Shown here: in pieces, positions 1 through 64,000 of the stretch | How the letters are laid out: the number at the start of each line of letters is the position of its first letter | Numbering within the stretch: the stretch's first letter is position 1 | Assembly (NCBI RefSeq): GCF_017874535.1 | Contig: NZ_JAGGLS010000003.1 | Span: 62,001 to 126,000, forward strand | Origin: Anaerococcus nagyae | GTDB lineage: Bacteria > Bacillota > Clostridia > Tissierellales > Peptoniphilaceae | DNA length: 64,000 nt | Reading direction: 5' to 3' | Notes under the pieces: model-generated | Seen by the model: only the letters and a program-made list of their open reading frames with translations | Told to the model about the DNA's origin: nothing | Databases searched by the model: none | Position numbers and translations under genes: made by a program

Positions 1-1814
1 TGAAATACGTACATTTTTGTATCAACTCCATTTAGCTTTAGCTTATTATACATTTGCAAGCCTTGTTCAAGTGGACAGCGATAGTCTTCATCTGAATGAA
101 TAAATAGGGTTGGTGTTTTAGCCTTATCAGCATATTTTATAGGAGACTGATCCCACATTTTTTCTAAAGAATCCCACGGATTGGCATTTGTTTGATCTGA
201 TCCAAAATAATACCCGATATCACTTACTCCATAAAAACTTGTCCAATTTGATATGGATCTTTGGGAACAGGCAGCCTTAAATCTATCAGTATGTCCTATA
301 ATCCAGTTAGTCATAAATCCACCATAAGAGCCTCCGTAGACTCCTAGGTTCTTATTATCTATTTGTGGATATTTTTCTATAGCAATATCTACAAATTTCA
401 TAAGATCATTATAGTCTACCTCTCCGTATCTTCCTCTTATATCAGAGAACTTAACTCCATTACCACTTGATCCATGAGGATTGGTATAGATAACTATATA
501 TCCATCATTGGCAAGGACTTGATGTTCGTGGTGGAAAATATGACTAAATTCAGTCTTTGGTCCACCATGTACGCTTAGAATGGTAGGATATTTTTTGCTC
601 TTATCAAAGTTAGTAGGTAAAAGTACAAATCCAATTAAATTATCACCATTGGATTCAAATTCAAAAGTTTCTATTTTGCCTAGTTTAGTTTCGATTTTAT
701 TTTCTAGAAGAATTTCATCTGAATCTTTTTTCTTTAATTGACTTAAAGTATCTTTTTCCATGCTTAGATAGTAAAGTTCATTATTTTTGATGGCAAAATC
801 TTCAACTTCTGCATTGATTTCTTTTTTAAGATTACCATTGATGTCAATAGAATAAAGCTTAGTAGTTTCTTTTTCTGTCACTACAAAATATAATCTATTA
901 TTTTCTACAGTAAAAGTATTGCTACCACCAAATCGTACATCAGTTCCTAGGCTGTTGCCAAAGGCCATATCAAAATTTTTATCAGTTATCTTTTCGTAGT
1001 TACCATCATAATCGCATACATATATAAAAGAATCTTCATTGACTCCACCTTTTTTCATATCCGTAGCTACGAAGATAATCTTATTTTCTATGAAATTTGC
1101 AGTAAAGTAAGAGAAACTATTTTCTATTATGATTTTTTCTTTACCTGTTTTGATATCTAAAAGTATTAGGTCTTCATAAAGTTCCATTACTTTATTTTTA
1201 TCATACCTAGTTCTTATATAAATAGCTTTGCTATTATCTTTATTTAAATCAATGCTATATATATCATTATATAGATCAAAATTTGTAATTTTTTTAAGTT
1301 CATTCTTAGCATTATTATATAAATAATAAGCACCCTTATGATCTTTTACATAACTACTGCCGTTGTTCCAAAATGGTAGGCTAGTTAATTCCTCAAAATA
1401 TTTATTTTCTTTTTCTTTGTCTTTTTCTTCTTTAGATTTTTTTTCGCTTGCTCTTACTAGGAATAAATCTTTTTTAAGCCATTTTATAGAAGAAACATCT
1501 TTTTTGATTTCAAAGGCTTTTTTTCCTACGCCAGGACCATCAATTATGTTAAAAATGTCTTTATCTTCCTCTGATTTTACTTTATATATAAAATTAGAAT
1601 CTTTATTAAAAGTAAAAATAGAGGCATTCTTTTGGTTGGTCACAGGATAATTTTTATTATCATTAGTGTCATAAATCCAAAGGTCAGATTCGTATTTATT
1701 ATTATCATAATTAGCGTTAGTTTTTTTATAGGCTAGCTTATTTCCATCATCAGAAATATGAAGTTCTGATAAAAAGTCATAGGCTAAAATATCTTTAATC
1801 TTTGTTTTGCTCAT
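1..1814 (-). CDS. S9-family peptidase (acylaminoacyl-peptidase type), 3' end outside window
   Basis: Cytoplasmic serine peptidase of the prolyl oligopeptidase clan, expected to trim short or N-acylated peptides. I read about 604 codons from ATG at 1814, preceded by a GGAGG ribosome site. The N-terminal ~350 residues are beta-propeller-like, with repeated short strands and no signal peptide. The alpha/beta-hydrolase domain follows: HGGP oxyanion region near residue 425, nucleophile Ser about residue 496 in GGSYGGF, and the acid-residue region HSDEDYRCP near residue 575. The catalytic His and stop codon lie beyond the window edge. Family assignment is firm from the Ser motif and layout; substrate is inferred. 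It is transcribed divergently from hpf, 116 bp away. Confidence 0.9.
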   Translation of the reverse strand, partial: MSKTKIKDILAYDFLSELHISDDGNKLAYKKTNANYDNNKYESDLWIYDTNDNKNYPVTNQKNASIFTFNKDSNFIYKVKSEEDKDIFNIIDGPGVGKKAFEIKKDVSSIKWLKKDLFLVRASEKKSKEEKDKEKENKYFEELTSLPFWNNGSSYVKDHKGAYYLYNNAKNELKKITNFDLYNDIYSIDLNKDNSKAIYIRTRYDKNKVMELYEDLILLDIKTGKEKIIIENSFSYFTANFIENKIIFVATDMKKGGVNEDSFIYVCDYDGNYEKITDKNFDMAFGNSLGTDVRFGGSNTFTVENNRLYFVVTEKETTKLYSIDINGNLKKEINAEVEDFAIKNNELYYLSMEKDTLSQLKKKDSDEILLENKIETKLGKIETFEFESNGDNLIGFVLLPTNFDKSKKYPTILSVHGGPKTEFSHIFHHEHQVLANDGYIVIYTNPHGSSGNGVKFSDIRGRYGEVDYNDLMKFVDIAIEKYPQIDNKNLGVYGGSYGGFMTNWIIGHTDRFKAACSQRSISNWTSFYGVSDIGYYFGSDQTNANPWDSLEKMWDQSPIKYADKAKTPTLFIHSDEDYRCPLEQGLQMYNKLKLNGVDTKMYVF

Positions 1815-1930
1815 AGTTTCCTCCAATTATTAATCTAATTATACATTATTTTATAAATATTTTAAATTGCATACGTTTGCATAATTACGGTTTAGGGTAT
1901 CTATATAAAAAGAAAAGAGGAGATGATTTT

Positions 1931-2482
1931 ATGAAGATTAATCTTAGAGGTAAAAATATTAATATTACTGATGATATTAAGTACGAAGCAGAGAGAAAGT
2001 ATGACAGATTAGATAAATACTTTTCAGGTGAACAAGAAGTAAATCTTCTATTTTCTAAAGAGGGCAATGACTATCAAGTTGAAGCTACAATGTTTTTAAA
2101 CAAAGGACCTATACTTAGGGCAGAGGCTAGTGATGAGTCTTATCCAAATGCCATTGATAGAACTATAGATGCTTTAGTAAGACAAATCAGAAAGCATAAG
2201 ACAAGACTTATAAAAGATAGAAATCAAGATTCTATAAAATTTGAAAACTTTAATGAATCATTTGATAATGAATATGGCATAGATGACTCATATGATTCTG
2301 ATATAAATATAGCTAGGACTAAGGAGATCTCTCTAAAACCTATGAGTACAGAAGAAGCGGTTATGCAGATGGAGCTTTTAGGCCATGATTTTTTCGTATA
2401 CTATGACCAAGAAGATATGGGTGTAAGGGTTGTTTATAAGAGACGTAAGGGAGACTATGGATTAATAATTCCATCTAGATAA
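1931..2482 (+). CDS. hpf: Ribosome hibernation promoting factor, long form
   Basis: Binds the 30S subunit in resting cells and drives 100S dimer formation, silencing ribosomes. At 183 residues it has the long-form layout: an N-terminal HPF/RaiA domain of about 95 residues, an acidic linker (NESFDNEYGIDDSYDSD), and a C-terminal dimerisation domain. That domain carries the typical EEAVMQMELLGHDFFVY segment and a YKRRKGDYGLIIP tail. I start at ATG 1931 because GAGGAG lies 8 nt upstream; an in-frame ATG at 1877 would add an unrelated leader with no ribosome site. The gene ends in a strong terminator and is followed by secA, a gene order common in Firmicutes. Confidence 0.95.
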   Translation: MKINLRGKNINITDDIKYEAERKYDRLDKYFSGEQEVNLLFSKEGNDYQVEATMFLNKGPILRAEASDESYPNAIDRTIDALVRQIRKHKTRLIKDRNQDSIKFENFNESFDNEYGIDDSYDSDINIARTKEISLKPMSTEEAVMQMELLGHDFFVYYDQEDMGVRVVYKRRKGDYGLIIPSR

Positions 2483-2488
2483 TATATA

Positions 2489-2550
2489 AGAGTCTAGTGG
2501 AAGTTAAACTTATTATATTAATATAATAAGTTTAACTTGCTTAGGCTCTT
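2489..2550 (+). terminator. Rho-independent terminator of hpf
   Basis: A perfect 18-bp inverted repeat (arms 2501-2518 and 2521-2538, 2-nt centre) is extended outward by an AGAGTCTA/TAGGCTCT pairing. It is followed by CTCTTTTTGTTT. The very long AT-rich stem could also act in the reverse direction. Confidence 0.85.
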
Positions 2551-2617
2551 TTTGTTTGAAAATTTATCTTTATAAAGGTACTATTATCTAAAGAAAGTTA
2601 TAAACATACTTAAGTGA

Positions 2618-2657
2618 AACGCAGAGTCTTAAGTGACTAAGTCTTCTGCGTTTTTTA
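2618..2657 (+). terminator. Second hairpin with T-run between hpf and secA
   Basis: Arms AACGCAGA (2618-2625) and TCTGCGTT (2645-2652) are followed by TTTTT. No open reading frame lies between the hpf terminator and this hairpin. It is either a backup terminator or the 3' end of a short transcript. The sequence CTTAAGTGA occurs just before the stem and again inside the loop. Confidence 0.7.
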
Positions 2658-2709
2658 TATGTTAAGTAAATTAAATTTCGAATTAAAACAAAGGCCACTC
2701 ATTTTATTG

Positions 2710-2741
2710 TTTACAAAAAAGTTAATATACTTTAATATAAT
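2710..2741 (+). promoter_or_regulatory. Possible secA promoter
   Basis: A perfect -10 hexamer TATAAT is at 2736-2741. The best -35-like sequence, TTTACA at 2710-2715, is 20 bp away, which is wider than ideal, so the -10 is more certain than the -35. It lies 62 bp before the secA start. Confidence 0.4.
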
Positions 2742-2803
2742 AGTGGTAAAACTTAATTATCAAAAGATTATCGAATAATTAAGAGAATTGGAAGGTGAAT
2801 AAT

Positions 2804-5554
2804 TTGGCAAGATTTAAATTATTTAAATCATTTAGTGAAAAGGAAATAGACAACAATCAGAAAATAGTTGATAAAATCCTAGCTCTTGATGAGTCAATGC
2901 AGCAACTAAGTGATAGTGAATTACAAGATAAAACTAATGAATTTAGACAAAGGTTAGATCAAGGTGAAAGTTTAGACGACTTACTTCCTGAAGCTTTTGC
3001 GACTGTTCGTGAAGCTAGTGATAGAGTTTTAGGAATGAAACATTATCCAGTTCAATTACTTGGGGGTATTGTTCTACATAATGGTCAGATAGCAGAAATG
3101 AGAACTGGTGAAGGTAAGACACTTGTTGAAACCTGCCCTGCTTATTTGAATGCTCTTACTGGTAAGGGAGTTCACATAGTTACAGTAAATGACTATCTAG
3201 CTAAGCGTGACCAAGAGTGGATGGGTAAGATTTTCACATTCCTCGGTATGAAAGTTGGATGTATAGTTTATGGACTTACAAATAGTGAAAGAAAAGAGAA
3301 CTATGCTGCTGATATTACCTATGGTACTAATAATCAATTTGGTTTTGACTACTTAAGAGATAACATGGTTATCTATAAGGATGATATGGTACAACGTGGA
3401 TTAAACTATTCCATAGTTGATGAGGTTGACTCAATTCTTATAGATGAAGCTCGTACACCACTTATAATTTCAGGTCAAGGCGATGAGTCTACTGATACCT
3501 ATAGTCAAGCAAATGAATTTATCCAAACTCTAGAAGGTAGAATTCTAGATCCAAACGAAGATGCAGAAATTGATCCTTTTGATAGAGAGTTTAAGGTAGA
3601 AGATGTAGATTTTCTTGTAGACCAAAAAAGAAAAACATCTAATCTTACAGAGAAAGGAACAGCAAAAGCAGAAAAATTCTTTGATATAGAGAACTTATCA
3701 GATTCAGCTAACCTAGAATTATCTCACTATATAAACAATGCTCTTAAAGCAAACACAACTATGCATAAGGATATTGATTATGTAGTAAATAATGGCGAGG
3801 TAGAAATTGTAGATGAGTTTACAGGTCGTATAATGCAAGGTCGTCGTTTTTCTGATGGTCTTCACCAAGCTATAGAAGCTAAAGAAGGTGTAGAAGTTAA
3901 GGCAGAAAGTAAAACACTTGCTACAATTACTTTCCAAAATTATTTTAGAATGTATGACAAGTTATCAGGCATGACTGGTACTGCAAAAACAGAAGAAGAA
4001 GAGTTCGATGAAATTTATAACTTAGATGTTGTAGAAATACCCACAAATAAACCTATACAAAGGGTAGATGATGTTGACTATGTATATATCAATGAAAATG
4101 GTAAATACCATGCTATAATTGATGAAATTAATAGGATACATCCAACAGGACAACCAATACTAATAGGTACAATTTCTATCGAAGCCAGTGAAAGATTATC
4201 ACAAGCTCTTAAAAAAGCAGGTATCAAGCATACAGTCCTAAATGCCAAAAATCACGAAAGAGAAGCTGCTATAGTTGCCGAAGCAGGTCGCTTAGGAGCT
4301 GTTACAATAGCTACAAACATGGCAGGTCGTGGTACTGACATTATGCTTGGTGGTAATGTTGATGATATGGCCAAGCAAAGACTAAAAAGAGAAGGCATGA
4401 GTGATGAGTTGCTTGAAGAAGTAGATTCATATGCTGAAACAGATAACGAAGAAATCTTAGAAGCTCGTAAGAAATTTAGACACTATAAAGATCTCATTAG
4501 ACCAGGTGTAAAAGAAGAAGCAGAAAAAGTTAAAGAAGCAGGTGGCCTATATATAATAGGTTCTGAACGTCACGAGTCACGTCGTATAGATAACCAGTTA
4601 AGAGGTCGTTCAGGTCGTCAAGGAGATCCAGGACACTCAAGATTCTTTATATCTCTTGAAGATGACCTTATAAGACTTAATGGTGGAGAACAAGTAGCAA
4701 AATTCATAGCAAATGCAAACTTTGATGAAGACGAACCTATAGTATCTAAGATGGTAAGTAGGTCAGTAGAAAAGGCTCAAACAAGAGTAGAAGCAAACAA
4801 CTTTGCGACTCGTAAGAGAGTCCTTCAATACGATGATGTTATGAATAAGCAAAGAACAATTATCTATAATGAAAGACAAGATGTTTTATATGGTCATGAC
4901 ATGAAAGAAACAATTATTGGTATGATCAAAGAAGTTATAGAAGATTCTGTATATTCATTTACTAATCCACAAGTAAAACCAGAAAATTGGGAAATGGTAG
5001 CTCTACTTAACCATTTAAATAGTTTAGGTATACCTGTAACTCAACTTCACTTTGAAAATATAAATGATTATAGTCAACAAGATTTAATTGACTATATAAC
5101 AGAAGCTACACTTGCAAAATATGAGGATAAGCAAGCCCAATTTGGTCCAGAAAACATGAGAGAAGTAGAAAGAGTAATCATGCTTCGAGTAATAGATCAA
5201 AAATGGATGGATCATATAGATGCAATGGATCAAATGAGAAAAGAAATTGGTGTTCGTGCAATGGGTAATGAGGATCCAGTTCGTGCTTATACAAATCAAG
5301 GATTCGACATGTATGAGGAAATGACAAAAGCTATCCAAGAAGAGACTGTTAGATACATGATGAATGTAGAAATCAGACAAAATATTCAAAGAAAGCAAGT
5401 GCTATTCCCACAAAATGAATCACAACCATCTGATGATGGCACGGATGCAGTAGATACACTAAATGCAAGTGAAGATAATCAAACAGAAGGCTTAAATCGT
5501 GCTGAACGTAGAAGATTAGAACGTGAAGCAAAGAAAAGTAATGTAAAGAAATAA
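2804..5554 (+). CDS. secA: Preprotein translocase ATPase SecA
   Basis: ATP-driven motor that pushes unfolded preproteins through SecYEG at the membrane. I read 916 residues from TTG 2804 (start LARFKLF). GGAAGGTG lies 7 nt upstream of that TTG, whereas the in-frame GTG at 2795 overlaps this ribosome site. Walker A MRTGEGKT is near residue 101 and Walker B VDEVDSILIDEARTPL near 205. The preprotein cross-linking region, the helicase motif IATNMAGRGTDI and the QLRGRSGRQGDPG motif VI all follow. The C-terminus is a basic RAERRRLEREAKKSNVKK tail without the CxC...CH zinc cluster found in many SecA proteins. It ends 1 nt before prfB and is almost certainly co-transcribed with it. Confidence 0.98.
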   Translation: MARFKLFKSFSEKEIDNNQKIVDKILALDESMQQLSDSELQDKTNEFRQRLDQGESLDDLLPEAFATVREASDRVLGMKHYPVQLLGGIVLHNGQIAEMRTGEGKTLVETCPAYLNALTGKGVHIVTVNDYLAKRDQEWMGKIFTFLGMKVGCIVYGLTNSERKENYAADITYGTNNQFGFDYLRDNMVIYKDDMVQRGLNYSIVDEVDSILIDEARTPLIISGQGDESTDTYSQANEFIQTLEGRILDPNEDAEIDPFDREFKVEDVDFLVDQKRKTSNLTEKGTAKAEKFFDIENLSDSANLELSHYINNALKANTTMHKDIDYVVNNGEVEIVDEFTGRIMQGRRFSDGLHQAIEAKEGVEVKAESKTLATITFQNYFRMYDKLSGMTGTAKTEEEEFDEIYNLDVVEIPTNKPIQRVDDVDYVYINENGKYHAIIDEINRIHPTGQPILIGTISIEASERLSQALKKAGIKHTVLNAKNHEREAAIVAEAGRLGAVTIATNMAGRGTDIMLGGNVDDMAKQRLKREGMSDELLEEVDSYAETDNEEILEARKKFRHYKDLIRPGVKEEAEKVKEAGGLYIIGSERHESRRIDNQLRGRSGRQGDPGHSRFFISLEDDLIRLNGGEQVAKFIANANFDEDEPIVSKMVSRSVEKAQTRVEANNFATRKRVLQYDDVMNKQRTIIYNERQDVLYGHDMKETIIGMIKEVIEDSVYSFTNPQVKPENWEMVALLNHLNSLGIPVTQLHFENINDYSQQDLIDYITEATLAKYEDKQAQFGPENMREVERVIMLRVIDQKWMDHIDAMDQMRKEIGVRAMGNEDPVRAYTNQGFDMYEEMTKAIQEETVRYMMNVEIRQNIQRKQVLFPQNESQPSDDGTDAVDTLNASEDNQTEGLNRAERRRLEREAKKSNVKK

Positions 5555-5555
5555 T

Positions 5556-6672
5556 ATGGCAGAAATTTATCAATTAAGAGAAAAAATTGAAGAATTAACC
5601 GACACTATGAAACTAGTCGGAGACTCTCTTTGACCCAACTAGCTTAGAAGAAGAAGTAAAGGAACTTGAAAAGAGTACCTTTGCTCCTGACTTTTGGAAT
5701 GATAGTGAAAAAGCTCAAAAAATTATGGCAGATTTATCAAACAAAAAAGATGAGTTAGGTAAATATAATGATATTATGGATAGCTTATCTGATAACACTG
5801 ACATGATTGATTTAGTTGAAATGAGTGAGAACCCAGAAATAGATATCTTAAATCAAGTTGAAAAAGATTTAGAAAAACTTACAAAAGACGTTTCATCAAT
5901 GAAACTTAGAACCCAACTTGATGGAGAATATGATAAAAATAATGCCTATATGTCAATAAATGCAGGAGCTGGTGGCTTAGAAGCAACTGATTGGGCTGAT
6001 ATGCTCTTACGTATGTATACTAGATATTTTGAACATAATGGATTCAAATATGAAGTCACTGATATCAATAATGAAGAAGCAGGTGGTATCAAATCTGCTA
6101 CTCTTAAGGTAAGTGGAGCTTATGCTTATGGCTATCTTAAAGGAGAAAAAGGAGTCCATAGGCTTGTTCGTATATCACCATTTGATAGTGGAGCACGTAG
6201 GCATACATCATTTGTATCTATTGATATATTCCCAGAACTTCCAGATGATACTGAGGTAGAAATAGATCCATCAGACCTAAGAATAGATACTTATAGAGCA
6301 AGTGGAGCAGGGGGTCAGCACGTAAATAAGACTGATTCTGCGGTAAGAATTACCCATATCCCAACAGGAGTAGTAGCAAGTTCTCAAGCAGAACGTAGCC
6401 AGATGCAAAATAAAGATAATGCTATGAAATTACTTTTATCAAAGCTTATCCAAATCAAAGAAGAAGAGCAGAGAGAAAAAATCGAGGATATCCAAGGTAA
6501 GTATAGTCAAATTGCTTGGGGAAGCCAAATTAGATCCTATGTTTTCCAACCTTATACCCTAGTAAAAGATCATAGAACAAACTATGAAATAGGTAATGTG
6601 GAAGCAGTAATGGATGGCGATATCCAAGGATTTATTGATGCTTACCTGGCAGAAAGTAATAAAGATAATTAG
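5556..6672 (+). CDS. prfB: Peptide chain release factor 2, expressed by programmed +1 frameshift
   Basis: Terminates translation at UGA and UAA. The gene is two overlapping frames: ATG 5556 gives 25 codons ending ...VGDSL, then an in-frame TGA at 5631-5633 inside CTT TGA C. Slipping +1 on CTT (5628-5630) continues as DPTSLEEEVK... to 6672, about 371 residues in all, the usual RF2 length. A Shine-Dalgarno-like GGAG (5619-5622) precedes the slip site. Key motifs fall where expected: the anticodon-like SPF tripeptide near residues 207-209 and the catalytic GGQ near 252-254. An annotation starting at the later ATG 5725 would lose the N-terminal helical domain. RF2 regulates its own synthesis through this shift (established for the family). 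It follows secA directly. Confidence 0.95.
5619..5634 (+). promoter_or_regulatory. prfB programmed +1 ribosomal frameshift site
   Basis: GGAG, 5 nt, then CTT TGA C. This is the canonical RF2 autoregulatory recoding signal: a slow, weak UGA context after a slippery CUU. The internal SD-like element is spaced slightly further from CTT than in Escherichia coli. Confidence 0.92.
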
Positions 6673-6700
6673 AGGGAAATAATATTCCCTCATTTTTTAT
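6672..6700 (+). terminator. Terminator after prfB
   Basis: GAGGGAA (6672-6678) pairs with TTCCCTC (6685-6691), followed by ATTTTTTAT. The stem begins at the last base of the prfB stop codon. trpS starts 12 bp after the tail, so read-through may feed trpS. Confidence 0.85.
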
Positions 6701-6711
6701 AGGAGTATATT

Positions 6712-7803
6712 GTGGAAGATAAAAAAATCATATTAACTGGTGATAGACCAACAGGTAGACTTCATCTAGGTCATTATGTTGGAAGTTTAAAAAATAGAGT
6801 AAAGATGCAAAATGAAAGTGATTATGAAAAGATGTATGTCATGATTGCTGATAGCCAAGCACTTACAGATAATTTTGATAATCCAGCAAAAATTAGAGAA
6901 AATCTTATTGAAGTAGCACTAGATTATCTAAGCTGTGGAATAGATCCAGAAAAGGTAAATATATTTGTTCAATCACAAGTAGAAGAACTTACAGAGCTTA
7001 CATTTTACTTTTTAAATCTAGTTACACTTTCTAGACTGGAACGAAATCCAACAGTAAAGTCTGAGATTAAACTACGCAACTTTGAAACAAGTCTTCCAGC
7101 AGGATTTTTGATCTATCCCGTAAGCCAAGCAGCTGATATATTACTATTTGATGCAAATATTATTCCGGTTGGTGTAGACCAAGAACCAATGTTAGAGCAG
7201 ACTCGAGAGCTTGCAAGATCATTTAATAATATCTATGGAGAGATTTTCACAGAGCCTCATGCAATACTCCCGGAAAATAAGCAAGCACGTAGAATGCCTG
7301 GTATAGATGGGGCAGCTAAGATGAGCAAGTCTTTAGGTAATGCTATCTATCTCGCAGATGATAAGGCTACTGTAAAGAAAAAAGTAATGTCTATGTATAC
7401 AGATCCAGATCATATAAACATAGATGATCCTGGCAAGGTAGAAGGAAATATAGTATTTACTTATTTAGATGTATTTTCAAATGAAAGTCACTTTGAAAAA
7501 TACTTACCAGAATATAAAAATCTTAATGAACTTAAGGTGCATTACCAAAAAGGTGGCCTAGGAGATGTTAAATGCAAGAAATTCCTAATCAAAGTTTTAG
7601 AAGAAGAGCTTGCGCCTATTAGAGAAAAAAGAGCTTACTATGAACAAAACTTAGACCAGGTTTTAGAAATATTAGAAAAAGGAACACAAGAAGCAAGAAA
7701 AGTTGGCAGAGCAAAGATAGAGGAAGTTAAGAAAGTCATGGGCATAGATTACTTTAGCGATGATACTTATATCAAAGAAATCAAAAAAAAATATAATAAA
7801 TAA
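6712..7803 (+). CDS. trpS: Tryptophanyl-tRNA synthetase
   Basis: Class I aminoacyl-tRNA synthetase that charges tRNA-Trp. It is 363 residues from GTG 6712, with AGGAG at 6701-6705 as ribosome site. The N-terminus ILTGDRPTGRLHLGHYVGS carries the HIGH-type motif HLGH (residues 18-21), and the KMSKS loop is AKMSKSLGN with its lysine at residue 203. The opening TGDRPTGRLHLGHYVG is typical of TrpRS rather than TyrRS. I see no T-box leader; the 40 nt upstream hold only the prfB terminator and the ribosome site. Length is at the long end for bacterial TrpRS, with a basic, helical C-terminal extension. Confidence 0.96.
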   Translation: MEDKKIILTGDRPTGRLHLGHYVGSLKNRVKMQNESDYEKMYVMIADSQALTDNFDNPAKIRENLIEVALDYLSCGIDPEKVNIFVQSQVEELTELTFYFLNLVTLSRLERNPTVKSEIKLRNFETSLPAGFLIYPVSQAADILLFDANIIPVGVDQEPMLEQTRELARSFNNIYGEIFTEPHAILPENKQARRMPGIDGAAKMSKSLGNAIYLADDKATVKKKVMSMYTDPDHINIDDPGKVEGNIVFTYLDVFSNESHFEKYLPEYKNLNELKVHYQKGGLGDVKCKKFLIKVLEEELAPIREKRAYYEQNLDQVLEILEKGTQEARKVGRAKIEEVKKVMGIDYFSDDTYIKEIKKKYNK

Positions 7804-7808
7804 TTGTA

Positions 7809-7834
7809 TGAGGGGCTATTGCGATAGCCTCTTT
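7809..7834 (+). terminator. Terminator after trpS
   Basis: GAGGGGCTAT pairs with ATAGCCTC, followed by TTTATT. The stem is short and GC-rich, starting 7 nt after the stop codon. Confidence 0.8.
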
Positions 7835-7879
7835 ATTAAATTTATCTAATTATAATTTTATCATAAAAAAGGAGTAAGA

Positions 7880-8455
7880 ATGGATTTAAATGAAGTTATA
7901 GAACAAATGAAAAATGATCCTAGAAATAAATCATATACAGATAGGGGAATTGATCCGATTTTGCAGGCGGATCCTAAAGCAAGAATACTCCTCATTGGTC
8001 AAGCACCAGGTAGAATAGTAGAAGAAACAGGTATACCATTTAATGATAAATCTGGAGAAAAGTTAAGAAAATGGATGGGTGTTGATAAAAATACATTTTA
8101 TTCCAAAAAAATAGCCATAGTTCCAATGGATTTATATTATCCTGGAAAGGCAAAGCAAGGAGATAAGGCTCCAAGAAAATTTATTGCGGATGATTATCAC
8201 GAAAAAATATTAAAAACAATGCCTGAAATCGAACTAACTATATTAATTGGTGCCTATGCTCAAAAATATTATTTAGGCAAAGATTTTAAGAAAAATCTTA
8301 CAGAAACTGTCAAAAATTATAAAGAATATTTGCCAAAATATTTTCCAATAGTCCACCCAAGTCCTCTAACTATAGGTTGGCTTAAGAAAAATCCTTGGTT
8401 TGAAGAAAAAAATATAGTTGATCTAAAGAGAATAATTAATGATATATTGTCATGA
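7880..8455 (+). CDS. Uracil-DNA glycosylase superfamily protein
   Basis: Probable base-excision enzyme or relative of the uracil-DNA glycosylase fold. It is 191 residues with AGGAG 10 nt before ATG. Motif 1 is the GQAPG stretch at residues 40-44, which supplies the water-activating and backbone contacts. Motif 2 is the C-terminal HPSPL (His near residue 159), the DNA-minor-groove loop. It has none of the four cysteines of family 4 iron-sulfur UDGs, and its GQAPG motif differs from the GQDPYH of family 1 Ung. That leaves the less studied small-UDG-like group, and uracil specificity is inferred only. It stands alone between a terminator and an independent promoter. Confidence 0.8.
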   Translation: MDLNEVIEQMKNDPRNKSYTDRGIDPILQADPKARILLIGQAPGRIVEETGIPFNDKSGEKLRKWMGVDKNTFYSKKIAIVPMDLYYPGKAKQGDKAPRKFIADDYHEKILKTMPEIELTILIGAYAQKYYLGKDFKKNLTETVKNYKEYLPKYFPIVHPSPLTIGWLKKNPWFEEKNIVDLKRIINDILS

Positions 8456-8484
8456 AATAGATCCTTTATAAAACATATGAAATT

Positions 8485-8513
8485 TTGGGAAAATAAGGAA
8501 AATATGATATAAT
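8485..8513 (+). promoter_or_regulatory. Promoter of the Na+-dependent transporter gene
   Basis: -35 TTGGGA (8485-8490), a 17-bp spacer and -10 TATAAT (8508-8513), with an extended TGA just before the -10. The ATG follows 37 nt downstream, behind AGGAG. Confidence 0.65.
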
Positions 8514-8550
8514 TCTTTTGTTAATCAATGTCACTTTAAAGGAGTAAATT

Positions 8551-9858
8551 ATGAACAAAGAATTTTCATCTAAACTAGGACTTATTCTTTCTGCAGTAGG
8601 TTCTGCAGTGGGAATGGCAAATATATGGGGTTTTCCTTATAAATTTCAATCAGGTGGTCTAGTTTTTTTAATATTTTACATATTATTTTCAGTAATTTTT
8701 TCTGTAGTTGGCTTATCTTCCGAATTTGCTATAGGAAGACTTGCCAAAACTGGTACATTGGGGGCTTATGAATATTCATATAAGACCCGTAATCAAAATA
8801 CCAAGATAGGAAGAGTTGTAGGTTTTATTCCCTTGATGGGTACATTTCTAATAGCTATTGGCTATTCAGTAATTGTTGCTTATGTACTAAAGGGTTTTAT
8901 AGATTCACTTACAGGAGAAATATTTACCCAACAATCACAAGCTTGGTTTGATAGTTTTGCAAGTGTTCCTCACTCAGTCATACCTTATCATGCTATTATA
9001 ATTATAATTACTATACTAACATGTTTTGGAGGAGCATCATCAATTGAGAAGACTAATAAAATAATGATGCCTACTTTTTTTGTCTTATTTTTAATACTAG
9101 CTATTAAGGTAGGCTCATTGCCTAATTCTATAGAAGGTTACAAGAATATGTTTCTATACGACCCAAAGACTCTAAATATGAAGACTATATTGGACTCTAT
9201 GGGACAAGCATTCTTTTCCCTATCTATTACAGGATCAGGCATGATAGTAGTTGGTTCATATATTAGCAAAGATGAGGATATAGTTAGCTCATCTATACAA
9301 ACAGGTATTTTTGATACATTAGCTGGCTTGATATCATCATTTGTTATAATTCCAGCCGTAAGTGTTTTTGCTATGAAAGAAGTAGGTGGACCATCATTAC
9401 TATTTGTAACCCTCCCTACTATTTTAAATAACATAAAATTTGGTAGAATTTTTGCCATACTATTATATCTAGCGGTAGTATTCGCAGGTATATCCTCTCT
9501 ACAAAATATGCTAGAGGTTATGGCAGAATCAATCACAAATAGATACAGACATTTATCTAGAAAGGCAGTATTTATAGTACTAGGATTAGCAGTGTTTTTG
9601 CTAGGTATTAATTTAGAAACAATTGATAAGTTTGGACCTTACATGGATATAATTTCCATATATATCATTCCAATAGGCGCATCTATTGGTGCTATAACTT
9701 GGTTTTATGTACTTAAAAAAGACCTACTATTAAAAGAGATCAATCTTAATAGTAAACATAAATATAAAGAAAGATGGTATAGACTTGGGAAATATGTATA
9801 TGTGCCTATATCTATACTTCTAACTCTACTAGCACTTATATTTAAAATATCATTTTAA
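8551..9858 (+). CDS. Sodium-dependent amino acid/neurotransmitter-type transporter (NSS family)
   Basis: Polytopic membrane symporter that takes up an amino acid with Na+. It is 435 residues, within the usual range for bacterial 11-12 helix NSS proteins (LeuT/MhsT type). The signature first helix GSAVGMANIWGFPY (about residues 16-29) contains the unwound Na+/substrate-binding region. Further hydrophobic helices run to the C-terminus and end in ALIFKISF. The substrate cannot be read from sequence; aromatic or branched amino acids are typical. It has its own promoter, and the next gene (ldh) has a separate -10, so it is probably monocistronic. Confidence 0.9.
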   Translation: MNKEFSSKLGLILSAVGSAVGMANIWGFPYKFQSGGLVFLIFYILFSVIFSVVGLSSEFAIGRLAKTGTLGAYEYSYKTRNQNTKIGRVVGFIPLMGTFLIAIGYSVIVAYVLKGFIDSLTGEIFTQQSQAWFDSFASVPHSVIPYHAIIIIITILTCFGGASSIEKTNKIMMPTFFVLFLILAIKVGSLPNSIEGYKNMFLYDPKTLNMKTILDSMGQAFFSLSITGSGMIVVGSYISKDEDIVSSSIQTGIFDTLAGLISSFVIIPAVSVFAMKEVGGPSLLFVTLPTILNNIKFGRIFAILLYLAVVFAGISSLQNMLEVMAESITNRYRHLSRKAVFIVLGLAVFLLGINLETIDKFGPYMDIISIYIIPIGASIGAITWFYVLKKDLLLKEINLNSKHKYKERWYRLGKYVYVPISILLTLLALIFKISF

Positions 9859-9893
9859 TTTAAGATAATACTTACTAATTCATAGTAATTCAG

Positions 9894-9921
9894 TATAATA
9901 TACTTGTAAGTTAATTTAACT
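9894..9921 (+). promoter_or_regulatory. ldh -10 element and overlapping palindrome
   Basis: -10 TATAAT is at 9894-9899. The 13-bp palindrome AGTTAATTTAACT (9909-9921) sits at the expected transcription start and directly before the TAAGGAG ribosome site. This is a plausible operator; its identity is not known. No convincing -35. Confidence 0.45.
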
Positions 9922-9934
9922 ATAAGGAGTTATT

Positions 9935-10873
9935 ATGAAAGATAGTAAAATTATTTTAATAGGTGATGGTGCAGTAGGTTCATCATTTGCTTATGCTTCA
10001 ACAATCTTGGGCGTAGGACGTGAGCTAGGCATCATTGATATAAACGAAAAAAAGGTCGAAGGAGAAGTTATGGATCTATCAGATGCTATAAGTTTTACTT
10101 CGCCTAAATATATATACAAGGCAAGCTACAGTGACTGCAAAGATGCAGAAGTAGTTGTAATTACGGCAGGACTTGCTCAAAAAGCTGGAGAGACTAGATT
10201 GGATCTTGTAGAAAAAAATTTAGCTATTTTCAAAGGTATGATAAAAAATGTAGTAGCAAGTGGTTTTGATGGCATATTTGTAGTTGCGACCAATCCTGTA
10301 GATGTTCTTAGCTATGCAACATGGAAATATTCAGGATTTCCAGCTAGTAAAATTATAGGAACTGGTACTACCTTAGATTCCTCAAGATTTAAAAAGGAAA
10401 TTGCAGGATTAATAGGCATAGATCCAAGGAGTGTAGATGCCTTTATACTTGGAGAACACGGAGATACTGAATTCCCAGTGTGGTCTCATACAAATATAGG
10501 TGGACTTCCAATCTATGAATGGGTAAAAAGTCAAAGTGAGATAGATGAGATGGCACTACTAGATACCTTTGAAAAATCCAAAAATGCTGCTTATGAAATA
10601 ATCGAGAAGAAGGGAGCAACATTTTATGGTATAGGTATGGCTATAACAAGGCTAGTAAAAGCTATTATAAATGATGAAAACTCCGTGTATTCAACATCTT
10701 CATATCTATATGGTGAATATGGAGTCAAGGATTTATATGTTGGTGTTCCTACAGTTATAGGAAAAGATGGAGCTAAATGGGTTATAGAAGTTCCATTAAC
10801 TGATACAGAAAAAGAGAGAATGGATGAGTCAACGAGACTTCTTAAGGAGATAATAGGTAAAAGTAATTTATAA
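9935..10873 (+). CDS. ldh: L-lactate dehydrogenase
   Basis: Reduces pyruvate to L-lactate with NADH, regenerating NAD+ in fermentation. It is 312 residues from ATG with TAAGGAG upstream. The Rossmann fold opens with IGDGAVGSSFA (about residues 9-19). The substrate-specificity loop reads AQKAGETRLDL, whose Gln marks lactate rather than malate dehydrogenase; malate enzymes carry Arg there. The active-site loop GEHGDTEFP has catalytic His near 175. The stop codon overlaps the next ATG by one base (TAATG), so the following HAD gene is translationally coupled. A palindrome at the transcription start suggests repressor control. Confidence 0.96.
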   Translation: MKDSKIILIGDGAVGSSFAYASTILGVGRELGIIDINEKKVEGEVMDLSDAISFTSPKYIYKASYSDCKDAEVVVITAGLAQKAGETRLDLVEKNLAIFKGMIKNVVASGFDGIFVVATNPVDVLSYATWKYSGFPASKIIGTGTTLDSSRFKKEIAGLIGIDPRSVDAFILGEHGDTEFPVWSHTNIGGLPIYEWVKSQSEIDEMALLDTFEKSKNAAYEIIEKKGATFYGIGMAITRLVKAIINDENSVYSTSSYLYGEYGVKDLYVGVPTVIGKDGAKWVIEVPLTDTEKERMDESTRLLKEIIGKSNL

Positions 10874-11577
10874 TGATTAAATATATATTATGGGATATAG
10901 ATAATACATTACTAAGCTTTGACTTAGCAGAAAAAGCCGCTATGACTAATGGATTTTCTAAATTTAATTTAGATATAAAAGATGATAATGCACTAGCAGC
11001 TTATAAAGTAATTAATGATAAATATTGGAAGAGATTAGAGCGAGGAGAGATGACTCGCAAGCAAATACTAGGAGATAGATTTAGGGAGTTTTTCGATTTC
11101 TACAATATCAACTATGATGATCAAATGATAGATGACTTTAATCTATACTTTCAACAAGAAGTAGGTAGACAAATATTCTTTAATGACAAAGCTTGGGATA
11201 CTGTAGGATATCTAAATAAAGATTATGACCAATATGCAGTAACCAATGGATCAAAGATTGCCCAAGATGCTAAGGTAGTTAATTCTGGATTAGATAAGAT
11301 ATTTAAGAAAGTCTTCATATCTGAAAATTTAGGCTATGATAAACCATATAAAGAATTTTTTGATCTAGTATTTGAATATATAGGATCAAGTAAAAGAGAT
11401 GAATATATACTAATAGGAGATTCTCTAACATCAGATATGCGTGGAGCTAATAATGCTGGCATAAAAAATATTTGGTACAATCCACACGCAAAGAAAAATC
11501 ACCTAGACGTAAAACTAGACTACACCATTCATACTTTAGATCAAGTTCCAGAAATATTGAAAAAAATAAATGGCTAG
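10873..11577 (+). CDS. HAD-family nucleotidase (YjjG-like)
   Basis: Haloacid-dehalogenase-fold phosphatase, probably a house-cleaning pyrimidine nucleoside monophosphatase like YjjG. It is 234 residues. Motif I is DIDNT (residues 8-12, both Asp present), motif II is around AVTNGS, and motif IV is LIGDSLTSDMRGANNAG, which binds Mg2+. The Leu-rich cap after motif I (LLSFDLAEKAAM) and the overall length fit the YjjG/PynA type. It overlaps ldh by one base. Substrate is inferred from family resemblance. Confidence 0.88.
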   Translation: MIKYILWDIDNTLLSFDLAEKAAMTNGFSKFNLDIKDDNALAAYKVINDKYWKRLERGEMTRKQILGDRFREFFDFYNINYDDQMIDDFNLYFQQEVGRQIFFNDKAWDTVGYLNKDYDQYAVTNGSKIAQDAKVVNSGLDKIFKKVFISENLGYDKPYKEFFDLVFEYIGSSKRDEYILIGDSLTSDMRGANNAGIKNIWYNPHAKKNHLDVKLDYTIHTLDQVPEILKKING

Positions 11578-11736
11578 TAAAGAAGAAAGAAAAGAGTTTT
11601 TAGGAATATTAGACCAGTATAAGATGCTAAGCTAGATAAAAGTGTTCCTTTAAACTACTTAAAAGACTTATTAGAAAAATATCCCAACGACTATCTAGAA
11701 AATTCAACAATATTTAAAGAGCAAACTCAAGATTAA
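11570..11736 (+). pseudogene. Frameshifted micro-gene (about 55 codons)
   Basis: ATG 11570 overlaps the HAD stop. It reads MASKEERKEFLGILDQYK and then hits TAG at 11633. Restoring one A in the AA run at 11621-11622 joins it to a second frame (DAKLDKSVPLNYLKDLLEK... ending EQTQD at 11733, stop TAA 11734-11736). The joined product would be a 55-residue charged helical protein. Both halves have the amino acid style of real coding sequence. It may be a true single-base deletion, an assembly error in a homopolymer, or a recoding site. I do not recognise the family. Confidence 0.55.
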
Positions 11737-11752
11737 CAGAGTTTGCTTTTTT
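11721..11752 (+). terminator. Terminator after the ldh-HAD transcript
   Basis: GCAAACTC (11721-11728) pairs with GAGTTTGC (11739-11746), followed by TTTTTT. It overlaps the end of the micro-gene. Confidence 0.88.
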
Positions 11753-11881
11753 ATATTTATCATATATTATAATATAACTTTTAAAATGGATAATAGTCAA
11801 CGAAAATATTAATTTTTATCCAAGCAATTCAACCGAACAAAAGTGAGTGGAGATACTTCTTTAGGGGTTATTTTATAGGGA

Positions 11882-11910
11882 TTTATTAAACAATATCACT
11901 TTGGTATACT
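11882..11910 (+). promoter_or_regulatory. Extended -10 promoter of the OYE gene
   Basis: TGG precedes TATACT (11905-11910). The -35 region TTTATT (11882-11887) is weak. The remaining 11737-11881 region is AT-rich and I see no gene in it. Confidence 0.4.
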
Positions 11911-11980
11911 CATATTATAAGAAATTAAATAGCAATTTACTAAACCAATATTGATATAGAAAATGAAAATAGAGGTATAG

Positions 11981-12976
11981 ATGAAATTATCTGAAGAAAT
12001 AAAAACTAAAAATATAAGTTTTAAAAATAGAATTATTATGCCGCCTATGGCAACCTCAAAAGCTGATGACATGGGTCATGTTTCTGATGACCTACTTGAT
12101 TATTATCAAGAAAAAACTAGTAATAAGCTCTTTTCCACAGTTATAGTAGAACATAACTTTGTTGATCCTATTGGCAAAGCAAGTCATAATCAAGTATCAA
12201 TAGCAGATGATTATTGTATTGATGGTCTAAAAAAACTTGCAGAAATTATTCAAAACAATGGAACACATGCAATAGTACAAATTTCTCATGCAGGTAGCTC
12301 TACAAATGAAGATGTCATAGGGCAAGGTCCAGTTGCTCCATCTAGAGTAAAAAATCCATCTAAAGAAAATGCTGCATTAGCAAGAGAGCTTAGCATTGAA
12401 GAAATAAAAGAAATAGAAGATAAATTTGTAAATGCAGCTTATCGTGCAAAAGAAGCTGGCTTTGTTGGAGTTGAGATCCACTCTGCTCATGGATATCTAC
12501 TAAATCAATTCTTATCACCACTTACTAATAAGAGAGCTGACGAATATGGTGGAGATGTTGAGGGAAGAATTAGAATTCATCTAGAAATAATAAAAAAAAT
12601 TAAACAAAAAGTTGGCGAGGATTATCCAATATTTTTAAGATTAGGTGCAGGCGATAATATGGACGGCGGATTATCACAAGAAGACTCAGTTTATGCAGCT
12701 AAGGCATTTGAAAAAGCCGGAGTAGATGTATTAGATATTTCTGGAGGAATGTGTATGTTTCTTATTGACGATAAATCTGCAGGATTCTTTGACTTTTTAT
12801 CCAAACCTATCTATGATGCAGTAGAAGTTCCAGTTATATTAACAGGTGGAGTTAAGGCTGGTAATGACGTAGAAGACATTTTAAATCGCAATGTATGTGA
12901 TTTAGTTGGAGTAGGAAGATCAGTTTTTAAAGACTCAAATTGGATGGAAAAAGAAATAAAACCACTTATATATTAA
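11981..12976 (+). CDS. NADH:flavin oxidoreductase, old yellow enzyme family
   Basis: FMN-dependent TIM-barrel reductase of electron-poor alkenes or enoates. It is 331 residues, the single-domain size; it lacks the C-terminal 4Fe-4S and FAD/NAD domains of larger 2,4-dienoyl-CoA reductases. The N-terminal NRIIMPPMAT (FMN site) and the HSAHGYLLNQFLSPLTN signature (near residue 167, with the substrate-binding His and Tyr) are followed by NKRADEYGG. The C-terminal phosphate-binding loop is TGGVKAGND and VGVGRSV. It is monocistronic, with a weak RBS (AGAGGT). The natural substrate is not deducible. Confidence 0.92.
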   Translation: MKLSEEIKTKNISFKNRIIMPPMATSKADDMGHVSDDLLDYYQEKTSNKLFSTVIVEHNFVDPIGKASHNQVSIADDYCIDGLKKLAEIIQNNGTHAIVQISHAGSSTNEDVIGQGPVAPSRVKNPSKENAALARELSIEEIKEIEDKFVNAAYRAKEAGFVGVEIHSAHGYLLNQFLSPLTNKRADEYGGDVEGRIRIHLEIIKKIKQKVGEDYPIFLRLGAGDNMDGGLSQEDSVYAAKAFEKAGVDVLDISGGMCMFLIDDKSAGFFDFLSKPIYDAVEVPVILTGGVKAGNDVEDILNRNVCDLVGVGRSVFKDSNWMEKEIKPLIY

Positions 12977-12998
12977 AATTAAAATTACACTACATCCA

Positions 12999-13270
12999 AT
13001 CTCGACTAAATAGGTGTAAGCGAAGGTATGGAGAGATCTCAGGAGATTTCTCCGCTCACTGCGTTCGGTCGAAATGGGTTATGATTTACCATCTCGACTA
13101 AATACGTGAAACGAATGCATGAAGAGATCCCATAAGACTTATCCATTTTGCTGCACTTCGTTCCGCTTCGGTCGAAATGTGCTATGATTTCCATCTCGAC
13201 TAAATGAGCGTAAGCGAATGCATGGAGAGATCTCTTTGGACTTCTCTGCTAACTACATTCGGTCTAAATA
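12999..13270 (+). repeat. Tandem palindromic repeat array A (three units)
   Basis: Three direct units begin ATCTCGACTAAA at 12999, 13091 and 13193, so the period is about 92-102 bp. Each ends near GGTCGAAATG (the third has GGTCTAAAT), and units are joined by a linker like GGTTATGATTTACC. Inside each unit GCGTAAGCGAATGCATGGAGA faces TTCTCCGCTCACTGCGTTCG, giving an imperfect long hairpin around GAGATCTC. No coding potential. The same family forms array B after the PTS operon, in the same orientation. Confidence 0.85.
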
Positions 13271-13531
13271 GTTAAGTTTATATTTTGTCAACAGTCTAAT
13301 CTCAGATTTTTTATTTCAACCAATAAATTATGATTAATAAAATAGTTATCAGGATATTCATTCTATTATAATATAGTTTATATAAGTATAAGTTCATAGT
13401 TAAAATTTGAAGTTCCAATTATAGCTGGATGATTACAATAAACTTCTCACAACAATTTACAAAAGTTTAAGGAAAATGTTTGTGTGGAGCTTTAAATCAG
13501 GTTATATATAATATTACTAAAGGGTGATGAT
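13271..13531 (+). other. AT-rich leader before the PTS operon
   Basis: There is no open reading frame of note. A TATAAT is at 13507-13512, 20 bp before the regulator ATG, without a good -35 at normal spacing. I find no clear catabolite (cre) site or antiterminator hairpin. Confidence 0.5.
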
Positions 13532-15415
13532 ATGATTGAAACTAGAACAAAAGAGATTTTTGATTATTTAACTTCAGACTACGAACTTCATAGTTCTGAA
13601 GAGATAGGCAAAGCTCTAGAACTCAGTTCTAAAACTGTTCAAAAGGAAATAAATATTTTAAACTCTTACATCAAAGATAAGGGGGCGATAATAAAATCTG
13701 AGTCTGGAAAAGGATATCAGTTTCTTATACTAGATGAGAATATGTTCAAAGATTTTTTAAGAAATCAATGGTTTAAGTACGCATATTTCCACCAAGAAAA
13801 TGCAAATAAGGATTTGAGGATTGAAAGTATTTTGAAGTTACTATTATTTTCCAACTCTTATATTAAGCAACAAGAAATTGCTGATATGTTTTATGTATCA
13901 CTTTCTCAAATAAACAAGGATATCAAAAAGGTTAGAGAGCTTCTTGAAGTTTACAATATAAGATTGATTAGTAAACCTTATTATGGAATGAAAGTAGCTG
14001 GAGATGAAAAAGATATAAGGCTTGCAATTAGAAATGAAATTGGAGAAGATCCAGAAATTTTTAGAAATGATGAGGAAAAAGAATTATTTATAAGAATACA
14101 AGAAATTATAGATGACATAAAATTTCCTGAATCATTTTATATAACATATGCAAACTTTAAAAATCTAGTAGTCCATATTTATATATCAATACTTAGAATA
14201 AGGGAAGGTCAGTATATAGAACTTACTGATGATTTATCTCAAAGAGTTGTAACTTATGAAGAATTTAACATAGCGAATTTAGTAGTATCAGAGCTTAATG
14301 AAAAGCTTGATATAGAATTTCCGCAAGACGAGATTCTTTATCTAACTATGCACTTGATAACAAAGAACTCAGTGACAAACTTTGAAAAAGTTTCGCCAGA
14401 AATATCTGAATTAGCTCAGATTATGATAGATGAGATATATAAAGTTACTAAATATGACTTTAGATCAAATATAGATTTATTCTTTGCGCTTTCTCTGCAT
14501 TTGGGTCCACTTATAGAACGTATAAGGTATGGATTAACTATGAAAAATCCTATACTTAAGGATATCAAAGACAATCAGGTTGCTTTTATGCTTGCAACAA
14601 TTGCAGCAAGTCCTATAAATATTAGATATCACACAAGACTAAGTGATGATGAGGTTGGTTATCTAGCACTTCATATCGCTAGTGCTATGGATAACAATTA
14701 TAAGCAAAAAAGGGATATTTTAGTAGTTTGTGGTTCAGGAAATTCATCAGCTCAGATGATGAAAGCACAAATAGAAAAAAAATATAAAGAAGAGATCAAT
14801 ACATTAACACTTACAGATTTAAGTAATATCGACCTATATAACCTAGATAAATTTGATTTTATAGTTTCTTCAGTAGATATAAAGAGTAATACTAAAACTC
14901 CTATAGTGTATGTAGATATAATTTTTAAACAAAAAGATTTCGATAATATAGATGACATCATAAATGTAGATGCTATGGATGAAATCAACAAAATATTTAA
15001 AAATTCCATATTCATAAAAGATGTAGAGGTAAATGATATGGACCACGCCTTAGATATACTATCAGAACTTGCAAGTAAAGACCTTGACATAAGTAAAGAA
15101 AATATAAAAAAACAATATAAAAAACGTGAAAAAATGGCTTTTACATCCTATAAAAATGTAGCAGTCCCACATATTTTAAAACAGGTTGATACAGAAAGTT
15201 TTTCTATAATCTTAATCCCCCAAAAAAGTGTCAAGTGGAATGACGATGATGTGAAGTTAATATATTCACTTTTTGTTGGAAAAGAAATAGGAGATATGAG
15301 CTTTTACTATGAAAAGTTATCTGAATTTTTAAATGATGATATTTTGATAGAAAAAGCTTGCAATAGTAAAGATAAAGTTGAATTTATGAATGTTTTTTTA
15401 GGAGGGAATAAATAA
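13532..15415 (+). CDS. PRD-domain transcriptional activator (LicR/BglG-like) with EIIB- and EIIA-like domains
   Basis: Sugar-responsive activator of the adjacent PTS operon, controlled by PTS phosphorylation. It is 627 residues. Two N-terminal HTH segments (about 1-170, including SSEEIGKALELSSKTVQKEI) precede two PRD domains (about 180-395) with conserved His in VVHIYIS, YLTMHLI, LSLHLGPL and YLALHIA. An EIIB-like domain has Cys near 400 (VVCGSGNSS). A C-terminal EIIA-like domain has the phosphorylatable His near 547 (AVPHIL). The DNA-binding N-terminus distinguishes it from RNA-binding BglG antiterminators. It is the first gene of the operon and EIIA follows after 2 nt. RBS AGGGTGATG. Confidence 0.92.
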   Translation: MIETRTKEIFDYLTSDYELHSSEEIGKALELSSKTVQKEINILNSYIKDKGAIIKSESGKGYQFLILDENMFKDFLRNQWFKYAYFHQENANKDLRIESILKLLLFSNSYIKQQEIADMFYVSLSQINKDIKKVRELLEVYNIRLISKPYYGMKVAGDEKDIRLAIRNEIGEDPEIFRNDEEKELFIRIQEIIDDIKFPESFYITYANFKNLVVHIYISILRIREGQYIELTDDLSQRVVTYEEFNIANLVVSELNEKLDIEFPQDEILYLTMHLITKNSVTNFEKVSPEISELAQIMIDEIYKVTKYDFRSNIDLFFALSLHLGPLIERIRYGLTMKNPILKDIKDNQVAFMLATIAASPINIRYHTRLSDDEVGYLALHIASAMDNNYKQKRDILVVCGSGNSSAQMMKAQIEKKYKEEINTLTLTDLSNIDLYNLDKFDFIVSSVDIKSNTKTPIVYVDIIFKQKDFDNIDDIINVDAMDEINKIFKNSIFIKDVEVNDMDHALDILSELASKDLDISKENIKKQYKKREKMAFTSYKNVAVPHILKQVDTESFSIILIPQKSVKWNDDDVKLIYSLFVGKEIGDMSFYYEKLSEFLNDDILIEKACNSKDKVEFMNVFLGGNK

Positions 15416-15417
15416 GA

Positions 15418-15747
15418 ATGGATAATGAACAGATTTACGAAACTGCTTTTAAAATAATTGTCCACGCGGGAGAATCCAGATCGCTTTCAAGTGAAGCAAT
15501 GGATGCAATAGAAAATTGTAAATTTGATAAAGCTAACGAACTTTTAGATAAAGCAAATCAAGAATTTTTACAATGTCACAAGATACAAACAGATTTGTTA
15601 ACAGCAGAAGCTAATGGAGAAAGTAGTGAAGTTAATATAATATTAGTTCACTCACAAGATCACTTAACAATGGCAACAATGGCTATGGATAATGCAAAAA
15701 GATTTATGAATGTATATAAGAAATTAGAAAAATTGGAGGAGAAATAA
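15418..15747 (+). CDS. PTS lactose/cellobiose-type EIIA
   Basis: Cytoplasmic phosphocarrier that passes phosphate from HPr to EIIB for beta-glucoside uptake. It is 109 residues, all helical, the usual length of the trimeric EIIA of the Lac family. The phosphorylated His is residue 78 in VHSQDHLT. The AGESRSLSSEAMDA segment is typical of cellobiose/chitobiose EIIA. It lies between the regulator and EIIB with 1-2 nt gaps, behind AGGAGGG, so it belongs to one operon. Whether the sugar is cellobiose, gentiobiose or an aryl-glucoside cannot be decided. Confidence 0.95.
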   Translation: MDNEQIYETAFKIIVHAGESRSLSSEAMDAIENCKFDKANELLDKANQEFLQCHKIQTDLLTAEANGESSEVNIILVHSQDHLTMATMAMDNAKRFMNVYKKLEKLEEK

Positions 15748-15748
15748 T

Positions 15749-16066
15749 ATGAAAAAAGTAATGATTTTATGTAATGCAGGTATGAGTAGTTCTATTATGG
15801 CAAAAAAAGCCAGCGAATATTTATCAAAAGAAGGTCGTGATATACATGTAGAGGCTTCTACAACTGCAAATGCAAATGATATTTTTGAAGATCCTGAATA
15901 CGATATGATTCTCGTAAGTCCACAAGTAAGAATGTTATTTAATGAATATAGTCAAAAAGCCCAAGAAAATAATAAAAAAATTGCCCAATTACCTTTTGAT
16001 GCTTATTCACCTACTTCTTCTGGTGTTTCAAAAATGGCAGCTATAATTCTTGAACAATTAGCTTAG
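15749..16066 (+). CDS. PTS lactose/cellobiose-type EIIB
   Basis: Phosphorylates the incoming disaccharide at EIIC. It is 105 residues. The phospho-Cys is residue 8 in MILCNAGMSSSIMAKK, the P-loop-like signature of the family. The fold ends with the usual SVSKMAAIIL-like helix (here GVSKMAAIILEQL). RBS GGAGGAG lies directly upstream. Separate EIIA, EIIB and EIIC polypeptides match cellobiose/lichenan systems of Firmicutes. Confidence 0.95.
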   Translation: MKKVMILCNAGMSSSIMAKKASEYLSKEGRDIHVEASTTANANDIFEDPEYDMILVSPQVRMLFNEYSQKAQENNKKIAQLPFDAYSPTSSGVSKMAAIILEQLA

Positions 16067-16076
16067 GAGCTAAGAT

Positions 16077-17423
16077 ATGAATAAATTTTTATGGGGTAAC
16101 TCCACATCATCAATGCAGACAGAAGGAGCCTACAAAGAAGGTGGAAAAGGTCCATCTGTTTACGATATAAGAGAAGCTAATGCAGATAAGAGTGACTGGA
16201 AAGTTGCTATAGACGAATATCACAGATATGAAGAAGATATAAATCTAATGTCAGAGATGGGCATGAATTGTTACAGATTTCAAATATCTCGGTCTCGAAT
16301 ATTTCCTGAAGGAGAAGGAAAAGTAAACGAAGAAGGTTTGAAATTTTATGAAAATCTTATAGATACTTTAATAAAATATGATATAGAACCAATGATTTGT
16401 TTATACCATTTTGATATGCCGCTTGCTTTATATAAAAAGTATGATGGATTTTCAAGTAGACAAGTAACAAAAGAGTTTGTGAAATATGGTAAATTGATAG
16501 TAGATAGATTTCATGAAAAGGTTAAATATTGGATTACTTTTAATGAGCATAATCTTTACCCTATGGATATGGGTTTTATGATAGGGGGAAGTAAAAAAGA
16601 ACATAACTTAGAAAATATTTATAATATACAGCACTATACACTCTTAGCTCACGCAAAAATTGCAAATTATATACATGATAACTATGAGGATTTACAAATA
16701 GGTGGCATGTTAGCTTACTCTCCGTATTACCCTGCTTCATCAAATCCAGATGATGTATTATTGGCTGATCAATATGATAGATTTTTAAATAAGCTTTACC
16801 TAGATGTATTTAGTGGTCGAAGCTATCCTAGATTCTTTTTAAATTACTTGGATAAAAATAGAATTAATATAGACATTAATAAAGAAGACTTGGAAGAATT
16901 TGATAAGTTATATAGCGATTTTATGTCATTTAGTTATTATCAATCTCAAACAGTAAAAGCGAATGGAGAAGAGTTTAATACGCTAAAACTGAATCAAATT
17001 ATTGATAATGTGTACCTTGATAGAAGTGAGTGGAATTGGGAAATTGATCCAGTTGGACTTAGAATTTCTATGGAAAATATATTTGCAGATGGGAATGTTC
17101 CTGTCTTTATAATAGAAAATGGTATAGGTCTTAGAGAAGAATTATCTGAAGATGAGTTTATAGAAGATGATCAAAGAATTGACTACCATGATAGACATAT
17201 AAAGCAAATGAAAGAGGCCATGAGAGATGGTGTAGATTGTATAGGATATCTAGGATGGGGACTAATAGATATACTTTCTTCATCTGGAGATATGAATAAA
17301 AGATATGGAGCTGTTTATGTAAACAGAGACAATCATGATCTAAAAGACTTAAGAAGAATAAAGAAAAAGAGTTTTGATTTTTTTAAAACAGTATTTAAGC
17401 AAAATTTATTAGAGGAGATTTGA
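16077..17423 (+). CDS. GH1 family 6-phospho-beta-glucosidase (first copy)
   Basis: Hydrolyses the phosphorylated disaccharide to glucose and glucose 6-phosphate. It is 448 residues. The general acid/base Glu is near 157 (TFNEHN) and the nucleophile Glu near 347 (IIENGIG). It opens with FLWGNSTSSMQTEGAY, the usual GH1 start. The C-terminal phosphate-binding loop of 6-phospho enzymes is suggested by SSSGDMNKRYG. It lies between EIIB (10 nt gap) and EIIC (1 nt gap). It differs strongly from the second GH1 of this operon (18821), for example with NSTSSMQTEG instead of [10 protein letters not shown], so this is not a recent tandem duplication. Confidence 0.94.
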   Translation: MNKFLWGNSTSSMQTEGAYKEGGKGPSVYDIREANADKSDWKVAIDEYHRYEEDINLMSEMGMNCYRFQISRSRIFPEGEGKVNEEGLKFYENLIDTLIKYDIEPMICLYHFDMPLALYKKYDGFSSRQVTKEFVKYGKLIVDRFHEKVKYWITFNEHNLYPMDMGFMIGGSKKEHNLENIYNIQHYTLLAHAKIANYIHDNYEDLQIGGMLAYSPYYPASSNPDDVLLADQYDRFLNKLYLDVFSGRSYPRFFLNYLDKNRINIDINKEDLEEFDKLYSDFMSFSYYQSQTVKANGEEFNTLKLNQIIDNVYLDRSEWNWEIDPVGLRISMENIFADGNVPVFIIENGIGLREELSEDEFIEDDQRIDYHDRHIKQMKEAMRDGVDCIGYLGWGLIDILSSSGDMNKRYGAVYVNRDNHDLKDLRRIKKKSFDFFKTVFKQNLLEEI

Positions 17424-17424
17424 T

Positions 17425-20242
<2,818 letters not shown>

Positions 20243-20253
20243 TTAAGCTACAG

Positions 20254-20704
20254 CCCATGAGATTTCTCCATTCACTACGTTCGGTCGAAATGAGTTATGC
20301 TTTCCCATATCGACTAGATGAATGTAGCTTGATTTGCTACATTCATCTCTAAAACTAGTGCGAATGAAATAAGCGCACTGAGAGATCTCTTGGGACTTCT
20401 CCATTCCGCTACACTACGTTGCGCTCCAGTCTAAATGGGTTATGGTTCACCATCTCGACTAAGCGAATGAAATGAGCGCATGGAGAGATCTAGTGTGGCT
20501 TTGCGCTCACTGCATTCGGTCGAAATGAGTTAGGATTTTCCATCTCGACTAGATGAATGTAGCTTGATTTACTACATTCATCCCTAAAATTAGTGCGAGA
20601 GCACGGAAAAGTTTGCTTTGCAAACGAGTTTTAGTATGAGCGTAAGCGAATGAACGCAGAGATCTCGTGTGGTTTCTGCGCTAACTAGATTTGGTTGAAA
20701 TGGG
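20254..20704 (+). repeat. Tandem palindromic repeat array B (three units plus a half unit)
   Basis: Right half of a unit ends TCGGTCGAAATG (20281-20292). Full units begin ATATCGACTAGATG (20307), ATCTCGACTAAGCG (20452) and ATCTCGACTAGATG (20542), with linkers such as GGTTATGGTTCACC. Units 1 and 3 carry an extra perfect hairpin GATGAATGTAG...CTACATTCATC. Unit 3 also has GTGC-GAGA-GCAC and GTTTGC-TTT-GCAAAC hairpins. Same family and orientation as array A; non-coding. Confidence 0.85.
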
Positions 20705-20863
20705 CAAATTATAAATCTTTCTTATTATCATTGTTATTAAATAAAAGTTAAAAATAAGCCAGCAGATAATAACAAAATATATACTATATAATTTATTACC
20801 CTTATAACAATTGTTATATATTTGTAAATCTTTGCAATATATTAGCACAATCTTTTTTATTAC
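20705..20863 (+). other. AT-rich spacer between array B and the symporter promoter
   Basis: There is no open reading frame of plausible length and codon style. Nothing else is recognised until the promoter at 20864. Confidence 0.5.
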
Positions 20864-20892
20864 TTGCAATAATTAAAAAAATTTTATATAAT
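20864..20892 (+). promoter_or_regulatory. Promoter of the Na+:alanine symporter gene
   Basis: -35 TTGCAA (20864-20869), 17-bp spacer, -10 TATAAT (20887-20892). The AGGAGG ribosome site and ATG 20933 follow. Confidence 0.75.
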
Positions 20893-20932
20893 AGGTAAGT
20901 ATTTCATATAAGATTAAGTTAGGAGGAATTAT

Positions 20933-22336
20933 ATGCAATATTTGCTTAATGCAGCAGATTTTTTGTGGTCCCATGTCATTGGCTACGTTTTACTTGCGGT
21001 AGGACTGTACTATTCATTAAGACTTGGATTTCCACAATTTAAATATTCTGGACAAATTAAGAAAGTTTTAAGAAAAAACTTAAAAAGTTCTGAAGGTGTC
21101 AGTGGTTTTGCAGCACTTGCAACTGCAGTTGGTGGACAGGTTGGTACAGGTTCTTTAGTAGGGGTAGCCTCAGCTATAGCTTATGGTGGACCTGGTGCTA
21201 TTTTTTGGATGTGGATTACAGCTCTTTTGGGGATGATCATCACATTTGCTGAAACTGTTTTAGGACAATTATATAGAGTGAAATTAGATGATGGTACATA
21301 CAGAGGAGGTCCTGCTTATTACGTACAAAATGGTCTTCATTCAAGAGTTTTTGCCGTAATAACAGCATTCTTCTACATAATAGGTGTAGGCTTATGTATA
21401 GCCTTTATGCAATCTAACTCTATCAGTCAAGCGTTTACAGGAGTTGTAGATGCCAATCCAATTTGGCCTGGTATAGTTGTGGCTATAGCTGCTGCAATCA
21501 TTACTATTGGTGGTGTTAAAAGACTTACAAACTTCTCTTCAAGAGTAGTTCCAGTAATGGCTGGCGCTTATGTACTTGTAGTTTTGATAATAGTTATAAC
21601 AAATATAACAAAGTTTCCAGCGGTTATTGGCCTTATATTTAAAAGTGCTTTTACTGCTCAAGCAGCCGTTGGTGGTATTATAGGCCATACAGTTATGGAT
21701 GCCTTTAGACATGGTGTTGCTCGTGGATTATTTTCAAATGATGCTGGGAATGGTATAGCTGGTATCATGCATGCAGCTGCTGATGTTAAACATCCTGCTG
21801 AACAAGGATTTTTAGGTATGTTTGGTACCTTTGTAACAACAATTATTATTTGTTCATTGTCAGCTTTTTCCCTACTTTTGACAGGAGTTGTTGGCGATCC
21901 AGCTAATGGTGATGGAATTGTTTTAGTTCAAGATGCTTTCCAAACTATAATGGGAATACCTGGTAGATGGTTAGTATTTTTTGCTATGCTAATGTTTGGT
22001 TTTACAACTCTTATAGCTGATTTATTCTATGGTGAAAGTAATATAATTCTTATCTTTAAGGAAAAATATAAAGTCCCACTTTGGATTTATAGGATTATTG
22101 CATTTATCATGTTTATTGTAGCTACACAAATGGATCTAGAACTTGTATGGGGATTCATAGATGTATTTGTTGGTATAGTTGTAATTATCAACGTAATTTC
22201 CTTATTCCTATTATTTAAGGATGTTAGAATGGTACTTAATGACTATAAGAGACAACTTGATGAAGGAATAGAAGATCCTGTATGGCACAGAGAAAAAGAA
22301 TATCATTTACATTCATATAAAGAAAATAAAAAATAA
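20933..22336 (+). CDS. Sodium:alanine/glycine symporter (AGCS family)
   Basis: Membrane carrier that brings in alanine or glycine with Na+. It is 467 residues with about 11 hydrophobic helices. Family signatures seen are the GFAALATAVGGQVGTGSLVGVA stretch early on (about residues 60-80), a GGPGAIFWMWITAL segment, and HGVARGLFSNDAGNGIAGIMHAAA near residue 260. The C-terminal tail is cytoplasmic and charged (YHLHSYKENKK). It is monocistronic, with its own consensus promoter, and ends in the structured repeat that doubles as a terminator. Substrate is from family knowledge. Confidence 0.94.
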   Translation: MQYLLNAADFLWSHVIGYVLLAVGLYYSLRLGFPQFKYSGQIKKVLRKNLKSSEGVSGFAALATAVGGQVGTGSLVGVASAIAYGGPGAIFWMWITALLGMIITFAETVLGQLYRVKLDDGTYRGGPAYYVQNGLHSRVFAVITAFFYIIGVGLCIAFMQSNSISQAFTGVVDANPIWPGIVVAIAAAIITIGGVKRLTNFSSRVVPVMAGAYVLVVLIIVITNITKFPAVIGLIFKSAFTAQAAVGGIIGHTVMDAFRHGVARGLFSNDAGNGIAGIMHAAADVKHPAEQGFLGMFGTFVTTIIICSLSAFSLLLTGVVGDPANGDGIVLVQDAFQTIMGIPGRWLVFFAMLMFGFTTLIADLFYGESNIILIFKEKYKVPLWIYRIIAFIMFIVATQMDLELVWGFIDVFVGIVVIINVISLFLLFKDVRMVLNDYKRQLDEGIEDPVWHREKEYHLHSYKENKK

Positions 22337-22502
22337 TAAAAGGGGCTGTTGCAAAACTGTGAATAATTATCGTCCCACCATCAGAAGTTTCTCTTAAGAA
22401 ATTTTTTACATAGCCTGCAAGCTCATGGAGGTAAAATTTCCATAGATGTTCTTCTAATTATATTGGGACGATTTATTCATTCTGCACCAGCACCTTTTTT
22501 TA
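22337..22502 (+). repeat. Structured ~165-nt repeat element, copy 1 (also acts as terminator)
   Basis: The ends GGGGCTGTTGCAAAA and GCACCAGCACC plus TTTTTTT face each other. Inside, ATCGTCCCA (22369-22377) pairs with TGGGACGAT (22464-22472), then GAAATTTT...AC pairs with GTAAAATTTC. The apex holds TAGCCTGCAAGCTCATGGAG with a small CTC-ATG-GAG loop. A homologous copy lies at 31374-31520 (minus strand) and a probable shortened relative at 39152-39204. This one directly follows the symporter stop in sense orientation. Confidence 0.75.
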
Positions 22503-22930
22503 TGTAAGGTATGGAATTATAGTAAGATAGCTTATTTTATAAACTTGTCAATTAACATCTAAAATACATAATTTCTTTTTAATTTATTTCACCTATATTG
22601 ATCTCATAACTATAGTTTTCTCATAGCATTATTAAAATCTACATTTCTAATTATTGTTCTTATCTCTAGAATTATATAGATTTTGTTTTATATTTTTTAA
22701 AATAAAATTTTAATTATAAATTTTACTCATATATATTTGCTATAAATACTAGCTTTCAAGGATTTTATAGATGCATACAATAGTTATAAAATATGAGAAG
22801 TATTTTAATTTTAAAATTCAATATATTATATTTAATAAGTAACCACAAAAATGTGTATTTTAATATTTTCAGTATGTGTTATCATAATAATCGACAAGGA
22901 CATATAACATAAACACAAGGGGGAAATATT
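22503..22930 (+). other. Long AT-rich leader before the secreted protein gene
   Basis: About 430 bp without a convincing gene. A possible extended -10, TGTTATCAT, is at 22877-22885, without a good -35. RBS AAGGGGGAAA precedes ATG 22931. The A/T richness is higher than in other gaps here. Confidence 0.45.
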
Positions 22931-23944
22931 ATGAAAAACACAAAAACAAAATTATTAGGACTAACACTATCAGCATCATTTGTATTATCTTCTCTAGCTC
23001 CAGCAGTAGCATCAGCTAGTGCAGAAGATGTAGCAACATCTAATTATGCTGTAACACAAATTGATCCAAGTGCAATAAATCCAGAAAAAATCAAAGATGT
23101 TATAGATAGAGCTGAATCATTAAAGAAAATTGTAAATAATTTACCTGTTCCAGGTAAAGGTGGTTACCTTAAAGCTTTAGATAAAATTATCGGAACTCTT
23201 AAAAATCTTGATCCTTCAAAAGCAGGCCCAAGAGTAGAACTAGCTTCTGATACAATTGAAGCAATCAGATTTTCAATTAAAGATATTCAAAATAAAACTA
23301 AGAAAGCTCATGTTGATATAGGAGTTGAAATAACAAAAGCAGCATTAGTTATGGTTGATCCATATGCAAGTAATGAAAAAATAGAAAAAGCTAGCGAGAA
23401 ATTACAAAAAGCTATAGAAACTGCAAAAGAATCAGCAGATATTACTGCGCAAGACGTTGCTACAATATATGTTAAAAAGCCTCTTGCTAATTTAATAGAA
23501 GAAGCTAGAAAACTTAGAAGAAATAAAGATCTTACAGAAGATCAAAAAGCTGAATTAAATAAAGCTATCAAAGAAGCAGTTCATACTAAAAACCAAGCTA
23601 GAGTTACCGTTGGAGAAATCACTGCTGCACAAGCTAAACTACAAAATTTCTTAGATAACTTTACAATTGGTAAAGTAGAAAATCCTACTGAAGAAGAAAC
23701 TATAGATCCAGAATTCAACGATAAAGATGTAACAAAGGAAGAGGATTCTGATCTTGTTGATCTTGAAAATTTAGATACTACTGATGTGGAAGAGCCAGAA
23801 GAAACAGGAGAAGCAGAAAAAACTCCTGAAGAATCTGAAGAAGAAGCAGAGGAAACTTCTGAAGCAACAGAAGAAGAAACTAAAAATACAGAAGAAATTC
23901 CAGAAGCTCCAGAAGAAAACGAAACAATAGAAATTAACGAATAA
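22931..23944 (+). CDS. Secreted helical protein with acidic C-terminal tail, function unknown
   Basis: I do not recognise a named family. It is 337 residues. A Sec signal peptide is clear: MKNTKTK, a hydrophobic stretch LLGLTLSASFVLSSLAP, and a likely cut after AVASASA (about residue 31). The mature part (about 40-245) is predicted helical. Its segment DLTEDQKAELNKAIKEA resembles FIVAR/three-helix surface modules. The last ~85 residues are almost only Glu, Thr, Pro and Ala (EEPEETGEAEKTPEESEE and similar). No LPxTG anchor, no C-terminal membrane helix and no lipobox Cys are present, so it should be released or held by charge. It is monocistronic, with a strong RBS and its own terminator. Role could be surface, metal binding or host contact; unproven. 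Confidence 0.75.
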   Translation: MKNTKTKLLGLTLSASFVLSSLAPAVASASAEDVATSNYAVTQIDPSAINPEKIKDVIDRAESLKKIVNNLPVPGKGGYLKALDKIIGTLKNLDPSKAGPRVELASDTIEAIRFSIKDIQNKTKKAHVDIGVEITKAALVMVDPYASNEKIEKASEKLQKAIETAKESADITAQDVATIYVKKPLANLIEEARKLRRNKDLTEDQKAELNKAIKEAVHTKNQARVTVGEITAAQAKLQNFLDNFTIGKVENPTEEETIDPEFNDKDVTKEEDSDLVDLENLDTTDVEEPEETGEAEKTPEESEEEAEETSEATEEETKNTEEIPEAPEENETIEINE

Positions 23945-23988
23945 TTTCTTCTATAATATCCTTCTATTATACAAGTATTTTAGATGAT

Positions 23989-24015
23989 TGAGGACCTTAT
24001 GGTCCTCTTTTTTTC
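23989..24015 (+). terminator. Terminator after the secreted protein gene
   Basis: GAGGACC (23990-23996) with a TTAT loop pairs with GGTCCTC (24001-24007), followed by seven T. Confidence 0.93.
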
Positions 24016-24093
24016 GAGTAATTAAATGTTTAAAAATACTTTTATAGGTTATAAAAGTCAATAAAATGGTTATTATAATTATAGAGGAATATT

Positions 24094-24780
24094 ATGAAAA
24101 ATAAAATTTTAATGGTTCTTACAAATAGATCCAGATATGAAAATGGTTTTGAAAAAACAGGTTTGTGGCTGAGTGAAGCTACCGAATTTATAGACGAAGT
24201 AAATTTTAGATATGAGATTGATTATGTAAGCTCCAAAGGAGGAAAAGTTCCATTAGATCCGCGAAGCCTAGAAAAGAAATATGTGAAAAAACGTGATATA
24301 GAGATTATGGAAAGTTTTGATTTTAAAAATCGTGCTTTAACAAATTCTCTAAGACCAGATCAAATAAACCCCAGTGAATATATAGCCATTTATTATGCTG
24401 GCGGACATGGTGTACTTTGGGATTATCCTCATGATTATAATGTACAAGTCCTAGCCTCATATATTTATAATCATGGAGGCTACATAGCTACAGTTTGCCA
24501 TGGACTAGCAGGGATACTAAATCTATTAGATATGAAAGGTGGATATTTTATTAAAGACAAAAATGTCACAGGTTTTACTAATGCTGAAGAAATATTAGGA
24601 GGAAAGTTTAATAAGCTTCCATTTTTAACTGAAAATGAAGCTCGTAGAAGAGGAGCAAGTTTTAATCAATATTTGCCTTTTACAGAATATGTAATAAAAG
24701 ATGGTAGATTAATTACTGGTCAAAACCCTCAATCAGCTAGAAAAGTAGCACAGATATTATTAAGTAATATATCAAAATAG
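24094..24780 (+). CDS. DJ-1/PfpI superfamily protein, Hsp31-like
   Basis: Class I glutamine-amidotransferase-like fold, Hsp31/glyoxalase III branch; it probably handles methylglyoxal or protein glycation damage. It is 228 residues. The nucleophile elbow is ATVCHGLAG with Cys near 135, and YYAGGHGVLWDYP (about residues 104-116) is the oxyanion and acid-residue region typical of the YDR533c/Hsp31 type. It is longer than the 170-residue PfpI type found at 31534. Terminators lie on both sides, so it is a single-gene unit. Chaperone versus enzyme role is not decidable here. Confidence 0.88.
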   Translation: MKNKILMVLTNRSRYENGFEKTGLWLSEATEFIDEVNFRYEIDYVSSKGGKVPLDPRSLEKKYVKKRDIEIMESFDFKNRALTNSLRPDQINPSEYIAIYYAGGHGVLWDYPHDYNVQVLASYIYNHGGYIATVCHGLAGILNLLDMKGGYFIKDKNVTGFTNAEEILGGKFNKLPFLTENEARRRGASFNQYLPFTEYVIKDGRLITGQNPQSARKVAQILLSNISK

Positions 24781-24818
24781 TATCATTTTCTTAGTTAAAT
24801 ACTATATATAATTATTAT

Positions 24819-24847
24819 GTAAGTCCTTAGGGCTTACTTTATTTTTA
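24819..24847 (+). terminator. Terminator after the Hsp31-like gene
   Basis: GTAAGTCC (24819-24826) with a TTA loop pairs with GGGCTTAC (24830-24837), followed by TTTATTTTT. The following ~210 bp are AT-rich with no gene seen. Confidence 0.82.
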
Positions 24848-25061
24848 TTTAAAATATTTAAATAAAAAAATAATATAAAAATTCTTTTAAATAATTTTCT
24901 AATATTTATATTGGCAAATTTTTGATTATTAATTATAATAATTACTAGTCGTATTTATTAGAGCTTGATGAAATATTTAAATTTATTATCAATATAAGCA
25001 ATATGGCGTTATTTTTTATTACAGCTTTAAAAAAAGATGAATTACATAGTTAGGATATTTG

Positions 25062-25343
25062 ATGTATATATATTTATTAGATATAAAATTTAAAATTGAT
25101 TGTAGTTTTAGCCTCAAAGATAAGAGGGAAGTTATCAGATCAATCATAGATTATGCTAGAAATTCTCTTAAGATATCGTCTGCAGGGCTTACAGATAATG
25201 ATATGAGAAATTTTGCCCATTTAGGATTTGTAACCATATCAAATGATAATGATAAAGCTAAAACTATTCTTGAAAAGTTAGTTAATCGAATAGAGATAAA
25301 ATATCCAATAGAAATAACTGATTATTACATAGAAAGGATTTAA
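25062..25343 (+). CDS. DUF503 family protein
   Basis: Small conserved protein of unknown function (DUF503, YlxP-like). It is 93 residues from ATG 25062, chosen over a TTG 3 nt earlier because AGGA lies 6 nt before the ATG. The N-terminal strand YIYLLDIKFKIDCSFSLKDKR matches the family pattern with the conserved SLKDKR. The middle ISSAGLTDNDMRNFAHLGFVTIS carries the family's alternating strand, and the C-terminus ends in the conserved helix and strand. In many Firmicutes the gene sits between infB and rbfA; here it is instead beside a flavodoxin/ferredoxin gene (1 nt gap), so the usual ribosome context is absent. Confidence 0.82.
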   Translation: MYIYLLDIKFKIDCSFSLKDKREVIRSIIDYARNSLKISSAGLTDNDMRNFAHLGFVTISNDNDKAKTILEKLVNRIEIKYPIEITDYYIERI

Positions 25344-25344
25344 T

Positions 25345-26112
25345 ATGCTAATATATTTTTCAGCAACAGGCAATACTAAGCATTTAGTAGAAGAAATTGC
25401 CTATAAAGATGAAGAAATAATTGCAATAGATAATGCAGATAAGATAAAAGAAATTAATTTAGGAAAAAATGATAGGCTTGGAATATTAGCTCCAACTTAT
25501 GCAGGAGGACTTCCAGAAAATTTAAAAGTTTTTTTGGAAAATTTAATTATAAACTATACTAGTCATCCTTATACATTTTACATAGGAACTTGTGGTGGCT
25601 CTACAGGTTTTAGTAGCAAAGAGCTAAGGGATATATTTATAAAAAAGGGAATGGAGCTAGAAGCAAGCTTTTCAATAAAAATGCCAGATGCATTTCTTCT
25701 TTTAACAGACGTAAATGACAAAGAAAAGATAAACCGAATTAATAAACAAGCCGATAGAGAAATATTAAATATAAAGCAAAAGCTTGATAGTGGAGCTATA
25801 GGTGATTTTGTTGAATCAAAATTACCAAAAGCCATTGCTAGTGCAGTTCAATCAGCCTATGGGAAGTTTAGATTAACTGATAAATTTAAGGTAAGCAATG
25901 CATGTATATCTTGTGGAATCTGTGCTAGAGATTGTCCAGTAGATACAATTAAGATAACTATGGATAGACCTACTTGGGTAAAAGAATCATGTTTACTTTG
26001 TCTAAGGTGCTTGCATGCTTGTCCGACAAATGCTATTAGTTATGGAAAGAAGACTAAGGGTCGTGGTCAATACCTACATCCTTCATATCATGATAATTTA
26101 GATGAATTATAG
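25345..26112 (+). CDS. EFR1-family flavodoxin-ferredoxin fusion protein
   Basis: Electron carrier that joins a flavodoxin-like FMN domain to a two-cluster ferredoxin. It is 255 residues. The N-terminal YFSATGNTKHL is the FMN phosphate loop and GTCGGSTG near residue 90 also contacts flavin. The C-terminus has two 4Fe-4S motifs, CISCGICARDCP (about 192-203) and CLLCLRCLHACP (about 220-231). It is typical of strict anaerobes, passing low-potential electrons, for instance from pyruvate oxidation, to unknown partners. It starts 1 nt after DUF503. The acceptor is not known. Confidence 0.92.
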   Translation: MLIYFSATGNTKHLVEEIAYKDEEIIAIDNADKIKEINLGKNDRLGILAPTYAGGLPENLKVFLENLIINYTSHPYTFYIGTCGGSTGFSSKELRDIFIKKGMELEASFSIKMPDAFLLLTDVNDKEKINRINKQADREILNIKQKLDSGAIGDFVESKLPKAIASAVQSAYGKFRLTDKFKVSNACISCGICARDCPVDTIKITMDRPTWVKESCLLCLRCLHACPTNAISYGKKTKGRGQYLHPSYHDNLDEL

Positions 26113-26117
26113 AAGAT

Positions 26118-26150
26118 AAAAGTGGGTAGACATCTAATACCCGCTTTATT
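26118..26150 (+). terminator. Terminator after the EFR1 gene
   Basis: AAGTGGGTA pairs with TACCCGCTT across a 9-nt loop. The tail TTATTAATT is poor in uninterrupted T. Confidence 0.6.
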
Positions 26151-26174
26151 AATTAAAAAAATGAGGAGGATAAT

Positions 26175-26525
26175 ATGAAATTAATTTGTTATAAAAAATG
26201 TACTACCTGTAAGGGCGTAGAGAAAATGTTAGAAGAAAAAGGTATTTCTTATGATTATCGTGATATAAAAGAAGATAATCCAAAATCAAGTGAACTTAAA
26301 TCTTGGCATGAAAAAACAGGATTACCAATAAAAAGGTTCTTTAATACTTCTGGTAAGATTTATAGAGAAAATAATTTAAAAGATAAGGTAAATGATATGA
26401 GTTTAGATGAGGCTTATGATCTTTTATCAACTGATGGGATGCTTGTAAAAAGGCCAATACTCTTCACTGATGAGGGAGAAATTTTTGTAGGACCAGATGT
26501 AAAGAAATATATAGAAAGTTTATGA
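26175..26525 (+). CDS. ArsC/Spx/YffB-family thioredoxin-fold protein
   Basis: Thioredoxin-like reductase or regulator. It is 116 residues with GAGGAGG before ATG. The N-terminal KKCTTCKGVEKML has a CxxC (Cys 9 and 12) as in Spx and YffB rather than the single Cys of R773 ArsC. The later GMLVKRPILFTDEG holds the conserved KRP of the ArsC fold. Arsenate reduction is unlikely without the ArsC catalytic arginine set; a glutathione- or bacillithiol-independent redox role fits better. Its stop overlaps the next ATG by four bases, linking it to the membrane protein and the methionine-sulfoxide enzyme downstream. Confidence 0.88.
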   Translation: MKLICYKKCTTCKGVEKMLEEKGISYDYRDIKEDNPKSSELKSWHEKTGLPIKRFFNTSGKIYRENNLKDKVNDMSLDEAYDLLSTDGMLVKRPILFTDEGEIFVGPDVKKYIESL

Positions 26526-27130
26526 AAAAAAGATATAAATTTAACATAACGCGTTATATAATATATCTAATAATATTAGTTATTGCTTATCATTTTGTAA
26601 TAAGTCATCCATTTACTAATAAAGAAAAAACGCGAGATGAAATAGTATCAGAAAATATAAAAGATTTAGAAAAATCTACAAATGAACTAAAGGGACTTAT
26701 TAAAAAGGATAAAGATGCACTTAATTCGTTCTTTTATAATGAAAAAACTTACGAAAAGATAAGAGGTCTAATAGATACTTATCCAGATGATAGGGAACTA
26801 AAGATAAATGATAATTTAAAAATAATACTAAATCAAGAAGGCAGTCCTGTGAAGGTAAGATATAAGAGAGCAGAGTTTGAAATAGTAAATACCAAGCTTG
26901 CTCCTACAGAGGATAGTCAAAATAAGCCAGAAGTTATAACTGATGTAAAAGTTATAGAAAATCCTAATGGGATAAATAGATTTGAGCTGATTCATGATTT
27001 AAAGACTTATTTAGTAGATTCATATGGGCAAAATGCCTTAAATAATTTCTTAGATGGGATTATTAGAGATACTATTATAGAAAATAAGGAAATAATAGAT
27101 AAATTAGGTAAAAACAACAAGGAGAACTGA
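26522..27130 (+). CDS. Single-pass membrane-anchored protein, function unknown
   Basis: I do not recognise a family. It is 202 residues. The basic N-terminus MKKRYKFNITR is followed by one hydrophobic helix (YIIYLIILVIAYHFVI, about 12-27), so the rest should be outside the membrane (signal anchor). The outer part has a charged coiled-coil-like stretch (SENIKDLEKSTNELKGLIKKD), then a beta-rich centre (LKINDNLKIILNQEGSPVKVRYKRAEFEIVN in parts), and a helical C-terminus. There is no Cys or metal motif. Four-base overlap with the gene before and one-base overlap with the one after make it part of a three-gene redox operon. Confidence 0.75.
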   Translation: MKKRYKFNITRYIIYLIILVIAYHFVISHPFTNKEKTRDEIVSENIKDLEKSTNELKGLIKKDKDALNSFFYNEKTYEKIRGLIDTYPDDRELKINDNLKIILNQEGSPVKVRYKRAEFEIVNTKLAPTEDSQNKPEVITDVKVIENPNGINRFELIHDLKTYLVDSYGQNALNNFLDGIIRDTIIENKEIIDKLGKNNKEN

Positions 27131-27627
27131 TGACTTTTGAGTTAAAAGGCTTAGTAAATTTAGATGATAGAAAACGTATGGATGAGTTAATAAATTTTAT
27201 AAAAATACAATTAGATGATGAGAGTGATAAATTAGCTTTGATGAGTAATATATCAGCTTTTATTATGGGTTCCATAAGAGATCTAAACTGGGCTGGATTT
27301 TATTTTTATAAAGAAGATGAGCTTATCTTAGGGCCTTTTCAAGGACTCCCTGCTTGCACAAGACTTAGCTTAGATAAAGGAGTTTGTGCAAAAGCATTTT
27401 GTAATAAGAAAACTATAAAGGTTGATGATGTCCATGAGTTTACTGATCATATAGCTTGTGATAGTCAATCAGAAAGTGAGCTTGTACTTCCACTTTTCAA
27501 TGAAGAGAAAGTTTATGGAGTCCTAGATTTAGATTCTCCTATAAAAAATAGATTTACTGATATAGAGCTTGAGGGTTTCACAAAGATAGCTAAACTAATC
27601 GAAGAGAAAATATATGAAGAATTTTGA
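27130..27627 (+). CDS. GAF-domain free methionine-(R)-sulfoxide reductase
   Basis: Reduces free Met-R-sulfoxide, an oxidative-damage repair step in the cytoplasm. It is 165 residues, a single GAF domain. The three Cys positions typical of fRMsr are present: PACTRL (near 78), GVCAKAF (near 88) and IACDSQS (near 117), the last being the catalytic one. SISAFIMG-like and NWAGFYF segments also match. It is the last gene of the ArsC-like/membrane/fRMsr operon, and the ArsC-like protein could act as reductant (inference). Confidence 0.9.
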   Translation: MTFELKGLVNLDDRKRMDELINFIKIQLDDESDKLALMSNISAFIMGSIRDLNWAGFYFYKEDELILGPFQGLPACTRLSLDKGVCAKAFCNKKTIKVDDVHEFTDHIACDSQSESELVLPLFNEEKVYGVLDLDSPIKNRFTDIELEGFTKIAKLIEEKIYEEF

Positions 27628-27650
27628 GAAGGCCTATGTCTTCTTTTTGT
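27627..27650 (+). terminator. Terminator after the Met-sulfoxide reductase gene
   Basis: AGAAG (27627-27631) pairs with CTTCT (27640-27644), followed by TTTT and further T-rich runs. The stem is short. Confidence 0.6.
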
Positions 27651-27699
27651 GTTTTTTTTCTTTTTTTGATATAATTATTCAAATATTAAAGGAGAATTT

Positions 27700-29067
27700 A
27701 TGAAAAAGAAGTTAAACTTTAGAGAAGTTTTATTAGTGGGATCATTATTATTCGGATTATTTTTTGGGGCTGGAAATTTAATATTTCCTCTAGAATTGGG
27801 TCAACAATCTGGATATAATCTAAATCCTGTGATTGTAGGCTTTTTAATATCAGGTGTTGGTTTACCTATTATTGGTGTTACCGCAGCTGCAATGAGTGAT
27901 AGCGAATCATTATTTGAACTTGCAAGGCCCGCTAGCAAAAAATTTGCGTATTTTTTAACTGTATTATTATATATAACAATAGGCCCTGGCTTTGCAATTC
28001 CTCGTACTGCTACTGTGTCATATGAAATTGGACTCAAAGGTCTTACAAATGTAAGCGATAAAGCTATGCTCTTAGTGTTTTCTGTAGTATTTTTTAGCTT
28101 AGCCTTGTATTTTTCCTTAAAAAAAGGAAATCTTATAAATACAATCGGTAAGTATATGACACCAATTTTTTTGATTTTATTAGCTATATTACTTATAATG
28201 TCTATAGTAAATCCAATGGGTCCAACAAAATCAATACCGCCAATAGAAAAGTATCAACAAAGTCCATTTACTATAGGAATTATAGATGGATATAATACCC
28301 TTGATGCTCCCGCATCTCTTGCTTTTGCTATAATAATAATAGCAGCTATAAAAGAACTTGGTGTAAAGGAGCCTAAATATATTGCTAATGAAACGTTAAA
28401 AGCAGGTCTTATCTGTCTAATTGCTATGAGTCTTGTTTATTCATCTCTTGCTATAATGGGCTCGGCATCAACATCTATTATGGATATCAAAGAAAATGGA
28501 GCCTTGGTTTTAGCCGCTATTAGTAATCATTATTTAGGTAAATATGGCCACATTTTGTTTAGTTTAATAGTATTTATAGCCTGTCTTAAAACAGCTATTG
28601 GTCTAATATCTGCCTGTTCAGAAATGTTTAACCAGCTTTTAAAATTTGATATTTCCTATGAGAAATACTGTGTGATTTTTGCTATAGTTTCATTTTTGAT
28701 AGCAAATCTAGGACTTAATACGATAATATCATTATCGGTTCCAGTATTAATGTTCTTATATCCTATTTGTATAGTTCTTATAATACTATCTCTATTTTCA
28801 TTAAAGATAGGTAAAAACCATAATATATACAAATGGACCCTTATATTTACAATAATAGCTGCATTTTTTGATCTTTTATCAAATTTACCTTATGGTTTAG
28901 CCGATAGCTTATTAGTTAGCAAAACTTTAGCCTTGCCTAAGAGATTTTTACCAGGATTTGATTTGGGATTTGGTTGGATCTTGTTAGCATTGATTGGTTT
29001 TGTAATTGGATATATAATTGATAAAAACAATAAGAAAAGTAAAGTAAGCTATACGTCTGGCAATTAA
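27700..29067 (+). CDS. brnQ: Branched-chain amino acid:cation symporter BrnQ
   Basis: Membrane carrier for leucine, isoleucine and valine driven by Na+ or H+. It is 455 residues with about 12 hydrophobic helices. The family opening GSLLFGLFFGAGNLIFPLELG is at about residues 14-35, and GPGFAIPRTATVSYEIG near residue 96 is the LIVCS signature. RBS AAAGGAGAA. It ends in a strong terminator, so it is probably its own unit. Substrate is from family knowledge. Confidence 0.95.
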   Translation: MKKKLNFREVLLVGSLLFGLFFGAGNLIFPLELGQQSGYNLNPVIVGFLISGVGLPIIGVTAAAMSDSESLFELARPASKKFAYFLTVLLYITIGPGFAIPRTATVSYEIGLKGLTNVSDKAMLLVFSVVFFSLALYFSLKKGNLINTIGKYMTPIFLILLAILLIMSIVNPMGPTKSIPPIEKYQQSPFTIGIIDGYNTLDAPASLAFAIIIIAAIKELGVKEPKYIANETLKAGLICLIAMSLVYSSLAIMGSASTSIMDIKENGALVLAAISNHYLGKYGHILFSLIVFIACLKTAIGLISACSEMFNQLLKFDISYEKYCVIFAIVSFLIANLGLNTIISLSVPVLMFLYPICIVLIILSLFSLKIGKNHNIYKWTLIFTIIAAFFDLLSNLPYGLADSLLVSKTLALPKRFLPGFDLGFGWILLALIGFVIGYIIDKNNKKSKVSYTSGN

Positions 29068-29083
29068 TAATTGCCAGTTTTTT
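29057..29083 (+). terminator. Terminator after brnQ
   Basis: CTGGCAATT (29057-29065) pairs with AATTGCCAG (29069-29077) across 3 nt, followed by six T. It overlaps the brnQ stop and lies 12 nt before the trmB start. Confidence 0.9.
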
Positions 29084-29095
29084 GTAAGGAGAATT

Positions 29096-29722
29096 ATGAG
29101 ATTAAGATTTAAACCAAATGCTATTCCAGAAATGAAAGGGAATGATAAAATATTTTTCTATCCTAGGGATATGAAAGATAAGTGGTGTGAAGTATTTAAT
29201 AATGAAAATCCAATCCACTTAGAAATAGGTGCAGGAAAGGGTGATTTCATAGTGGAGATGGCAAAGAGAAATCCAGGAATTAACTTCATAGCACTTGAAA
29301 TGAATACTAATGCTTTTGTTATAGCTAGTAGAAAAATTGAAGAAGAAAAGTTAGAGAATGTAATAGGTTTAGTAGATTATGGAGAGGAATTAACAGAAAC
29401 TTTTGGAGAAAATGAGATAGATCATATTTACATAAATTTTTCAACTCCTTGGCCAAAGACAAAACACCACAAAAGACGTTTGAGCCATCCTAGATTTTTA
29501 GAAAGATATAAGATTATTATGAAAGATGGAGGAATAGTTGAGCAAAAAACAGATGATAGAGGATTTTTTGATGATTCTTTAAAATACTATGAAGATTTTG
29601 GCATGGAAATTTTGTACAAGAATTATGATCTTTTAGAAGAAGAATCGATAGTAACCGAATATGAGAAAAAATGGAGAGATAGAAATAAGCCTATTTATTA
29701 TGCAAAAGCTAAGTTTAGATAA
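29096..29722 (+). CDS. trmB: tRNA (guanine-46-N7)-methyltransferase
   Basis: Methylates G46 in the variable loop of tRNAs using S-adenosylmethionine. It is 208 residues, the usual length. The SAM loop is LEIGAGKGDF (about 42-51). The family signature appears as INFSTPWPKTKHHKRRL, where most members have NFSDPWPK, so the Asp is Thr here. TEYEKKWRDRNKPIYYA closes the protein, matching the TxYE...G..I pattern. RBS TAAGGAG. The Thr substitution is worth noting because this Asp is usually conserved. Confidence 0.94.
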   Translation: MRLRFKPNAIPEMKGNDKIFFYPRDMKDKWCEVFNNENPIHLEIGAGKGDFIVEMAKRNPGINFIALEMNTNAFVIASRKIEEEKLENVIGLVDYGEELTETFGENEIDHIYINFSTPWPKTKHHKRRLSHPRFLERYKIIMKDGGIVEQKTDDRGFFDDSLKYYEDFGMEILYKNYDLLEEESIVTEYEKKWRDRNKPIYYAKAKFR

Positions 29723-29875
29723 ATCATTTCTAGATAAATTTATTATATATACTAGTTTAATTTATCTGTATTAAAGAAAAGTTATAAGTAAAGAAACTTA
29801 ATTTTATTTAACATGGACTTTAATTTATTTATATTTACTGTATAATATTATCAAAACATAAATAAAGGAATTAAT

Positions 29876-30487
29876 ATGACTAAAAGAAAGAATGGTTTTC
29901 TTCAGGGACTTATAGCAGCCCTTATAGTAACTGCTATAGCTGGTATTTTTGGATTTTTAATAAAAGATAAGTTTGCAGTGGAAGAAAATGACGAGATCAC
30001 ATCGGATATCGTAGAATCTTCCCTAAAAGAAGTAAAAGAACTTACAACTTTAAAATACCATTATAAAAATGTAGCTTCATTTGAAAGTAGTCAACAATTT
30101 CAAGGAATCAAACTTCCATTTACAACTAAAAGTTTCTTATATACCTATGAAGGTGATATAAATGCAGGGGTAGATCTTGATCAAGCGAATGCAAGTGTAG
30201 ATGAGAATAATAAGATTATTACCATTAAGCTACCAGATGCTAAGATTTTAAGTCATGATATAGATGAAGATTCTATAATGATATTTGATGAAAAAAACTC
30301 GGTATTTAATCCTATGGAACTTGAAGATTATACCAACTTTAGAAAAGAAGAGGAAGCAAAGGTAGAAAAAGAAGCTGTAAAAAAGGGATTGCTAAAACAA
30401 GCTAGTCAACAAACAGATAAAGCTATAAAGGAAATATTAAACATTAATCCTATTATAGCAGAAGAATACACAATAAGCATCAAATAA
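29876..30487 (+). CDS. DUF4230-type membrane-anchored protein
   Basis: Function unknown. It is 203 residues. The lysine-rich start MTKRKNG is followed by a Gly/Ala/Ile-rich membrane helix (about 9-28), after which the protein should face outward. The extracellular part carries the DUF4230 pattern: LKEVKELTTLKYHYKNVASF, then GDINAGVDL, then KIITIKLPDAKILSHDID. The C-terminal half is a Glu/Lys-rich helix. A TATAAT at 29841-29846 lies 30 bp upstream. A terminator follows. Both this and the 26522 protein have an N-terminal anchor but I see no sequence relation between them. Confidence 0.8.
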   Translation: MTKRKNGFLQGLIAALIVTAIAGIFGFLIKDKFAVEENDEITSDIVESSLKEVKELTTLKYHYKNVASFESSQQFQGIKLPFTTKSFLYTYEGDINAGVDLDQANASVDENNKIITIKLPDAKILSHDIDEDSIMIFDEKNSVFNPMELEDYTNFRKEEEAKVEKEAVKKGLLKQASQQTDKAIKEILNINPIIAEEYTISIK

Positions 30488-30520
30488 AAGCTGGGTCATT
30501 TTACATACCCGGCTTTTTTA
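30488..30520 (+). terminator. Terminator after the DUF4230 gene
   Basis: AAGCTGGGT (30488-30496) pairs with ACCCGGCTT (30507-30515) with one G-T pair, followed by TTTTTA. It also lies just beyond the end of the convergent gene at 30533. Confidence 0.87.
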
Positions 30521-30532
30521 TAGTATCTAAAT

Positions 30533-31246
30533 TTATATAGTGAGCTTATATACTAAAGTAACAATAGGGTAGAGAACAACTTGGTGTGTTAAGTATATGA
30601 TCATAGCATGTCTGCCAATTTTTGCCAGCCAATTATCTTTACCGTATTTATAATAAAAGTTATTTGAAATTAAAAACTTCCCTAAAGAAAAACCTGATAA
30701 ATATATAAATATCCAAGGAATCATAGGGAAATAATCACTTGAGGCAAAATTACTTCCAGGGAAACCAAGTATGGCTAAATTACTATCATAGAGATTTTTA
30801 AAAAAGTTATAAGTATATAAACTTCTTTCTGGTATATTATAAGTAAATATAAAGATCACTAAAAATATAAAGAAGTATTTAAAATCAAAATCAAGATGCT
30901 TTTGCAAAATCCCTGTTATAAGCATTGATGCGCCAAGTCCATTGAGTACTCCCCAAACAATCATTTGCTCGGGAGCAAAAAAATAGGTAGTAAGACTTAT
31001 AGCAAATCCAATCAAAGATGTAATTAATCCCCTATTTATATTTTTTTCTGAGCTTAAAAAATTAGAGGTAATTCCTGATATGATAAAAAATGAGCAGGCT
31101 ATAGATAGCTGCCATATTTTATTAAAAAGTGTTCCATCATACCAAGAAATTTTCCAGTAAAAATTTATATTATACATTAAGTGAAATAAAACCATGGAAA
31201 TAATTGTAAATCCACGGAACTTGTCTAAATTATAATTTCTTTTCAT
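30533..31246 (-). CDS. Membrane protein with HGSNAT/DUF1624-type acyltransferase domain
   Basis: Multi-helix membrane protein, 237 residues, with about 7 hydrophobic segments. The start NLDKFRGFTIISMVLFHLMYN matches the DUF1624/heparan-glucosaminide N-acetyltransferase pattern (D..RG....MV.FH), with a His in the first helix that in relatives takes part in acetyl transfer. PMIPWIFIYLSGFSLGK near residue 175 is also typical. Bacterial members may acetylate cell-surface sugars; the substrate here is unknown. It is shorter than fused members. It is monocistronic on the minus strand. Confidence 0.82.
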   Translation of the reverse strand: MKRNYNLDKFRGFTIISMVLFHLMYNINFYWKISWYDGTLFNKIWQLSIACSFFIISGITSNFLSSEKNINRGLITSLIGFAISLTTYFFAPEQMIVWGVLNGLGASMLITGILQKHLDFDFKYFFIFLVIFIFTYNIPERSLYTYNFFKNLYDSNLAILGFPGSNFASSDYFPMIPWIFIYLSGFSLGKFLISNNFYYKYGKDNWLAKIGRHAMIIYLTHQVVLYPIVTLVYKLTI

Positions 31247-31373
31247 AACTTTATTATAACATTTATATTATTATTTATATAATCAATTTACAAAAATATA
31301 GCTAAAGTTGGGAGTTCGTATCTCATAATTTTATAAGATGATATAAAAAAACATTATAAAGAAAAAAATAGGG

Positions 31374-31520
31374 AGTTTTAGAGACAAATAAATCGTTCCA
31401 AAATAATAGGAACATCCTATCAAAAGTTTGGACTCTATGAGTCAGCGGGCTAAATATCAAACTTTCTAATAGGACACCCAATGATGGAACGATGGATATC
31501 TATTAATTTACAGCAGCACC
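31374..31520 (-). repeat. Structured repeat element, copy 2
   Basis: Reading on the minus strand: GGTGCTGCTGTAAA, ATCGTTCCA, a long stem TCCTATTAGAAAGTTTG with its partner CAAACTTTTGATAGGA, and apex TAGCCCGCTGACTCATAGAG. Then come GATGTTCCTATTATTT, TGGAACGATTTATT, and CCCTATTTTTTT just beyond. It is homologous to 22337-22502, with paired changes in the stems. It follows the stop codon of the minus-strand DJ-1 gene in sense orientation, so it would form the end of that mRNA. Confidence 0.72.
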
Positions 31521-31533
31521 ATAATTATTTGTA

Positions 31534-32043
31534 TTACTTACCAAGTTCTTTAACTACTGTTGTAACATGAACAGGTAGATCCACTGGTGTTCTTGCAGTT
31601 ATGATATTATTATCAACTACACATTCTTCGTCTACCCAGTTTGCACCTGCATTTTTAATATCTGTAGAAATTGTTGAGACTGATGTTGCTTTTACTCCAT
31701 CAAGTATGCCAGCTTCTGCTAATACCCATGGACCATGGCATACAGCTGCTACTATTTTGTCTGCTTCGTGCATTTCTTTTACAAATTTAACTGTATCTTT
31801 ATTTTGTCTCATCGCATCTGGAGAATACCCACCTGGTATATATACTGCATCAAAATCGGATGCACTAACTTCACTAGAAGCTTTGTCAGATTTTATAGTC
31901 CAACCACCAGCTTTTCCTGTATATTCTGTATCAGCTTCACTACCTAATAGTGTTACTTCATAATCTTCTCTAAATCTATGATAAGGATAGATTAATTCTG
32001 ATTCTTCAAAATTATTTTCAACTAAAATTGCAATTTTTTTCAT
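31534..32043 (-). CDS. DJ-1/PfpI family protein (protein/nucleotide deglycase type)
   Basis: Cytoplasmic 169-residue protein of the PfpI/YhbO/YraA type, linked in relatives to removal of glycation damage or stress survival. The nucleophile Cys is near 102 in AAVCHGPWVLAEAG. The conserved acid is Glu in NFEESELIYP (near residue 14-16), and YIPGGYSPDAMR is the oxyanion loop region. RBS AAAGGAGAT on the minus strand. It lies 50 nt after the helicase gene and ends in the structured repeat. It belongs to a different subfamily from the Hsp31-like protein at 24094. Confidence 0.93.
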   Translation of the reverse strand: MKKIAILVENNFEESELIYPYHRFREDYEVTLLGSEADTEYTGKAGGWTIKSDKASSEVSASDFDAVYIPGGYSPDAMRQNKDTVKFVKEMHEADKIVAAVCHGPWVLAEAGILDGVKATSVSTISTDIKNAGANWVDEECVVDNNIITARTPVDLPVHVTTVVKELGK

Positions 32044-32093
32044 TGTAATCTCCTTTATGTTTCATCATCTTATCTAAATTATATATACCCAAA

Positions 32094-33884
32094 TTATTGA
32101 TTTTTAATATCTTCATAAAAAATGGAAGCTTTTACTTTCATCCCATTTCTATTTTTTAGACTCAAAAGATAAAGATTAGAACGAGCTCTAGTCATAGCAA
32201 CATAAAACATTCGTCTTTCTTCTTCTATTCTCATATAATTATCATTCATATCTAGGAGCATAGGAAATTCATTCTCTATTAAATCTATTACAAATACATC
32301 ATCATATTCTAAGCCTTTTGATTTGTGGATAGTTGATAATATAAGATTAGAATCATTTCTTTTATTTAGAATCTTTTCGAATATTAACTTTTTTTCATAA
32401 AATTGATCAAGATCTTTTAAACCTTTAGTAAAGTTTATAAGACTTTCTACATACAAGGCTTTATTTATAATTACTTCATAGTATTTATTAGAAAAAACTT
32501 TTATATAATCTCTATAACCCATATTTGAGTAAATATAGGCTATTTTTTTATCCAAACTTAGCTTTCTTAAGTATTTAAATTCTTTTTCTTTTCTCATTAG
32601 ATTATAAGACTTTTCATCATCGACAATCTCATGTAGATAGTCAAATATATCGTAGTTAATTGGCTTTTGATTAAGTTTTTCTATATCCTCTCGGTTTAGG
32701 TACGTTTTAATCATATAGTAAATATTAGAAAATAATTCTACATCATCAAAATCTTCACTAAAACTAATTATATTGATAATATCTTTTAGGATTTTCGAAT
32801 CAAAAAAATCATAGGATCCATTGTTTATAGAAAAATCTCGGTTATCTTTCAATAAAAAGCTTACCATATTTAATGAAGAAATATTATTTCTATACAAAAT
32901 AGCTGTTTTTTTATTTGAGTCTAAATGACTAATTATATACTTATAAGCATCTTTGCTATTTTTTAATCTAGCAAGTCTAATGGGTGTAGTAGCTGGATGG
33001 TTGGTATATAGGTCTTTTTTAAATCTATTTTGATTTTGCTTAATGAAATTTTTTGATCCAATTACTATATTTGCTTGGGATCTATGATTTTCATCCATAG
33101 TAAGTATTTTAGAATCAGGATATATTTTTTTGAAATTTAGCAAGTAATCTGGATTTGCTGCTCTAAAGGAATAAATAGATTGATCATCATCTGCTACTAC
33201 CATAAGGTTATTTTCCGGATAAACTATTTTTTCTAGAATTTTAAATTGTATAAGAGAAGTATCCTGTCCTTCATCAAGTTGAATATATTTATACTTGCTT
33301 TTAACAGATCTTAATAAACGATTATCTTCATTTAGGAGTTTTAGGGCGATAACTTGCATATCATCAAAATCTATATAGAAATTTTCTTTTTTAAATTTCT
33401 CATATGCTATATAAACTTTTTCTATATTTTTTATTTGAGAGTTTTTAAGGTATGAAATATCATCCATAGAATTTTTCATATAGCCAACATAACTAAAGAA
33501 GTCATCAAGATCTTCAGAAGATATAACTTTACCGTTTATGTCTAAATAAATTTGTTTTATTAAGTTATATTTATTGTATAGATCATCACTTTCTAGTATT
33601 TTTATTCTGCGATTTTTCTTTTTATAATAGTTTCTTATTATAAGATAGCAAAAGGCATGGATAGTCATAAAGTTTGTCTTAAGACCATTGTATCTTATTT
33701 TCATATCATTAGCCTGAGTTTTAGAAAATGTTAGAGAAAGAATATGAGATGGATCTATATATTTTTCTAGTATATTAATTCTTTTCAAAAGCATTGTTGT
33801 TTTACCAGCTCCAGGTACGGCTAGTACTAGACACGGTCCATTTATGTGATTTGCTGCTTGGAATTGTTTTTCTGTTAGTTTCAT
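32094..33884 (-). CDS. UvrD/Rep-type ATP-dependent DNA helicase (short form)
   Basis: Superfamily 1A 3'-5' helicase, probably in repair or removal of blocked forks. It is 596 residues, about 120-150 shorter than PcrA/UvrD. The Q motif region LTEKQFQAANH is at the start. Walker A is VPGAGKTT (about 23-30), motif II DEGQD, motif III VVADDDQSIYSFRAA, motif V STIHKSKGLEYDDVFV, and motif VI RRMFYVAMTRARSNLYL. The 2B insert is reduced and the C-terminal PcrA tail that contacts RNA polymerase is missing. No ribosome site precedes ATG 33884, and a -10 lies only 6 nt upstream, so the mRNA may be leaderless. Confidence 0.93.
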   Translation of the reverse strand: MKLTEKQFQAANHINGPCLVLAVPGAGKTTMLLKRINILEKYIDPSHILSLTFSKTQANDMKIRYNGLKTNFMTIHAFCYLIIRNYYKKKNRRIKILESDDLYNKYNLIKQIYLDINGKVISSEDLDDFFSYVGYMKNSMDDISYLKNSQIKNIEKVYIAYEKFKKENFYIDFDDMQVIALKLLNEDNRLLRSVKSKYKYIQLDEGQDTSLIQFKILEKIVYPENNLMVVADDDQSIYSFRAANPDYLLNFKKIYPDSKILTMDENHRSQANIVIGSKNFIKQNQNRFKKDLYTNHPATTPIRLARLKNSKDAYKYIISHLDSNKKTAILYRNNISSLNMVSFLLKDNRDFSINNGSYDFFDSKILKDIINIISFSEDFDDVELFSNIYYMIKTYLNREDIEKLNQKPINYDIFDYLHEIVDDEKSYNLMRKEKEFKYLRKLSLDKKIAYIYSNMGYRDYIKVFSNKYYEVIINKALYVESLINFTKGLKDLDQFYEKKLIFEKILNKRNDSNLILSTIHKSKGLEYDDVFVIDLIENEFPMLLDMNDNYMRIEEERRMFYVAMTRARSNLYLLSLKNRNGMKVKASIFYEDIKNQ

Positions 33885-33890
33885 ATAATT

Positions 33891-33928
33891 ATCATACCAT
33901 ACAAAAATTTATAAAAATATGGTATGAT
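33891..33928. promoter_or_regulatory. Symmetric divergent promoters of helicase and nitroreductase
   Basis: A perfect 10-bp inverted repeat, ATCATACCAT (33891-33900) and ATGGTATGAT (33919-33928), has an 18-bp AT-rich centre. Each arm is an extended -10 (TGGTATGAT), one for each strand. The arms may also be a shared operator. Confidence 0.65.
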
Positions 33929-33957
33929 GTTTATAGAATACATATACGGGGGTAACA

Positions 33958-34755
33958 ATGGATACAAAAAACCTATTGAAGTTTAGAACTTCTACTAGAG
34001 ACTATAAAGACGAAAAATTAGATGAAGATATTGCTAAAAAAGTTTATGAAATTGTAAATGATGAAGCAGAAAAATTAGGTAGGGAAAATCTAGCATTTCT
34101 ACTAAATACAGATGGAGAATCAGTATATAAGGCTCTAAATGGAGTTGCAGGTTATAGAGGTGTAATGATCAAGGCTCCAGCTTATATAGCGCTTGATGCT
34201 CGTAATAACGATCCTACTACAATCGTAAAAGGTGCTTATGGAGTAGAAGAAATTATCACAAAACTTCATAAACTAGGTCTTGGTACTTGCTGGATAACAG
34301 TAAGTGAAGTTGATGAAGTTGTAAAACAAAATGCCTTTAACTATTCAGAAGGTGATATAAATATACTTCTAGCAGTTGGATATCCTTTAGATGATGAAAG
34401 ACGTGAACATTCCTACATCGATAGAGGTGCTACAGAAGATTTAGTATTTTTAGGCGATTTTGATACACCAGCTACTGATGAAGACCTTGAACAAAGAGGA
34501 TTAAACGAAATATTCAATTATGCAAAATTTGCTCCATCAGCTAATAATGCTCAACCTTGGAGATTTCTAATAGTAGATGATGAATTATCTCTTTATATAG
34601 AGGACTATAAGGGAGATGTAAATTTAATAGATGCAGGTATAATGATGTATTATATAGATGAATTAAGCAAGGCTTATGCAATGCCATTAGGATTTGAAGT
34701 TGAACCAAAGATTGGTTCAGATAAATACACATATATCGGTATGACAAAGATGTAA
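33958..34755 (+). CDS. Nitroreductase-family flavoprotein
   Basis: FMN-dependent oxidoreductase fold. It is 265 residues, in the group of fused or extended nitroreductases (TM1586-like) rather than the 200-residue NfsB type. The N-terminal FRTSTRDYKDEKL is the R-S-x-R phosphate-binding segment. YGVEEIITKLHKLGLGTCWI near residue 100 is the typical helix and strand. A second flavin-contact segment is NYAKFAPSANNAQPWRF near 190, which usually sits near the N-terminus; its C-terminal place fits a duplicated or swapped half. Natural substrate unknown. RBS GGGGGT; terminator follows. Confidence 0.88.
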   Translation: MDTKNLLKFRTSTRDYKDEKLDEDIAKKVYEIVNDEAEKLGRENLAFLLNTDGESVYKALNGVAGYRGVMIKAPAYIALDARNNDPTTIVKGAYGVEEIITKLHKLGLGTCWITVSEVDEVVKQNAFNYSEGDINILLAVGYPLDDERREHSYIDRGATEDLVFLGDFDTPATDEDLEQRGLNEIFNYAKFAPSANNAQPWRFLIVDDELSLYIEDYKGDVNLIDAGIMMYYIDELSKAYAMPLGFEVEPKIGSDKYTYIGMTKM

Positions 34756-34759
34756 ACAT

Positions 34760-34781
34760 AGGCGCTTATGCGCCTTTTTTA
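34760..34781 (+). terminator. Terminator after the nitroreductase gene
   Basis: AGGCGC (34760-34765) with loop TTAT pairs with GCGCC(T), followed by six T. Confidence 0.92.
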
Positions 34782-34795
34782 GTTGAGAGGTTACA

Positions 34796-35602
34796 ATGAT
34801 AAGATTATATACAGAAAAAGATTTTGAAAAGATGAGACAGGCAGCTGAAATACTATGTCAAACTCATTTAGCTATTAAAAAAGTAATAAGAGCTGGAATA
34901 ACTACCAAGCAATTAGATGATTTTGCTAATAGATTTATAGTTGATCATAAAGGGGCTATCCCAGCACAGTTAGGCTATGGAGGATTTCCTTATACACTTT
35001 GTATATCAGTTAATGATGAGATTTGCCATGGTTTTCCAGGAGACTATGTCCTAAAAGAAGGTGATCTTGTATCGATTGATAATGTTATTGAATACAATGG
35101 GGGACTTGCTGATTCTTGTTGGTCATATGCCATAGGAGAATTATCAGATCGCGATCAAAAACTTATGGATGTTACTTTAGAATCATTAAATAAATCAATT
35201 GATCAAGCAGTGCCAGGCAATAGAATTGGTGATATAGGTCATGCTATCCAAGAGTATGCAGAAGTGGAAAATAACTTTTCTGTTATTCGTGATTTTATAG
35301 GTCATGGTATAGGTAAAGAAATGCATGAGGATCCACAGGTGCCTCATTATGGAAAAGCTAATCACGGACAACGTATACAAGCAGGAATGGTATTTACAAT
35401 TGAGCCAATGATTGCAAGCGGTAAGTGGCCAATGAAACTCGATGACAATGGTTGGGTAGCTCGCACTCAGGATGGATCAACTTGTGCACAATTTGAACAT
35501 CAACTTATAATTCATGAAGATGGGCCAGAGATTATAACAGATCAAAGTAAATATGCATTAACTGAAGATGATATAGAGTTCATAGAAAATTATAAATTCT
35601 AA
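34796..35602 (+). CDS. map: Methionine aminopeptidase, type I
   Basis: Removes the initiator methionine from nascent proteins. It is 268 residues. The five metal ligands of the family can be assigned: Asp in LVSIDNVIEY, Asp in GLADSCW, His in FIGHGIGKEMHEDP, Glu in FTIEPM and Glu in CAQFEHQ. The conserved substrate His is in CHGFPGD. It lacks the N-terminal SEC-C zinc extension of some clostridial versions. It stands outside the usual ribosomal-protein (adk-map-infA) cluster, so this may be a second or relocated copy. It is followed after 12 nt by a GNAT gene. Confidence 0.95.
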   Translation: MIRLYTEKDFEKMRQAAEILCQTHLAIKKVIRAGITTKQLDDFANRFIVDHKGAIPAQLGYGGFPYTLCISVNDEICHGFPGDYVLKEGDLVSIDNVIEYNGGLADSCWSYAIGELSDRDQKLMDVTLESLNKSIDQAVPGNRIGDIGHAIQEYAEVENNFSVIRDFIGHGIGKEMHEDPQVPHYGKANHGQRIQAGMVFTIEPMIASGKWPMKLDDNGWVARTQDGSTCAQFEHQLIIHEDGPEIITDQSKYALTEDDIEFIENYKF

Positions 35603-35614
35603 TTAGGAGATATT

Positions 35615-36151
35615 TTGGATTTATTAGATATCAGTAAGGCTTCGGGAAAACAATATTTCGAAACTCTTTATATAAAATCTTTCCCAGAAGATGAGAGAAT
35701 AGATCTAGCTGATTTATATAGCTTAAAAGAAGATGGATTAATAGATATAGTTAATATAAGCGATGATAATAGAGATATTGGCTTTGCTGTGATTTATTTT
35801 AGTGATAATGTCCATCTTTTATCCTATTTTGCTATAGAACCTGACTTAAGATCTAAAGGATTAGGTAGCAAGTCATTGAGCTTATTAAAAAATACTTATA
35901 AGGACTTGATGATAGAAATAGAAAGTACAGATCTAAAAGATTCTGATGATTATCATTTAAGAAATAGAAGAAAAGCTTTTTATATTAGAAATGGTTTTAA
36001 AGTTTTGGAAGATAAAGTAGACTACTTTGGTATCGAAATGGAGCTAATGTCTACTACTAAAGATGCAGGTATAAATGATTACTTTGACACCTATAATAAT
36101 ATTTTTGATAAAGAATTTATAGACGAAAATATAAAGTTGATTAGTATTTAA
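35615..36151 (+). CDS. GNAT-family N-acetyltransferase
   Basis: Acetyl-CoA-dependent acetyltransferase fold, 178 residues from TTG 35615 with AGGAG 6 nt upstream. The acetyl-CoA loop is DLRSKGLGSKSLSLL (about residues 87-101, the R/Q-x-x-G-x-G/A motif), followed by FYIRNGFKVLEDKVDYFG, the usual C-terminal strand pair. The N-terminal SFPEDERIDLADLYSL is typical of the group acting on small molecules or peptides. Substrate unknown. It is probably co-transcribed with map and ends in a branched hairpin shared with the convergent ligase gene. Confidence 0.85.
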   Translation: MDLLDISKASGKQYFETLYIKSFPEDERIDLADLYSLKEDGLIDIVNISDDNRDIGFAVIYFSDNVHLLSYFAIEPDLRSKGLGSKSLSLLKNTYKDLMIEIESTDLKDSDDYHLRNRRKAFYIRNGFKVLEDKVDYFGIEMELMSTTKDAGINDYFDTYNNIFDKEFIDENIKLISI

Positions 36152-36242
36152 AAAGATCCTAAGAAGTTAAGGACTGATTTTTAGAAGTTAATCTTAGTAT
36201 TAACTTACTTGGTCAGTTTATTTATTTCTTAAGATCTTTTTT
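36150..36242. terminator. Branched bidirectional terminator between convergent genes
   Basis: The outer stem pairs AAAAAGATCCTAAGAA (36150-36165) with TTCTTAAGATCTTTTTT (36226-36242). An inner hairpin AAGTTAAT...ATTAACTT is centred near 36196. ACTGA/TCAGT can pair between them. T-runs exist on both strands. Confidence 0.8.
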
Positions 36243-36252
36243 AATTTAATAA

Positions 36253-37266
36253 TTAGAATTTACCTCTTCCAAGTTTTTTCATAGCTACACCCTTATCATA
36301 GGTAGATTTTACTAAAATGTCCATTAATTTATCATAGCTCATTCCTGATGCTTCTGCTTCAAGAACATAAGGTGATAAGCCTTTAGAAAGTCCTGGCATA
36401 GTGTTTACTTCCATTATGTAAGGATGACCTTCTTTATTAAGCCTTATATCTACCCTAGCATATGTTTCACAATTTAGAGCGTTGAATGATTTTATAGCAA
36501 GGTCTTTTATTTCTTTTTCTAAATTTTTATCAATATTTGCTGGAGTAGTTCTTATGGTCCACTTATTTTTAACTGCATCTTTAGTCCTAAAGTTTGCTTT
36601 GTTTTCTTCTTTAAAAGTCATTTCAGTGATTTCTAAGGCTCTTATATCCCCCATATTATCTAAGATACCTACAGTAAACTCCCTACCAGGTAGGAATTCT
36701 TCAACTATTATTGGAGGGTTTACTTCATCGAATATCCTGTTTAAAGTATTTTTTAAAGATTTTTCATCCTCAACATAAGAATCTCTATTGATCCCTACAG
36801 AAACTGCTTCTGCTTCTGGTTTTACAAAAAGTGGGAAAGATTTCAAAAGTTCTTTATTTATTTCTTCATTTCTGGTATACAAAGCTTGTGATTTTACAAC
36901 TGGAAGTCCTTGAGATTGTAAGATCATACTTGAAGTTTTCTTTGATAAGGAAATGGCTTGGGCAAGCATCCCACTTCCTACAAAAGGTATGCCAAGCAAT
37001 TCTATGGAAGCAAAAACGTTTCCTTGAAGCTTAAGATTTTCTAGAGGATCGTAATGAATGAAAATCACATCCAAATCTTCAATCTCCATAATATTTCTCA
37101 TCATATCTATATTGGCAGCTATTGGGAAAACTTCGTGATTATTGGATTCTAAGGCTTCTGTTATTGACATTAACATATTTTTCATGGTAATATCTGCACT
37201 TGGGTTTACTTTACTTATTTCTTCTGTCATATTTTGGTATTCTGCGTAAACTAAAGCAACTTTCAT
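36253..37266 (-). CDS. ATP-grasp ligase related to D-alanine--D-alanine ligase
   Basis: Carboxylate-amine ligase of the Ddl group, 337 residues. The ATP-grasp core is clear: LFVKPEAEAVSVGI (near 150), IIVEEFLPGREFTVGIL (near 190), and C-terminal ARVDIRLNKEGHPYIMEVN followed by TMPGLS with the metal-binding Glu and Asn. The N-terminus lacks the GGxSxEhxVS motif that Ddl uses to bind the first D-Ala; instead it reads VYAEYQNMTEEIS. It may therefore join other D-amino acids or a different substrate. It is the third gene of a minus-strand group after ychF and tdk, with its start 41 nt after the tdk stop. Confidence 0.82.
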   Translation of the reverse strand: MKVALVYAEYQNMTEEISKVNPSADITMKNMLMSITEALESNNHEVFPIAANIDMMRNIMEIEDLDVIFIHYDPLENLKLQGNVFASIELLGIPFVGSGMLAQAISLSKKTSSMILQSQGLPVVKSQALYTRNEEINKELLKSFPLFVKPEAEAVSVGINRDSYVEDEKSLKNTLNRIFDEVNPPIIVEEFLPGREFTVGILDNMGDIRALEITEMTFKEENKANFRTKDAVKNKWTIRTTPANIDKNLEKEIKDLAIKSFNALNCETYARVDIRLNKEGHPYIMEVNTMPGLSKGLSPYVLEAEASGMSYDKLMDILVKSTYDKGVAMKKLGRGKF

Positions 37267-37307
37267 TTTATCATCCTTATTTATTTTACTTTTTAAAATA
37301 TAGAGGA

Positions 37308-37919
37308 CTAGTTATCTAAGCCCTCTAGTGAAATTTGATTTTTGGTTTTTTCTCTTTCGCTCATTTTTTGATTATAGCATTGTCTACATAAAGGTTCGTA
37401 CTTATCTTTAGAACCTATTTGGATTCTAGATTCATCTGTAGACTTCCTATATGAAGCCCAAGCGTCCTCACCGCAATTTGCACAAATTGCATGGTGCTTT
37501 ATAAGTTCATCTGCTATAGGCATTATCTCCTTTATTATTTCAAATGGTCTGGTTTTATAATCCATATCAAGGCCTGATACTACAATTGTTATATTACTTT
37601 TCATAAGTTCATTAAATATATCTATTACTTCTGTTGGATCATTTGGGAAAAATTGGAGTTCATCTATTCCAATAGCATCTAATTCATTTTTATTAGCATA
37701 GTCTCGTACCTCATTTAAATCAGCAACTTTTATAGCATCCAATTCTAGATTATCGTGCGATACTATTTTTTTCTCATCATCTCTATTATCAACTGCTGGT
37801 TTAAAGGCAGCAATCTTATAATTTGCAATCTTCATCCTATATAGCTCGCGCCATAGAGATGTTGTTTTGCCTGAAAACATGGAGCCTGTATGGACTATTA
37901 GTCTTCCTTGCTTTTTCAT
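37308..37919 (-). CDS. tdk: Thymidine kinase, type II
   Basis: Salvages thymidine to dTMP. It is 203 residues. Walker A is GSMFSGKTT (residues 12-20), the Walker B/catalytic region is IGIDELQFF (near 86-94, catalytic Glu), and the lasso/zinc site uses CANCGEDA and CRQCYNQK (four Cys). The thymidine-binding loop is in IQIGSKDKYEPLC. All key residues are present, so it should be active. It lies 9 nt after the ychF stop on the same strand. Confidence 0.96.
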   Translation of the reverse strand: MKKQGRLIVHTGSMFSGKTTSLWRELYRMKIANYKIAAFKPAVDNRDDEKKIVSHDNLELDAIKVADLNEVRDYANKNELDAIGIDELQFFPNDPTEVIDIFNELMKSNITIVVSGLDMDYKTRPFEIIKEIMPIADELIKHHAICANCGEDAWASYRKSTDESRIQIGSKDKYEPLCRQCYNQKMSEREKTKNQISLEGLDN

Positions 37920-37928
37920 TATATACCC

Positions 37929-39026
37929 TTATACATTAAATCTAAAATTAACTACATCGCCATCTTTCATGATATAGTCTTTACCTTCCATACGAAGGAG
38001 TCCTTTTTCGCGCGCACCATTTATAGATCCAGATTCTACGAGGTCTTCATACGATACGATTTCAGCTTTTATAAAACCACGAGATATATCAGTGTGAATT
38101 TTACCTGCTGCATCTACGGCTCTAGTGCCATCTGTGATTGTCCAAGCACGGGTTTCCATTTCTCCTGTAGTTAAAAAAGAAATTAGATTTAGCGTTTTAT
38201 AGGAATCTTTTATTACTTTGTCGGTGCCAGATTCATCAAGACCTAACATCTCTAAAAAATCTTTCTTTTCTTCATTTGATTCAAGTTCTGAGATTTCTTG
38301 TTCAATTTTTGCAGATACTATTGATACTTCTGCATTTTCACTAGCTGCAAAGTCTCGAACAGTCTTAACGTATTGGTTAGTTTCACCATTATTAGCGGCA
38401 TCTTCCTCATTTACATTGCATACATAAATTATTGGTTTTGTTGAAAGTAGTTGATAAGAACGTAGGAGTTTTTTCTCTTCGTCATTTAATTTTAGGATTC
38501 TAGCAGATTTTCCTTCTTCAAGTACTGTTTTGACTTTATCTAAAACTGCAACTTCTTTGGCTACATCCTTGTCATTACGAGCAACTTTTCTTCGTTTTTC
38601 TAAGACCTTATCAATCATTTCAAGATCTGCAAATATAAGCTCAAGGTTGATGGTCTCAATATCACGAATTGGATCGACTGATCCATCGACATGGGTAACA
38701 TTAGGATCATCAAAACATCTTAAAACTTCTACTATAGCATCTGTTTCTCTAATATTTGATAAGAATTGATTGCCTAGTCCTTCACCCTTTGAAGCCCCCC
38801 TTACAAGACCAGCTATATCATAAAATTCAATTACAGCTGGAACTATTTTTTTTGATTCACTCATTTTCGCCAATACGTTTAGTCGTTCATCTGGGACATT
38901 TACAAGGCCGACATTTGGATCGATTGTCGCAAATGGATAATTGGCAATAAGTGCACCAGCTTTTGTTATTGCATTAAATAATGTTGATTTACCAACGTTT
39001 GGCAAACCTACTATTCCAAGTTTCAT
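37929..39026 (-). CDS. ychF: Redox-responsive GTPase/ATPase YchF (OLA1 type)
   Basis: P-loop NTPase of the OBG family that prefers ATP. It is 365 residues, the family length. G1 is GLPNVGKST (residues 7-15). The G4 region reads NVNEED in place of NKxD, which is the basis of ATP preference. A coiled-coil insert is followed by a C-terminal TGS domain (TRAVDAAGKIHTDISRGFIK...). It is involved in ribosome and oxidative stress responses in other bacteria. It is the first gene of the ychF-tdk-ligase minus-strand group. Confidence 0.97.
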   Translation of the reverse strand: MKLGIVGLPNVGKSTLFNAITKAGALIANYPFATIDPNVGLVNVPDERLNVLAKMSESKKIVPAVIEFYDIAGLVRGASKGEGLGNQFLSNIRETDAIVEVLRCFDDPNVTHVDGSVDPIRDIETINLELIFADLEMIDKVLEKRRKVARNDKDVAKEVAVLDKVKTVLEEGKSARILKLNDEEKKLLRSYQLLSTKPIIYVCNVNEEDAANNGETNQYVKTVRDFAASENAEVSIVSAKIEQEISELESNEEKKDFLEMLGLDESGTDKVIKDSYKTLNLISFLTTGEMETRAWTITDGTRAVDAAGKIHTDISRGFIKAEIVSYEDLVESGSINGAREKGLLRMEGKDYIMKDGDVVNFRFNV

Positions 39027-39067
39027 CTAAATACTCACCCCTTTAAAAATTTTACATAACTGTATTA

Positions 39068-39095
39068 ATTATAATTGATTTGAAGTAAAAATCAA
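39068..39095 (-). promoter_or_regulatory. Promoter of the ychF group
   Basis: On the minus strand: -35 TTGATT (39090-39095), 16-bp spacer, -10 TATAAT (39068-39073). It lies about 42 bp before the ychF ATG. A loose dyad, ATTGATT/AATCAAT, overlaps the spacer. Confidence 0.5.
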
Positions 39096-39151
39096 TCATT
39101 AGATACGCTACAAAAATACTTTATAAATAGGTATAGTTATAGTAAATAAGT

Positions 39152-39204
39152 AAATGAGCTGTTGTAAAATCTAGGAATTAAGGAGATTTTCCTCAGCGCT
39201 TTTT
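39152..39204 (+). repeat. Short hairpin, probable deleted copy of the structured repeat
   Basis: GAGCTGTTGTAAAATCT (similar to the left end of the 22337 copy), then AAGGAGATTTTCC, then CAGCGCTTTTT. AAAATCT pairs with AGATTTT and AGCTG roughly with CAGCGCT. The conserved core TAGCCYGC is absent. It is T-tailed, so it could terminate transcripts entering from upstream. Confidence 0.55.
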
Positions 39205-39231
39205 ATAGTTATATAGACTTAAGGAGTTTAA

Positions 39232-41001
39232 ATGAATATTAATCAAAGACTTGAAGATTTAAGAAATTTAATGGCGGATAGAAAAATTGATGCCTACATA
39301 ATACCAACATCAGATCCACATCAATCAGAATATTTGGCAGATCATTACAAAGAAAGAGAATTTATTTCTGGATTTACTGGTTCTGCTGGTACTGCTGTAA
39401 TTACTATGAATGAAGCTAAACTTTGGACGGATTCTAGATATTTCTTACAAGCTGAAAAAGAATTAGCTCATTCGGAATTTGAACTTATGAAAATGGGTGA
39501 GGATGACTATCCTACCATAGAAGAATATCTAGATCAAAGTGTTAGTGAATTTGGCAAAATTGCATTTAATGGCAATTTATTTTCAGTAAAAGAGTATAAA
39601 AGTTTAAGTGAGTCTATGGGATCTAGAACTCTTGTTTCAGATGTTGACTATATTTCAACTTTATGGACTGATAGACCATCCTTAAGAGATGATAAAGTTT
39701 GGATTTTAGGTGAAGAATATGCAGGTGAATCTACATCTTCTAAACTTAGTCGCATACGCGAGGAAATGGCAAAAAATGCTTATGATTATTATTTTATAGG
39801 TGCAGTTGAAGATATTTGTTGGACTCTTAATATAAGAGCGAATGATATCGACTACAATCCAGTAGTGTTATCTTATATGCTAATTTCTCATGATCAAGCT
39901 CATTTATGTATTGATCAAGCAAAACTAGATGGAGAAGTGAAAGATTATTTATCAGAAAATAATATAAAAGTACATTCATATGAATATATCTTTACATTAT
40001 TAAAAGATATACCTGGCAAAAATAGGATATTCTTAGATCCAGAAAGAACAAATGTAGCAATTTATGATTCTATAAATGCAAATGTAAAAATTTCTACAGA
40101 TAGAAATATCACAACAAATATGAAAGCTGTCAAAAATGATAAAGAAATAGAAAATACTAAGAAAGCTTATATTATAGATGGCGTTAGCCTAGTAAAATTC
40201 TTTAACTGGTTAGAAATAGGATCTACTACAGGAACCTTGAATGAGTATGTAGCTAGCAAAAAACTTCATGAGCTTAGAGCAGAGAACAAAAGCTTTGTAG
40301 AAGAATCCTTTGAATCAATCATAGGTTATAAGGACAATGCGGCAATTGTTCACTATGCACCATCTAATGTAGGCTCAAAAACAATTGAAAATGAAGGGCT
40401 TATCTTAATTGATTCAGGAGCACATTATAAAGAAGGCACTACAGATATCACTCGTACTCTTGCTTTAGGCAGACTTACTGAAGATGAAAAAACTGACTAT
40501 ACTTTAGTTTTAAAATCTCATATCTCCTTATTTTTAGCTAAGTTTAAAAATAAAACTACGGGCCAAAGATTAGATGCAATTGCTAAATACCCATTATGGA
40601 AAGCGGGCAAGGATTTCTTTCATGGTACAGGTCATGGCGTAGGCTATTTACTAACAGTTCATGAAGGACCACAAAGAATTTCAGCTACAAGTGATGTTGA
40701 ATTTATAGAGGGGATGATGACATCTAATGAGCCTGGACTTTATATAGCAGGTAGTCATGGTATAAGAATAGAAAGTGAAACTCTTGTTCGTCATGCTTTT
40801 GATAACGAATTTGGCAAGTTTTTAGAGTTTGAGAACTTAACATATGTTCCAATAGATACTAGACCAATAAAAACAGAAATATTAACTTTGGAAGAAATAG
40901 ACTGGATAAATGATTACAATGCTAAATGTGAACAACTTTTAGCACCACACTTAGAAGGCTCAGATTTAGAATATTTGAAAGAGAGTTGTAAAGAAATTTG
41001 A
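39232..41001 (+). CDS. pepP: Xaa-Pro aminopeptidase, M24B family
   Basis: Cleaves the N-terminal residue from peptides with proline in position two. It is 589 residues, the three-domain long form. Two creatinase-like N-terminal domains (opening IDAYIIPTSDPHQSEYLADHY) precede the pita-bread catalytic domain. Metal ligands seen: LIDSGAHYKEGTTDITRT (two Asp), HGTGHGVGYLL (His), TSNEPGLY (Glu) and GIRIESETLV (Glu). The extended length and opening match eukaryotic-like XPNPEP1 relatives common in Firmicutes. Its stop overlaps the uvrC start. RBS TTAAGGAG. Confidence 0.95.
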   Translation: MNINQRLEDLRNLMADRKIDAYIIPTSDPHQSEYLADHYKEREFISGFTGSAGTAVITMNEAKLWTDSRYFLQAEKELAHSEFELMKMGEDDYPTIEEYLDQSVSEFGKIAFNGNLFSVKEYKSLSESMGSRTLVSDVDYISTLWTDRPSLRDDKVWILGEEYAGESTSSKLSRIREEMAKNAYDYYFIGAVEDICWTLNIRANDIDYNPVVLSYMLISHDQAHLCIDQAKLDGEVKDYLSENNIKVHSYEYIFTLLKDIPGKNRIFLDPERTNVAIYDSINANVKISTDRNITTNMKAVKNDKEIENTKKAYIIDGVSLVKFFNWLEIGSTTGTLNEYVASKKLHELRAENKSFVEESFESIIGYKDNAAIVHYAPSNVGSKTIENEGLILIDSGAHYKEGTTDITRTLALGRLTEDEKTDYTLVLKSHISLFLAKFKNKTTGQRLDAIAKYPLWKAGKDFFHGTGHGVGYLLTVHEGPQRISATSDVEFIEGMMTSNEPGLYIAGSHGIRIESETLVRHAFDNEFGKFLEFENLTYVPIDTRPIKTEILTLEEIDWINDYNAKCEQLLAPHLEGSDLEYLKESCKEI

Positions 41002-42848
41002 CCACTCAAGAAGTAAAGGACAAACTAAAAGAACTACCAGATTTACCTGGCGTTTATATAATGAGAAATGCTAGCGATGAGATTATATATGTAGGAAAGG
41101 CTATTAATCTAAAAAAAAGAGTTCGCCAGTATTTTGATAATAACAAAAACAAGGGAGCCAAGGTTCTTGCCATGGTTTCCCATATTGATCATTTTGAATA
41201 TATAATAGTAGAAAATGAAGTCGAGGCTTTAGTTCTAGAATCTAATCTTATTAAGAAAAATAGGCCTAAATACAATATCGTACTTAGAGATGATAAGCAA
41301 TATCCTTATATAAAAATAACTAATGAAAAATATCCAAGAATATTAAAGGTAAGACAAGTTTATAATGATAAGGCCCTTTATTTTGGACCTTATCCAGATG
41401 CCTATGCAGTAAACGATTCTATAGATTTGTTTCACTTATACTATCAGTTTAGAACTTGCAATCTAGACTTTGATAAGGGAGCAACCCTAGATAGACCTTG
41501 CTTAAATTATTTCATAAAAAAATGTAATGCACCATGTATTAAAAAAGAAGATGAGCAAAGATATATGGAGAATATAGAGGATGTTAAATTATTTTTAGAA
41601 AATAAGTCAGATAAGATTCCAGACTGGGTGCTAGATAAGATGAATCAAGCAAGTAGTGAGCTTAATTTTGAGATGGCCTCTAAATATAGAGACTATTATA
41701 GAGCACTATCCACTATTTCTGAACGTCAAAAAGTTACAGAAACCGGCGGTGATGATATGGATATCATAGCTATGAGCAAAGGCACTAGCGTCATAGTCAT
41801 GCAAGTATTTTTCATGAGAGAAGGAAAAATTGTAGATCGCCAACATTTTATTATCAAAAATGATTTTGTAGAAACTGATAAGGATATAATAGGCTCTTTT
41901 ATTAAACAGTTTTATCTTGATATAATGTATGTTCCAAAAGAAGTACTACTAGAAACTATGCCAGAAGATATAGGAACCATAAATGAGTTTTTAAATCAAA
42001 AACGAGGTACTAAGGTTACTATTCATCAGCCAAAACTTGGTCGAAAGAAAGATTTAGTAAATATGGCTTTAACTAATGCCAATGATATGCGAATAAAATA
42101 TGAAAAACGCATAGAAAAGAAGAATCGAAAAAAGTCTGCTGGTATAAATCAATTAAAAGAGATTTTAAATATATCTAAGATAAATAGGATAGAAGCTTAT
42201 GATATATCTAATACATCTGGAGTTCAGTCAGTAGGCTCTATGGTAGTATTTGAAGATGGACATCCAAATCCAAAAGAATATAGGAAGTTTAAGATAAAAA
42301 CTATAGAAGGACCAAATGATTACGGATCTCTAAAAGAAGTATTAACTCGTAGATTAAAAAATGGCCTTAAGGAAAAAGAAGCAGGAAATATCCTTACAGG
42401 CTTTGGTAAACTTCCAGATCTTATCCTTATGGATGGTGGCAAGGGACAAGTATCTTCAGCAAAAGAAATATTAAAAGAGTTTAATTTAAATATTGAAATA
42501 GCAGGTCTTGTTAAAGACGATAAGCATACTACCCGTGCAATAATTTATCAAGGTTGTGAAATACCTATAAATAGGCGCGATCCGGTTTATAAGTTGATCT
42601 ATGAAATTCAAGAAGAAGCCCATAGATTCGCCATAAATTATCATAGAAAATTAATGCAGAAGACAATGCAAAAATCAGAGCTTGATAATATAAAAGGTGT
42701 TGGAGAAAAAACTAGAATAAATCTTTATAAGCATTTTAAAACTATTACAAATATTAAGAAAGCTAGTGTAGAAGAGCTAATGGAAGTTCCCCTAGTCGGA
42801 AAATCACAAGCCTTAGAAATATATAAATATTTTAGACTAAAAGGATAA
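40998..42848 (+). CDS. uvrC: Excinuclease ABC subunit C
   Basis: Makes both incisions around bulky DNA lesions after UvrAB loading. It is 616 residues from TTG 40998, overlapping the pepP TGA by four bases (TTGA). The GIY-YIG nuclease domain begins DLPGVYIMRNASDEIIYVGKA. The UVR motif is near residue 205-235 (LDKMNQASSELNFEMASKYRD). The RNase H-like second nuclease domain contains EAYDISNTSGVQSVGSMVVF and LMDGGKGQ, and the C-terminal helix-hairpin-helix pair is KGVGEKTRINL and VPLVGKSQAL. It is the middle gene of pepP-uvrC-hprK. Confidence 0.97.
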   Translation: MTTQEVKDKLKELPDLPGVYIMRNASDEIIYVGKAINLKKRVRQYFDNNKNKGAKVLAMVSHIDHFEYIIVENEVEALVLESNLIKKNRPKYNIVLRDDKQYPYIKITNEKYPRILKVRQVYNDKALYFGPYPDAYAVNDSIDLFHLYYQFRTCNLDFDKGATLDRPCLNYFIKKCNAPCIKKEDEQRYMENIEDVKLFLENKSDKIPDWVLDKMNQASSELNFEMASKYRDYYRALSTISERQKVTETGGDDMDIIAMSKGTSVIVMQVFFMREGKIVDRQHFIIKNDFVETDKDIIGSFIKQFYLDIMYVPKEVLLETMPEDIGTINEFLNQKRGTKVTIHQPKLGRKKDLVNMALTNANDMRIKYEKRIEKKNRKKSAGINQLKEILNISKINRIEAYDISNTSGVQSVGSMVVFEDGHPNPKEYRKFKIKTIEGPNDYGSLKEVLTRRLKNGLKEKEAGNILTGFGKLPDLILMDGGKGQVSSAKEILKEFNLNIEIAGLVKDDKHTTRAIIYQGCEIPINRRDPVYKLIYEIQEEAHRFAINYHRKLMQKTMQKSELDNIKGVGEKTRINLYKHFKTITNIKKASVEELMEVPLVGKSQALEIYKYFRLKG

Positions 42849-42857
42849 GGAGAATTT

Positions 42858-43898
42858 ATGGACGATAAAAATAAAAATCAGGAAATAATGGATGATGGCG
42901 TTACAGAAAGCGAAGTAAAGAGTGATGTTATTCAAAAAGAGGTTTTAAGAGGCGAAACCAACAAAGAGATCAAGTTACACACAGTAGTAGAAAATTTAGG
43001 TCTTGAAATTGTCCATCAATCCAGCAATTATTATGACATTACCTTATCCAGTGCTGATGTAAATAGACCTGGTCTGCAATTGGCTGGCTACCTAGAAGAT
43101 TTTCCGTATTTAAGATTACAAATTATTGGATCTGTAGAATATACTTATCTAACAGGACTTGATAGTAAGCTTCAATATGAGAGATTTAGAGGGATATTAT
43201 CTTATAATATCCCAGCCGTTATATTCTCTTATAATGCAGAATTAAATCAAGATATTTTAGACCTAGCAGATTATTATGATAAGACTCTTCTAAGATCACC
43301 AGAAAAAACTACTAAACTTATATCTGGTATATCTTATGAACTTGAATATCAATTGGCCCCAAGAAGCAATGTTCACGGAGAGCTTCTTGAAGTTTTTGGT
43401 ATAGGTGTTCTCATTATGGGGAAATCATCAGTTGGTAAAAGTGAAACAGCATTAGATCTTGTAAATAGAGGACATAGACTAGTAGCTGATGACATGGTAG
43501 ACATTATGGCTATGGATAATAAACTAATGGGTACAGCGCCAGATAATATCAGACACTATATGGAAATAAGAGGTTTAGGTATAGTAAATGTTAGAAGATT
43601 ATATGGGACAGGTTCTGTAAAACATACTAGTCAAATTGAACTTGTAATAGAGCTAGAACAATGGAAATCAGACTTTGAGTACGATAGATTAGGACTTGAT
43701 GATCATTATATAGAATTATTAGATGTAAAAGTTCCACACATAGTAGTGCCTGTAAGGGCTGGAAGAAATTTAGCTATGATTGTCGAAGTTGCAGCTATGA
43801 ATCAAAGAGAGAAAAACTTCGGCTATAATGCGGCTCGTGCTATGACAAATAATATATTTCACAAAGAATTAGTAGAGAAAAGCGATGACTTCGAATAG
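42858..43898 (+). CDS. hprK: HPr kinase/phosphorylase
   Basis: Phosphorylates HPr on Ser46 and reverses it, the sensor step of carbon catabolite control. It is 346 residues, longer than the usual ~310 because of an acidic N-terminal extension of about 35 residues (DDKNKNQEIMDDGVTESEV). Walker A is GKSSVGKSETAL (near 190) and the family signature EIRGLGIVNVRRLYG is near 236. The N-terminal ligand-like domain includes NRPGLQLAGYLEDF. Its presence fits the PTS operon at 13532. RBS AAGGAG, 9 nt after uvrC. Confidence 0.96.
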   Translation: MDDKNKNQEIMDDGVTESEVKSDVIQKEVLRGETNKEIKLHTVVENLGLEIVHQSSNYYDITLSSADVNRPGLQLAGYLEDFPYLRLQIIGSVEYTYLTGLDSKLQYERFRGILSYNIPAVIFSYNAELNQDILDLADYYDKTLLRSPEKTTKLISGISYELEYQLAPRSNVHGELLEVFGIGVLIMGKSSVGKSETALDLVNRGHRLVADDMVDIMAMDNKLMGTAPDNIRHYMEIRGLGIVNVRRLYGTGSVKHTSQIELVIELEQWKSDFEYDRLGLDDHYIELLDVKVPHIVVPVRAGRNLAMIVEVAAMNQREKNFGYNAARAMTNNIFHKELVEKSDDFE

Positions 43899-43913
43899 GT
43901 CATTGTTTTTTTA
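43884..43913 (+). terminator. Terminator after hprK
   Basis: GATGAC (43884-43889) pairs with GTCATT (43899-43904), followed by G and seven T. It overlaps the last codons of hprK. Confidence 0.75.
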
Positions 43914-43921
43914 TTTGTAAC

Positions 43922-44046
43922 TTAACAATCGTTACTTTTATAAAAATTTCTCTTTTTTAAGAAATAATATATATTTTAACAACTACCCTTGACTTTCTTA
44001 TAAATCTTCATTATACTTAAATTAGTGTTAACGATAATTACTTATA
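43922..44046 (+). promoter_or_regulatory. nifJ promoter with duplicated operator-like sequence
   Basis: -35 TTGACT (43989-43994), 17-bp spacer, -10 TATACT (44012-44017). The sequence TTAACAATCGTTACTTTTA (43922-43940) recurs as TTAACGATAATTACTTATA (44028-44046), 15 of 19 identical and 106 bp apart. The second copy covers the expected transcription start. AGGAGG and ATG 44066 follow. Confidence 0.72.
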
Positions 44047-44065
44047 ATTATTTTAGGAGGTCTAA

Positions 44066-47000
44066 ATGACAATTACTAGAGCAATGAAGACTATGGACGG
44101 TAATACAGCTGCAGCTCACGTATCATATGCATTTACTGATGTTGCAACTATTTACCCAATCACACCATCTTCACCAATGCCAGAGTCTGTTGATGTTTGG
44201 TCATCAAATGGACGTAAAAATGTTTTTGATAGAGAAGTAATGGTAAAAGAGCTACAATCTGAAGCAGGTGCAGCAGCAGCTGTTCACGGTTCACTTGCAG
44301 CAGGAGCACTTACTACTACATATACAGCCAGCCAAGGATTATTATTAATGATACCTAATATGTATAAAGTCGCTGGTGAAAGATTACCAGGTGTATTCCA
44401 TGTTGCAGCAAGAACTGTAGCTACTCAATCACTTTCTATCTATGGCGACCACTCAGACGTTATGGCAGCTAGACAAACAGGTTGTGCTATGCTTTGCTCA
44501 AACTCTGTTCAAGAAGTAATGGACTTATCTCCAGTAGCTCACTTAGCAGCTATAAAGGGACGTCTTCCATTCATTAACTTCTTCGATGGGTTTAGAACAA
44601 GTCACGAAATTCAAAAAATCGAAGTTTGGGATTATGACACACTTAAAGATTTAGTAGACTATGATGCTGTTGATGAATTCAAAAATAATTCATTAAATCC
44701 AGAAAGACCAAAACACATGGGTACAGCAGAAAAGAATACTTATTTCCAAAGATATGTTGCTTCTAACCCAGCTTATACAGATATGATTGGTATAGTTGAA
44801 GATTATATGCACCAAATCAATGATTTAATTGGTACAAATTATGAATTATTCAACTACTACGGTGCTGATGATGCAGAAAATATCATAGTAGCTATGGGTT
44901 CATTCTGCCAAGCAGCTCGTGAAACAATTGATGTTTTATTAGAAGAAGGACAAAAAGTAGGTTTAGTAGAAGTTCACTTATATAGACCATTCTCAACTGA
45001 ACATTTATTAAAAGCTATTCCTCAATCAGTTAAGAAAATAGCTGTTCTTGATAGAACAAAAGAAAAAGGTGCTGAAGGACAACCTCTACACTTAGACGTT
45101 AAATCAGCATTCTACGGACAAGAAAATGCTCCAGAAATCTTTAGTGGTGTTTACGGACTTGCTGGTAAGGACACAATTCCAGCTGACGTTAAAGCAGTAT
45201 TTGATAATTTAGCAAAAGCTGATACTAAAGAAGGATTCACACTTGCTATTAACGATGATGTTACCAATACATCTTTAGAAAGAGATGATTTCAAAGTACG
45301 TCAAGAAGGAACAACAAGATGTAAGTTCTGGGGATTCGGATCTGACGGTACTGTTGGTGCTAATAAACAAGCTATCAAAATCATTGGTGATAATACAGAC
45401 ATGTATGCTCAAGGATACTTTGATTATGACTCTAAAAAATCAGGTGGTTTAACAGTATCTCACTTAAGATTTGGTAAAGATCCAATCAGATCAACATACT
45501 TACTAGATGAAGCTGATTTTATGTCATGTTCTAAACAAGCATACGTTAATCAATATGACTTATTAGCAGGACTTAAAGATGGTGGTACATTCTTACTTAA
45601 CTGCGTATGGAGTGAAGACGAATTAGACCAACACATTCCAGCTAATATGAAAAGATATATGGCTGAACATGATATCAATTTCTACATTATTGACGCATCA
45701 CATATTGCTCAAGATTTAGGACTTGGTTCAAGAACAAACATGATTATGCAAGCAGCTTTCTTCAACCTTTCACAAGTACTTCCAATTGATGATGCAGTAG
45801 GATACTTAAAAGACTCTATCGTTAAATCATATGGTCACAAAGGTGATGACATTGTAAACATGAATTATTCAGCTGTAGATGCAGGACTTACTGCAGCTAA
45901 GAAAATAGAAATACCTGCTGAATGGGCTAATGCGCAAGACGAAGCAAAAGAAGAAAACGGAGAAGTTTCTGAATTTGTTAAAAATATTTTAAGACCAATG
46001 ATAGAACAAAAAGAAGATGATATTCCAGTATCAGCTTTCACAGATCTTGATCTTGAAAATGGTGAATTCCCATCAGGTACAACAGAATATGAAAAACGTG
46101 GTATAGCTCTTAATGTACCAGAATGGCAAATGGATAACTGCATCCAATGTAACCAATGTTCATTTGTTTGTCCACACGCTGTAATTAGACCATTCTTAGT
46201 AACTGAAGACGAAAAAGCTAACGCTCCAGAAAACTTCAATACTAAAAAAGCTATCGGCAAGGGTATGGATGAATATGAATTTAGAATTCAAGTTTCTCCA
46301 TTAGACTGTACTGGTTGTGGAAACTGTGCTGACATCTGTCCAGCTCCAAATAAAGCTCTTATCATGAAACCTTTTGAAGATCAAGTTGAAGAACAAAAAG
46401 AAAATTGGGCATATGCTCATGAAGAAGTTGGATACAAAGAAGATGTAATGGATGATAAAAACCTTAAAGGAAGCCAATTCAAACAACCATTACTTCAATT
46501 CTCAGGTGCTTGTGCAGGATGTGGTGAAACACCATATGCTAAATTAGTAACTCAATTATTCGGTGACAGAATGTATATTGCAAATGCTACAGGTTGTTCA
46601 TCAATTTGGGGAGCAAGTGCACCAGCTATGTCATATACAAAGAACCTTCAATCAGGTAAGGGTCCAGCTTGGGGCAACTCATTATTTGAAGATGCAGCTG
46701 AATACGGATACGGTATGAAACTTGCAGCAGAATCAAATAAATACCTACTTGAAAACTATATGAACAAATTCTTAGAACTTAACATTGAATCTCCATATAA
46801 TGAAGCATTCAAGATGTGGATTGAAGGAAAAGAAGATGTTAATGCTTCTAAAGAAGCTACAGCTAAGATCTTAAATCTTCAAGATGAAAAAGTTGATAAT
46901 GAAGAAGCTTCTGATTTAGTTAAGAAAATTCTTACACTTAAAGATTACATGATCAAAAAATCTATGTGGATCTTCGGTGGTGACGGATGGAGCTATGATA

Positions 47001-47605
47001 TCGGATTTGGTGGTGTAGATCATGTATTAGCAAGTGGTGAAAACATCAATATCTTAGTATTCGATACAGAAGTATATTCAAATACAGGTGGACAAAGTTC
47101 TAAATCTACTCCATTATCAGCAGTAGCACAATTTGCTGCATCTGGTAAGAAAGTACGTAAAAAAGATCTTGGTTTAATGATGACATCTTATGGATATATC
47201 TATGTAGCACAAGTTGCTATGGGTGCTAACCAAAACCAAACATTAAAAGCTATCAAAGAAGCTGAAAGCTATGATGGACCATCTCTAATAATCGCATACG
47301 CACCATGTATTAACCACGGTATCAGAGTTGGTATGGGTAAATCTCAATTTAGAGAAAAACAAGCTGTTGAAGCTGGTTACTGGCACTTATGGAGATTTGA
47401 CCCAAGACTTGCTGACGAGGGCAAAAATCCATTCCAATTAGATTCCAAAGAACCAACAGAATCATTCCAAGAATTCTTACAAGGTGAGGTAAGATACTCT
47501 TCACTTAAGAGATCATTCCCAGAAACAGCAGATGAATTATATGCTGAGGCAGAAAAAGCTGCTAATGAGAGATATAACACATATAAGAGACTTGCTGGAA
47601 AATAA
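44066..47605 (+). CDS. nifJ: Pyruvate:ferredoxin (flavodoxin) oxidoreductase, single chain
   Basis: Oxidises pyruvate to acetyl-CoA and CO2 and reduces ferredoxin; central to anaerobic energy metabolism. It is 1179 residues, the full five-domain fused form. The N-terminal domain starts MKTMDGNTAAAHVSYAFTD. The ferredoxin domain has two 4Fe-4S motifs, CIQCNQCSFVCPHAVIRP (near 692) and CTGCGNCADICP (near 748). The proximal cluster Cys appear in CAGCGETPY and CSSIWG. The TPP site is GDGWSYDIGFGGVDH with EVYSNTGGQSSKS (near 990). Codon use is biased toward a narrow set compared with neighbours, as expected of a highly expressed gene. Strong promoter and terminator make it a single-gene unit. Confidence 0.98.
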   Translation: MTITRAMKTMDGNTAAAHVSYAFTDVATIYPITPSSPMPESVDVWSSNGRKNVFDREVMVKELQSEAGAAAAVHGSLAAGALTTTYTASQGLLLMIPNMYKVAGERLPGVFHVAARTVATQSLSIYGDHSDVMAARQTGCAMLCSNSVQEVMDLSPVAHLAAIKGRLPFINFFDGFRTSHEIQKIEVWDYDTLKDLVDYDAVDEFKNNSLNPERPKHMGTAEKNTYFQRYVASNPAYTDMIGIVEDYMHQINDLIGTNYELFNYYGADDAENIIVAMGSFCQAARETIDVLLEEGQKVGLVEVHLYRPFSTEHLLKAIPQSVKKIAVLDRTKEKGAEGQPLHLDVKSAFYGQENAPEIFSGVYGLAGKDTIPADVKAVFDNLAKADTKEGFTLAINDDVTNTSLERDDFKVRQEGTTRCKFWGFGSDGTVGANKQAIKIIGDNTDMYAQGYFDYDSKKSGGLTVSHLRFGKDPIRSTYLLDEADFMSCSKQAYVNQYDLLAGLKDGGTFLLNCVWSEDELDQHIPANMKRYMAEHDINFYIIDASHIAQDLGLGSRTNMIMQAAFFNLSQVLPIDDAVGYLKDSIVKSYGHKGDDIVNMNYSAVDAGLTAAKKIEIPAEWANAQDEAKEENGEVSEFVKNILRPMIEQKEDDIPVSAFTDLDLENGEFPSGTTEYEKRGIALNVPEWQMDNCIQCNQCSFVCPHAVIRPFLVTEDEKANAPENFNTKKAIGKGMDEYEFRIQVSPLDCTGCGNCADICPAPNKALIMKPFEDQVEEQKENWAYAHEEVGYKEDVMDDKNLKGSQFKQPLLQFSGACAGCGETPYAKLVTQLFGDRMYIANATGCSSIWGASAPAMSYTKNLQSGKGPAWGNSLFEDAAEYGYGMKLAAESNKYLLENYMNKFLELNIESPYNEAFKMWIEGKEDVNASKEATAKILNLQDEKVDNEEASDLVKKILTLKDYMIKKSMWIFGGDGWSYDIGFGGVDHVLASGENINILVFDTEVYSNTGGQSSKSTPLSAVAQFAASGKKVRKKDLGLMMTSYGYIYVAQVAMGANQNQTLKAIKEAESYDGPSLIIAYAPCINHGIRVGMGKSQFREKQAVEAGYWHLWRFDPRLADEGKNPFQLDSKEPTESFQEFLQGEVRYSSLKRSFPETADELYAEAEKAANERYNTYKRLAGK

Positions 47606-47618
47606 GAATATTTAATAA

Positions 47619-47649
47619 AAATCGCCAATTGATTTTGGCGATTTTTTTA
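47619..47649 (+). terminator. Terminator after nifJ
   Basis: AATCGCCAA pairs with TTGGCGATT (47635-47643) across about 6 nt, with seven T at the end. Confidence 0.93.
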
Positions 47650-47663
47650 TGTCCAGATTTATT

Positions 47664-47693
47664 ATGACTAAAGTAAAGTCTTTATGGTATAAT
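47664..47693 (+). promoter_or_regulatory. Promoter of the yloU-fakA-recG operon
   Basis: -10 TATAAT (47688-47693) with an extended TGG just before it. The -35 candidate ATGACT (47664-47669) is at 18 bp. RBS AGGGAGG and ATG 47734 follow. Confidence 0.6.
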
Positions 47694-47733
47694 AAACTAA
47701 TAAAAGTATATAGTTTTACTATAGGGAGGAAAT

Positions 47734-48087
47734 ATGGCTATTAAATATGTAAACCATTATGGCAAAGTCACAATCGATGATTCAGTGATTGCAAATATAG
47801 TTGCAGCTACTGTTATGGAATCATACGGTGTAGTTGGCCTTGCATCTCGTTCTACAAAAGATGATATATATGAACTCTTAAGACTGGATAATATGTCTAA
47901 GGGTGTAGAAATAATTAGAAATGATGATGGAACTTTAAGTATAAATATTTCTATTTTTATTCTTTATGGGGTAAGAATAGCAGTGGTTGCCCAAAATATT
48001 ATAGACAATGTGAAATATAAGTTAGAGAAGTCTTTATATGTTAGGGTATCAGATGTGAATATTTTAGTGCAAGGAATTAATAAGTAG
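47734..48087 (+). CDS. Asp23/Gls24-family protein (YloU)
   Basis: Small conserved envelope-stress-type protein, 117 residues. The family pattern begins GKVTIDDSVIANIVAATVMESYGVVGLASRS and continues with SINISIFILYGVRIAVVAQNI. It has no membrane helix; relatives are membrane-associated through partners. It lies upstream of the DAK2-domain gene (6-nt gap), as yloU-yloV in Bacillus. A second member of the family is at 55051 in the efp operon, so this genome window holds two. Its exact role is not known. Confidence 0.9.
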   Translation: MAIKYVNHYGKVTIDDSVIANIVAATVMESYGVVGLASRSTKDDIYELLRLDNMSKGVEIIRNDDGTLSINISIFILYGVRIAVVAQNIIDNVKYKLEKSLYVRVSDVNILVQGINK

Positions 48088-48093
48088 GTGTTT

Positions 48094-49668
48094 ATGAGAC
48101 AAATCGATGCAAATAAGCTTCAACAGATGATTCATGGAGCTTATGAATTGTTAAATGAAAATAAAGAAATGGTAAATGAACTGAATGTATTTCCAGTTCC
48201 TGATGGCGATACAGGCACAAATATGACCATGACAATGAAATCAGGTGTTGATAAGGTAAATCAGTTAAATGGTACAAGTGCTGATGAAATTGCAAAAGCT
48301 CTATCGCAAGGAACTTTGATGGGCGCTCGCGGTAACTCAGGAGTTATTCTTTCTCAATTAGTAAGAGGTTTATCAAAGGCTATTAAAGGTAAAAGTATTA
48401 TAGATTTATCGGATATTCCTGAAATATTTAATATAGCTAATAAAACTGCGTATAAGGCTGTTATGAAGCCTACTGAAGGAACTATACTTACAGTTAGTCA
48501 AAAAATGACTGATAAAGCTAATGAAATATACAAAAATGATATTGAACTTGATCAATATTTATATGAAATTATTAGTGCAGGTCAAAAAGCTCTTGATAAT
48601 ACACCAAATCAATTGCCAGTATTAAAAGAGGCGGGTGTAGTAGATTCAGGTGGACAAGGATTAATAGTCTTGTTAAGAGGTGCTTTTTCTGCCTTAAATA
48701 GTGATATCAAGCTAGGAGAAATTATACCAGCCACTAAAGAAGATAAAAAAGATCTTGCTTATGAATTTAGTTTTGAGTTGGCTACAACTGATGAATCTTA
48801 TAAAACTGTAAAAAAATCACTTGATACAATAGCTGATGATATTGAAGAGTCATTTGAAGATGAAGTTTTAAGGGCAAAACTTAAAACAGATAATATTAGC
48901 GGATTAATACAAATGCTTACAGAATATGGAGTAATCCTTCATGCTGAGCTTACAAATCTAAAACCTGACCTTAGTTCTATAAAAGCAAAGAAAAAACAAG
49001 AAGCTAAAAGGTATGGATTTATAGCTGTTAGCAGAGGCGACGGATATGATGCAATACTTAAAAGTATGAATATCGATCAGATTATTTCAGGTGGTCAAAC
49101 AATGAATCCATCAACTGAGGATATTTATAATTCTTTAGAAAAAGTTAATGCTGAAAATATAATAATATTCCCTAACAATAAAAATATAATCATGAGTGCT
49201 AAGCAAGCAACAGAACTAACAGATAAAAATGCAGTAGTTATTGAAACAAGATCTATACCAGAAACTTTTGCTGCTATGTTAGAATTTGATTATGAAAGTA
49301 GTCTTGAAGAAAATACAGAATCCATGAAGGAAGCTATAGAGGATATCCATGTTGGAGAGATTTCTACTTCTATTAGAGATACATCTGTTGGAGGTGTAGA
49401 AATCAAAAAAGATGACTACCTTAGTATTTTGGATGGTAATATAATTGCATCTGAAAGCAAAATTGAAAATTCGGTTTTAAAAATTGTTGATAGAGCTTTA
49501 GAAGAAGATAGAGCTATTTCTTTAGTCACTGTTTACTACGGACAAGAAGTAGATAAAAAGGAAGCTAAAGATGTAGTTAAAAAGCTTAGTAAAAGACATA
49601 AGGATATTGATGTTGACCTAGTTTATGGTGGTCAACCAGTTTATTATTACACAATCACATTGGAATAA
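48094..49668 (+). CDS. fakA: Fatty acid kinase catalytic subunit FakA (YloV, DAK2 domain)
   Basis: ATP-binding kinase that phosphorylates exogenous fatty acids held by FakB. It is 524 residues from ATG 48094, chosen because TAGGTG lies just upstream; GTG 48088 would use up that site. The N-terminal DhaL/DAK2 domain has NVFPVPDGDTGTNMTMT (Asp ligands of Mg-ATP, near 30-45) and GARGNSGVILSQL. A middle domain and a C-terminal domain (SIRDTSVGGVEIKKDDYLSI) complete the FakA layout. It overlaps recG by one base. No fakB or plsX is in the window. Confidence 0.93.
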   Translation: MRQIDANKLQQMIHGAYELLNENKEMVNELNVFPVPDGDTGTNMTMTMKSGVDKVNQLNGTSADEIAKALSQGTLMGARGNSGVILSQLVRGLSKAIKGKSIIDLSDIPEIFNIANKTAYKAVMKPTEGTILTVSQKMTDKANEIYKNDIELDQYLYEIISAGQKALDNTPNQLPVLKEAGVVDSGGQGLIVLLRGAFSALNSDIKLGEIIPATKEDKKDLAYEFSFELATTDESYKTVKKSLDTIADDIEESFEDEVLRAKLKTDNISGLIQMLTEYGVILHAELTNLKPDLSSIKAKKKQEAKRYGFIAVSRGDGYDAILKSMNIDQIISGGQTMNPSTEDIYNSLEKVNAENIIIFPNNKNIIMSAKQATELTDKNAVVIETRSIPETFAAMLEFDYESSLEENTESMKEAIEDIHVGEISTSIRDTSVGGVEIKKDDYLSILDGNIIASESKIENSVLKIVDRALEEDRAISLVTVYYGQEVDKKEAKDVVKKLSKRHKDIDVDLVYGGQPVYYYTITLE

Positions 49669-51656
49669 TGAAACTAATAGACTTAAAGGGAATAGGACCT
49701 AAAAAAGAAGAATTACTTAATAAGCTAGGTATTTATACTGTAAGTGACTTATACAATTATTATCCAACAAGTTTTGAAGATAGAACTCATAGGATGATAG
49801 TTAGCAAAGCTAATCCTGATATTAAATACTATTTTGAATGGGAAATAGTCAGCAAGTCTTATCAAGTTCAAACGAAAAATGGCATAATAACTTATCTTTA
49901 TGCTTTTGAAAAAGACTCAAATCAAAAGATAAAAATTTTATGGTTTAATGATAGATTTTCACATCAAAAGCTGTCTATGTCAAATACCTATAAATTCTAT
50001 ACAAAGATTAATAAAAATAAGGAAGTATATGAAGCGGTTAATCCTATTTTTTGTAAAAAAGATGAAAGTATAATAGGAAACATAATTGCAATATATTCCC
50101 TAACATCTGGTATAAATCAAAAACAAATATCTGATTTTATAGAAAAAGCTTTAGAGAATTATGATAGCAAAGAAGAAATATTTGACAAAGAATTGCTAGA
50201 GAAGTTCTCTCAATCTAGTAAGTATGATAATTTAAAAGAAGTTCATTTTCCAAAGGATAGAAAAAGCCTTATAAAGGCTAAATCAGAACTTAAAATAAAT
50301 GATTTTGTAAGGGAATTAATTTATATTGACTTTATAGATAAAAAACTTCAAAGAAGACAAGAACTAAGATTAAACTACAATTTAGATAATATCCTAGAAA
50401 AGCTAGACTTTACACTTACAAGATCTCAGTTTATTTCCTTAAATGAAATACTAAAAGATGCTTCAGATGAAATAATCATGAATAGACTCTTGATAGGAGA
50501 TGTAGGTTCAGGGAAAACGATAATAGCTTTAATTGTTATGATAATATTTGGTCTAAATGATTACCAATCAGCAATGATGGTTCCTACCGAAGTTTTGGCA
50601 AATCAACAATTTGAGAAAAATTTAGCTTTTATAGAGTCATTTGGATTGAAAGCAGCTCTTCTTACTGGGTCAGTTAAAGATAAAGCTGATCTTAAAAAGA
50701 GTATAGCAAGGGGAGATATTGATATAGTAATAGGCACTCACGCTCTTATTCAAGATGATGTAAGTTTTAAAGATTTGAGATTTGTAGTTAATGATGAGCA
50801 GCACAGATTTGGAGTCGGACAAAGGCAGGCATTAGGTGCTAAAGCGGAGTCAGTGAATTATCTAACAATGACTGCTACTCCAATTCCAAGAACTATTTCT
50901 CTAAGGCTTGCTCAAATACTAGATTTATCTATAATAAATGAGCTACCAAGGGGTAGAAAACCTATTGTAACAAAAGTTATTGCTAAAAATAGAGAAGAAA
51001 TATTATTTAATGAGATATCTTTTAATTTAGACAGTGGTAGACAAGTATATATAGTTTCTAATAATATAGATGCAGATGATGATAATAGTGTAGAAAAATT
51101 ATACAAACGTTATAAAACACGTTTTAAAAACAAAAATATAAAAAGACTTCACGGCAATTTGAAAGCTACAGATAAAGAAAAAACATTAAAGGACTTTAGT
51201 GCTGGAAGAGTAGACATACTTATTTCAACAACTGTTATTGAAGTAGGTATTGATGTAGCTAATGCAAATACCATGGTTATATATAATGCAAATAACTTTG
51301 GCTTATCATCTCTCCATCAGCTAAGAGGCAGAGTAGGACGTGGACCTTACGAATCTTATTGCTATTTAGTGGCCCAAAATATAAAAGAAGATGCTAAGCT
51401 TAATATTTTAGTTAATAATGACAATGGATTTGAGATAGCAAAAAAAGATTTTGAGCTTAGAGGTGGTGGTAAGATTTTATCATCAATCCAACATGGTAAA
51501 AATTTAGACCAAGTAGAATATATGTCAATGACAAGTGAAGAGATAGAAAAAAGTTTTGAAATTTTTCAATTTCTTAAGGATAATGATTATAAGGGAGTTA
51601 ATTTCTCTTATATAGAAAAATTTTTCACATATGATAGAAGGATAATATTAAACTAA
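49668..51656 (+). CDS. recG: ATP-dependent DNA helicase RecG
   Basis: Reverses stalled replication forks and processes branched DNA. It is 662 residues, near the usual 680. The N-terminal wedge (OB) domain begins LKGIGPKKEELLNKLGIYTVSDLYNYYP. Helicase motifs: LIGDVGSGKT (Walker A, near 276), VVNDEQHRFGVGQRQAL (DEQH in place of DEEH), TMTATPIPRT, STTVIEVGIDVANANTMVI and HQLRGRVGRGPYESYC. The C-terminal translocation hairpin region is FELRGGGKILSSIQHG; most members have RGpGd, so the Gly-Gly-Lys is unusual. It overlaps rsmD by one base. Confidence 0.96.
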   Translation: MKLIDLKGIGPKKEELLNKLGIYTVSDLYNYYPTSFEDRTHRMIVSKANPDIKYYFEWEIVSKSYQVQTKNGIITYLYAFEKDSNQKIKILWFNDRFSHQKLSMSNTYKFYTKINKNKEVYEAVNPIFCKKDESIIGNIIAIYSLTSGINQKQISDFIEKALENYDSKEEIFDKELLEKFSQSSKYDNLKEVHFPKDRKSLIKAKSELKINDFVRELIYIDFIDKKLQRRQELRLNYNLDNILEKLDFTLTRSQFISLNEILKDASDEIIMNRLLIGDVGSGKTIIALIVMIIFGLNDYQSAMMVPTEVLANQQFEKNLAFIESFGLKAALLTGSVKDKADLKKSIARGDIDIVIGTHALIQDDVSFKDLRFVVNDEQHRFGVGQRQALGAKAESVNYLTMTATPIPRTISLRLAQILDLSIINELPRGRKPIVTKVIAKNREEILFNEISFNLDSGRQVYIVSNNIDADDDNSVEKLYKRYKTRFKNKNIKRLHGNLKATDKEKTLKDFSAGRVDILISTTVIEVGIDVANANTMVIYNANNFGLSSLHQLRGRVGRGPYESYCYLVAQNIKEDAKLNILVNNDNGFEIAKKDFELRGGGKILSSIQHGKNLDQVEYMSMTSEEIEKSFEIFQFLKDNDYKGVNFSYIEKFFTYDRRIILN

Positions 51657-52198
51657 TGAGAGTTGTTGCAGGAAAATATAAGGGTTTTAATTTAGATGCC
51701 CCAAAACATAAAAATACTAGACCTACGGATAATAAAGTAAAAGAAGCTATATTTGATATGCTATATCCAATAAAAAAAGAATCTACTGCCTTAGATCTTT
51801 TTTCAGGCAGTGGACAAATTGGTATAGAATTCTTATCTAGGGGTTTAAAGCTTGTATGCTTTAATGAAATAGATAATTCTAGTTTTAGGGTATTAAAGGC
51901 AAATCTTGCCAAAATTAAAGATGATAATTACATACTTAACAAACTTGATTATAAATTAGCATTAGAGACTTATAGAGATAAAGATATAAAATTCGACTAT
52001 GTATTTTTAGATCCTCCTTATGATAAAGATTTCATAGACCATAGTCTTAGACTCATATTAGATTATGAATTGTTAAATGAGGAAGGTATAGTAATAACAG
52101 AATCAGATAGAGAATTAAATTTTAGTGAAAAATATGATTTTTATCTATATAAAGAAAAAACATATGGAAGGAAGATAATTAAGATTTATATAAAATGA
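51656..52198 (+). CDS. rsmD: 16S rRNA (guanine-966-N2)-methyltransferase
   Basis: Methylates G966 of 16S rRNA during 30S assembly. It is 180 residues. Opening MRVVAGKYKGFNLDAPKHKNTRPTDNKVKEAIF is the family start with the RPT..KvrEaiF motif. The SAM loop is LDLFSGSGQIGIEFLSRG (near 45). The catalytic motif is LDPPYDKD (near 119, the D/N-PPY of N-methyltransferases). It overlaps coaD by four bases (ATGA), the standard rsmD-coaD pairing in Firmicutes. Confidence 0.95.
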   Translation: MRVVAGKYKGFNLDAPKHKNTRPTDNKVKEAIFDMLYPIKKESTALDLFSGSGQIGIEFLSRGLKLVCFNEIDNSSFRVLKANLAKIKDDNYILNKLDYKLALETYRDKDIKFDYVFLDPPYDKDFIDHSLRLILDYELLNEEGIVITESDRELNFSEKYDFYLYKEKTYGRKIIKIYIK

Positions 52199-52677
52199 AA
52201 GTAATATATCCAGGAAGTTTTGATCCACTAACTTATGGTCATCTTGATATTATTCAAAGGTTGGATAGTATGTATGATGAAGTTATAGTAGCAATTCTCA
52301 TAAATGAAGATAAAAAATCTTTGTTTTCTCTTAAGGAAAGAGAAGAAATGCTTAGAGTTGAGATTAAGGAAAATAAGCTAACCCATGTAACAATAAAATC
52401 ATTTGATGGTCTTTTGGTAAATTTTGCAAAAGAAGAAGATTGCAAAGTAATAGCAAGAGGACTTAGACTTATAGCTGATTATGAATATGAAAAAAATATA
52501 GCTAGAATAAATGCTTGTCTATATGAAGGTCTTGAAACAATATTTTTATTAGCTAATTCTAATTATTCGTTCATAAGCTCAAGTGGTGTCAAAGAAGTAG
52601 CAAGTTTTAAAGGTGAGATATCACCTTTTGTAAGTAAAAATGTAGAAAATAAAATTAAAGAGAAATACAACTACTAA
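52195..52677 (+). CDS. coaD: Pantetheine-phosphate adenylyltransferase
   Basis: Fourth step of coenzyme A synthesis: adenylates 4'-phosphopantetheine. It is 160 residues, the exact family size. The nucleotidyl-transferase signature YPGSFDPLTYGHLDII (residues 5-20) holds the T/HxGH-like YGH, and the ATP-binding C-terminal motif is FISSSGVKEVASFKG, where most members have ISSTxVRE. ARGLRLIADYEYE near 89 matches the conserved RGLR. It lies between rsmD and a coiled-coil gene. Confidence 0.97.
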   Translation: MKVIYPGSFDPLTYGHLDIIQRLDSMYDEVIVAILINEDKKSLFSLKEREEMLRVEIKENKLTHVTIKSFDGLLVNFAKEEDCKVIARGLRLIADYEYEKNIARINACLYEGLETIFLLANSNYSFISSSGVKEVASFKGEISPFVSKNVENKIKEKYNY

Positions 52678-52689
52678 GGGGGAAATCAA

Positions 52690-53175
52690 ATGGCAAGTAC
52701 AATAACAGAATTAATAAATGAGATGGAAGATGTTATGGATGAGGCTAGTGCTGTTCCATTTTCTAGAAAGGTATCGGTAGATCCAGATGAAATTTATGAA
52801 ATTCTTAACGAAATGAAAGATTCTTTACCACAAGAAATAAAACAAGCGGAATGGACTTACCAAGAAAAAGATAGAATTATTGGTGAAGCTAACTCAGAAG
52901 CTGATCAAAGGTTGGCACAAGCTGAAAAAGAAATTCAAAACTTCAAAGAACAAGCTAAGGTTCAATATCAAAAGATGATTTCAGAACATGAAATTACTTT
53001 ACAAGCTCGCACAGAAGCTGATAGAATTTTACAAGAAGCTGCTACTGAAGCAAATAAGATTAGACAACAATCTTATGAATATATTGATAAACTATTCTCA
53101 TCATCTTCAGAAAACTTCAGTCAATTAGCTCAACAGCTAGAAAAAAATAGAAGAAATATTCTTGAATCTAGATAA
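52690..53175 (+). CDS. Coiled-coil cytoplasmic protein of unknown function
   Basis: It is 161 residues with GGGGGAA-type ribosome site. Nearly the whole chain from residue 45 is a charged, Gln- and Ala-rich coiled coil (EANSEADQRLAQAEKEIQN, ARTEADRILQEAATEANKI). It has no membrane helix and no Cys. It resembles proteins that follow coaD in clostridia and are loosely labelled ATPase or ATP-synthase-b-like, a naming I would not rely on. DivIVA-like scaffolding is another possibility from the heptads. Conserved place after rsmD-coaD is the best clue. Ends before a shared convergent terminator. Confidence 0.75.
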   Translation: MASTITELINEMEDVMDEASAVPFSRKVSVDPDEIYEILNEMKDSLPQEIKQAEWTYQEKDRIIGEANSEADQRLAQAEKEIQNFKEQAKVQYQKMISEHEITLQARTEADRILQEAATEANKIRQQSYEYIDKLFSSSSENFSQLAQQLEKNRRNILESR

Positions 53176-53181
53176 CTTTGA

Positions 53182-53222
53182 AAGACGCTCTTAGAAATAC
53201 TAATAGCGTCTTATTTTTTTTG
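53182..53222. terminator. Terminator between the coiled-coil gene and tmcAL
   Basis: AAGACGCT (53182-53189) pairs with AGCGTCTT (53205-53212), then a run of T to 53221. It overlaps the last codons of the convergent tmcAL gene. Confidence 0.85.
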
Positions 53223-54357
53223 TGAAATCCTCATATAAATTACGTCCTGTACTAAAATTATATAGATTGGATGCATCTATCATTCTTGAGAAAACTATTT
53301 TATCTGTTTTAGACAAATTGTAAGAATCTTTCTTTCTGATGATGGCCTTTGCCTTTGCATTTTTTAGGATATATTCTGATTTTTTATTAAAAGCCAGTAC
53401 TTTATAAAAATCAAGATCGTAGTTGTTAAAGCAAATTTTATTTTCTAATATATAATTAAGCATTAATCTTTTTATCCTTGATGAAGTATATCTTTTAGTT
53501 GTGGCTTCTTTAATAAAATTGTTAAAAGAGCAGTTTTTTATAGCTATTTTTTCTAAATAGTTATCTATGCCATTTTCATAACCTATAATATCATCCATGA
53601 GTCTATGTTCAATTAATATCAGAAATTTAAATAAATCGTAATAATAATTCATATTTGCTAAACCATAAATTTCTTTACTTTTTTCAATTAACTCATAGGA
53701 ATAACTAGGAACATGGTCTTTATAAGAATCAAAAATATGTTTTCTTATAGCTGTAGATGATGAGATCTTAGAGTTATTTAATTTTATATCCTTGTTAGCA
53801 GACGAAATTCTTTTTATAGGAATAGCTTTAACTTTTGAATTTATTTTTTCTATAGCTCTAATATATTCTAAAGCTAGGATATTATTTGATGTTATAAAGT
53901 TATTATCTCCTAAAATTTCAACTGTAGCATTATAACGTGCTTTTGTAAATGAACTATTATTTAAATTTTTTTTAGTAAGAACATCAAGTTCATCTTTTTT
54001 ATCAATTAATATATAAGCTTTTTTTAAAAAATCATCAGGCTCCTCATTTTCTATACCAAAGCATAGATAATCTATATCTAATTTATTTAAAATTTTAACA
54101 GATCCTAAAGCAAAATATTCTGCAGATTGCAAACTAATATAATTAGGCATTTCTACAACCATATCAAAACCTGCTTTCATGGCAGCATCCGCTCTACTAA
54201 ATTTATCAATTATAGCGGCTTCTCCTCTTTGAACATAATCTCCACTCATAAGACTTATAGCGATTTCTGCCTTAGTTTTTTCTTTTGACTTTTCTAATAA
54301 ATATTCATGACCATTGTGAAATGGATTGAATTCTGAGATAATTCCTAATTTTTTCAT
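53200..54357 (-). CDS. tmcAL: tRNA(Met) cytidine acetate ligase (YlbM)
   Basis: Forms N4-acetylcytidine at the wobble C34 of elongator tRNA-Met using acetate and ATP. It is 385 residues from ATG 54357 (MKKLGIISEFNPFHNGHEYLL, the standard start). An in-frame TTG six codons earlier (54375) is less likely. The nucleotidyltransferase HxGH motif is in PFHNGH (near 14-17); LMSGDYVQRGEAAIIDKFSRA and KRISSANKD match the family. The last is followed by SSSTAIRKHI, the ISSTxIR-like motif. No ribosome site is seen and a -10 (TATAAA) sits 6 nt before the ATG, so the message may be leaderless. It lies near rsmD-coaD, as in Bacillus. Confidence 0.93.
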   Translation of the reverse strand: MKKLGIISEFNPFHNGHEYLLEKSKEKTKAEIAISLMSGDYVQRGEAAIIDKFSRADAAMKAGFDMVVEMPNYISLQSAEYFALGSVKILNKLDIDYLCFGIENEEPDDFLKKAYILIDKKDELDVLTKKNLNNSSFTKARYNATVEILGDNNFITSNNILALEYIRAIEKINSKVKAIPIKRISSANKDIKLNNSKISSSTAIRKHIFDSYKDHVPSYSYELIEKSKEIYGLANMNYYYDLFKFLILIEHRLMDDIIGYENGIDNYLEKIAIKNCSFNNFIKEATTKRYTSSRIKRLMLNYILENKICFNNYDLDFYKVLAFNKKSEYILKNAKAKAIIRKKDSYNLSKTDKIVFSRMIDASNLYNFSTGRNLYEDFTKKIRRY

Positions 54358-54363
54358 AATAAA

Positions 54364-54392
54364 TTTATACCCCAAAAGCTCTATTTTCTAAA
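54364..54392 (-). promoter_or_regulatory. Promoter of tmcAL
   Basis: On the minus strand: TTTAGA (54387-54392), 17-bp spacer, TATAAA (54364-54369), then 6 nt to the ATG. Confidence 0.5.
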
Positions 54393-54446
54393 GGTTATAA
54401 AAAGTTCTCTTTATCATTATTATGATTTTTATTATAATTTATATTA

Positions 54447-54455
54447 TGGTATAAT
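54447..54455 (+). promoter_or_regulatory. Extended -10 promoter of the efp operon
   Basis: TGG followed by TATAAT (54450-54455). There is no clear -35, as expected for an extended -10. TAGGAGG and ATG 54483 follow. Confidence 0.55.
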
Positions 54456-54482
54456 AATCAATAGAAAACTTTAGGAGGATTT

Positions 54483-55040
54483 ATGATATCTGCAAATGAT
54501 TTAAGAAAAGGTGTTACTTTTGTATATGATAATGATGTATATCAAGTAATTGATTTCCAACACGTTAAACCAGGAAAGGGTGCAGCTTTTGTACGTGCAA
54601 AAATAAGATCAGTTATGGGTGGTGGAACAAAAGATGTAACATTTAACCCTAATGAAAAATTTGAAAATGCTGTAATATCTACAAAAGAAATGCAATATTT
54701 ATACAATGATGGTCAATTATATTATTTCATGGACCCAGAAAGTTTTGAACAAATTGGCATTGAATATGAAGCAGTAGAAGAGGCTATTAAATATGTAAAA
54801 GAAAATGATAATGTTCAAATCAAATTCTACGAGGGTAAACCATTTAGTGTTGATGCACCAAATTTTGTAGAACTAGTAGTTACTGAAACAGAACCAGGTA
54901 TAAAAGGAGATACAGCTACTAATGTAACAAAACCAGCAACAGTAGAAACAGGGGCTGTTATAAATGTTCCAGTGTTTGTTAATGAAGGTGACACTATAAA
55001 AATTGATACAAGAACTGGAGATTACTTATCCAGAGTTTAA
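54483..55040 (+). CDS. efp: Elongation factor P
   Basis: Relieves ribosome stalling at proline runs by binding between the P and E sites. It is 185 residues, three beta-barrel domains. Opening [30 protein letters not shown] is standard. The modified Lys at the tip of domain I is in KPGKGAAF (near residue 32). The C-terminal signature is [17 protein letters not shown]. No genB/yjeK-type modification gene is in the window. It is the first gene of a long operon. RBS TAGGAGG. Confidence 0.97.
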
Positions 55041-55050
55041 GGAGATACTA

Positions 55051-55377
55051 ATGGCTAATACATTTAGAAATGGTCAAGTAAAAATTGCCAATGACATCTT
55101 AGACCAACTTGCTATTAGAGCAAGTGAAGAGGTTAATGGAGTTTATGGTATAAATTCAGATCAAAATAAGCATAATCAGAAAGCTAATAGCCCAAAGGCT
55201 GTAGTTAATAATTATGATGGGAGACTTCATATTGACCTTACAGTTAATCTTGATAAAAATGTAAATGTTAGAAAAACTGTAAAAAATATCCAAGAAAATG
55301 TTATTAGAGTTATAGAATCTATGACAGGAATAGAAGTAGCTAGAGTAAATGTATCTATACCAAAGATTGAGATCTAA
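55051..55377 (+). CDS. Asp23/Gls24-family protein (YqhY)
   Basis: It is 108 residues from ATG 55051 with TAAGGAG 7 nt upstream; an earlier in-frame ATG at 55003 lies inside efp and adds an unrelated leader. The pattern FRNGQVKIANDILDQLAIRASEEVNGVYGI and the C-terminal RKTVKNIQENVIRVIESMTGIEVARVNV match the family. In Bacillus the gene yqhY sits in the same accBC-nusB neighbourhood and is linked to acetyl-CoA carboxylase control. Here it sits between efp and nusB, without accBC. Confidence 0.88.
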   Translation: MANTFRNGQVKIANDILDQLAIRASEEVNGVYGINSDQNKHNQKANSPKAVVNNYDGRLHIDLTVNLDKNVNVRKTVKNIQENVIRVIESMTGIEVARVNVSIPKIEI

Positions 55378-55751
55378 TGAAAAGAAGTGAACAAAGAGAA
55401 TGGGTCTTTAAATTAATCTATGAAGATAGTATCAACAGAATAGAAGATGTTGAAAAGACCCTTGAAAATCATGATTTAACAGGTGAGGAATTTATCAAGG
55501 AATCCATAATTTCCTATAATGAAAATTACGAAGCTATAGAGGAAACATTAAAAAATACTTTGAATAATAGATATAAACGATTATCAAAAGTAGAAAAGGC
55601 AATATTGTTTTTAAGTATAAATGAGATGAGATATATGGACATACCAGTATCTGTTTCTATAAATGAAGCTGTAGAATTAACTAAAATTTACTCAGATGAA
55701 AAAGACTATCAGATGATAAATTCAGTTTTAGGAAAGATTGTAAGATCCTAA
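55377..55751 (+). CDS. nusB: Transcription antitermination factor NusB
   Basis: Forms the NusB-NusE complex that binds boxA RNA and allows complete rRNA transcription. It is 124 residues, all helical, somewhat short. The opening KRSEQREWVFKLIYEDS corresponds to the RRxARexalqlLY pattern. The C-terminal half MRYMDIPVSVSINEAVELTKIYSDEK and SVLGKIVR is highly typical. It overlaps both neighbours by one base (TAATG), so the efp operon is translationally coupled here. Confidence 0.95.
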   Translation: MKRSEQREWVFKLIYEDSINRIEDVEKTLENHDLTGEEFIKESIISYNENYEAIEETLKNTLNNRYKRLSKVEKAILFLSINEMRYMDIPVSVSINEAVELTKIYSDEKDYQMINSVLGKIVRS

Positions 55752-56938
55752 TGATAAAAGCGCTTTCTGTAAAACAGTTTAATGAATATTTCAAAACAAA
55801 TATTAAGCATGATCCAATATTATCAAGGGTTTATATTAAAGGAAGTTTAGCAAATATTAGATATAGTCACAATCACTTATATTTTTCCCTTAAAGAAGAT
55901 AGTGATGTAATTGATTGTGTTATTTATTACTATGAAGATAAGGATATAGAATTTTCTTTTAACGAAGGTATCGATGTAATCGTTAAGGGAAATTTATTTT
56001 TAAATAATTACTCGTCAAAAATTGTTATTGTAACAAGTAATATAGAAGAAGTTGGTTTATCAGAAGAGTATGCTGAGTTTCTTAAAGTGAAAAAGGATTT
56101 TAAAGAGCGCGGCTATTTTGATTTTGAAAATAAGAAAGCAATACCTACTTTTCCTAAAAAGATAGGTTTAATCACATCAAAAGACGGAGCTGCTATAGTA
56201 GATTTTTTATCGGTTATTAATCAAAAGCCAAACGATATAAGTATTAAATTAGCTGCTGTAAAAGTCCAAGGTAGCCAGTCAATTGAGTTAATAGTCGATG
56301 CTATAAAAAAACTTGACGATCTTAAATTAGATGTAATAGTTATAACACGTGGTGGTGGATCTAGTGAAGATTTAGGAGCTTTCAATAATAAGGAGATTAT
56401 AGAAACAGTATATCAGGCAAACACTCCAGTTATTTCAGCTATAGGTCATAAGATAGATACAACTTTGTTAGATTTAGTAGCAGATTTATCTTTACAAACT
56501 CCTACAGAAGCAGGTTCTTATATAATTGCAAACTATTCTAATATTGAAAAAGAAAGCGAAAAAATTCTTGATTCTATGAGAGATATTATAAGAAATCAAA
56601 TTAATATAAATGAATTAAGATTAAATGCAATAGAAAAGAATATAAAGGTTTTAAATCCAGAGTTAAAAGTAGATGATAAGCTTAGGGATATAGATAATCT
56701 TAAAAATAACTTAGACAAAATCTTGTTATCTAACTATAAAGATATGGAAACTAAACTTGACTTTACTGAAAAGAGATTGAAGCTCATTAAGAACTTAATT
56801 GAAACTAAAAAGAAGAGCATTATTATTAAGGATATTTCTGGAAATAAAATATTTAGCAAATATTCTCTTGAAACTGGTAATTTAGTAGAAATAGAATTTA
56901 GCGATGGAAGGATAAAGGCTATTATTAGCGATGGATAA
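55751..56938 (+). CDS. xseA: Exodeoxyribonuclease VII large subunit
   Basis: Catalytic subunit of a single-strand-specific DNA exonuclease used in repair. It is 395 residues. The N-terminal OB domain (SVKQFNEYFKTNI...VYIKGSLANIRYSHNHLYFSLKE) binds ssDNA. The catalytic core holds IGLITSKDGAAIVDFLSVI, VIVITRGGGSSEDLGAFNNKEI and PVISAIGHKIDTTLLDLVADL followed by QTPTEAGSYI. The C-terminal coiled coil that carries XseB is present. It overlaps xseB by 8 bases. Confidence 0.96.
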   Translation: MIKALSVKQFNEYFKTNIKHDPILSRVYIKGSLANIRYSHNHLYFSLKEDSDVIDCVIYYYEDKDIEFSFNEGIDVIVKGNLFLNNYSSKIVIVTSNIEEVGLSEEYAEFLKVKKDFKERGYFDFENKKAIPTFPKKIGLITSKDGAAIVDFLSVINQKPNDISIKLAAVKVQGSQSIELIVDAIKKLDDLKLDVIVITRGGGSSEDLGAFNNKEIIETVYQANTPVISAIGHKIDTTLLDLVADLSLQTPTEAGSYIIANYSNIEKESEKILDSMRDIIRNQININELRLNAIEKNIKVLNPELKVDDKLRDIDNLKNNLDKILLSNYKDMETKLDFTEKRLKLIKNLIETKKKSIIIKDISGNKIFSKYSLETGNLVEIEFSDGRIKAIISDG

Positions 56939-57116
56939 GTCATTTGAAGATAATTATAAAAAAATGGAAGAGCTTTTAGAAGATCTTGAAGAAAACAAAG
57001 ATAATTTAGATGAGAGCATTAGAATTTATCAACAAGCTAATGAACTTTATAAACAACTTAAGGATCAACTTGGTGAGTATAAAGCTAAAGTTGAAGTGAT
57101 TACAGGCAATGAATAG
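56931..57116 (+). CDS. xseB: Exodeoxyribonuclease VII small subunit
   Basis: Small helical subunit that coats the XseA coiled coil. It is 61 residues. The motif SFEDNYKKMEELLEDLEENKDNLDESIRIYQQANELYKQLKDQL is cut here for length: key parts are KKMEELLEDLE and the conserved LDESIRIYQQA. It overlaps xseA by 8 bases and ispA by 8 bases, which supports tight co-translation. Confidence 0.93.
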   Translation: MDKSFEDNYKKMEELLEDLEENKDNLDESIRIYQQANELYKQLKDQLGEYKAKVEVITGNE

Positions 57117-57936
57117 TACCGAATTTAAAGAAATTTTAGCAGAAAATAAAAAATTAATAGATTCTATAGTTAGCCAAACTTTTGATAAGTCATATAGGTT
57201 ATATGAGCCTTTGGTCTATGCTCTTGATTCTGGAAAAAGAATTAGAGCGAATTTATATTTAGAAACTTTAAGAATGTTAGGGAAAAGTCCAACTAGTGAT
57301 GATATATTATTTGCCCTAAGTCTTGAGATGATCCATGCATATTCCTTAGTACATGATGATTTACCAGCTATGGATGATGATAATGTTAGGCGTGGCAAAG
57401 CATCGTTACATATAAAGTTTGGTGAAGACATAGGAATTTTAACAGGGGATGCTCTTTTAAATGAGGCTTCAACTCTTTTATTTGAGCTATCTCTAAAAGA
57501 TAGTTCATACATAAAAGCAAGTAAATATCTATTTGATCATACTGGATATAAGGGAATGATAGAAGGACAAGTTCTAGATCTTAGAAGAGATAATATTTAT
57601 GATAAGTCTTACTTATTAAATGTTTATGATAAGAAAACAGCTGATTTATTCAAGGCCTCTATAGTAGGTGCTGGTCTTGTATGTAATTTAGCTGATGAAA
57701 AGATTGTTAAACTTTGTGATTATGCTTATAATTTAGGACTTGCCTATCAAATTCAGGATGATTTATTAGAAGATGCTTATAAAGATGAATTAAATATCCT
57801 AAATATTATGAATAATGATGAAGCTAGAGAACTTTTAGATAAAATTAACTTATTTGCAAAAAATACTATAAAAGAATTTTCTGATAATGATTTTCTTTTA
57901 TATCTAATAGATTATCTATCAGTACGTGAAGATTGA
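57109..57936 (+). CDS. ispA: Polyprenyl (farnesyl/geranylgeranyl) diphosphate synthase
   Basis: Condenses isopentenyl diphosphate with allylic diphosphates to C15/C20 isoprenoids for undecaprenyl and quinone-type lipids. It is 275 residues. The first Asp-rich motif is LVHDDLPAMDDDNVRRGKASLH (first D near 81). The second is IQDDLLED, with Leu-Glu where most have ILD. GKRIRANLYLETLRMLG near 40 is the IPP-binding GKRlRP-like segment, with Ala for Pro. It has no neighbouring dxs, which usually follows in clostridia; argR comes next after 9 nt. Confidence 0.92.
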   Translation: MNSTEFKEILAENKKLIDSIVSQTFDKSYRLYEPLVYALDSGKRIRANLYLETLRMLGKSPTSDDILFALSLEMIHAYSLVHDDLPAMDDDNVRRGKASLHIKFGEDIGILTGDALLNEASTLLFELSLKDSSYIKASKYLFDHTGYKGMIEGQVLDLRRDNIYDKSYLLNVYDKKTADLFKASIVGAGLVCNLADEKIVKLCDYAYNLGLAYQIQDDLLEDAYKDELNILNIMNNDEARELLDKINLFAKNTIKEFSDNDFLLYLIDYLSVRED

Positions 57937-57945
57937 GGATTAATT

Positions 57946-58398
57946 ATGAAAAAATATACTAGACAAAGACTAATTCTTGATATTATTCAAAATAACGAAG
58001 TGAAAACTCAAAGTCAACTTTCTGAAATGCTCAGAGATCATGGGGTAAATGCAACACAAGCTACAATTTCTAGAGACATCAAGGAACTTAGAATTTCAAA
58101 AGTTCAGGCAGATGATTATGAGTATAAATATACGGTTGTAGATACAGTTTATGATACACTTAATGAAAGAATGGAGAAGATTTTTAAGGAGTCTGTATTA
58201 TCAGTAGAGAAATCTGCTCAACTATGTGTCATAAAAACTATTTCATATTGTGCAACAGTTTGTGGCCAATACATAACAAACTCTAAGCTTAAAAACATTG
58301 GTGGAATAGTAACAGGCATTGATACAATATTTATAACACCTAAAGATTTTGAAAAATTAGATGAATTAATAGAAGATATAAGAGGTATGGTCAGATAA
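57946..58398 (+). CDS. argR: Arginine repressor
   Basis: Hexameric arginine-sensing DNA-binding protein; in this position it is often named AhrC. It is 150 residues. The N-terminal winged helix reads YTRQRLILDIIQNNEVKTQSQLSEML with ATQATISRDIKEL, the recognition helix. The C-terminal oligomerisation domain has CVIKTISYCATVCGQYI and GIVTGIDTIFI, where most members have GTIAGDDT. The aspartates that bind arginine are thus partly changed. It overlaps recN by one base. No arginine genes are in the window. Confidence 0.92.
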   Translation: MKKYTRQRLILDIIQNNEVKTQSQLSEMLRDHGVNATQATISRDIKELRISKVQADDYEYKYTVVDTVYDTLNERMEKIFKESVLSVEKSAQLCVIKTISYCATVCGQYITNSKLKNIGGIVTGIDTIFITPKDFEKLDELIEDIRGMVR

Positions 58399-60098
58399 TG
58401 CTAGCCGAGCTCTTTATTGATAACTTTGTTATTATTAAAAGAAATCACATATATTTTGAAGATGGTTTTAATGTATTAACGGGAGAAACTGGTTCAGGAA
58501 AATCTCTTATACTTGAAGCCATTAATTTATTATTAGGGAAAAGAGCTGACAAGGATATAGTAGGCAGATTTGCAGAAAAAACATTAATAGAAGGAGTTTT
58601 TAAGCTTAATCCTAAAACTAAAAGAATACTTGAAAACAATAATGTAGTATTTGATGAAGATGATAATAAACTAATTGTAAGTAGAACTATATCAAAAAAA
58701 TCATCAACACTAAGGATTAACGGTAGGATAGCAAATCTTACGATATTAAGAGAAATTTCACCGATTTTATTAGATATATATAATCAAGGAGACTCTAATG
58801 CCTTTATGAATAAGGCGAATTACATTTATTTTATAGATAACTATTCTAATGATAAAAAAACTCAAGATTTAAAAAAGATGGTCAAAGCTTTAGTGAATCA
58901 AAAAAATGATTATTTAGTCAAGTATAATAATCTAAATCTATCTGAAGAGGAGATTCAAAGAGAGAGAGATCTCATAAAGTATCAAATAGATGAGATTGAA
59001 CAGGTTGATTTACTTTCTGTAAATGAAGAAGATATAGACGAAGAATACAAGAAACTTAATAATATTAATGCTTTAAGAGAATCCATTGAAACAGCAAAAG
59101 GAATAATAGATAATAGTGATTATGATGTAAATTCTATATCTAATATGATAAGCACCAGTATGAGTGAATTATCTTCTTACTCAAATTTTGATCAAAAAGT
59201 TAGTGAGTTTTATGATAGGTTATCTGCCATAAATGATGAACTAAATGATATATATTCTGATATGGATATCTATGAGGAAACTTTAGTAGGAGATCCAGAA
59301 CGCAGTCAAGAATTAGAAGATTTGATGGAGCATATTTTTAATCTTAAACGCAAGTATGGTGCAACAATTGATGATATAATGACATATTATGATACGATTT
59401 CGAAAAGAAGTAAGGAACTTGACGAAATTGAAGATCTAAGAGATAATTTGGATAATATTTTAAGCGATCTTGATAAAAAATTAGAAGAAAATGCTAATAA
59501 ACTTCATGAAATTAGGGTAAATAAAAGTAAAATTATAGAAGAAAAGATTAATAAATCTATAAAAGATCTAAATATCAAAAATGGACTTTTTAAAATAGAA
59601 TTCAACAAAAAAGATGCTGTAGATACTACAGGAATTGATGAAGTAGATTTTCTCATAAGAACTAACAAGGGAGAGGCATTAAAATCCCTTACAAAGACAG
59701 CATCGGGTGGTGAAATATCTAGAATTATGCTAGCATTTAAAGAAATATTTGCTGACTTTGATAATGTTGATACTATGATATTTGATGAAATAGACACTGG
59801 TATTTCTGGTAGGACAGCACAAATAGTTGGAGAGAAGATTCTTGACTTATCTAAGAGAAGACAAGTGATATCGATAAGCCACTTACCACAAATAGCTTCT
59901 CTTGCTAGTAACCATATACTTATATCAAAAAGAGATGTGGGAGATTATACAATATCTTCTACTGAAAAAATTGAAGAAGATAATCGTATTAACGAAATTG
60001 CTAGATTAATTGGTGGTGTAAATATTACTGATATTACTATAAATTCAGCAAGTGAAATGTTAACTATGGCGGAGGAATTAAGAAATGAGCGAAGATAA
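58398..60098 (+). CDS. recN: DNA repair protein RecN
   Basis: SMC-like ATPase that gathers broken DNA ends. It is 566 residues, the usual length. N-terminal LAELFIDNFVIIKRNHIYFEDG leads to Walker A GETGSGKSLILEAI (near 30-43). A long central coiled coil runs from about 150 to 370. The C-terminal ABC signature TASGGEISRIMLAFK, Walker B TMIFDEIDTGISGRTA and the D-loop/His switch ISHLPQIASLA complete it. It overlaps argR by 1 and the next gene by 14 bases. No spoIVB follows, unlike in spore formers. Confidence 0.97.
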   Translation: MLAELFIDNFVIIKRNHIYFEDGFNVLTGETGSGKSLILEAINLLLGKRADKDIVGRFAEKTLIEGVFKLNPKTKRILENNNVVFDEDDNKLIVSRTISKKSSTLRINGRIANLTILREISPILLDIYNQGDSNAFMNKANYIYFIDNYSNDKKTQDLKKMVKALVNQKNDYLVKYNNLNLSEEEIQRERDLIKYQIDEIEQVDLLSVNEEDIDEEYKKLNNINALRESIETAKGIIDNSDYDVNSISNMISTSMSELSSYSNFDQKVSEFYDRLSAINDELNDIYSDMDIYEETLVGDPERSQELEDLMEHIFNLKRKYGATIDDIMTYYDTISKRSKELDEIEDLRDNLDNILSDLDKKLEENANKLHEIRVNKSKIIEEKINKSIKDLNIKNGLFKIEFNKKDAVDTTGIDEVDFLIRTNKGEALKSLTKTASGGEISRIMLAFKEIFADFDNVDTMIFDEIDTGISGRTAQIVGEKILDLSKRRQVISISHLPQIASLASNHILISKRDVGDYTISSTEKIEEDNRINEIARLIGGVNITDITINSASEMLTMAEELRNERR

Positions 60099-60630
60099 AT
60101 TTTACGAAACATCTATAAAGTCGGATACAATATATGATGGCAAAATTTTAAAACTTAGAGTTGATACTGTAGAGCTTCAAAATAAAAAATATTCCAAGAG
60201 AGAAATAGTTGACCACCAAAAAGGTGTTGGAATTATTGCTTATGATGGAGAAGATAAATTATGGATGGTAAGCCAATATAGAAAAGCAGTAGATCAAGTT
60301 ATGCTTGAAATACCAGCAGGACTAATAGATGCTAATGAAACTCCAATTGAGACTGCCCGTCGTGAATTGCAAGAAGAAGTAGGATTTTACCCAGAAACTT
60401 GCGACTTTTTATTCACTATGCACTCATCACCTGGTTTTACTAATGATAAGCTTTCATTTTTCCTGGCAAAAGACTTAAGGGAATCAAAGCTTGATTTAGA
60501 TGAAGATGAGGATTTAGAGGCAAAATCTTATCCGATAGATGAACTTTACAACAAAGTTTTAAATGGAGAAATAACTGATGCAAAAACTATAATTGCAATA
60601 CAATATGCAGTTATGCATGAAAGCAAATGA
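60085..60630 (+). CDS. NUDIX hydrolase, ADP-ribose pyrophosphatase type
   Basis: Cleaves ADP-ribose or related nucleoside diphosphates. It is 181 residues. The Nudix box is GLIDANETPIETARREL followed by QEEVGF (G-x5-E-x7-RE-x2-EE-x-G), complete. The upstream VDHQKGVGIIAYDGEDKLWMVSQYRKAVDQ and downstream MHSSPGFTNDKLSFFLAKDL (with the PG of the ADPRase loop) match NudF. RBS GGCGGAGG lies inside the recN end. It overlaps scpA by four bases. Confidence 0.92.
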   Translation: MSEDKFYETSIKSDTIYDGKILKLRVDTVELQNKKYSKREIVDHQKGVGIIAYDGEDKLWMVSQYRKAVDQVMLEIPAGLIDANETPIETARRELQEEVGFYPETCDFLFTMHSSPGFTNDKLSFFLAKDLRESKLDLDEDEDLEAKSYPIDELYNKVLNGEITDAKTIIAIQYAVMHESK

Positions 60631-61337
60631 ATTTAAACATTGAACTAGAGGGCTATCAAGGCCCTTTTGATTTGTTATTAAAACTTATTGAAAAACAAAA
60701 GATTGATATTTATGATATAAAGCTTGAAGATATTACTAATGATTACCTGCTAGAGATAGAAAAGCTTGATACTTCTTTAGAGGATATTTCAAGCTTTATT
60801 TATATAGCTTCCATACTTTTAAGTATTAAATCTTCAAAGCTTTTACCAAAAGATGAAGATGATAATAACCTTGAAGAAGATTTATTAACATATCTAATAG
60901 AATACAAGAAAATAAAATCAGTTCAAGATGATTTTAAAAAACTAGAATTAGAAGCTAGGAAAATACATAGCAAATATGCTGAGGATCTTTCACAATTTGA
61001 AAGTGAAGAAGAATTCATCAGTAAAGATGTTGTTCTACTTGCTAGACAATTTGAGAAGTTATTAAAAAAATTAGAAAAAGAAGAGGTGCCTAGAAATGTA
61101 ATATCTCAAATAAAGACACCAGATGTCAATGATTATCTAAGTTCTTATAGAAAAGCTTTAGATATAAAAGGTGATTTAAGACTTGATCTGATTACAAATG
61201 AAATTCACAGTAAATCTGAATGTATAGCTAGTTTTTTGGCACTATTAGAATTATTTAAACTAAAAGAAATTTATTTAGAGCAAAAAGAAGGTAATAAGTT
61301 TCATATAAAAAAGAGGGGTCAGTCTATAAATGGATAA
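60627..61337 (+). CDS. scpA: Segregation and condensation protein A
   Basis: Kleisin subunit that bridges SMC heads in chromosome condensation. It is 236 residues. N-terminal YQGPFDLLLKLIEKQKIDIYDIKL is the standard kleisin start that binds the SMC neck, and the C-terminal winged helix ends KEIYLEQKEGNKFHIKKRG. The middle is charged and binds ScpB. It overlaps scpB by 8 bases. Confidence 0.95.
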   Translation: MNLNIELEGYQGPFDLLLKLIEKQKIDIYDIKLEDITNDYLLEIEKLDTSLEDISSFIYIASILLSIKSSKLLPKDEDDNNLEEDLLTYLIEYKKIKSVQDDFKKLELEARKIHSKYAEDLSQFESEEEFISKDVVLLARQFEKLLKKLEKEEVPRNVISQIKTPDVNDYLSSYRKALDIKGDLRLDLITNEIHSKSECIASFLALLELFKLKEIYLEQKEGNKFHIKKRGQSING

Positions 61338-61866
61338 TGCTTACCTAAAAGGAGTAATTGAAGAGATTTTTTATGTATGGGGTGAACCGATAGATATAGA
61401 AGATTTATCTAAGATTATTGTAGATGCAAATAAAAATCAAATAAAAGCTGCTCTTTTGGAAATGATTGATGAAAGAGAAAACGGTGATAGTGGACTATTG
61501 ATTAAGAAATTTAATAATTCCTATCAGTTTACAACTAGAGCTGAACATGATAAGTATTTTACTAATTTAATAAAATCATCAGAAAAAAAACTTTCCACAT
61601 CTGCTTTAGAGACCCTATCAATTATTGCTTATAAGCAACCTATAACACGTGCTGAGATAGATAAGATAAGAGGGGTTAGATCCCAATCAACAATAGATAA
61701 TCTATTGGATCGTGGTCTTATTAAAGAAAATGGTAGATTAGATAAGATAGGAAAGCCTATAATCTATATAACTACAGATTTATTTTTGAAATATTTTGAT
61801 ATAAAAGACTTATCAGAATTGCCAGAGATTAAGGAAGCAGAGGATAATCTATATGAGGATCAATAA
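61330..61866 (+). CDS. scpB: Segregation and condensation protein B
   Basis: Winged-helix dimer that completes the SMC-ScpAB complex. It is 178 residues. LKGVIEEIFYVWGEPIDIEDLSKI matches the usual E..LF..G.p.....L start, and LSTSALETLSIIAYKQPITRAEIDKIRGV near 92-120 is the hallmark. VRSQSTIDNLLDRGLIKENGR follows. It overlaps rluB by 14 bases. smc itself is not in the window. Confidence 0.96.
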   Translation: MDNAYLKGVIEEIFYVWGEPIDIEDLSKIIVDANKNQIKAALLEMIDERENGDSGLLIKKFNNSYQFTTRAEHDKYFTNLIKSSEKKLSTSALETLSIIAYKQPITRAEIDKIRGVRSQSTIDNLLDRGLIKENGRLDKIGKPIIYITTDLFLKYFDIKDLSELPEIKEAEDNLYEDQ

Positions 61867-62548
61867 ATATATTGCAAAATCTGGTTACACATCTAGAAGA
61901 AAGGCTGATGAGCTTATTAATAGGGGAGAAGTTAAAATCAACGGAAATATATTAACTAAACTAGGCTATGATGTAGGTGATAATGATATAGTAAGCATTA
62001 ATGGAGAAATATTAAAATTAGAAGATTATTTTTATTATAAATTAAATAAACCTATTGGATATATTACAAGCAATTTTGATCCGCATAATAGAAAAGACTT
62101 AAATAATTTAATGAATATTAATGAAAAATTTTTTGCAGCTGGAAGACTTGATAAGGATAGTCATGGACTTTTGATAATAACAAATGATGGTGACTTTAGT
62201 AACTGCCTAGCACATCCAAGTTTTAAGGTGGAGAAAGAATATATCGTAAGAGTTACAAAGTTGCTAACAAAACAACAATGCCAAGAATTTAAATCAGGAC
62301 TTTATATAGGAAACGGTGAGTTTACTAATGAGTCTGATTTATATTTTATAGGAAATAATGCTTATAAAGTTTTAATAAGTCAAGGCTATAATCGTCAAAT
62401 AAGAAGAATGTTTGATGTTTTTGGATCAAAAGTAATAGATCTTAAAAGAGTTAGAATTGGATCTATAAAACTTACAGATTTAAAACTTGGCAATTATCAG
62501 AAATTTAATAAAAAAGATATGGAATTTGTTAATTTAATAAAGAAGTAG
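61853..62548 (+). CDS. rluB: RsuA/RluB-family pseudouridine synthase
   Basis: Isomerises a uridine in rRNA (RluB acts on 23S U2605 in other bacteria). It is 231 residues. An N-terminal S4 domain (MRINKYIAKSGYTSRRKADELINRGEVKING) precedes the catalytic domain with AAGRLDKDSHGLLIITNDGD (catalytic Asp near 104). GYNRQIRRMFDVFG is the conserved C-terminal signature. The scpB-rluB order is common in Firmicutes. Exact target uridine is inferred. Confidence 0.94.
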   Translation: MRINKYIAKSGYTSRRKADELINRGEVKINGNILTKLGYDVGDNDIVSINGEILKLEDYFYYKLNKPIGYITSNFDPHNRKDLNNLMNINEKFFAAGRLDKDSHGLLIITNDGDFSNCLAHPSFKVEKEYIVRVTKLLTKQQCQEFKSGLYIGNGEFTNESDLYFIGNNAYKVLISQGYNRQIRRMFDVFGSKVIDLKRVRIGSIKLTDLKLGNYQKFNKKDMEFVNLIKK

Positions 62549-62587
62549 GTATATATTTCTTTTTTTATGGTAAAGTTTTTATAGCAT

Positions 62588-63802
62588 ATGAAAAAAATAG
62601 GAATAATAGGAGCAGGGGCCAGTGGTCTATATGCTGCTCTTAATTTAGCAAATGAGAGTACAGATATAACTCTACTTGAGAAAAATGATAGTATAGGTAA
62701 AAAGCTTTTGATGACTGGCAATGGTAGATGTAATATTACCAATGCAATGTTTTATGATGAATTTTTAGATAATATAGTTAGAAATAAGAAATTCATGTTT
62801 TCTTCATTTTCTATGCACGATAATTATTCAACTATGGACTTTTATCAAAGTCATGGCATAGAATTATTTACTGAAGAAAATGGAAGAGTATTTCCCAAAA
62901 GCCAAAGATCTTCAGATATAGTTAAATTTTTCGAAAAAGAATTAATGGAGAAAAATATAAAACTTATTAGTGAAGCTAGGGTTGTAGATATTAAAAAAGA
63001 TAAGATTTTTAAAGTTAGTACTGAAGATAGAACATATGAATTTGAATATCTTATAATAGCTACAGGAGCTCTTTCTTATCCAAATACTGGCTCTAGTGGA
63101 GATGGCTATATTTTTGCAAAAAATTTTGGACATAAGATAGATAAAACTTATCCATCACTTGTACCCATATTTTTTAAGGACAAAGATTTAGATCATATCA
63201 AAGCTTTAAATTTAGATAATGTTAAGATAAGTGCAAAAACTAATGAGGGTGTGTTTAGTCAACATGGATCAGTATTGATAAGCAAAAACTTTTTGACTGG
63301 ACCTGCTATTTTAAGCTTATCTTCTTTTATAGTTGATAAAAAAGTTTTTGAAGTAAGTATTGACTTGGTAGAAAAGAACTTTTACGATTTAGATTTAGAA
63401 TTGATAGAAATATTTGATAAAAATCCAAATAAAGATATTTCAAATATTTTAAAAGGATTACTTGCTCAAGCTCTAATAAAGCCTATCTTATCTAGAGCAA
63501 GAATAAGAGACGATAAAAAGACAGGTCAGATTACTAAGGAAGAAAGGTTAACTATAATTGAAAATATAAAAGATTTTAGTCTATATTTTGATAAATTTGG
63601 TGGATATAATACTGCAACAATTACTCGTGGAGGGATTTGTGTAAAAGAAATAAACCCCAAGACAATGGAATCAAAATTAGTTCCTAATCTTTATTTTATA
63701 GGGGAAGTTTTAGATGTCGATGGCTTAACAGGTGGTTTTAATTTGCAAATAGCCTTTACTACTGGATTTGCTGCAGCAAAAGCAATTAAGGAGAAGATAT
63801 GA
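62588..63802 (+). CDS. NAD(P)/FAD-dependent oxidoreductase, HI0933/YhiN family
   Basis: Flavoprotein of unknown substrate. It is 404 residues. The N-terminal FAD-binding loop is [18 protein letters not shown] (GxGxxG, residues 7-12), then [25 protein letters not shown], the family signature. [16 protein letters not shown] near 160 and the C-terminal [27 protein letters not shown] (in parts) are typical. There is no ribosome site directly before ATG 62588. The stop overlaps the cmk start by three to four bases. It commonly neighbours cmk in this bacterial class. Confidence 0.92.
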
Positions 63803-64000
63803 CTTATATTTTAGCAATAGATGGACCAAGTGGTTCAGGTAAGTCAACAATTTCTGTAAAATTAGCAGAGATATTAAAAATAGAATATTTAAACACAGGA
63901 TCCATGTATAGGGCAGTTACTAAGTATTTTTTAGATAATAATATTAAAGAAGATGCTAGGGATTGCAAAATATCAGAAGCTTTAGATGACATTAATATAG
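63799..64000 (+). CDS. cmk: Cytidylate kinase, 5' part only
   Basis: Phosphorylates CMP and dCMP. The first ~67 residues are in the window: [20 protein letters not shown] gives the P-loop (GPSGSGKST, residues 9-17). [20 protein letters not shown] follows with the conserved TGSMYRA nucleotide-binding motif. The rest lies beyond the right edge. RBS AAGGAGA is inside the end of the oxidoreductase gene; the ATG overlaps its TGA. Confidence 0.95.

Follow-up and report, generated by a model that had tools for sequence, protein, structure and literature searches.

In Staphylococcus, the insertion sequence IS1272 replaces inverted repeats without duplicating its target, and the accessible part of the report that describes this proposes a cruciform model for the process, adding that some of the targets were not inverted repeats (Wan et al. 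2017, PMC5678879). TnSha1, with IS1272, has been located in terminator hairpins of which part was deleted, and in both orientations within one terminator, according to the available portion of a second study (PMC4923244). As far as these partly accessible papers go, stem-loop replacement of the IS1182 type was known from one staphylococcal element and its composites. The sections available from a 2024 review of prokaryotic miniature inverted-repeat transposable elements (MITEs) mention neither IS1182 nor IS1272 (PMC10969869).

Here we analyse two repeats from a 64,000-nucleotide stretch of Anaerococcus nagyae DNA (the window). They are copies of a mobile element of the genus Anaerococcus and not a conserved RNA. 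We consider it very probable that this element is a MITE with IS1182-family ends which replaces terminator stem-loops by the inverted-repeat-replacing route of the IS1272 type. This reading is based on comparison, namely on the dispersal of the element, on the exchange of hairpin for element at orthologous sites, on matching ends and on a shared target site. The features of the window are the following.

22337..22341, plus strand: A-rich stretch from the symporter stop codon to copy 1 (from the sequence)
22342..22494, plus strand: copy 1, a 153-bp member of subfamily A with a single apical unit (from the sequence and blast)
22495..22501, plus strand: T-run 3' of copy 1 (from the sequence)
30487..30518, plus strand: plain terminator hairpin 3' of a DUF4230 gene; in A. 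octavius the place is taken by a subfamily A element
31362..31370, minus strand (read 31370-31362): T-rich run 3' of copy 2 (from the sequence)
~31371..31520, minus strand: copy 2, a subfamily B member of ~150 bp whose outer stem has decayed; its right end may be off by a few bases

The initial annotation had described both repeats, with their shared blocks, as standing behind genes for an AGCS-type symporter and a DJ-1 protein and as ending in T-runs. The blocks are present, within the tightened limits given above, and the T-runs are found at both copies. The gene names are upheld by the Na/Ala symporter domain PF01235 (gene end 22336) and the DJ-1/PfpI domain PF01965 (gene end 31534). By analogy with other sites, the T-run at 22495-22501 would be the T-tract retained from a replaced terminator. 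No ORF of at least 80 aa overlapping copy 1 or copy 2 was found, and a search of the window with the subfamily consensuses returned only these two as strong matches, the next best reaching an E-value of 0.008 over 26 nt. The folds of both copies each beat 200 of 200 shuffles, and a repeat of the shuffle test gave copy 1 a z-score of -6.65. The many genomic copies and the distribution of the element end across the genus, both described below, bear out the assertion that the repeats are not random hairpins but lie beyond chance.

The search for further copies in the genome and in relatives, which had been proposed as a check, returned many. In the host genome (1.75 Mb), the element is present in at least 31 copies that are complete or nearly so, and in three more that are internally deleted: blast with copy 1 returned 25 full or nearly full places, and a second query added six more, copy 2 among them. 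Across the genus, the subfamily A consensus matched 28 of 31 genomes at E ≤ 0.01. At E ≤ 0.001 it matched 26 of these 31 and one of 99 other genomes of the family; this sole match outside the genus (G124) is weak, with 69% identity over query positions 25-161. Subfamily B was detected in 15 of 120 family genomes, all of them inside the genus. The element end GGGGCTGTTGCAAAA occurs in 21 of the 31 genus genomes, the same pattern read backwards in none of them. The phage and plasmid records searched contained no match to the element.

The element is ~150-230 bp long and carries no transposase gene. Its consensus is a nearly perfect palindrome, with a predicted fold of -84.3 kcal/mol for subfamily A and of -91.8 kcal/mol for subfamily B (12 copies). 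The apex consists of a ~22-nt unit that is present one to four times per element and is sometimes inverted; in L269, for example, the unit CTAGCTCGCCGGCTCATGGAGG recurs in 4.1 copies. The apical CTC/GAG block had been noted as kept, and it is indeed retained, its precise form being this repeated unit. Common length classes in three relatives lie near 157, 179, 200 and 233 bp, and the shortest deleted form (L264, 38 bp) is barely more than both ends.

A palindrome that folds so well could also be a structured RNA, either a 3' UTR element or a regulatory terminator, whose fold is under selection. The initial annotation had raised this possibility, on the grounds that the stems of the two copies change in pairs. 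Over the 63 consensus pairs of subfamily A, this is partly true: between copy 1 and copy 2, 26 pairs are unchanged and paired, one is unchanged and unpaired and four contain gaps; where both sides differ, eight are paired in both copies and six are not; and where one side differs, seven are paired in both copies and 11 are not. We extended the comparison to 22 subfamily A copies, comprising 21 of the host's 25 and one from A. octavius; L016 and L023 (inserts) and L024 and L026 (divergent) were left out. These copies fold individually at -30 to -64 kcal/mol. Across the 22 copies and 63 pairs, 1036 cells were unchanged and 87 were gaps; single-side changes broke the pair in 155 cells and left it paired in 85, and double changes were paired in nine and broken in 14, so that nine of 263 changed cells in this set of resident copies were double and paired. 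No covariation above that of shuffled alignments was detected, with eight double-change pairs vs 9.7 in shuffles and 87.0% of cells paired vs 87.3%; all five measures fell below the shuffle mean. RNAalifold predicted zero pairs on these copies, and Rfam contained no match to the element.

The paired changes lie largely between the subfamily consensuses. Comparing A with B, 50 of the 63 pairs are unchanged, eight are double changes that remain paired and one is a broken double change, while single changes left one pair intact and broke three; thus eight of 13 changed pairs are double and paired. Between the host A consensus and that of three relatives, 58 pairs are unchanged, two are double and paired, one is single and paired and two are gaps. 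Among the 86 changed cells in 17 copies of these three relatives (the trio), 10 are double changes that keep the pair, a raw count taken without a shuffle control. This pattern fits a history in which pairing was kept in mobile copies and decayed after landing; other histories could produce it too. As arguments for a structured RNA, there are the strong folds of the two window copies, the eight double changes among the 13 between the consensuses and the uncontrolled count from the trio. Set against them are the 22 copies without covariation, the silence of RNAalifold and Rfam, the occurrence of elements in both orientations relative to genes, and the fact that, at the same place, the insertion is present in one species and absent in another. 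It is this pattern of presence and absence that refutes a structured RNA as the main reading, and on the covariation tests of the 22 copies we rejected a conserved RNA fold as the explanation of the repeats; we regard selection on an RNA fold as highly improbable. Both outcomes named beforehand as refuting, a lack of covariation and a match to insertion sequence ends, were obtained, and they apply to the RNA half of the original claim.

What the element replaces became apparent from orthologous sites. A. octavius has plain hairpins at the positions that correspond to copy 1 and copy 2, and the reverse case is found at 30487-30518, where the window has the plain hairpin and A. octavius the element. 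Further sites came from the trio, three relatives ~90% alike (G007, G014 and G017), which contributed 18, 10 and 10 stretches around copies, among the matches listed; these 38 stretches hold 42 elements. Sites were taken as comparable when their flanks matched over more than 150 nt at more than 75% identity, and 12 passed. At eight of them, one genome has an element and a second genome a plain hairpin; one of the eight includes two element-bearing genomes, whose apices differ in length. Thus, at 11 of 11 discordant sites (eight from the trio and three from the window and A. octavius), the element-free genome has a plain hairpin. The 11 hairpins were chosen by eye and folded afterwards, with z-scores of -1.7 to -6.6 against shuffles; two of them are weak, with seven and 11 of 200 shuffles folding as well, and the T-run of the hairpin 3' of L200:19220 is not clear. 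At sites with closely similar flanks, the same interval between an A-tract and a T-tract is filled by the hairpin in one genome and by the element in the other, and no target duplication was seen by eye. In the L217/L231 site, element and plain stem begin with identical bases (GGAGC), which in the element could be a remnant of the stem.

The same end state would result from conventional insertion of the MITE beside a terminator, if slippage between short repeats subsequently deleted the redundant hairpin; the A- and T-tracts could conceivably serve as these repeats. An intermediate of such a two-step course, with an element side by side with a plain hairpin, was not seen by eye at any of the 12 compared sites, nor was a duplication, and replacement of a stem-loop in one step is reported for the same insertion sequence family in the accessible part of PMC5678879. 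We therefore consider insertion followed by slippage unlikely, and one-step replacement remains our preferred reading; at most sites, the direction of the exchange, from hairpin to element, is the presumed one.

At the four remaining trio sites, both genomes have an element: it is alike at one, differs in the apex at two and is flipped at one, where its orientation is opposite in the two species. Counting the site with two element-bearing genomes mentioned above, the apex differs at three of four shared sites of the same orientation, and the fifth shared site is the flipped one. These changes of apex and orientation could reflect replacement of one element by another or local conversion; in a comparison of arm identities, the copies were too alike to separate.

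The genomic setting of the element was determined for 73 copies, 31 of the 34 places in the host (the 34 include the three deleted forms) and all 42 in the relatives, using ORFs of at least 80 aa as genes. A stop codon lies within 60 nt of 60 of the 73 copies, compared to 23% of random intergenic points, and three of 72 copies lie between divergent genes, compared to 21% of such points, this null being drawn from the relatives' 38 stretches only. Convergent settings account for 27 copies, tandem ones for 25 in sense and 17 in antisense, so the earlier statement that the repeats follow a stop codon in sense orientation describes the two window copies and is not a rule. Two terminator scans reported no terminator-like site at copy 1 or copy 2; these scans, which allow loops of no more than 8, likewise pass over the plain hairpin at 30487. 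The proposal that the repeat is a MITE serving as terminator is right in its first part, and a terminator role fits the second, as the place of the element is taken by a terminator-like hairpin in relatives. For copy 2, activity as a terminator is doubtful because its outer stem has decayed.

Concerning the origin of the element, an insertion sequence of 1804-1809 bp was found through the end GGGGCTGTTGCAAAA; it is present in G005 and A. octavius (G011) and has a frame of 522-523 codons. The encoded protein matches NF033551 (NCBIfam IS1182) with 293 bits at a cut-off of 270 and contains the Pfam domains DUF772, DDE_Tnp_1 and DDE_Tnp_1_6. MITE and insertion sequence have the same unequal ends, GCAAAA on the left and GCAGAAT on the right, read from the end inwards, and the match on the left extends over GGGGCTGTTGCAAAA. 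The right end was sought in 20 stretches and found in 12 with at most three mismatches (L285-L289, L291, L296-L300 and L303); L290 has ends of other elements, L292-L295 have none, and L301, L302 and L304 did not cover the right end. IS6-type ends, first suggested by GGnnCTGTTGCAAA, were dropped when the full insertion sequence turned out to be IS1182, and a second IS1182 lineage (L306-L308) was rejected as parent since its ends differ. The view that no named family fits holds, by the searches made, for the short element, but not for the larger insertion sequence that shares its ends.

Two sites of the insertion sequence were read in 14 genomes each, among the matches listed, 31 genomes having matched each flank. 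At L297, A. octavius has the insertion sequence, the host a subfamily A and G015 a subfamily B MITE; of the other 11 genomes, ten have a plain hairpin and G012 is masked. At L286, G005 has the insertion sequence and the host a MITE in the same intergenic region, though not necessarily at the same base; 11 of the other genomes have a plain hairpin and G006 is masked. An automatic scan agreed with the eye for 14 of these 21 hairpins and chose another or none for seven, all seven of which gave a hairpin with a T-tract when folded by name. Parsimony makes the plain hairpin the ancestral state at both sites.

Of the 31 genus genomes, 12 have a relative of the transposase and 28 have the element. 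No transposase match was found in the host genome, which retains a left-end remnant of the insertion sequence (L035/L282). As the host and most element-bearing genomes of the genus are without the transposase, the link between insertion sequence and MITE rests on past activity. A different mover would be a Y1 transposase of the RAYT type acting on a REP-like palindrome: the element is palindromic, extragenic and present in many copies, and Y1 transposase matches occur in 21 of the 31 genus genomes. However, G011, G017 and G029 carry elements without a Y1 match, for which reason we rejected this candidate, and the ends match those of the IS1182-type element; we give mobilization by a Y1 enzyme almost no credence.

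Taken as a MITE of IS1182 type, the element is most likely moved in trans by the transposase of the 1.8-kb insertion sequence. The targets would be palindromes, which in practice means intrinsic-terminator stem-loops. The stem-loop would be removed and the MITE installed in its stead, with the A-tract and the T-tract on either side retained and no target sequence duplicated. As a long hairpin beside these tracts, the MITE would probably still end transcription of the preceding gene in either orientation, and its insertion would therefore cost little. After landing, copies would decay. More tentatively, the MITE may be a dedicated hairpin donor. Since transposition would work on the extruded stem-loop, full-length pairing would be selected as long as a copy is mobile and free to decay once it is resident; and resident MITEs, being excellent palindromic targets themselves, would be replaced by other MITEs, so that terminators across the genus turn over repeatedly. 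This would explain why paired changes dominate between consensuses (8/13 for A vs B, 2/3 for host vs trio) and double changes are few in resident host copies (9/263 cells) and in the younger trio copies (10/86), as well as the different apex at 3/4 shared sites and the flipped element. We put this forward as a possibility that falls well short of our main conclusion in likelihood.

A MITE of this kind was not found in the literature, searched by titles and the beginnings of abstracts outside subscription journals and preprints, and within the same scope, no record combined Anaerococcus with miniature inverted-repeat transposable element. Anaerococcus and IS1182 occur together in a swine-waste study, known from its listing.

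Among the systems described, the accessible parts of the reports on IS1272 and TnSha1 come closest: an IS1182-family transposase, inverted-repeat targets that are often terminators, complete or partial removal of the target hairpin, no duplication, and both orientations (PMC5678879, PMC4923244). These elements carry a transposase gene, however, while the Anaerococcus unit is a non-coding palindrome of ~150-230 bp in tens of copies. A further difference is that exchange is known between strains for IS1272 and TnSha1, but between species in Anaerococcus. Prokaryotic MITEs in general are likewise short and non-coding, with terminal inverted repeats in common with insertion sequences and strong secondary structure, as the available sections of PMC10969869 describe them; unlike our element, they usually produce target duplications (PMC3049150, accessible part). 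The portion of PMC3049150 at hand also covers two pneumococcal repeats. BOX is palindromic with an inner module in variable number, yet has target duplications, and terminator replacement is not mentioned there. SPRITE, which we liken to our element by description, is a small terminator-like repeat with AAAA/TTTT flanks, enriched after genes and between convergent genes, and its target duplication could not be established; it differs in its shorter hairpin and in that no source element is named. Compared to these systems, the Anaerococcus family adds a MITE with a likely parent in which such an exchange recurs at many places in one genus, with element-bearing and element-free sites as a natural before-and-after record. 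The transposition route is so far a model, and the MITE provides a very short DNA substrate for it. The family also shows how the terminators of a genome can be swapped wholesale at little cost, and it suggests a test for other terminator-like repeats in which no target duplication was found, such as SPRITE.

A 69% match to the palindromic element was found in one genome from another genus of the same family (G124:C2:45843-45998), which may reflect either an old transfer or an older origin of the element. Within the genus, its apical unit also occurs in a head-to-tail array, with 4.1 copies of 22 nt in genome G019 (L269:1569-1659). Three palindromes, L264 (G013:C5:7043-7080) and those in the two G003 stretches L257 and L278, are very short, measuring 38 to about 50 bp; they contain hardly more than the two ends of the element, and each is followed by a T-run.

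Downstream of the element copy in L129, a stretch of the relative G007, lies a second repeat family (L129:2614-3157), with copies also in G014 and G017 and many more matches across all three genomes. Near divergent copies in the host, we found three riboswitches:

L026:868-959, THF riboswitch
L026:1745-1836, THF riboswitch
L024:2245-2341, TPP riboswitch

The IS1182-family insertion sequence, the likely parent of the element, itself carries a terminator-like hairpin, GACGAGG...CCTCGTCTTTTT, just inside its left end, as seen in the left ends L255, L258 and L262. A second IS1182 lineage exists within the genus (L306-L308, from G015, G003 and G009), the ends of which, CAGACTGTAGACAAAG... as read by eye, differ from those of the element.
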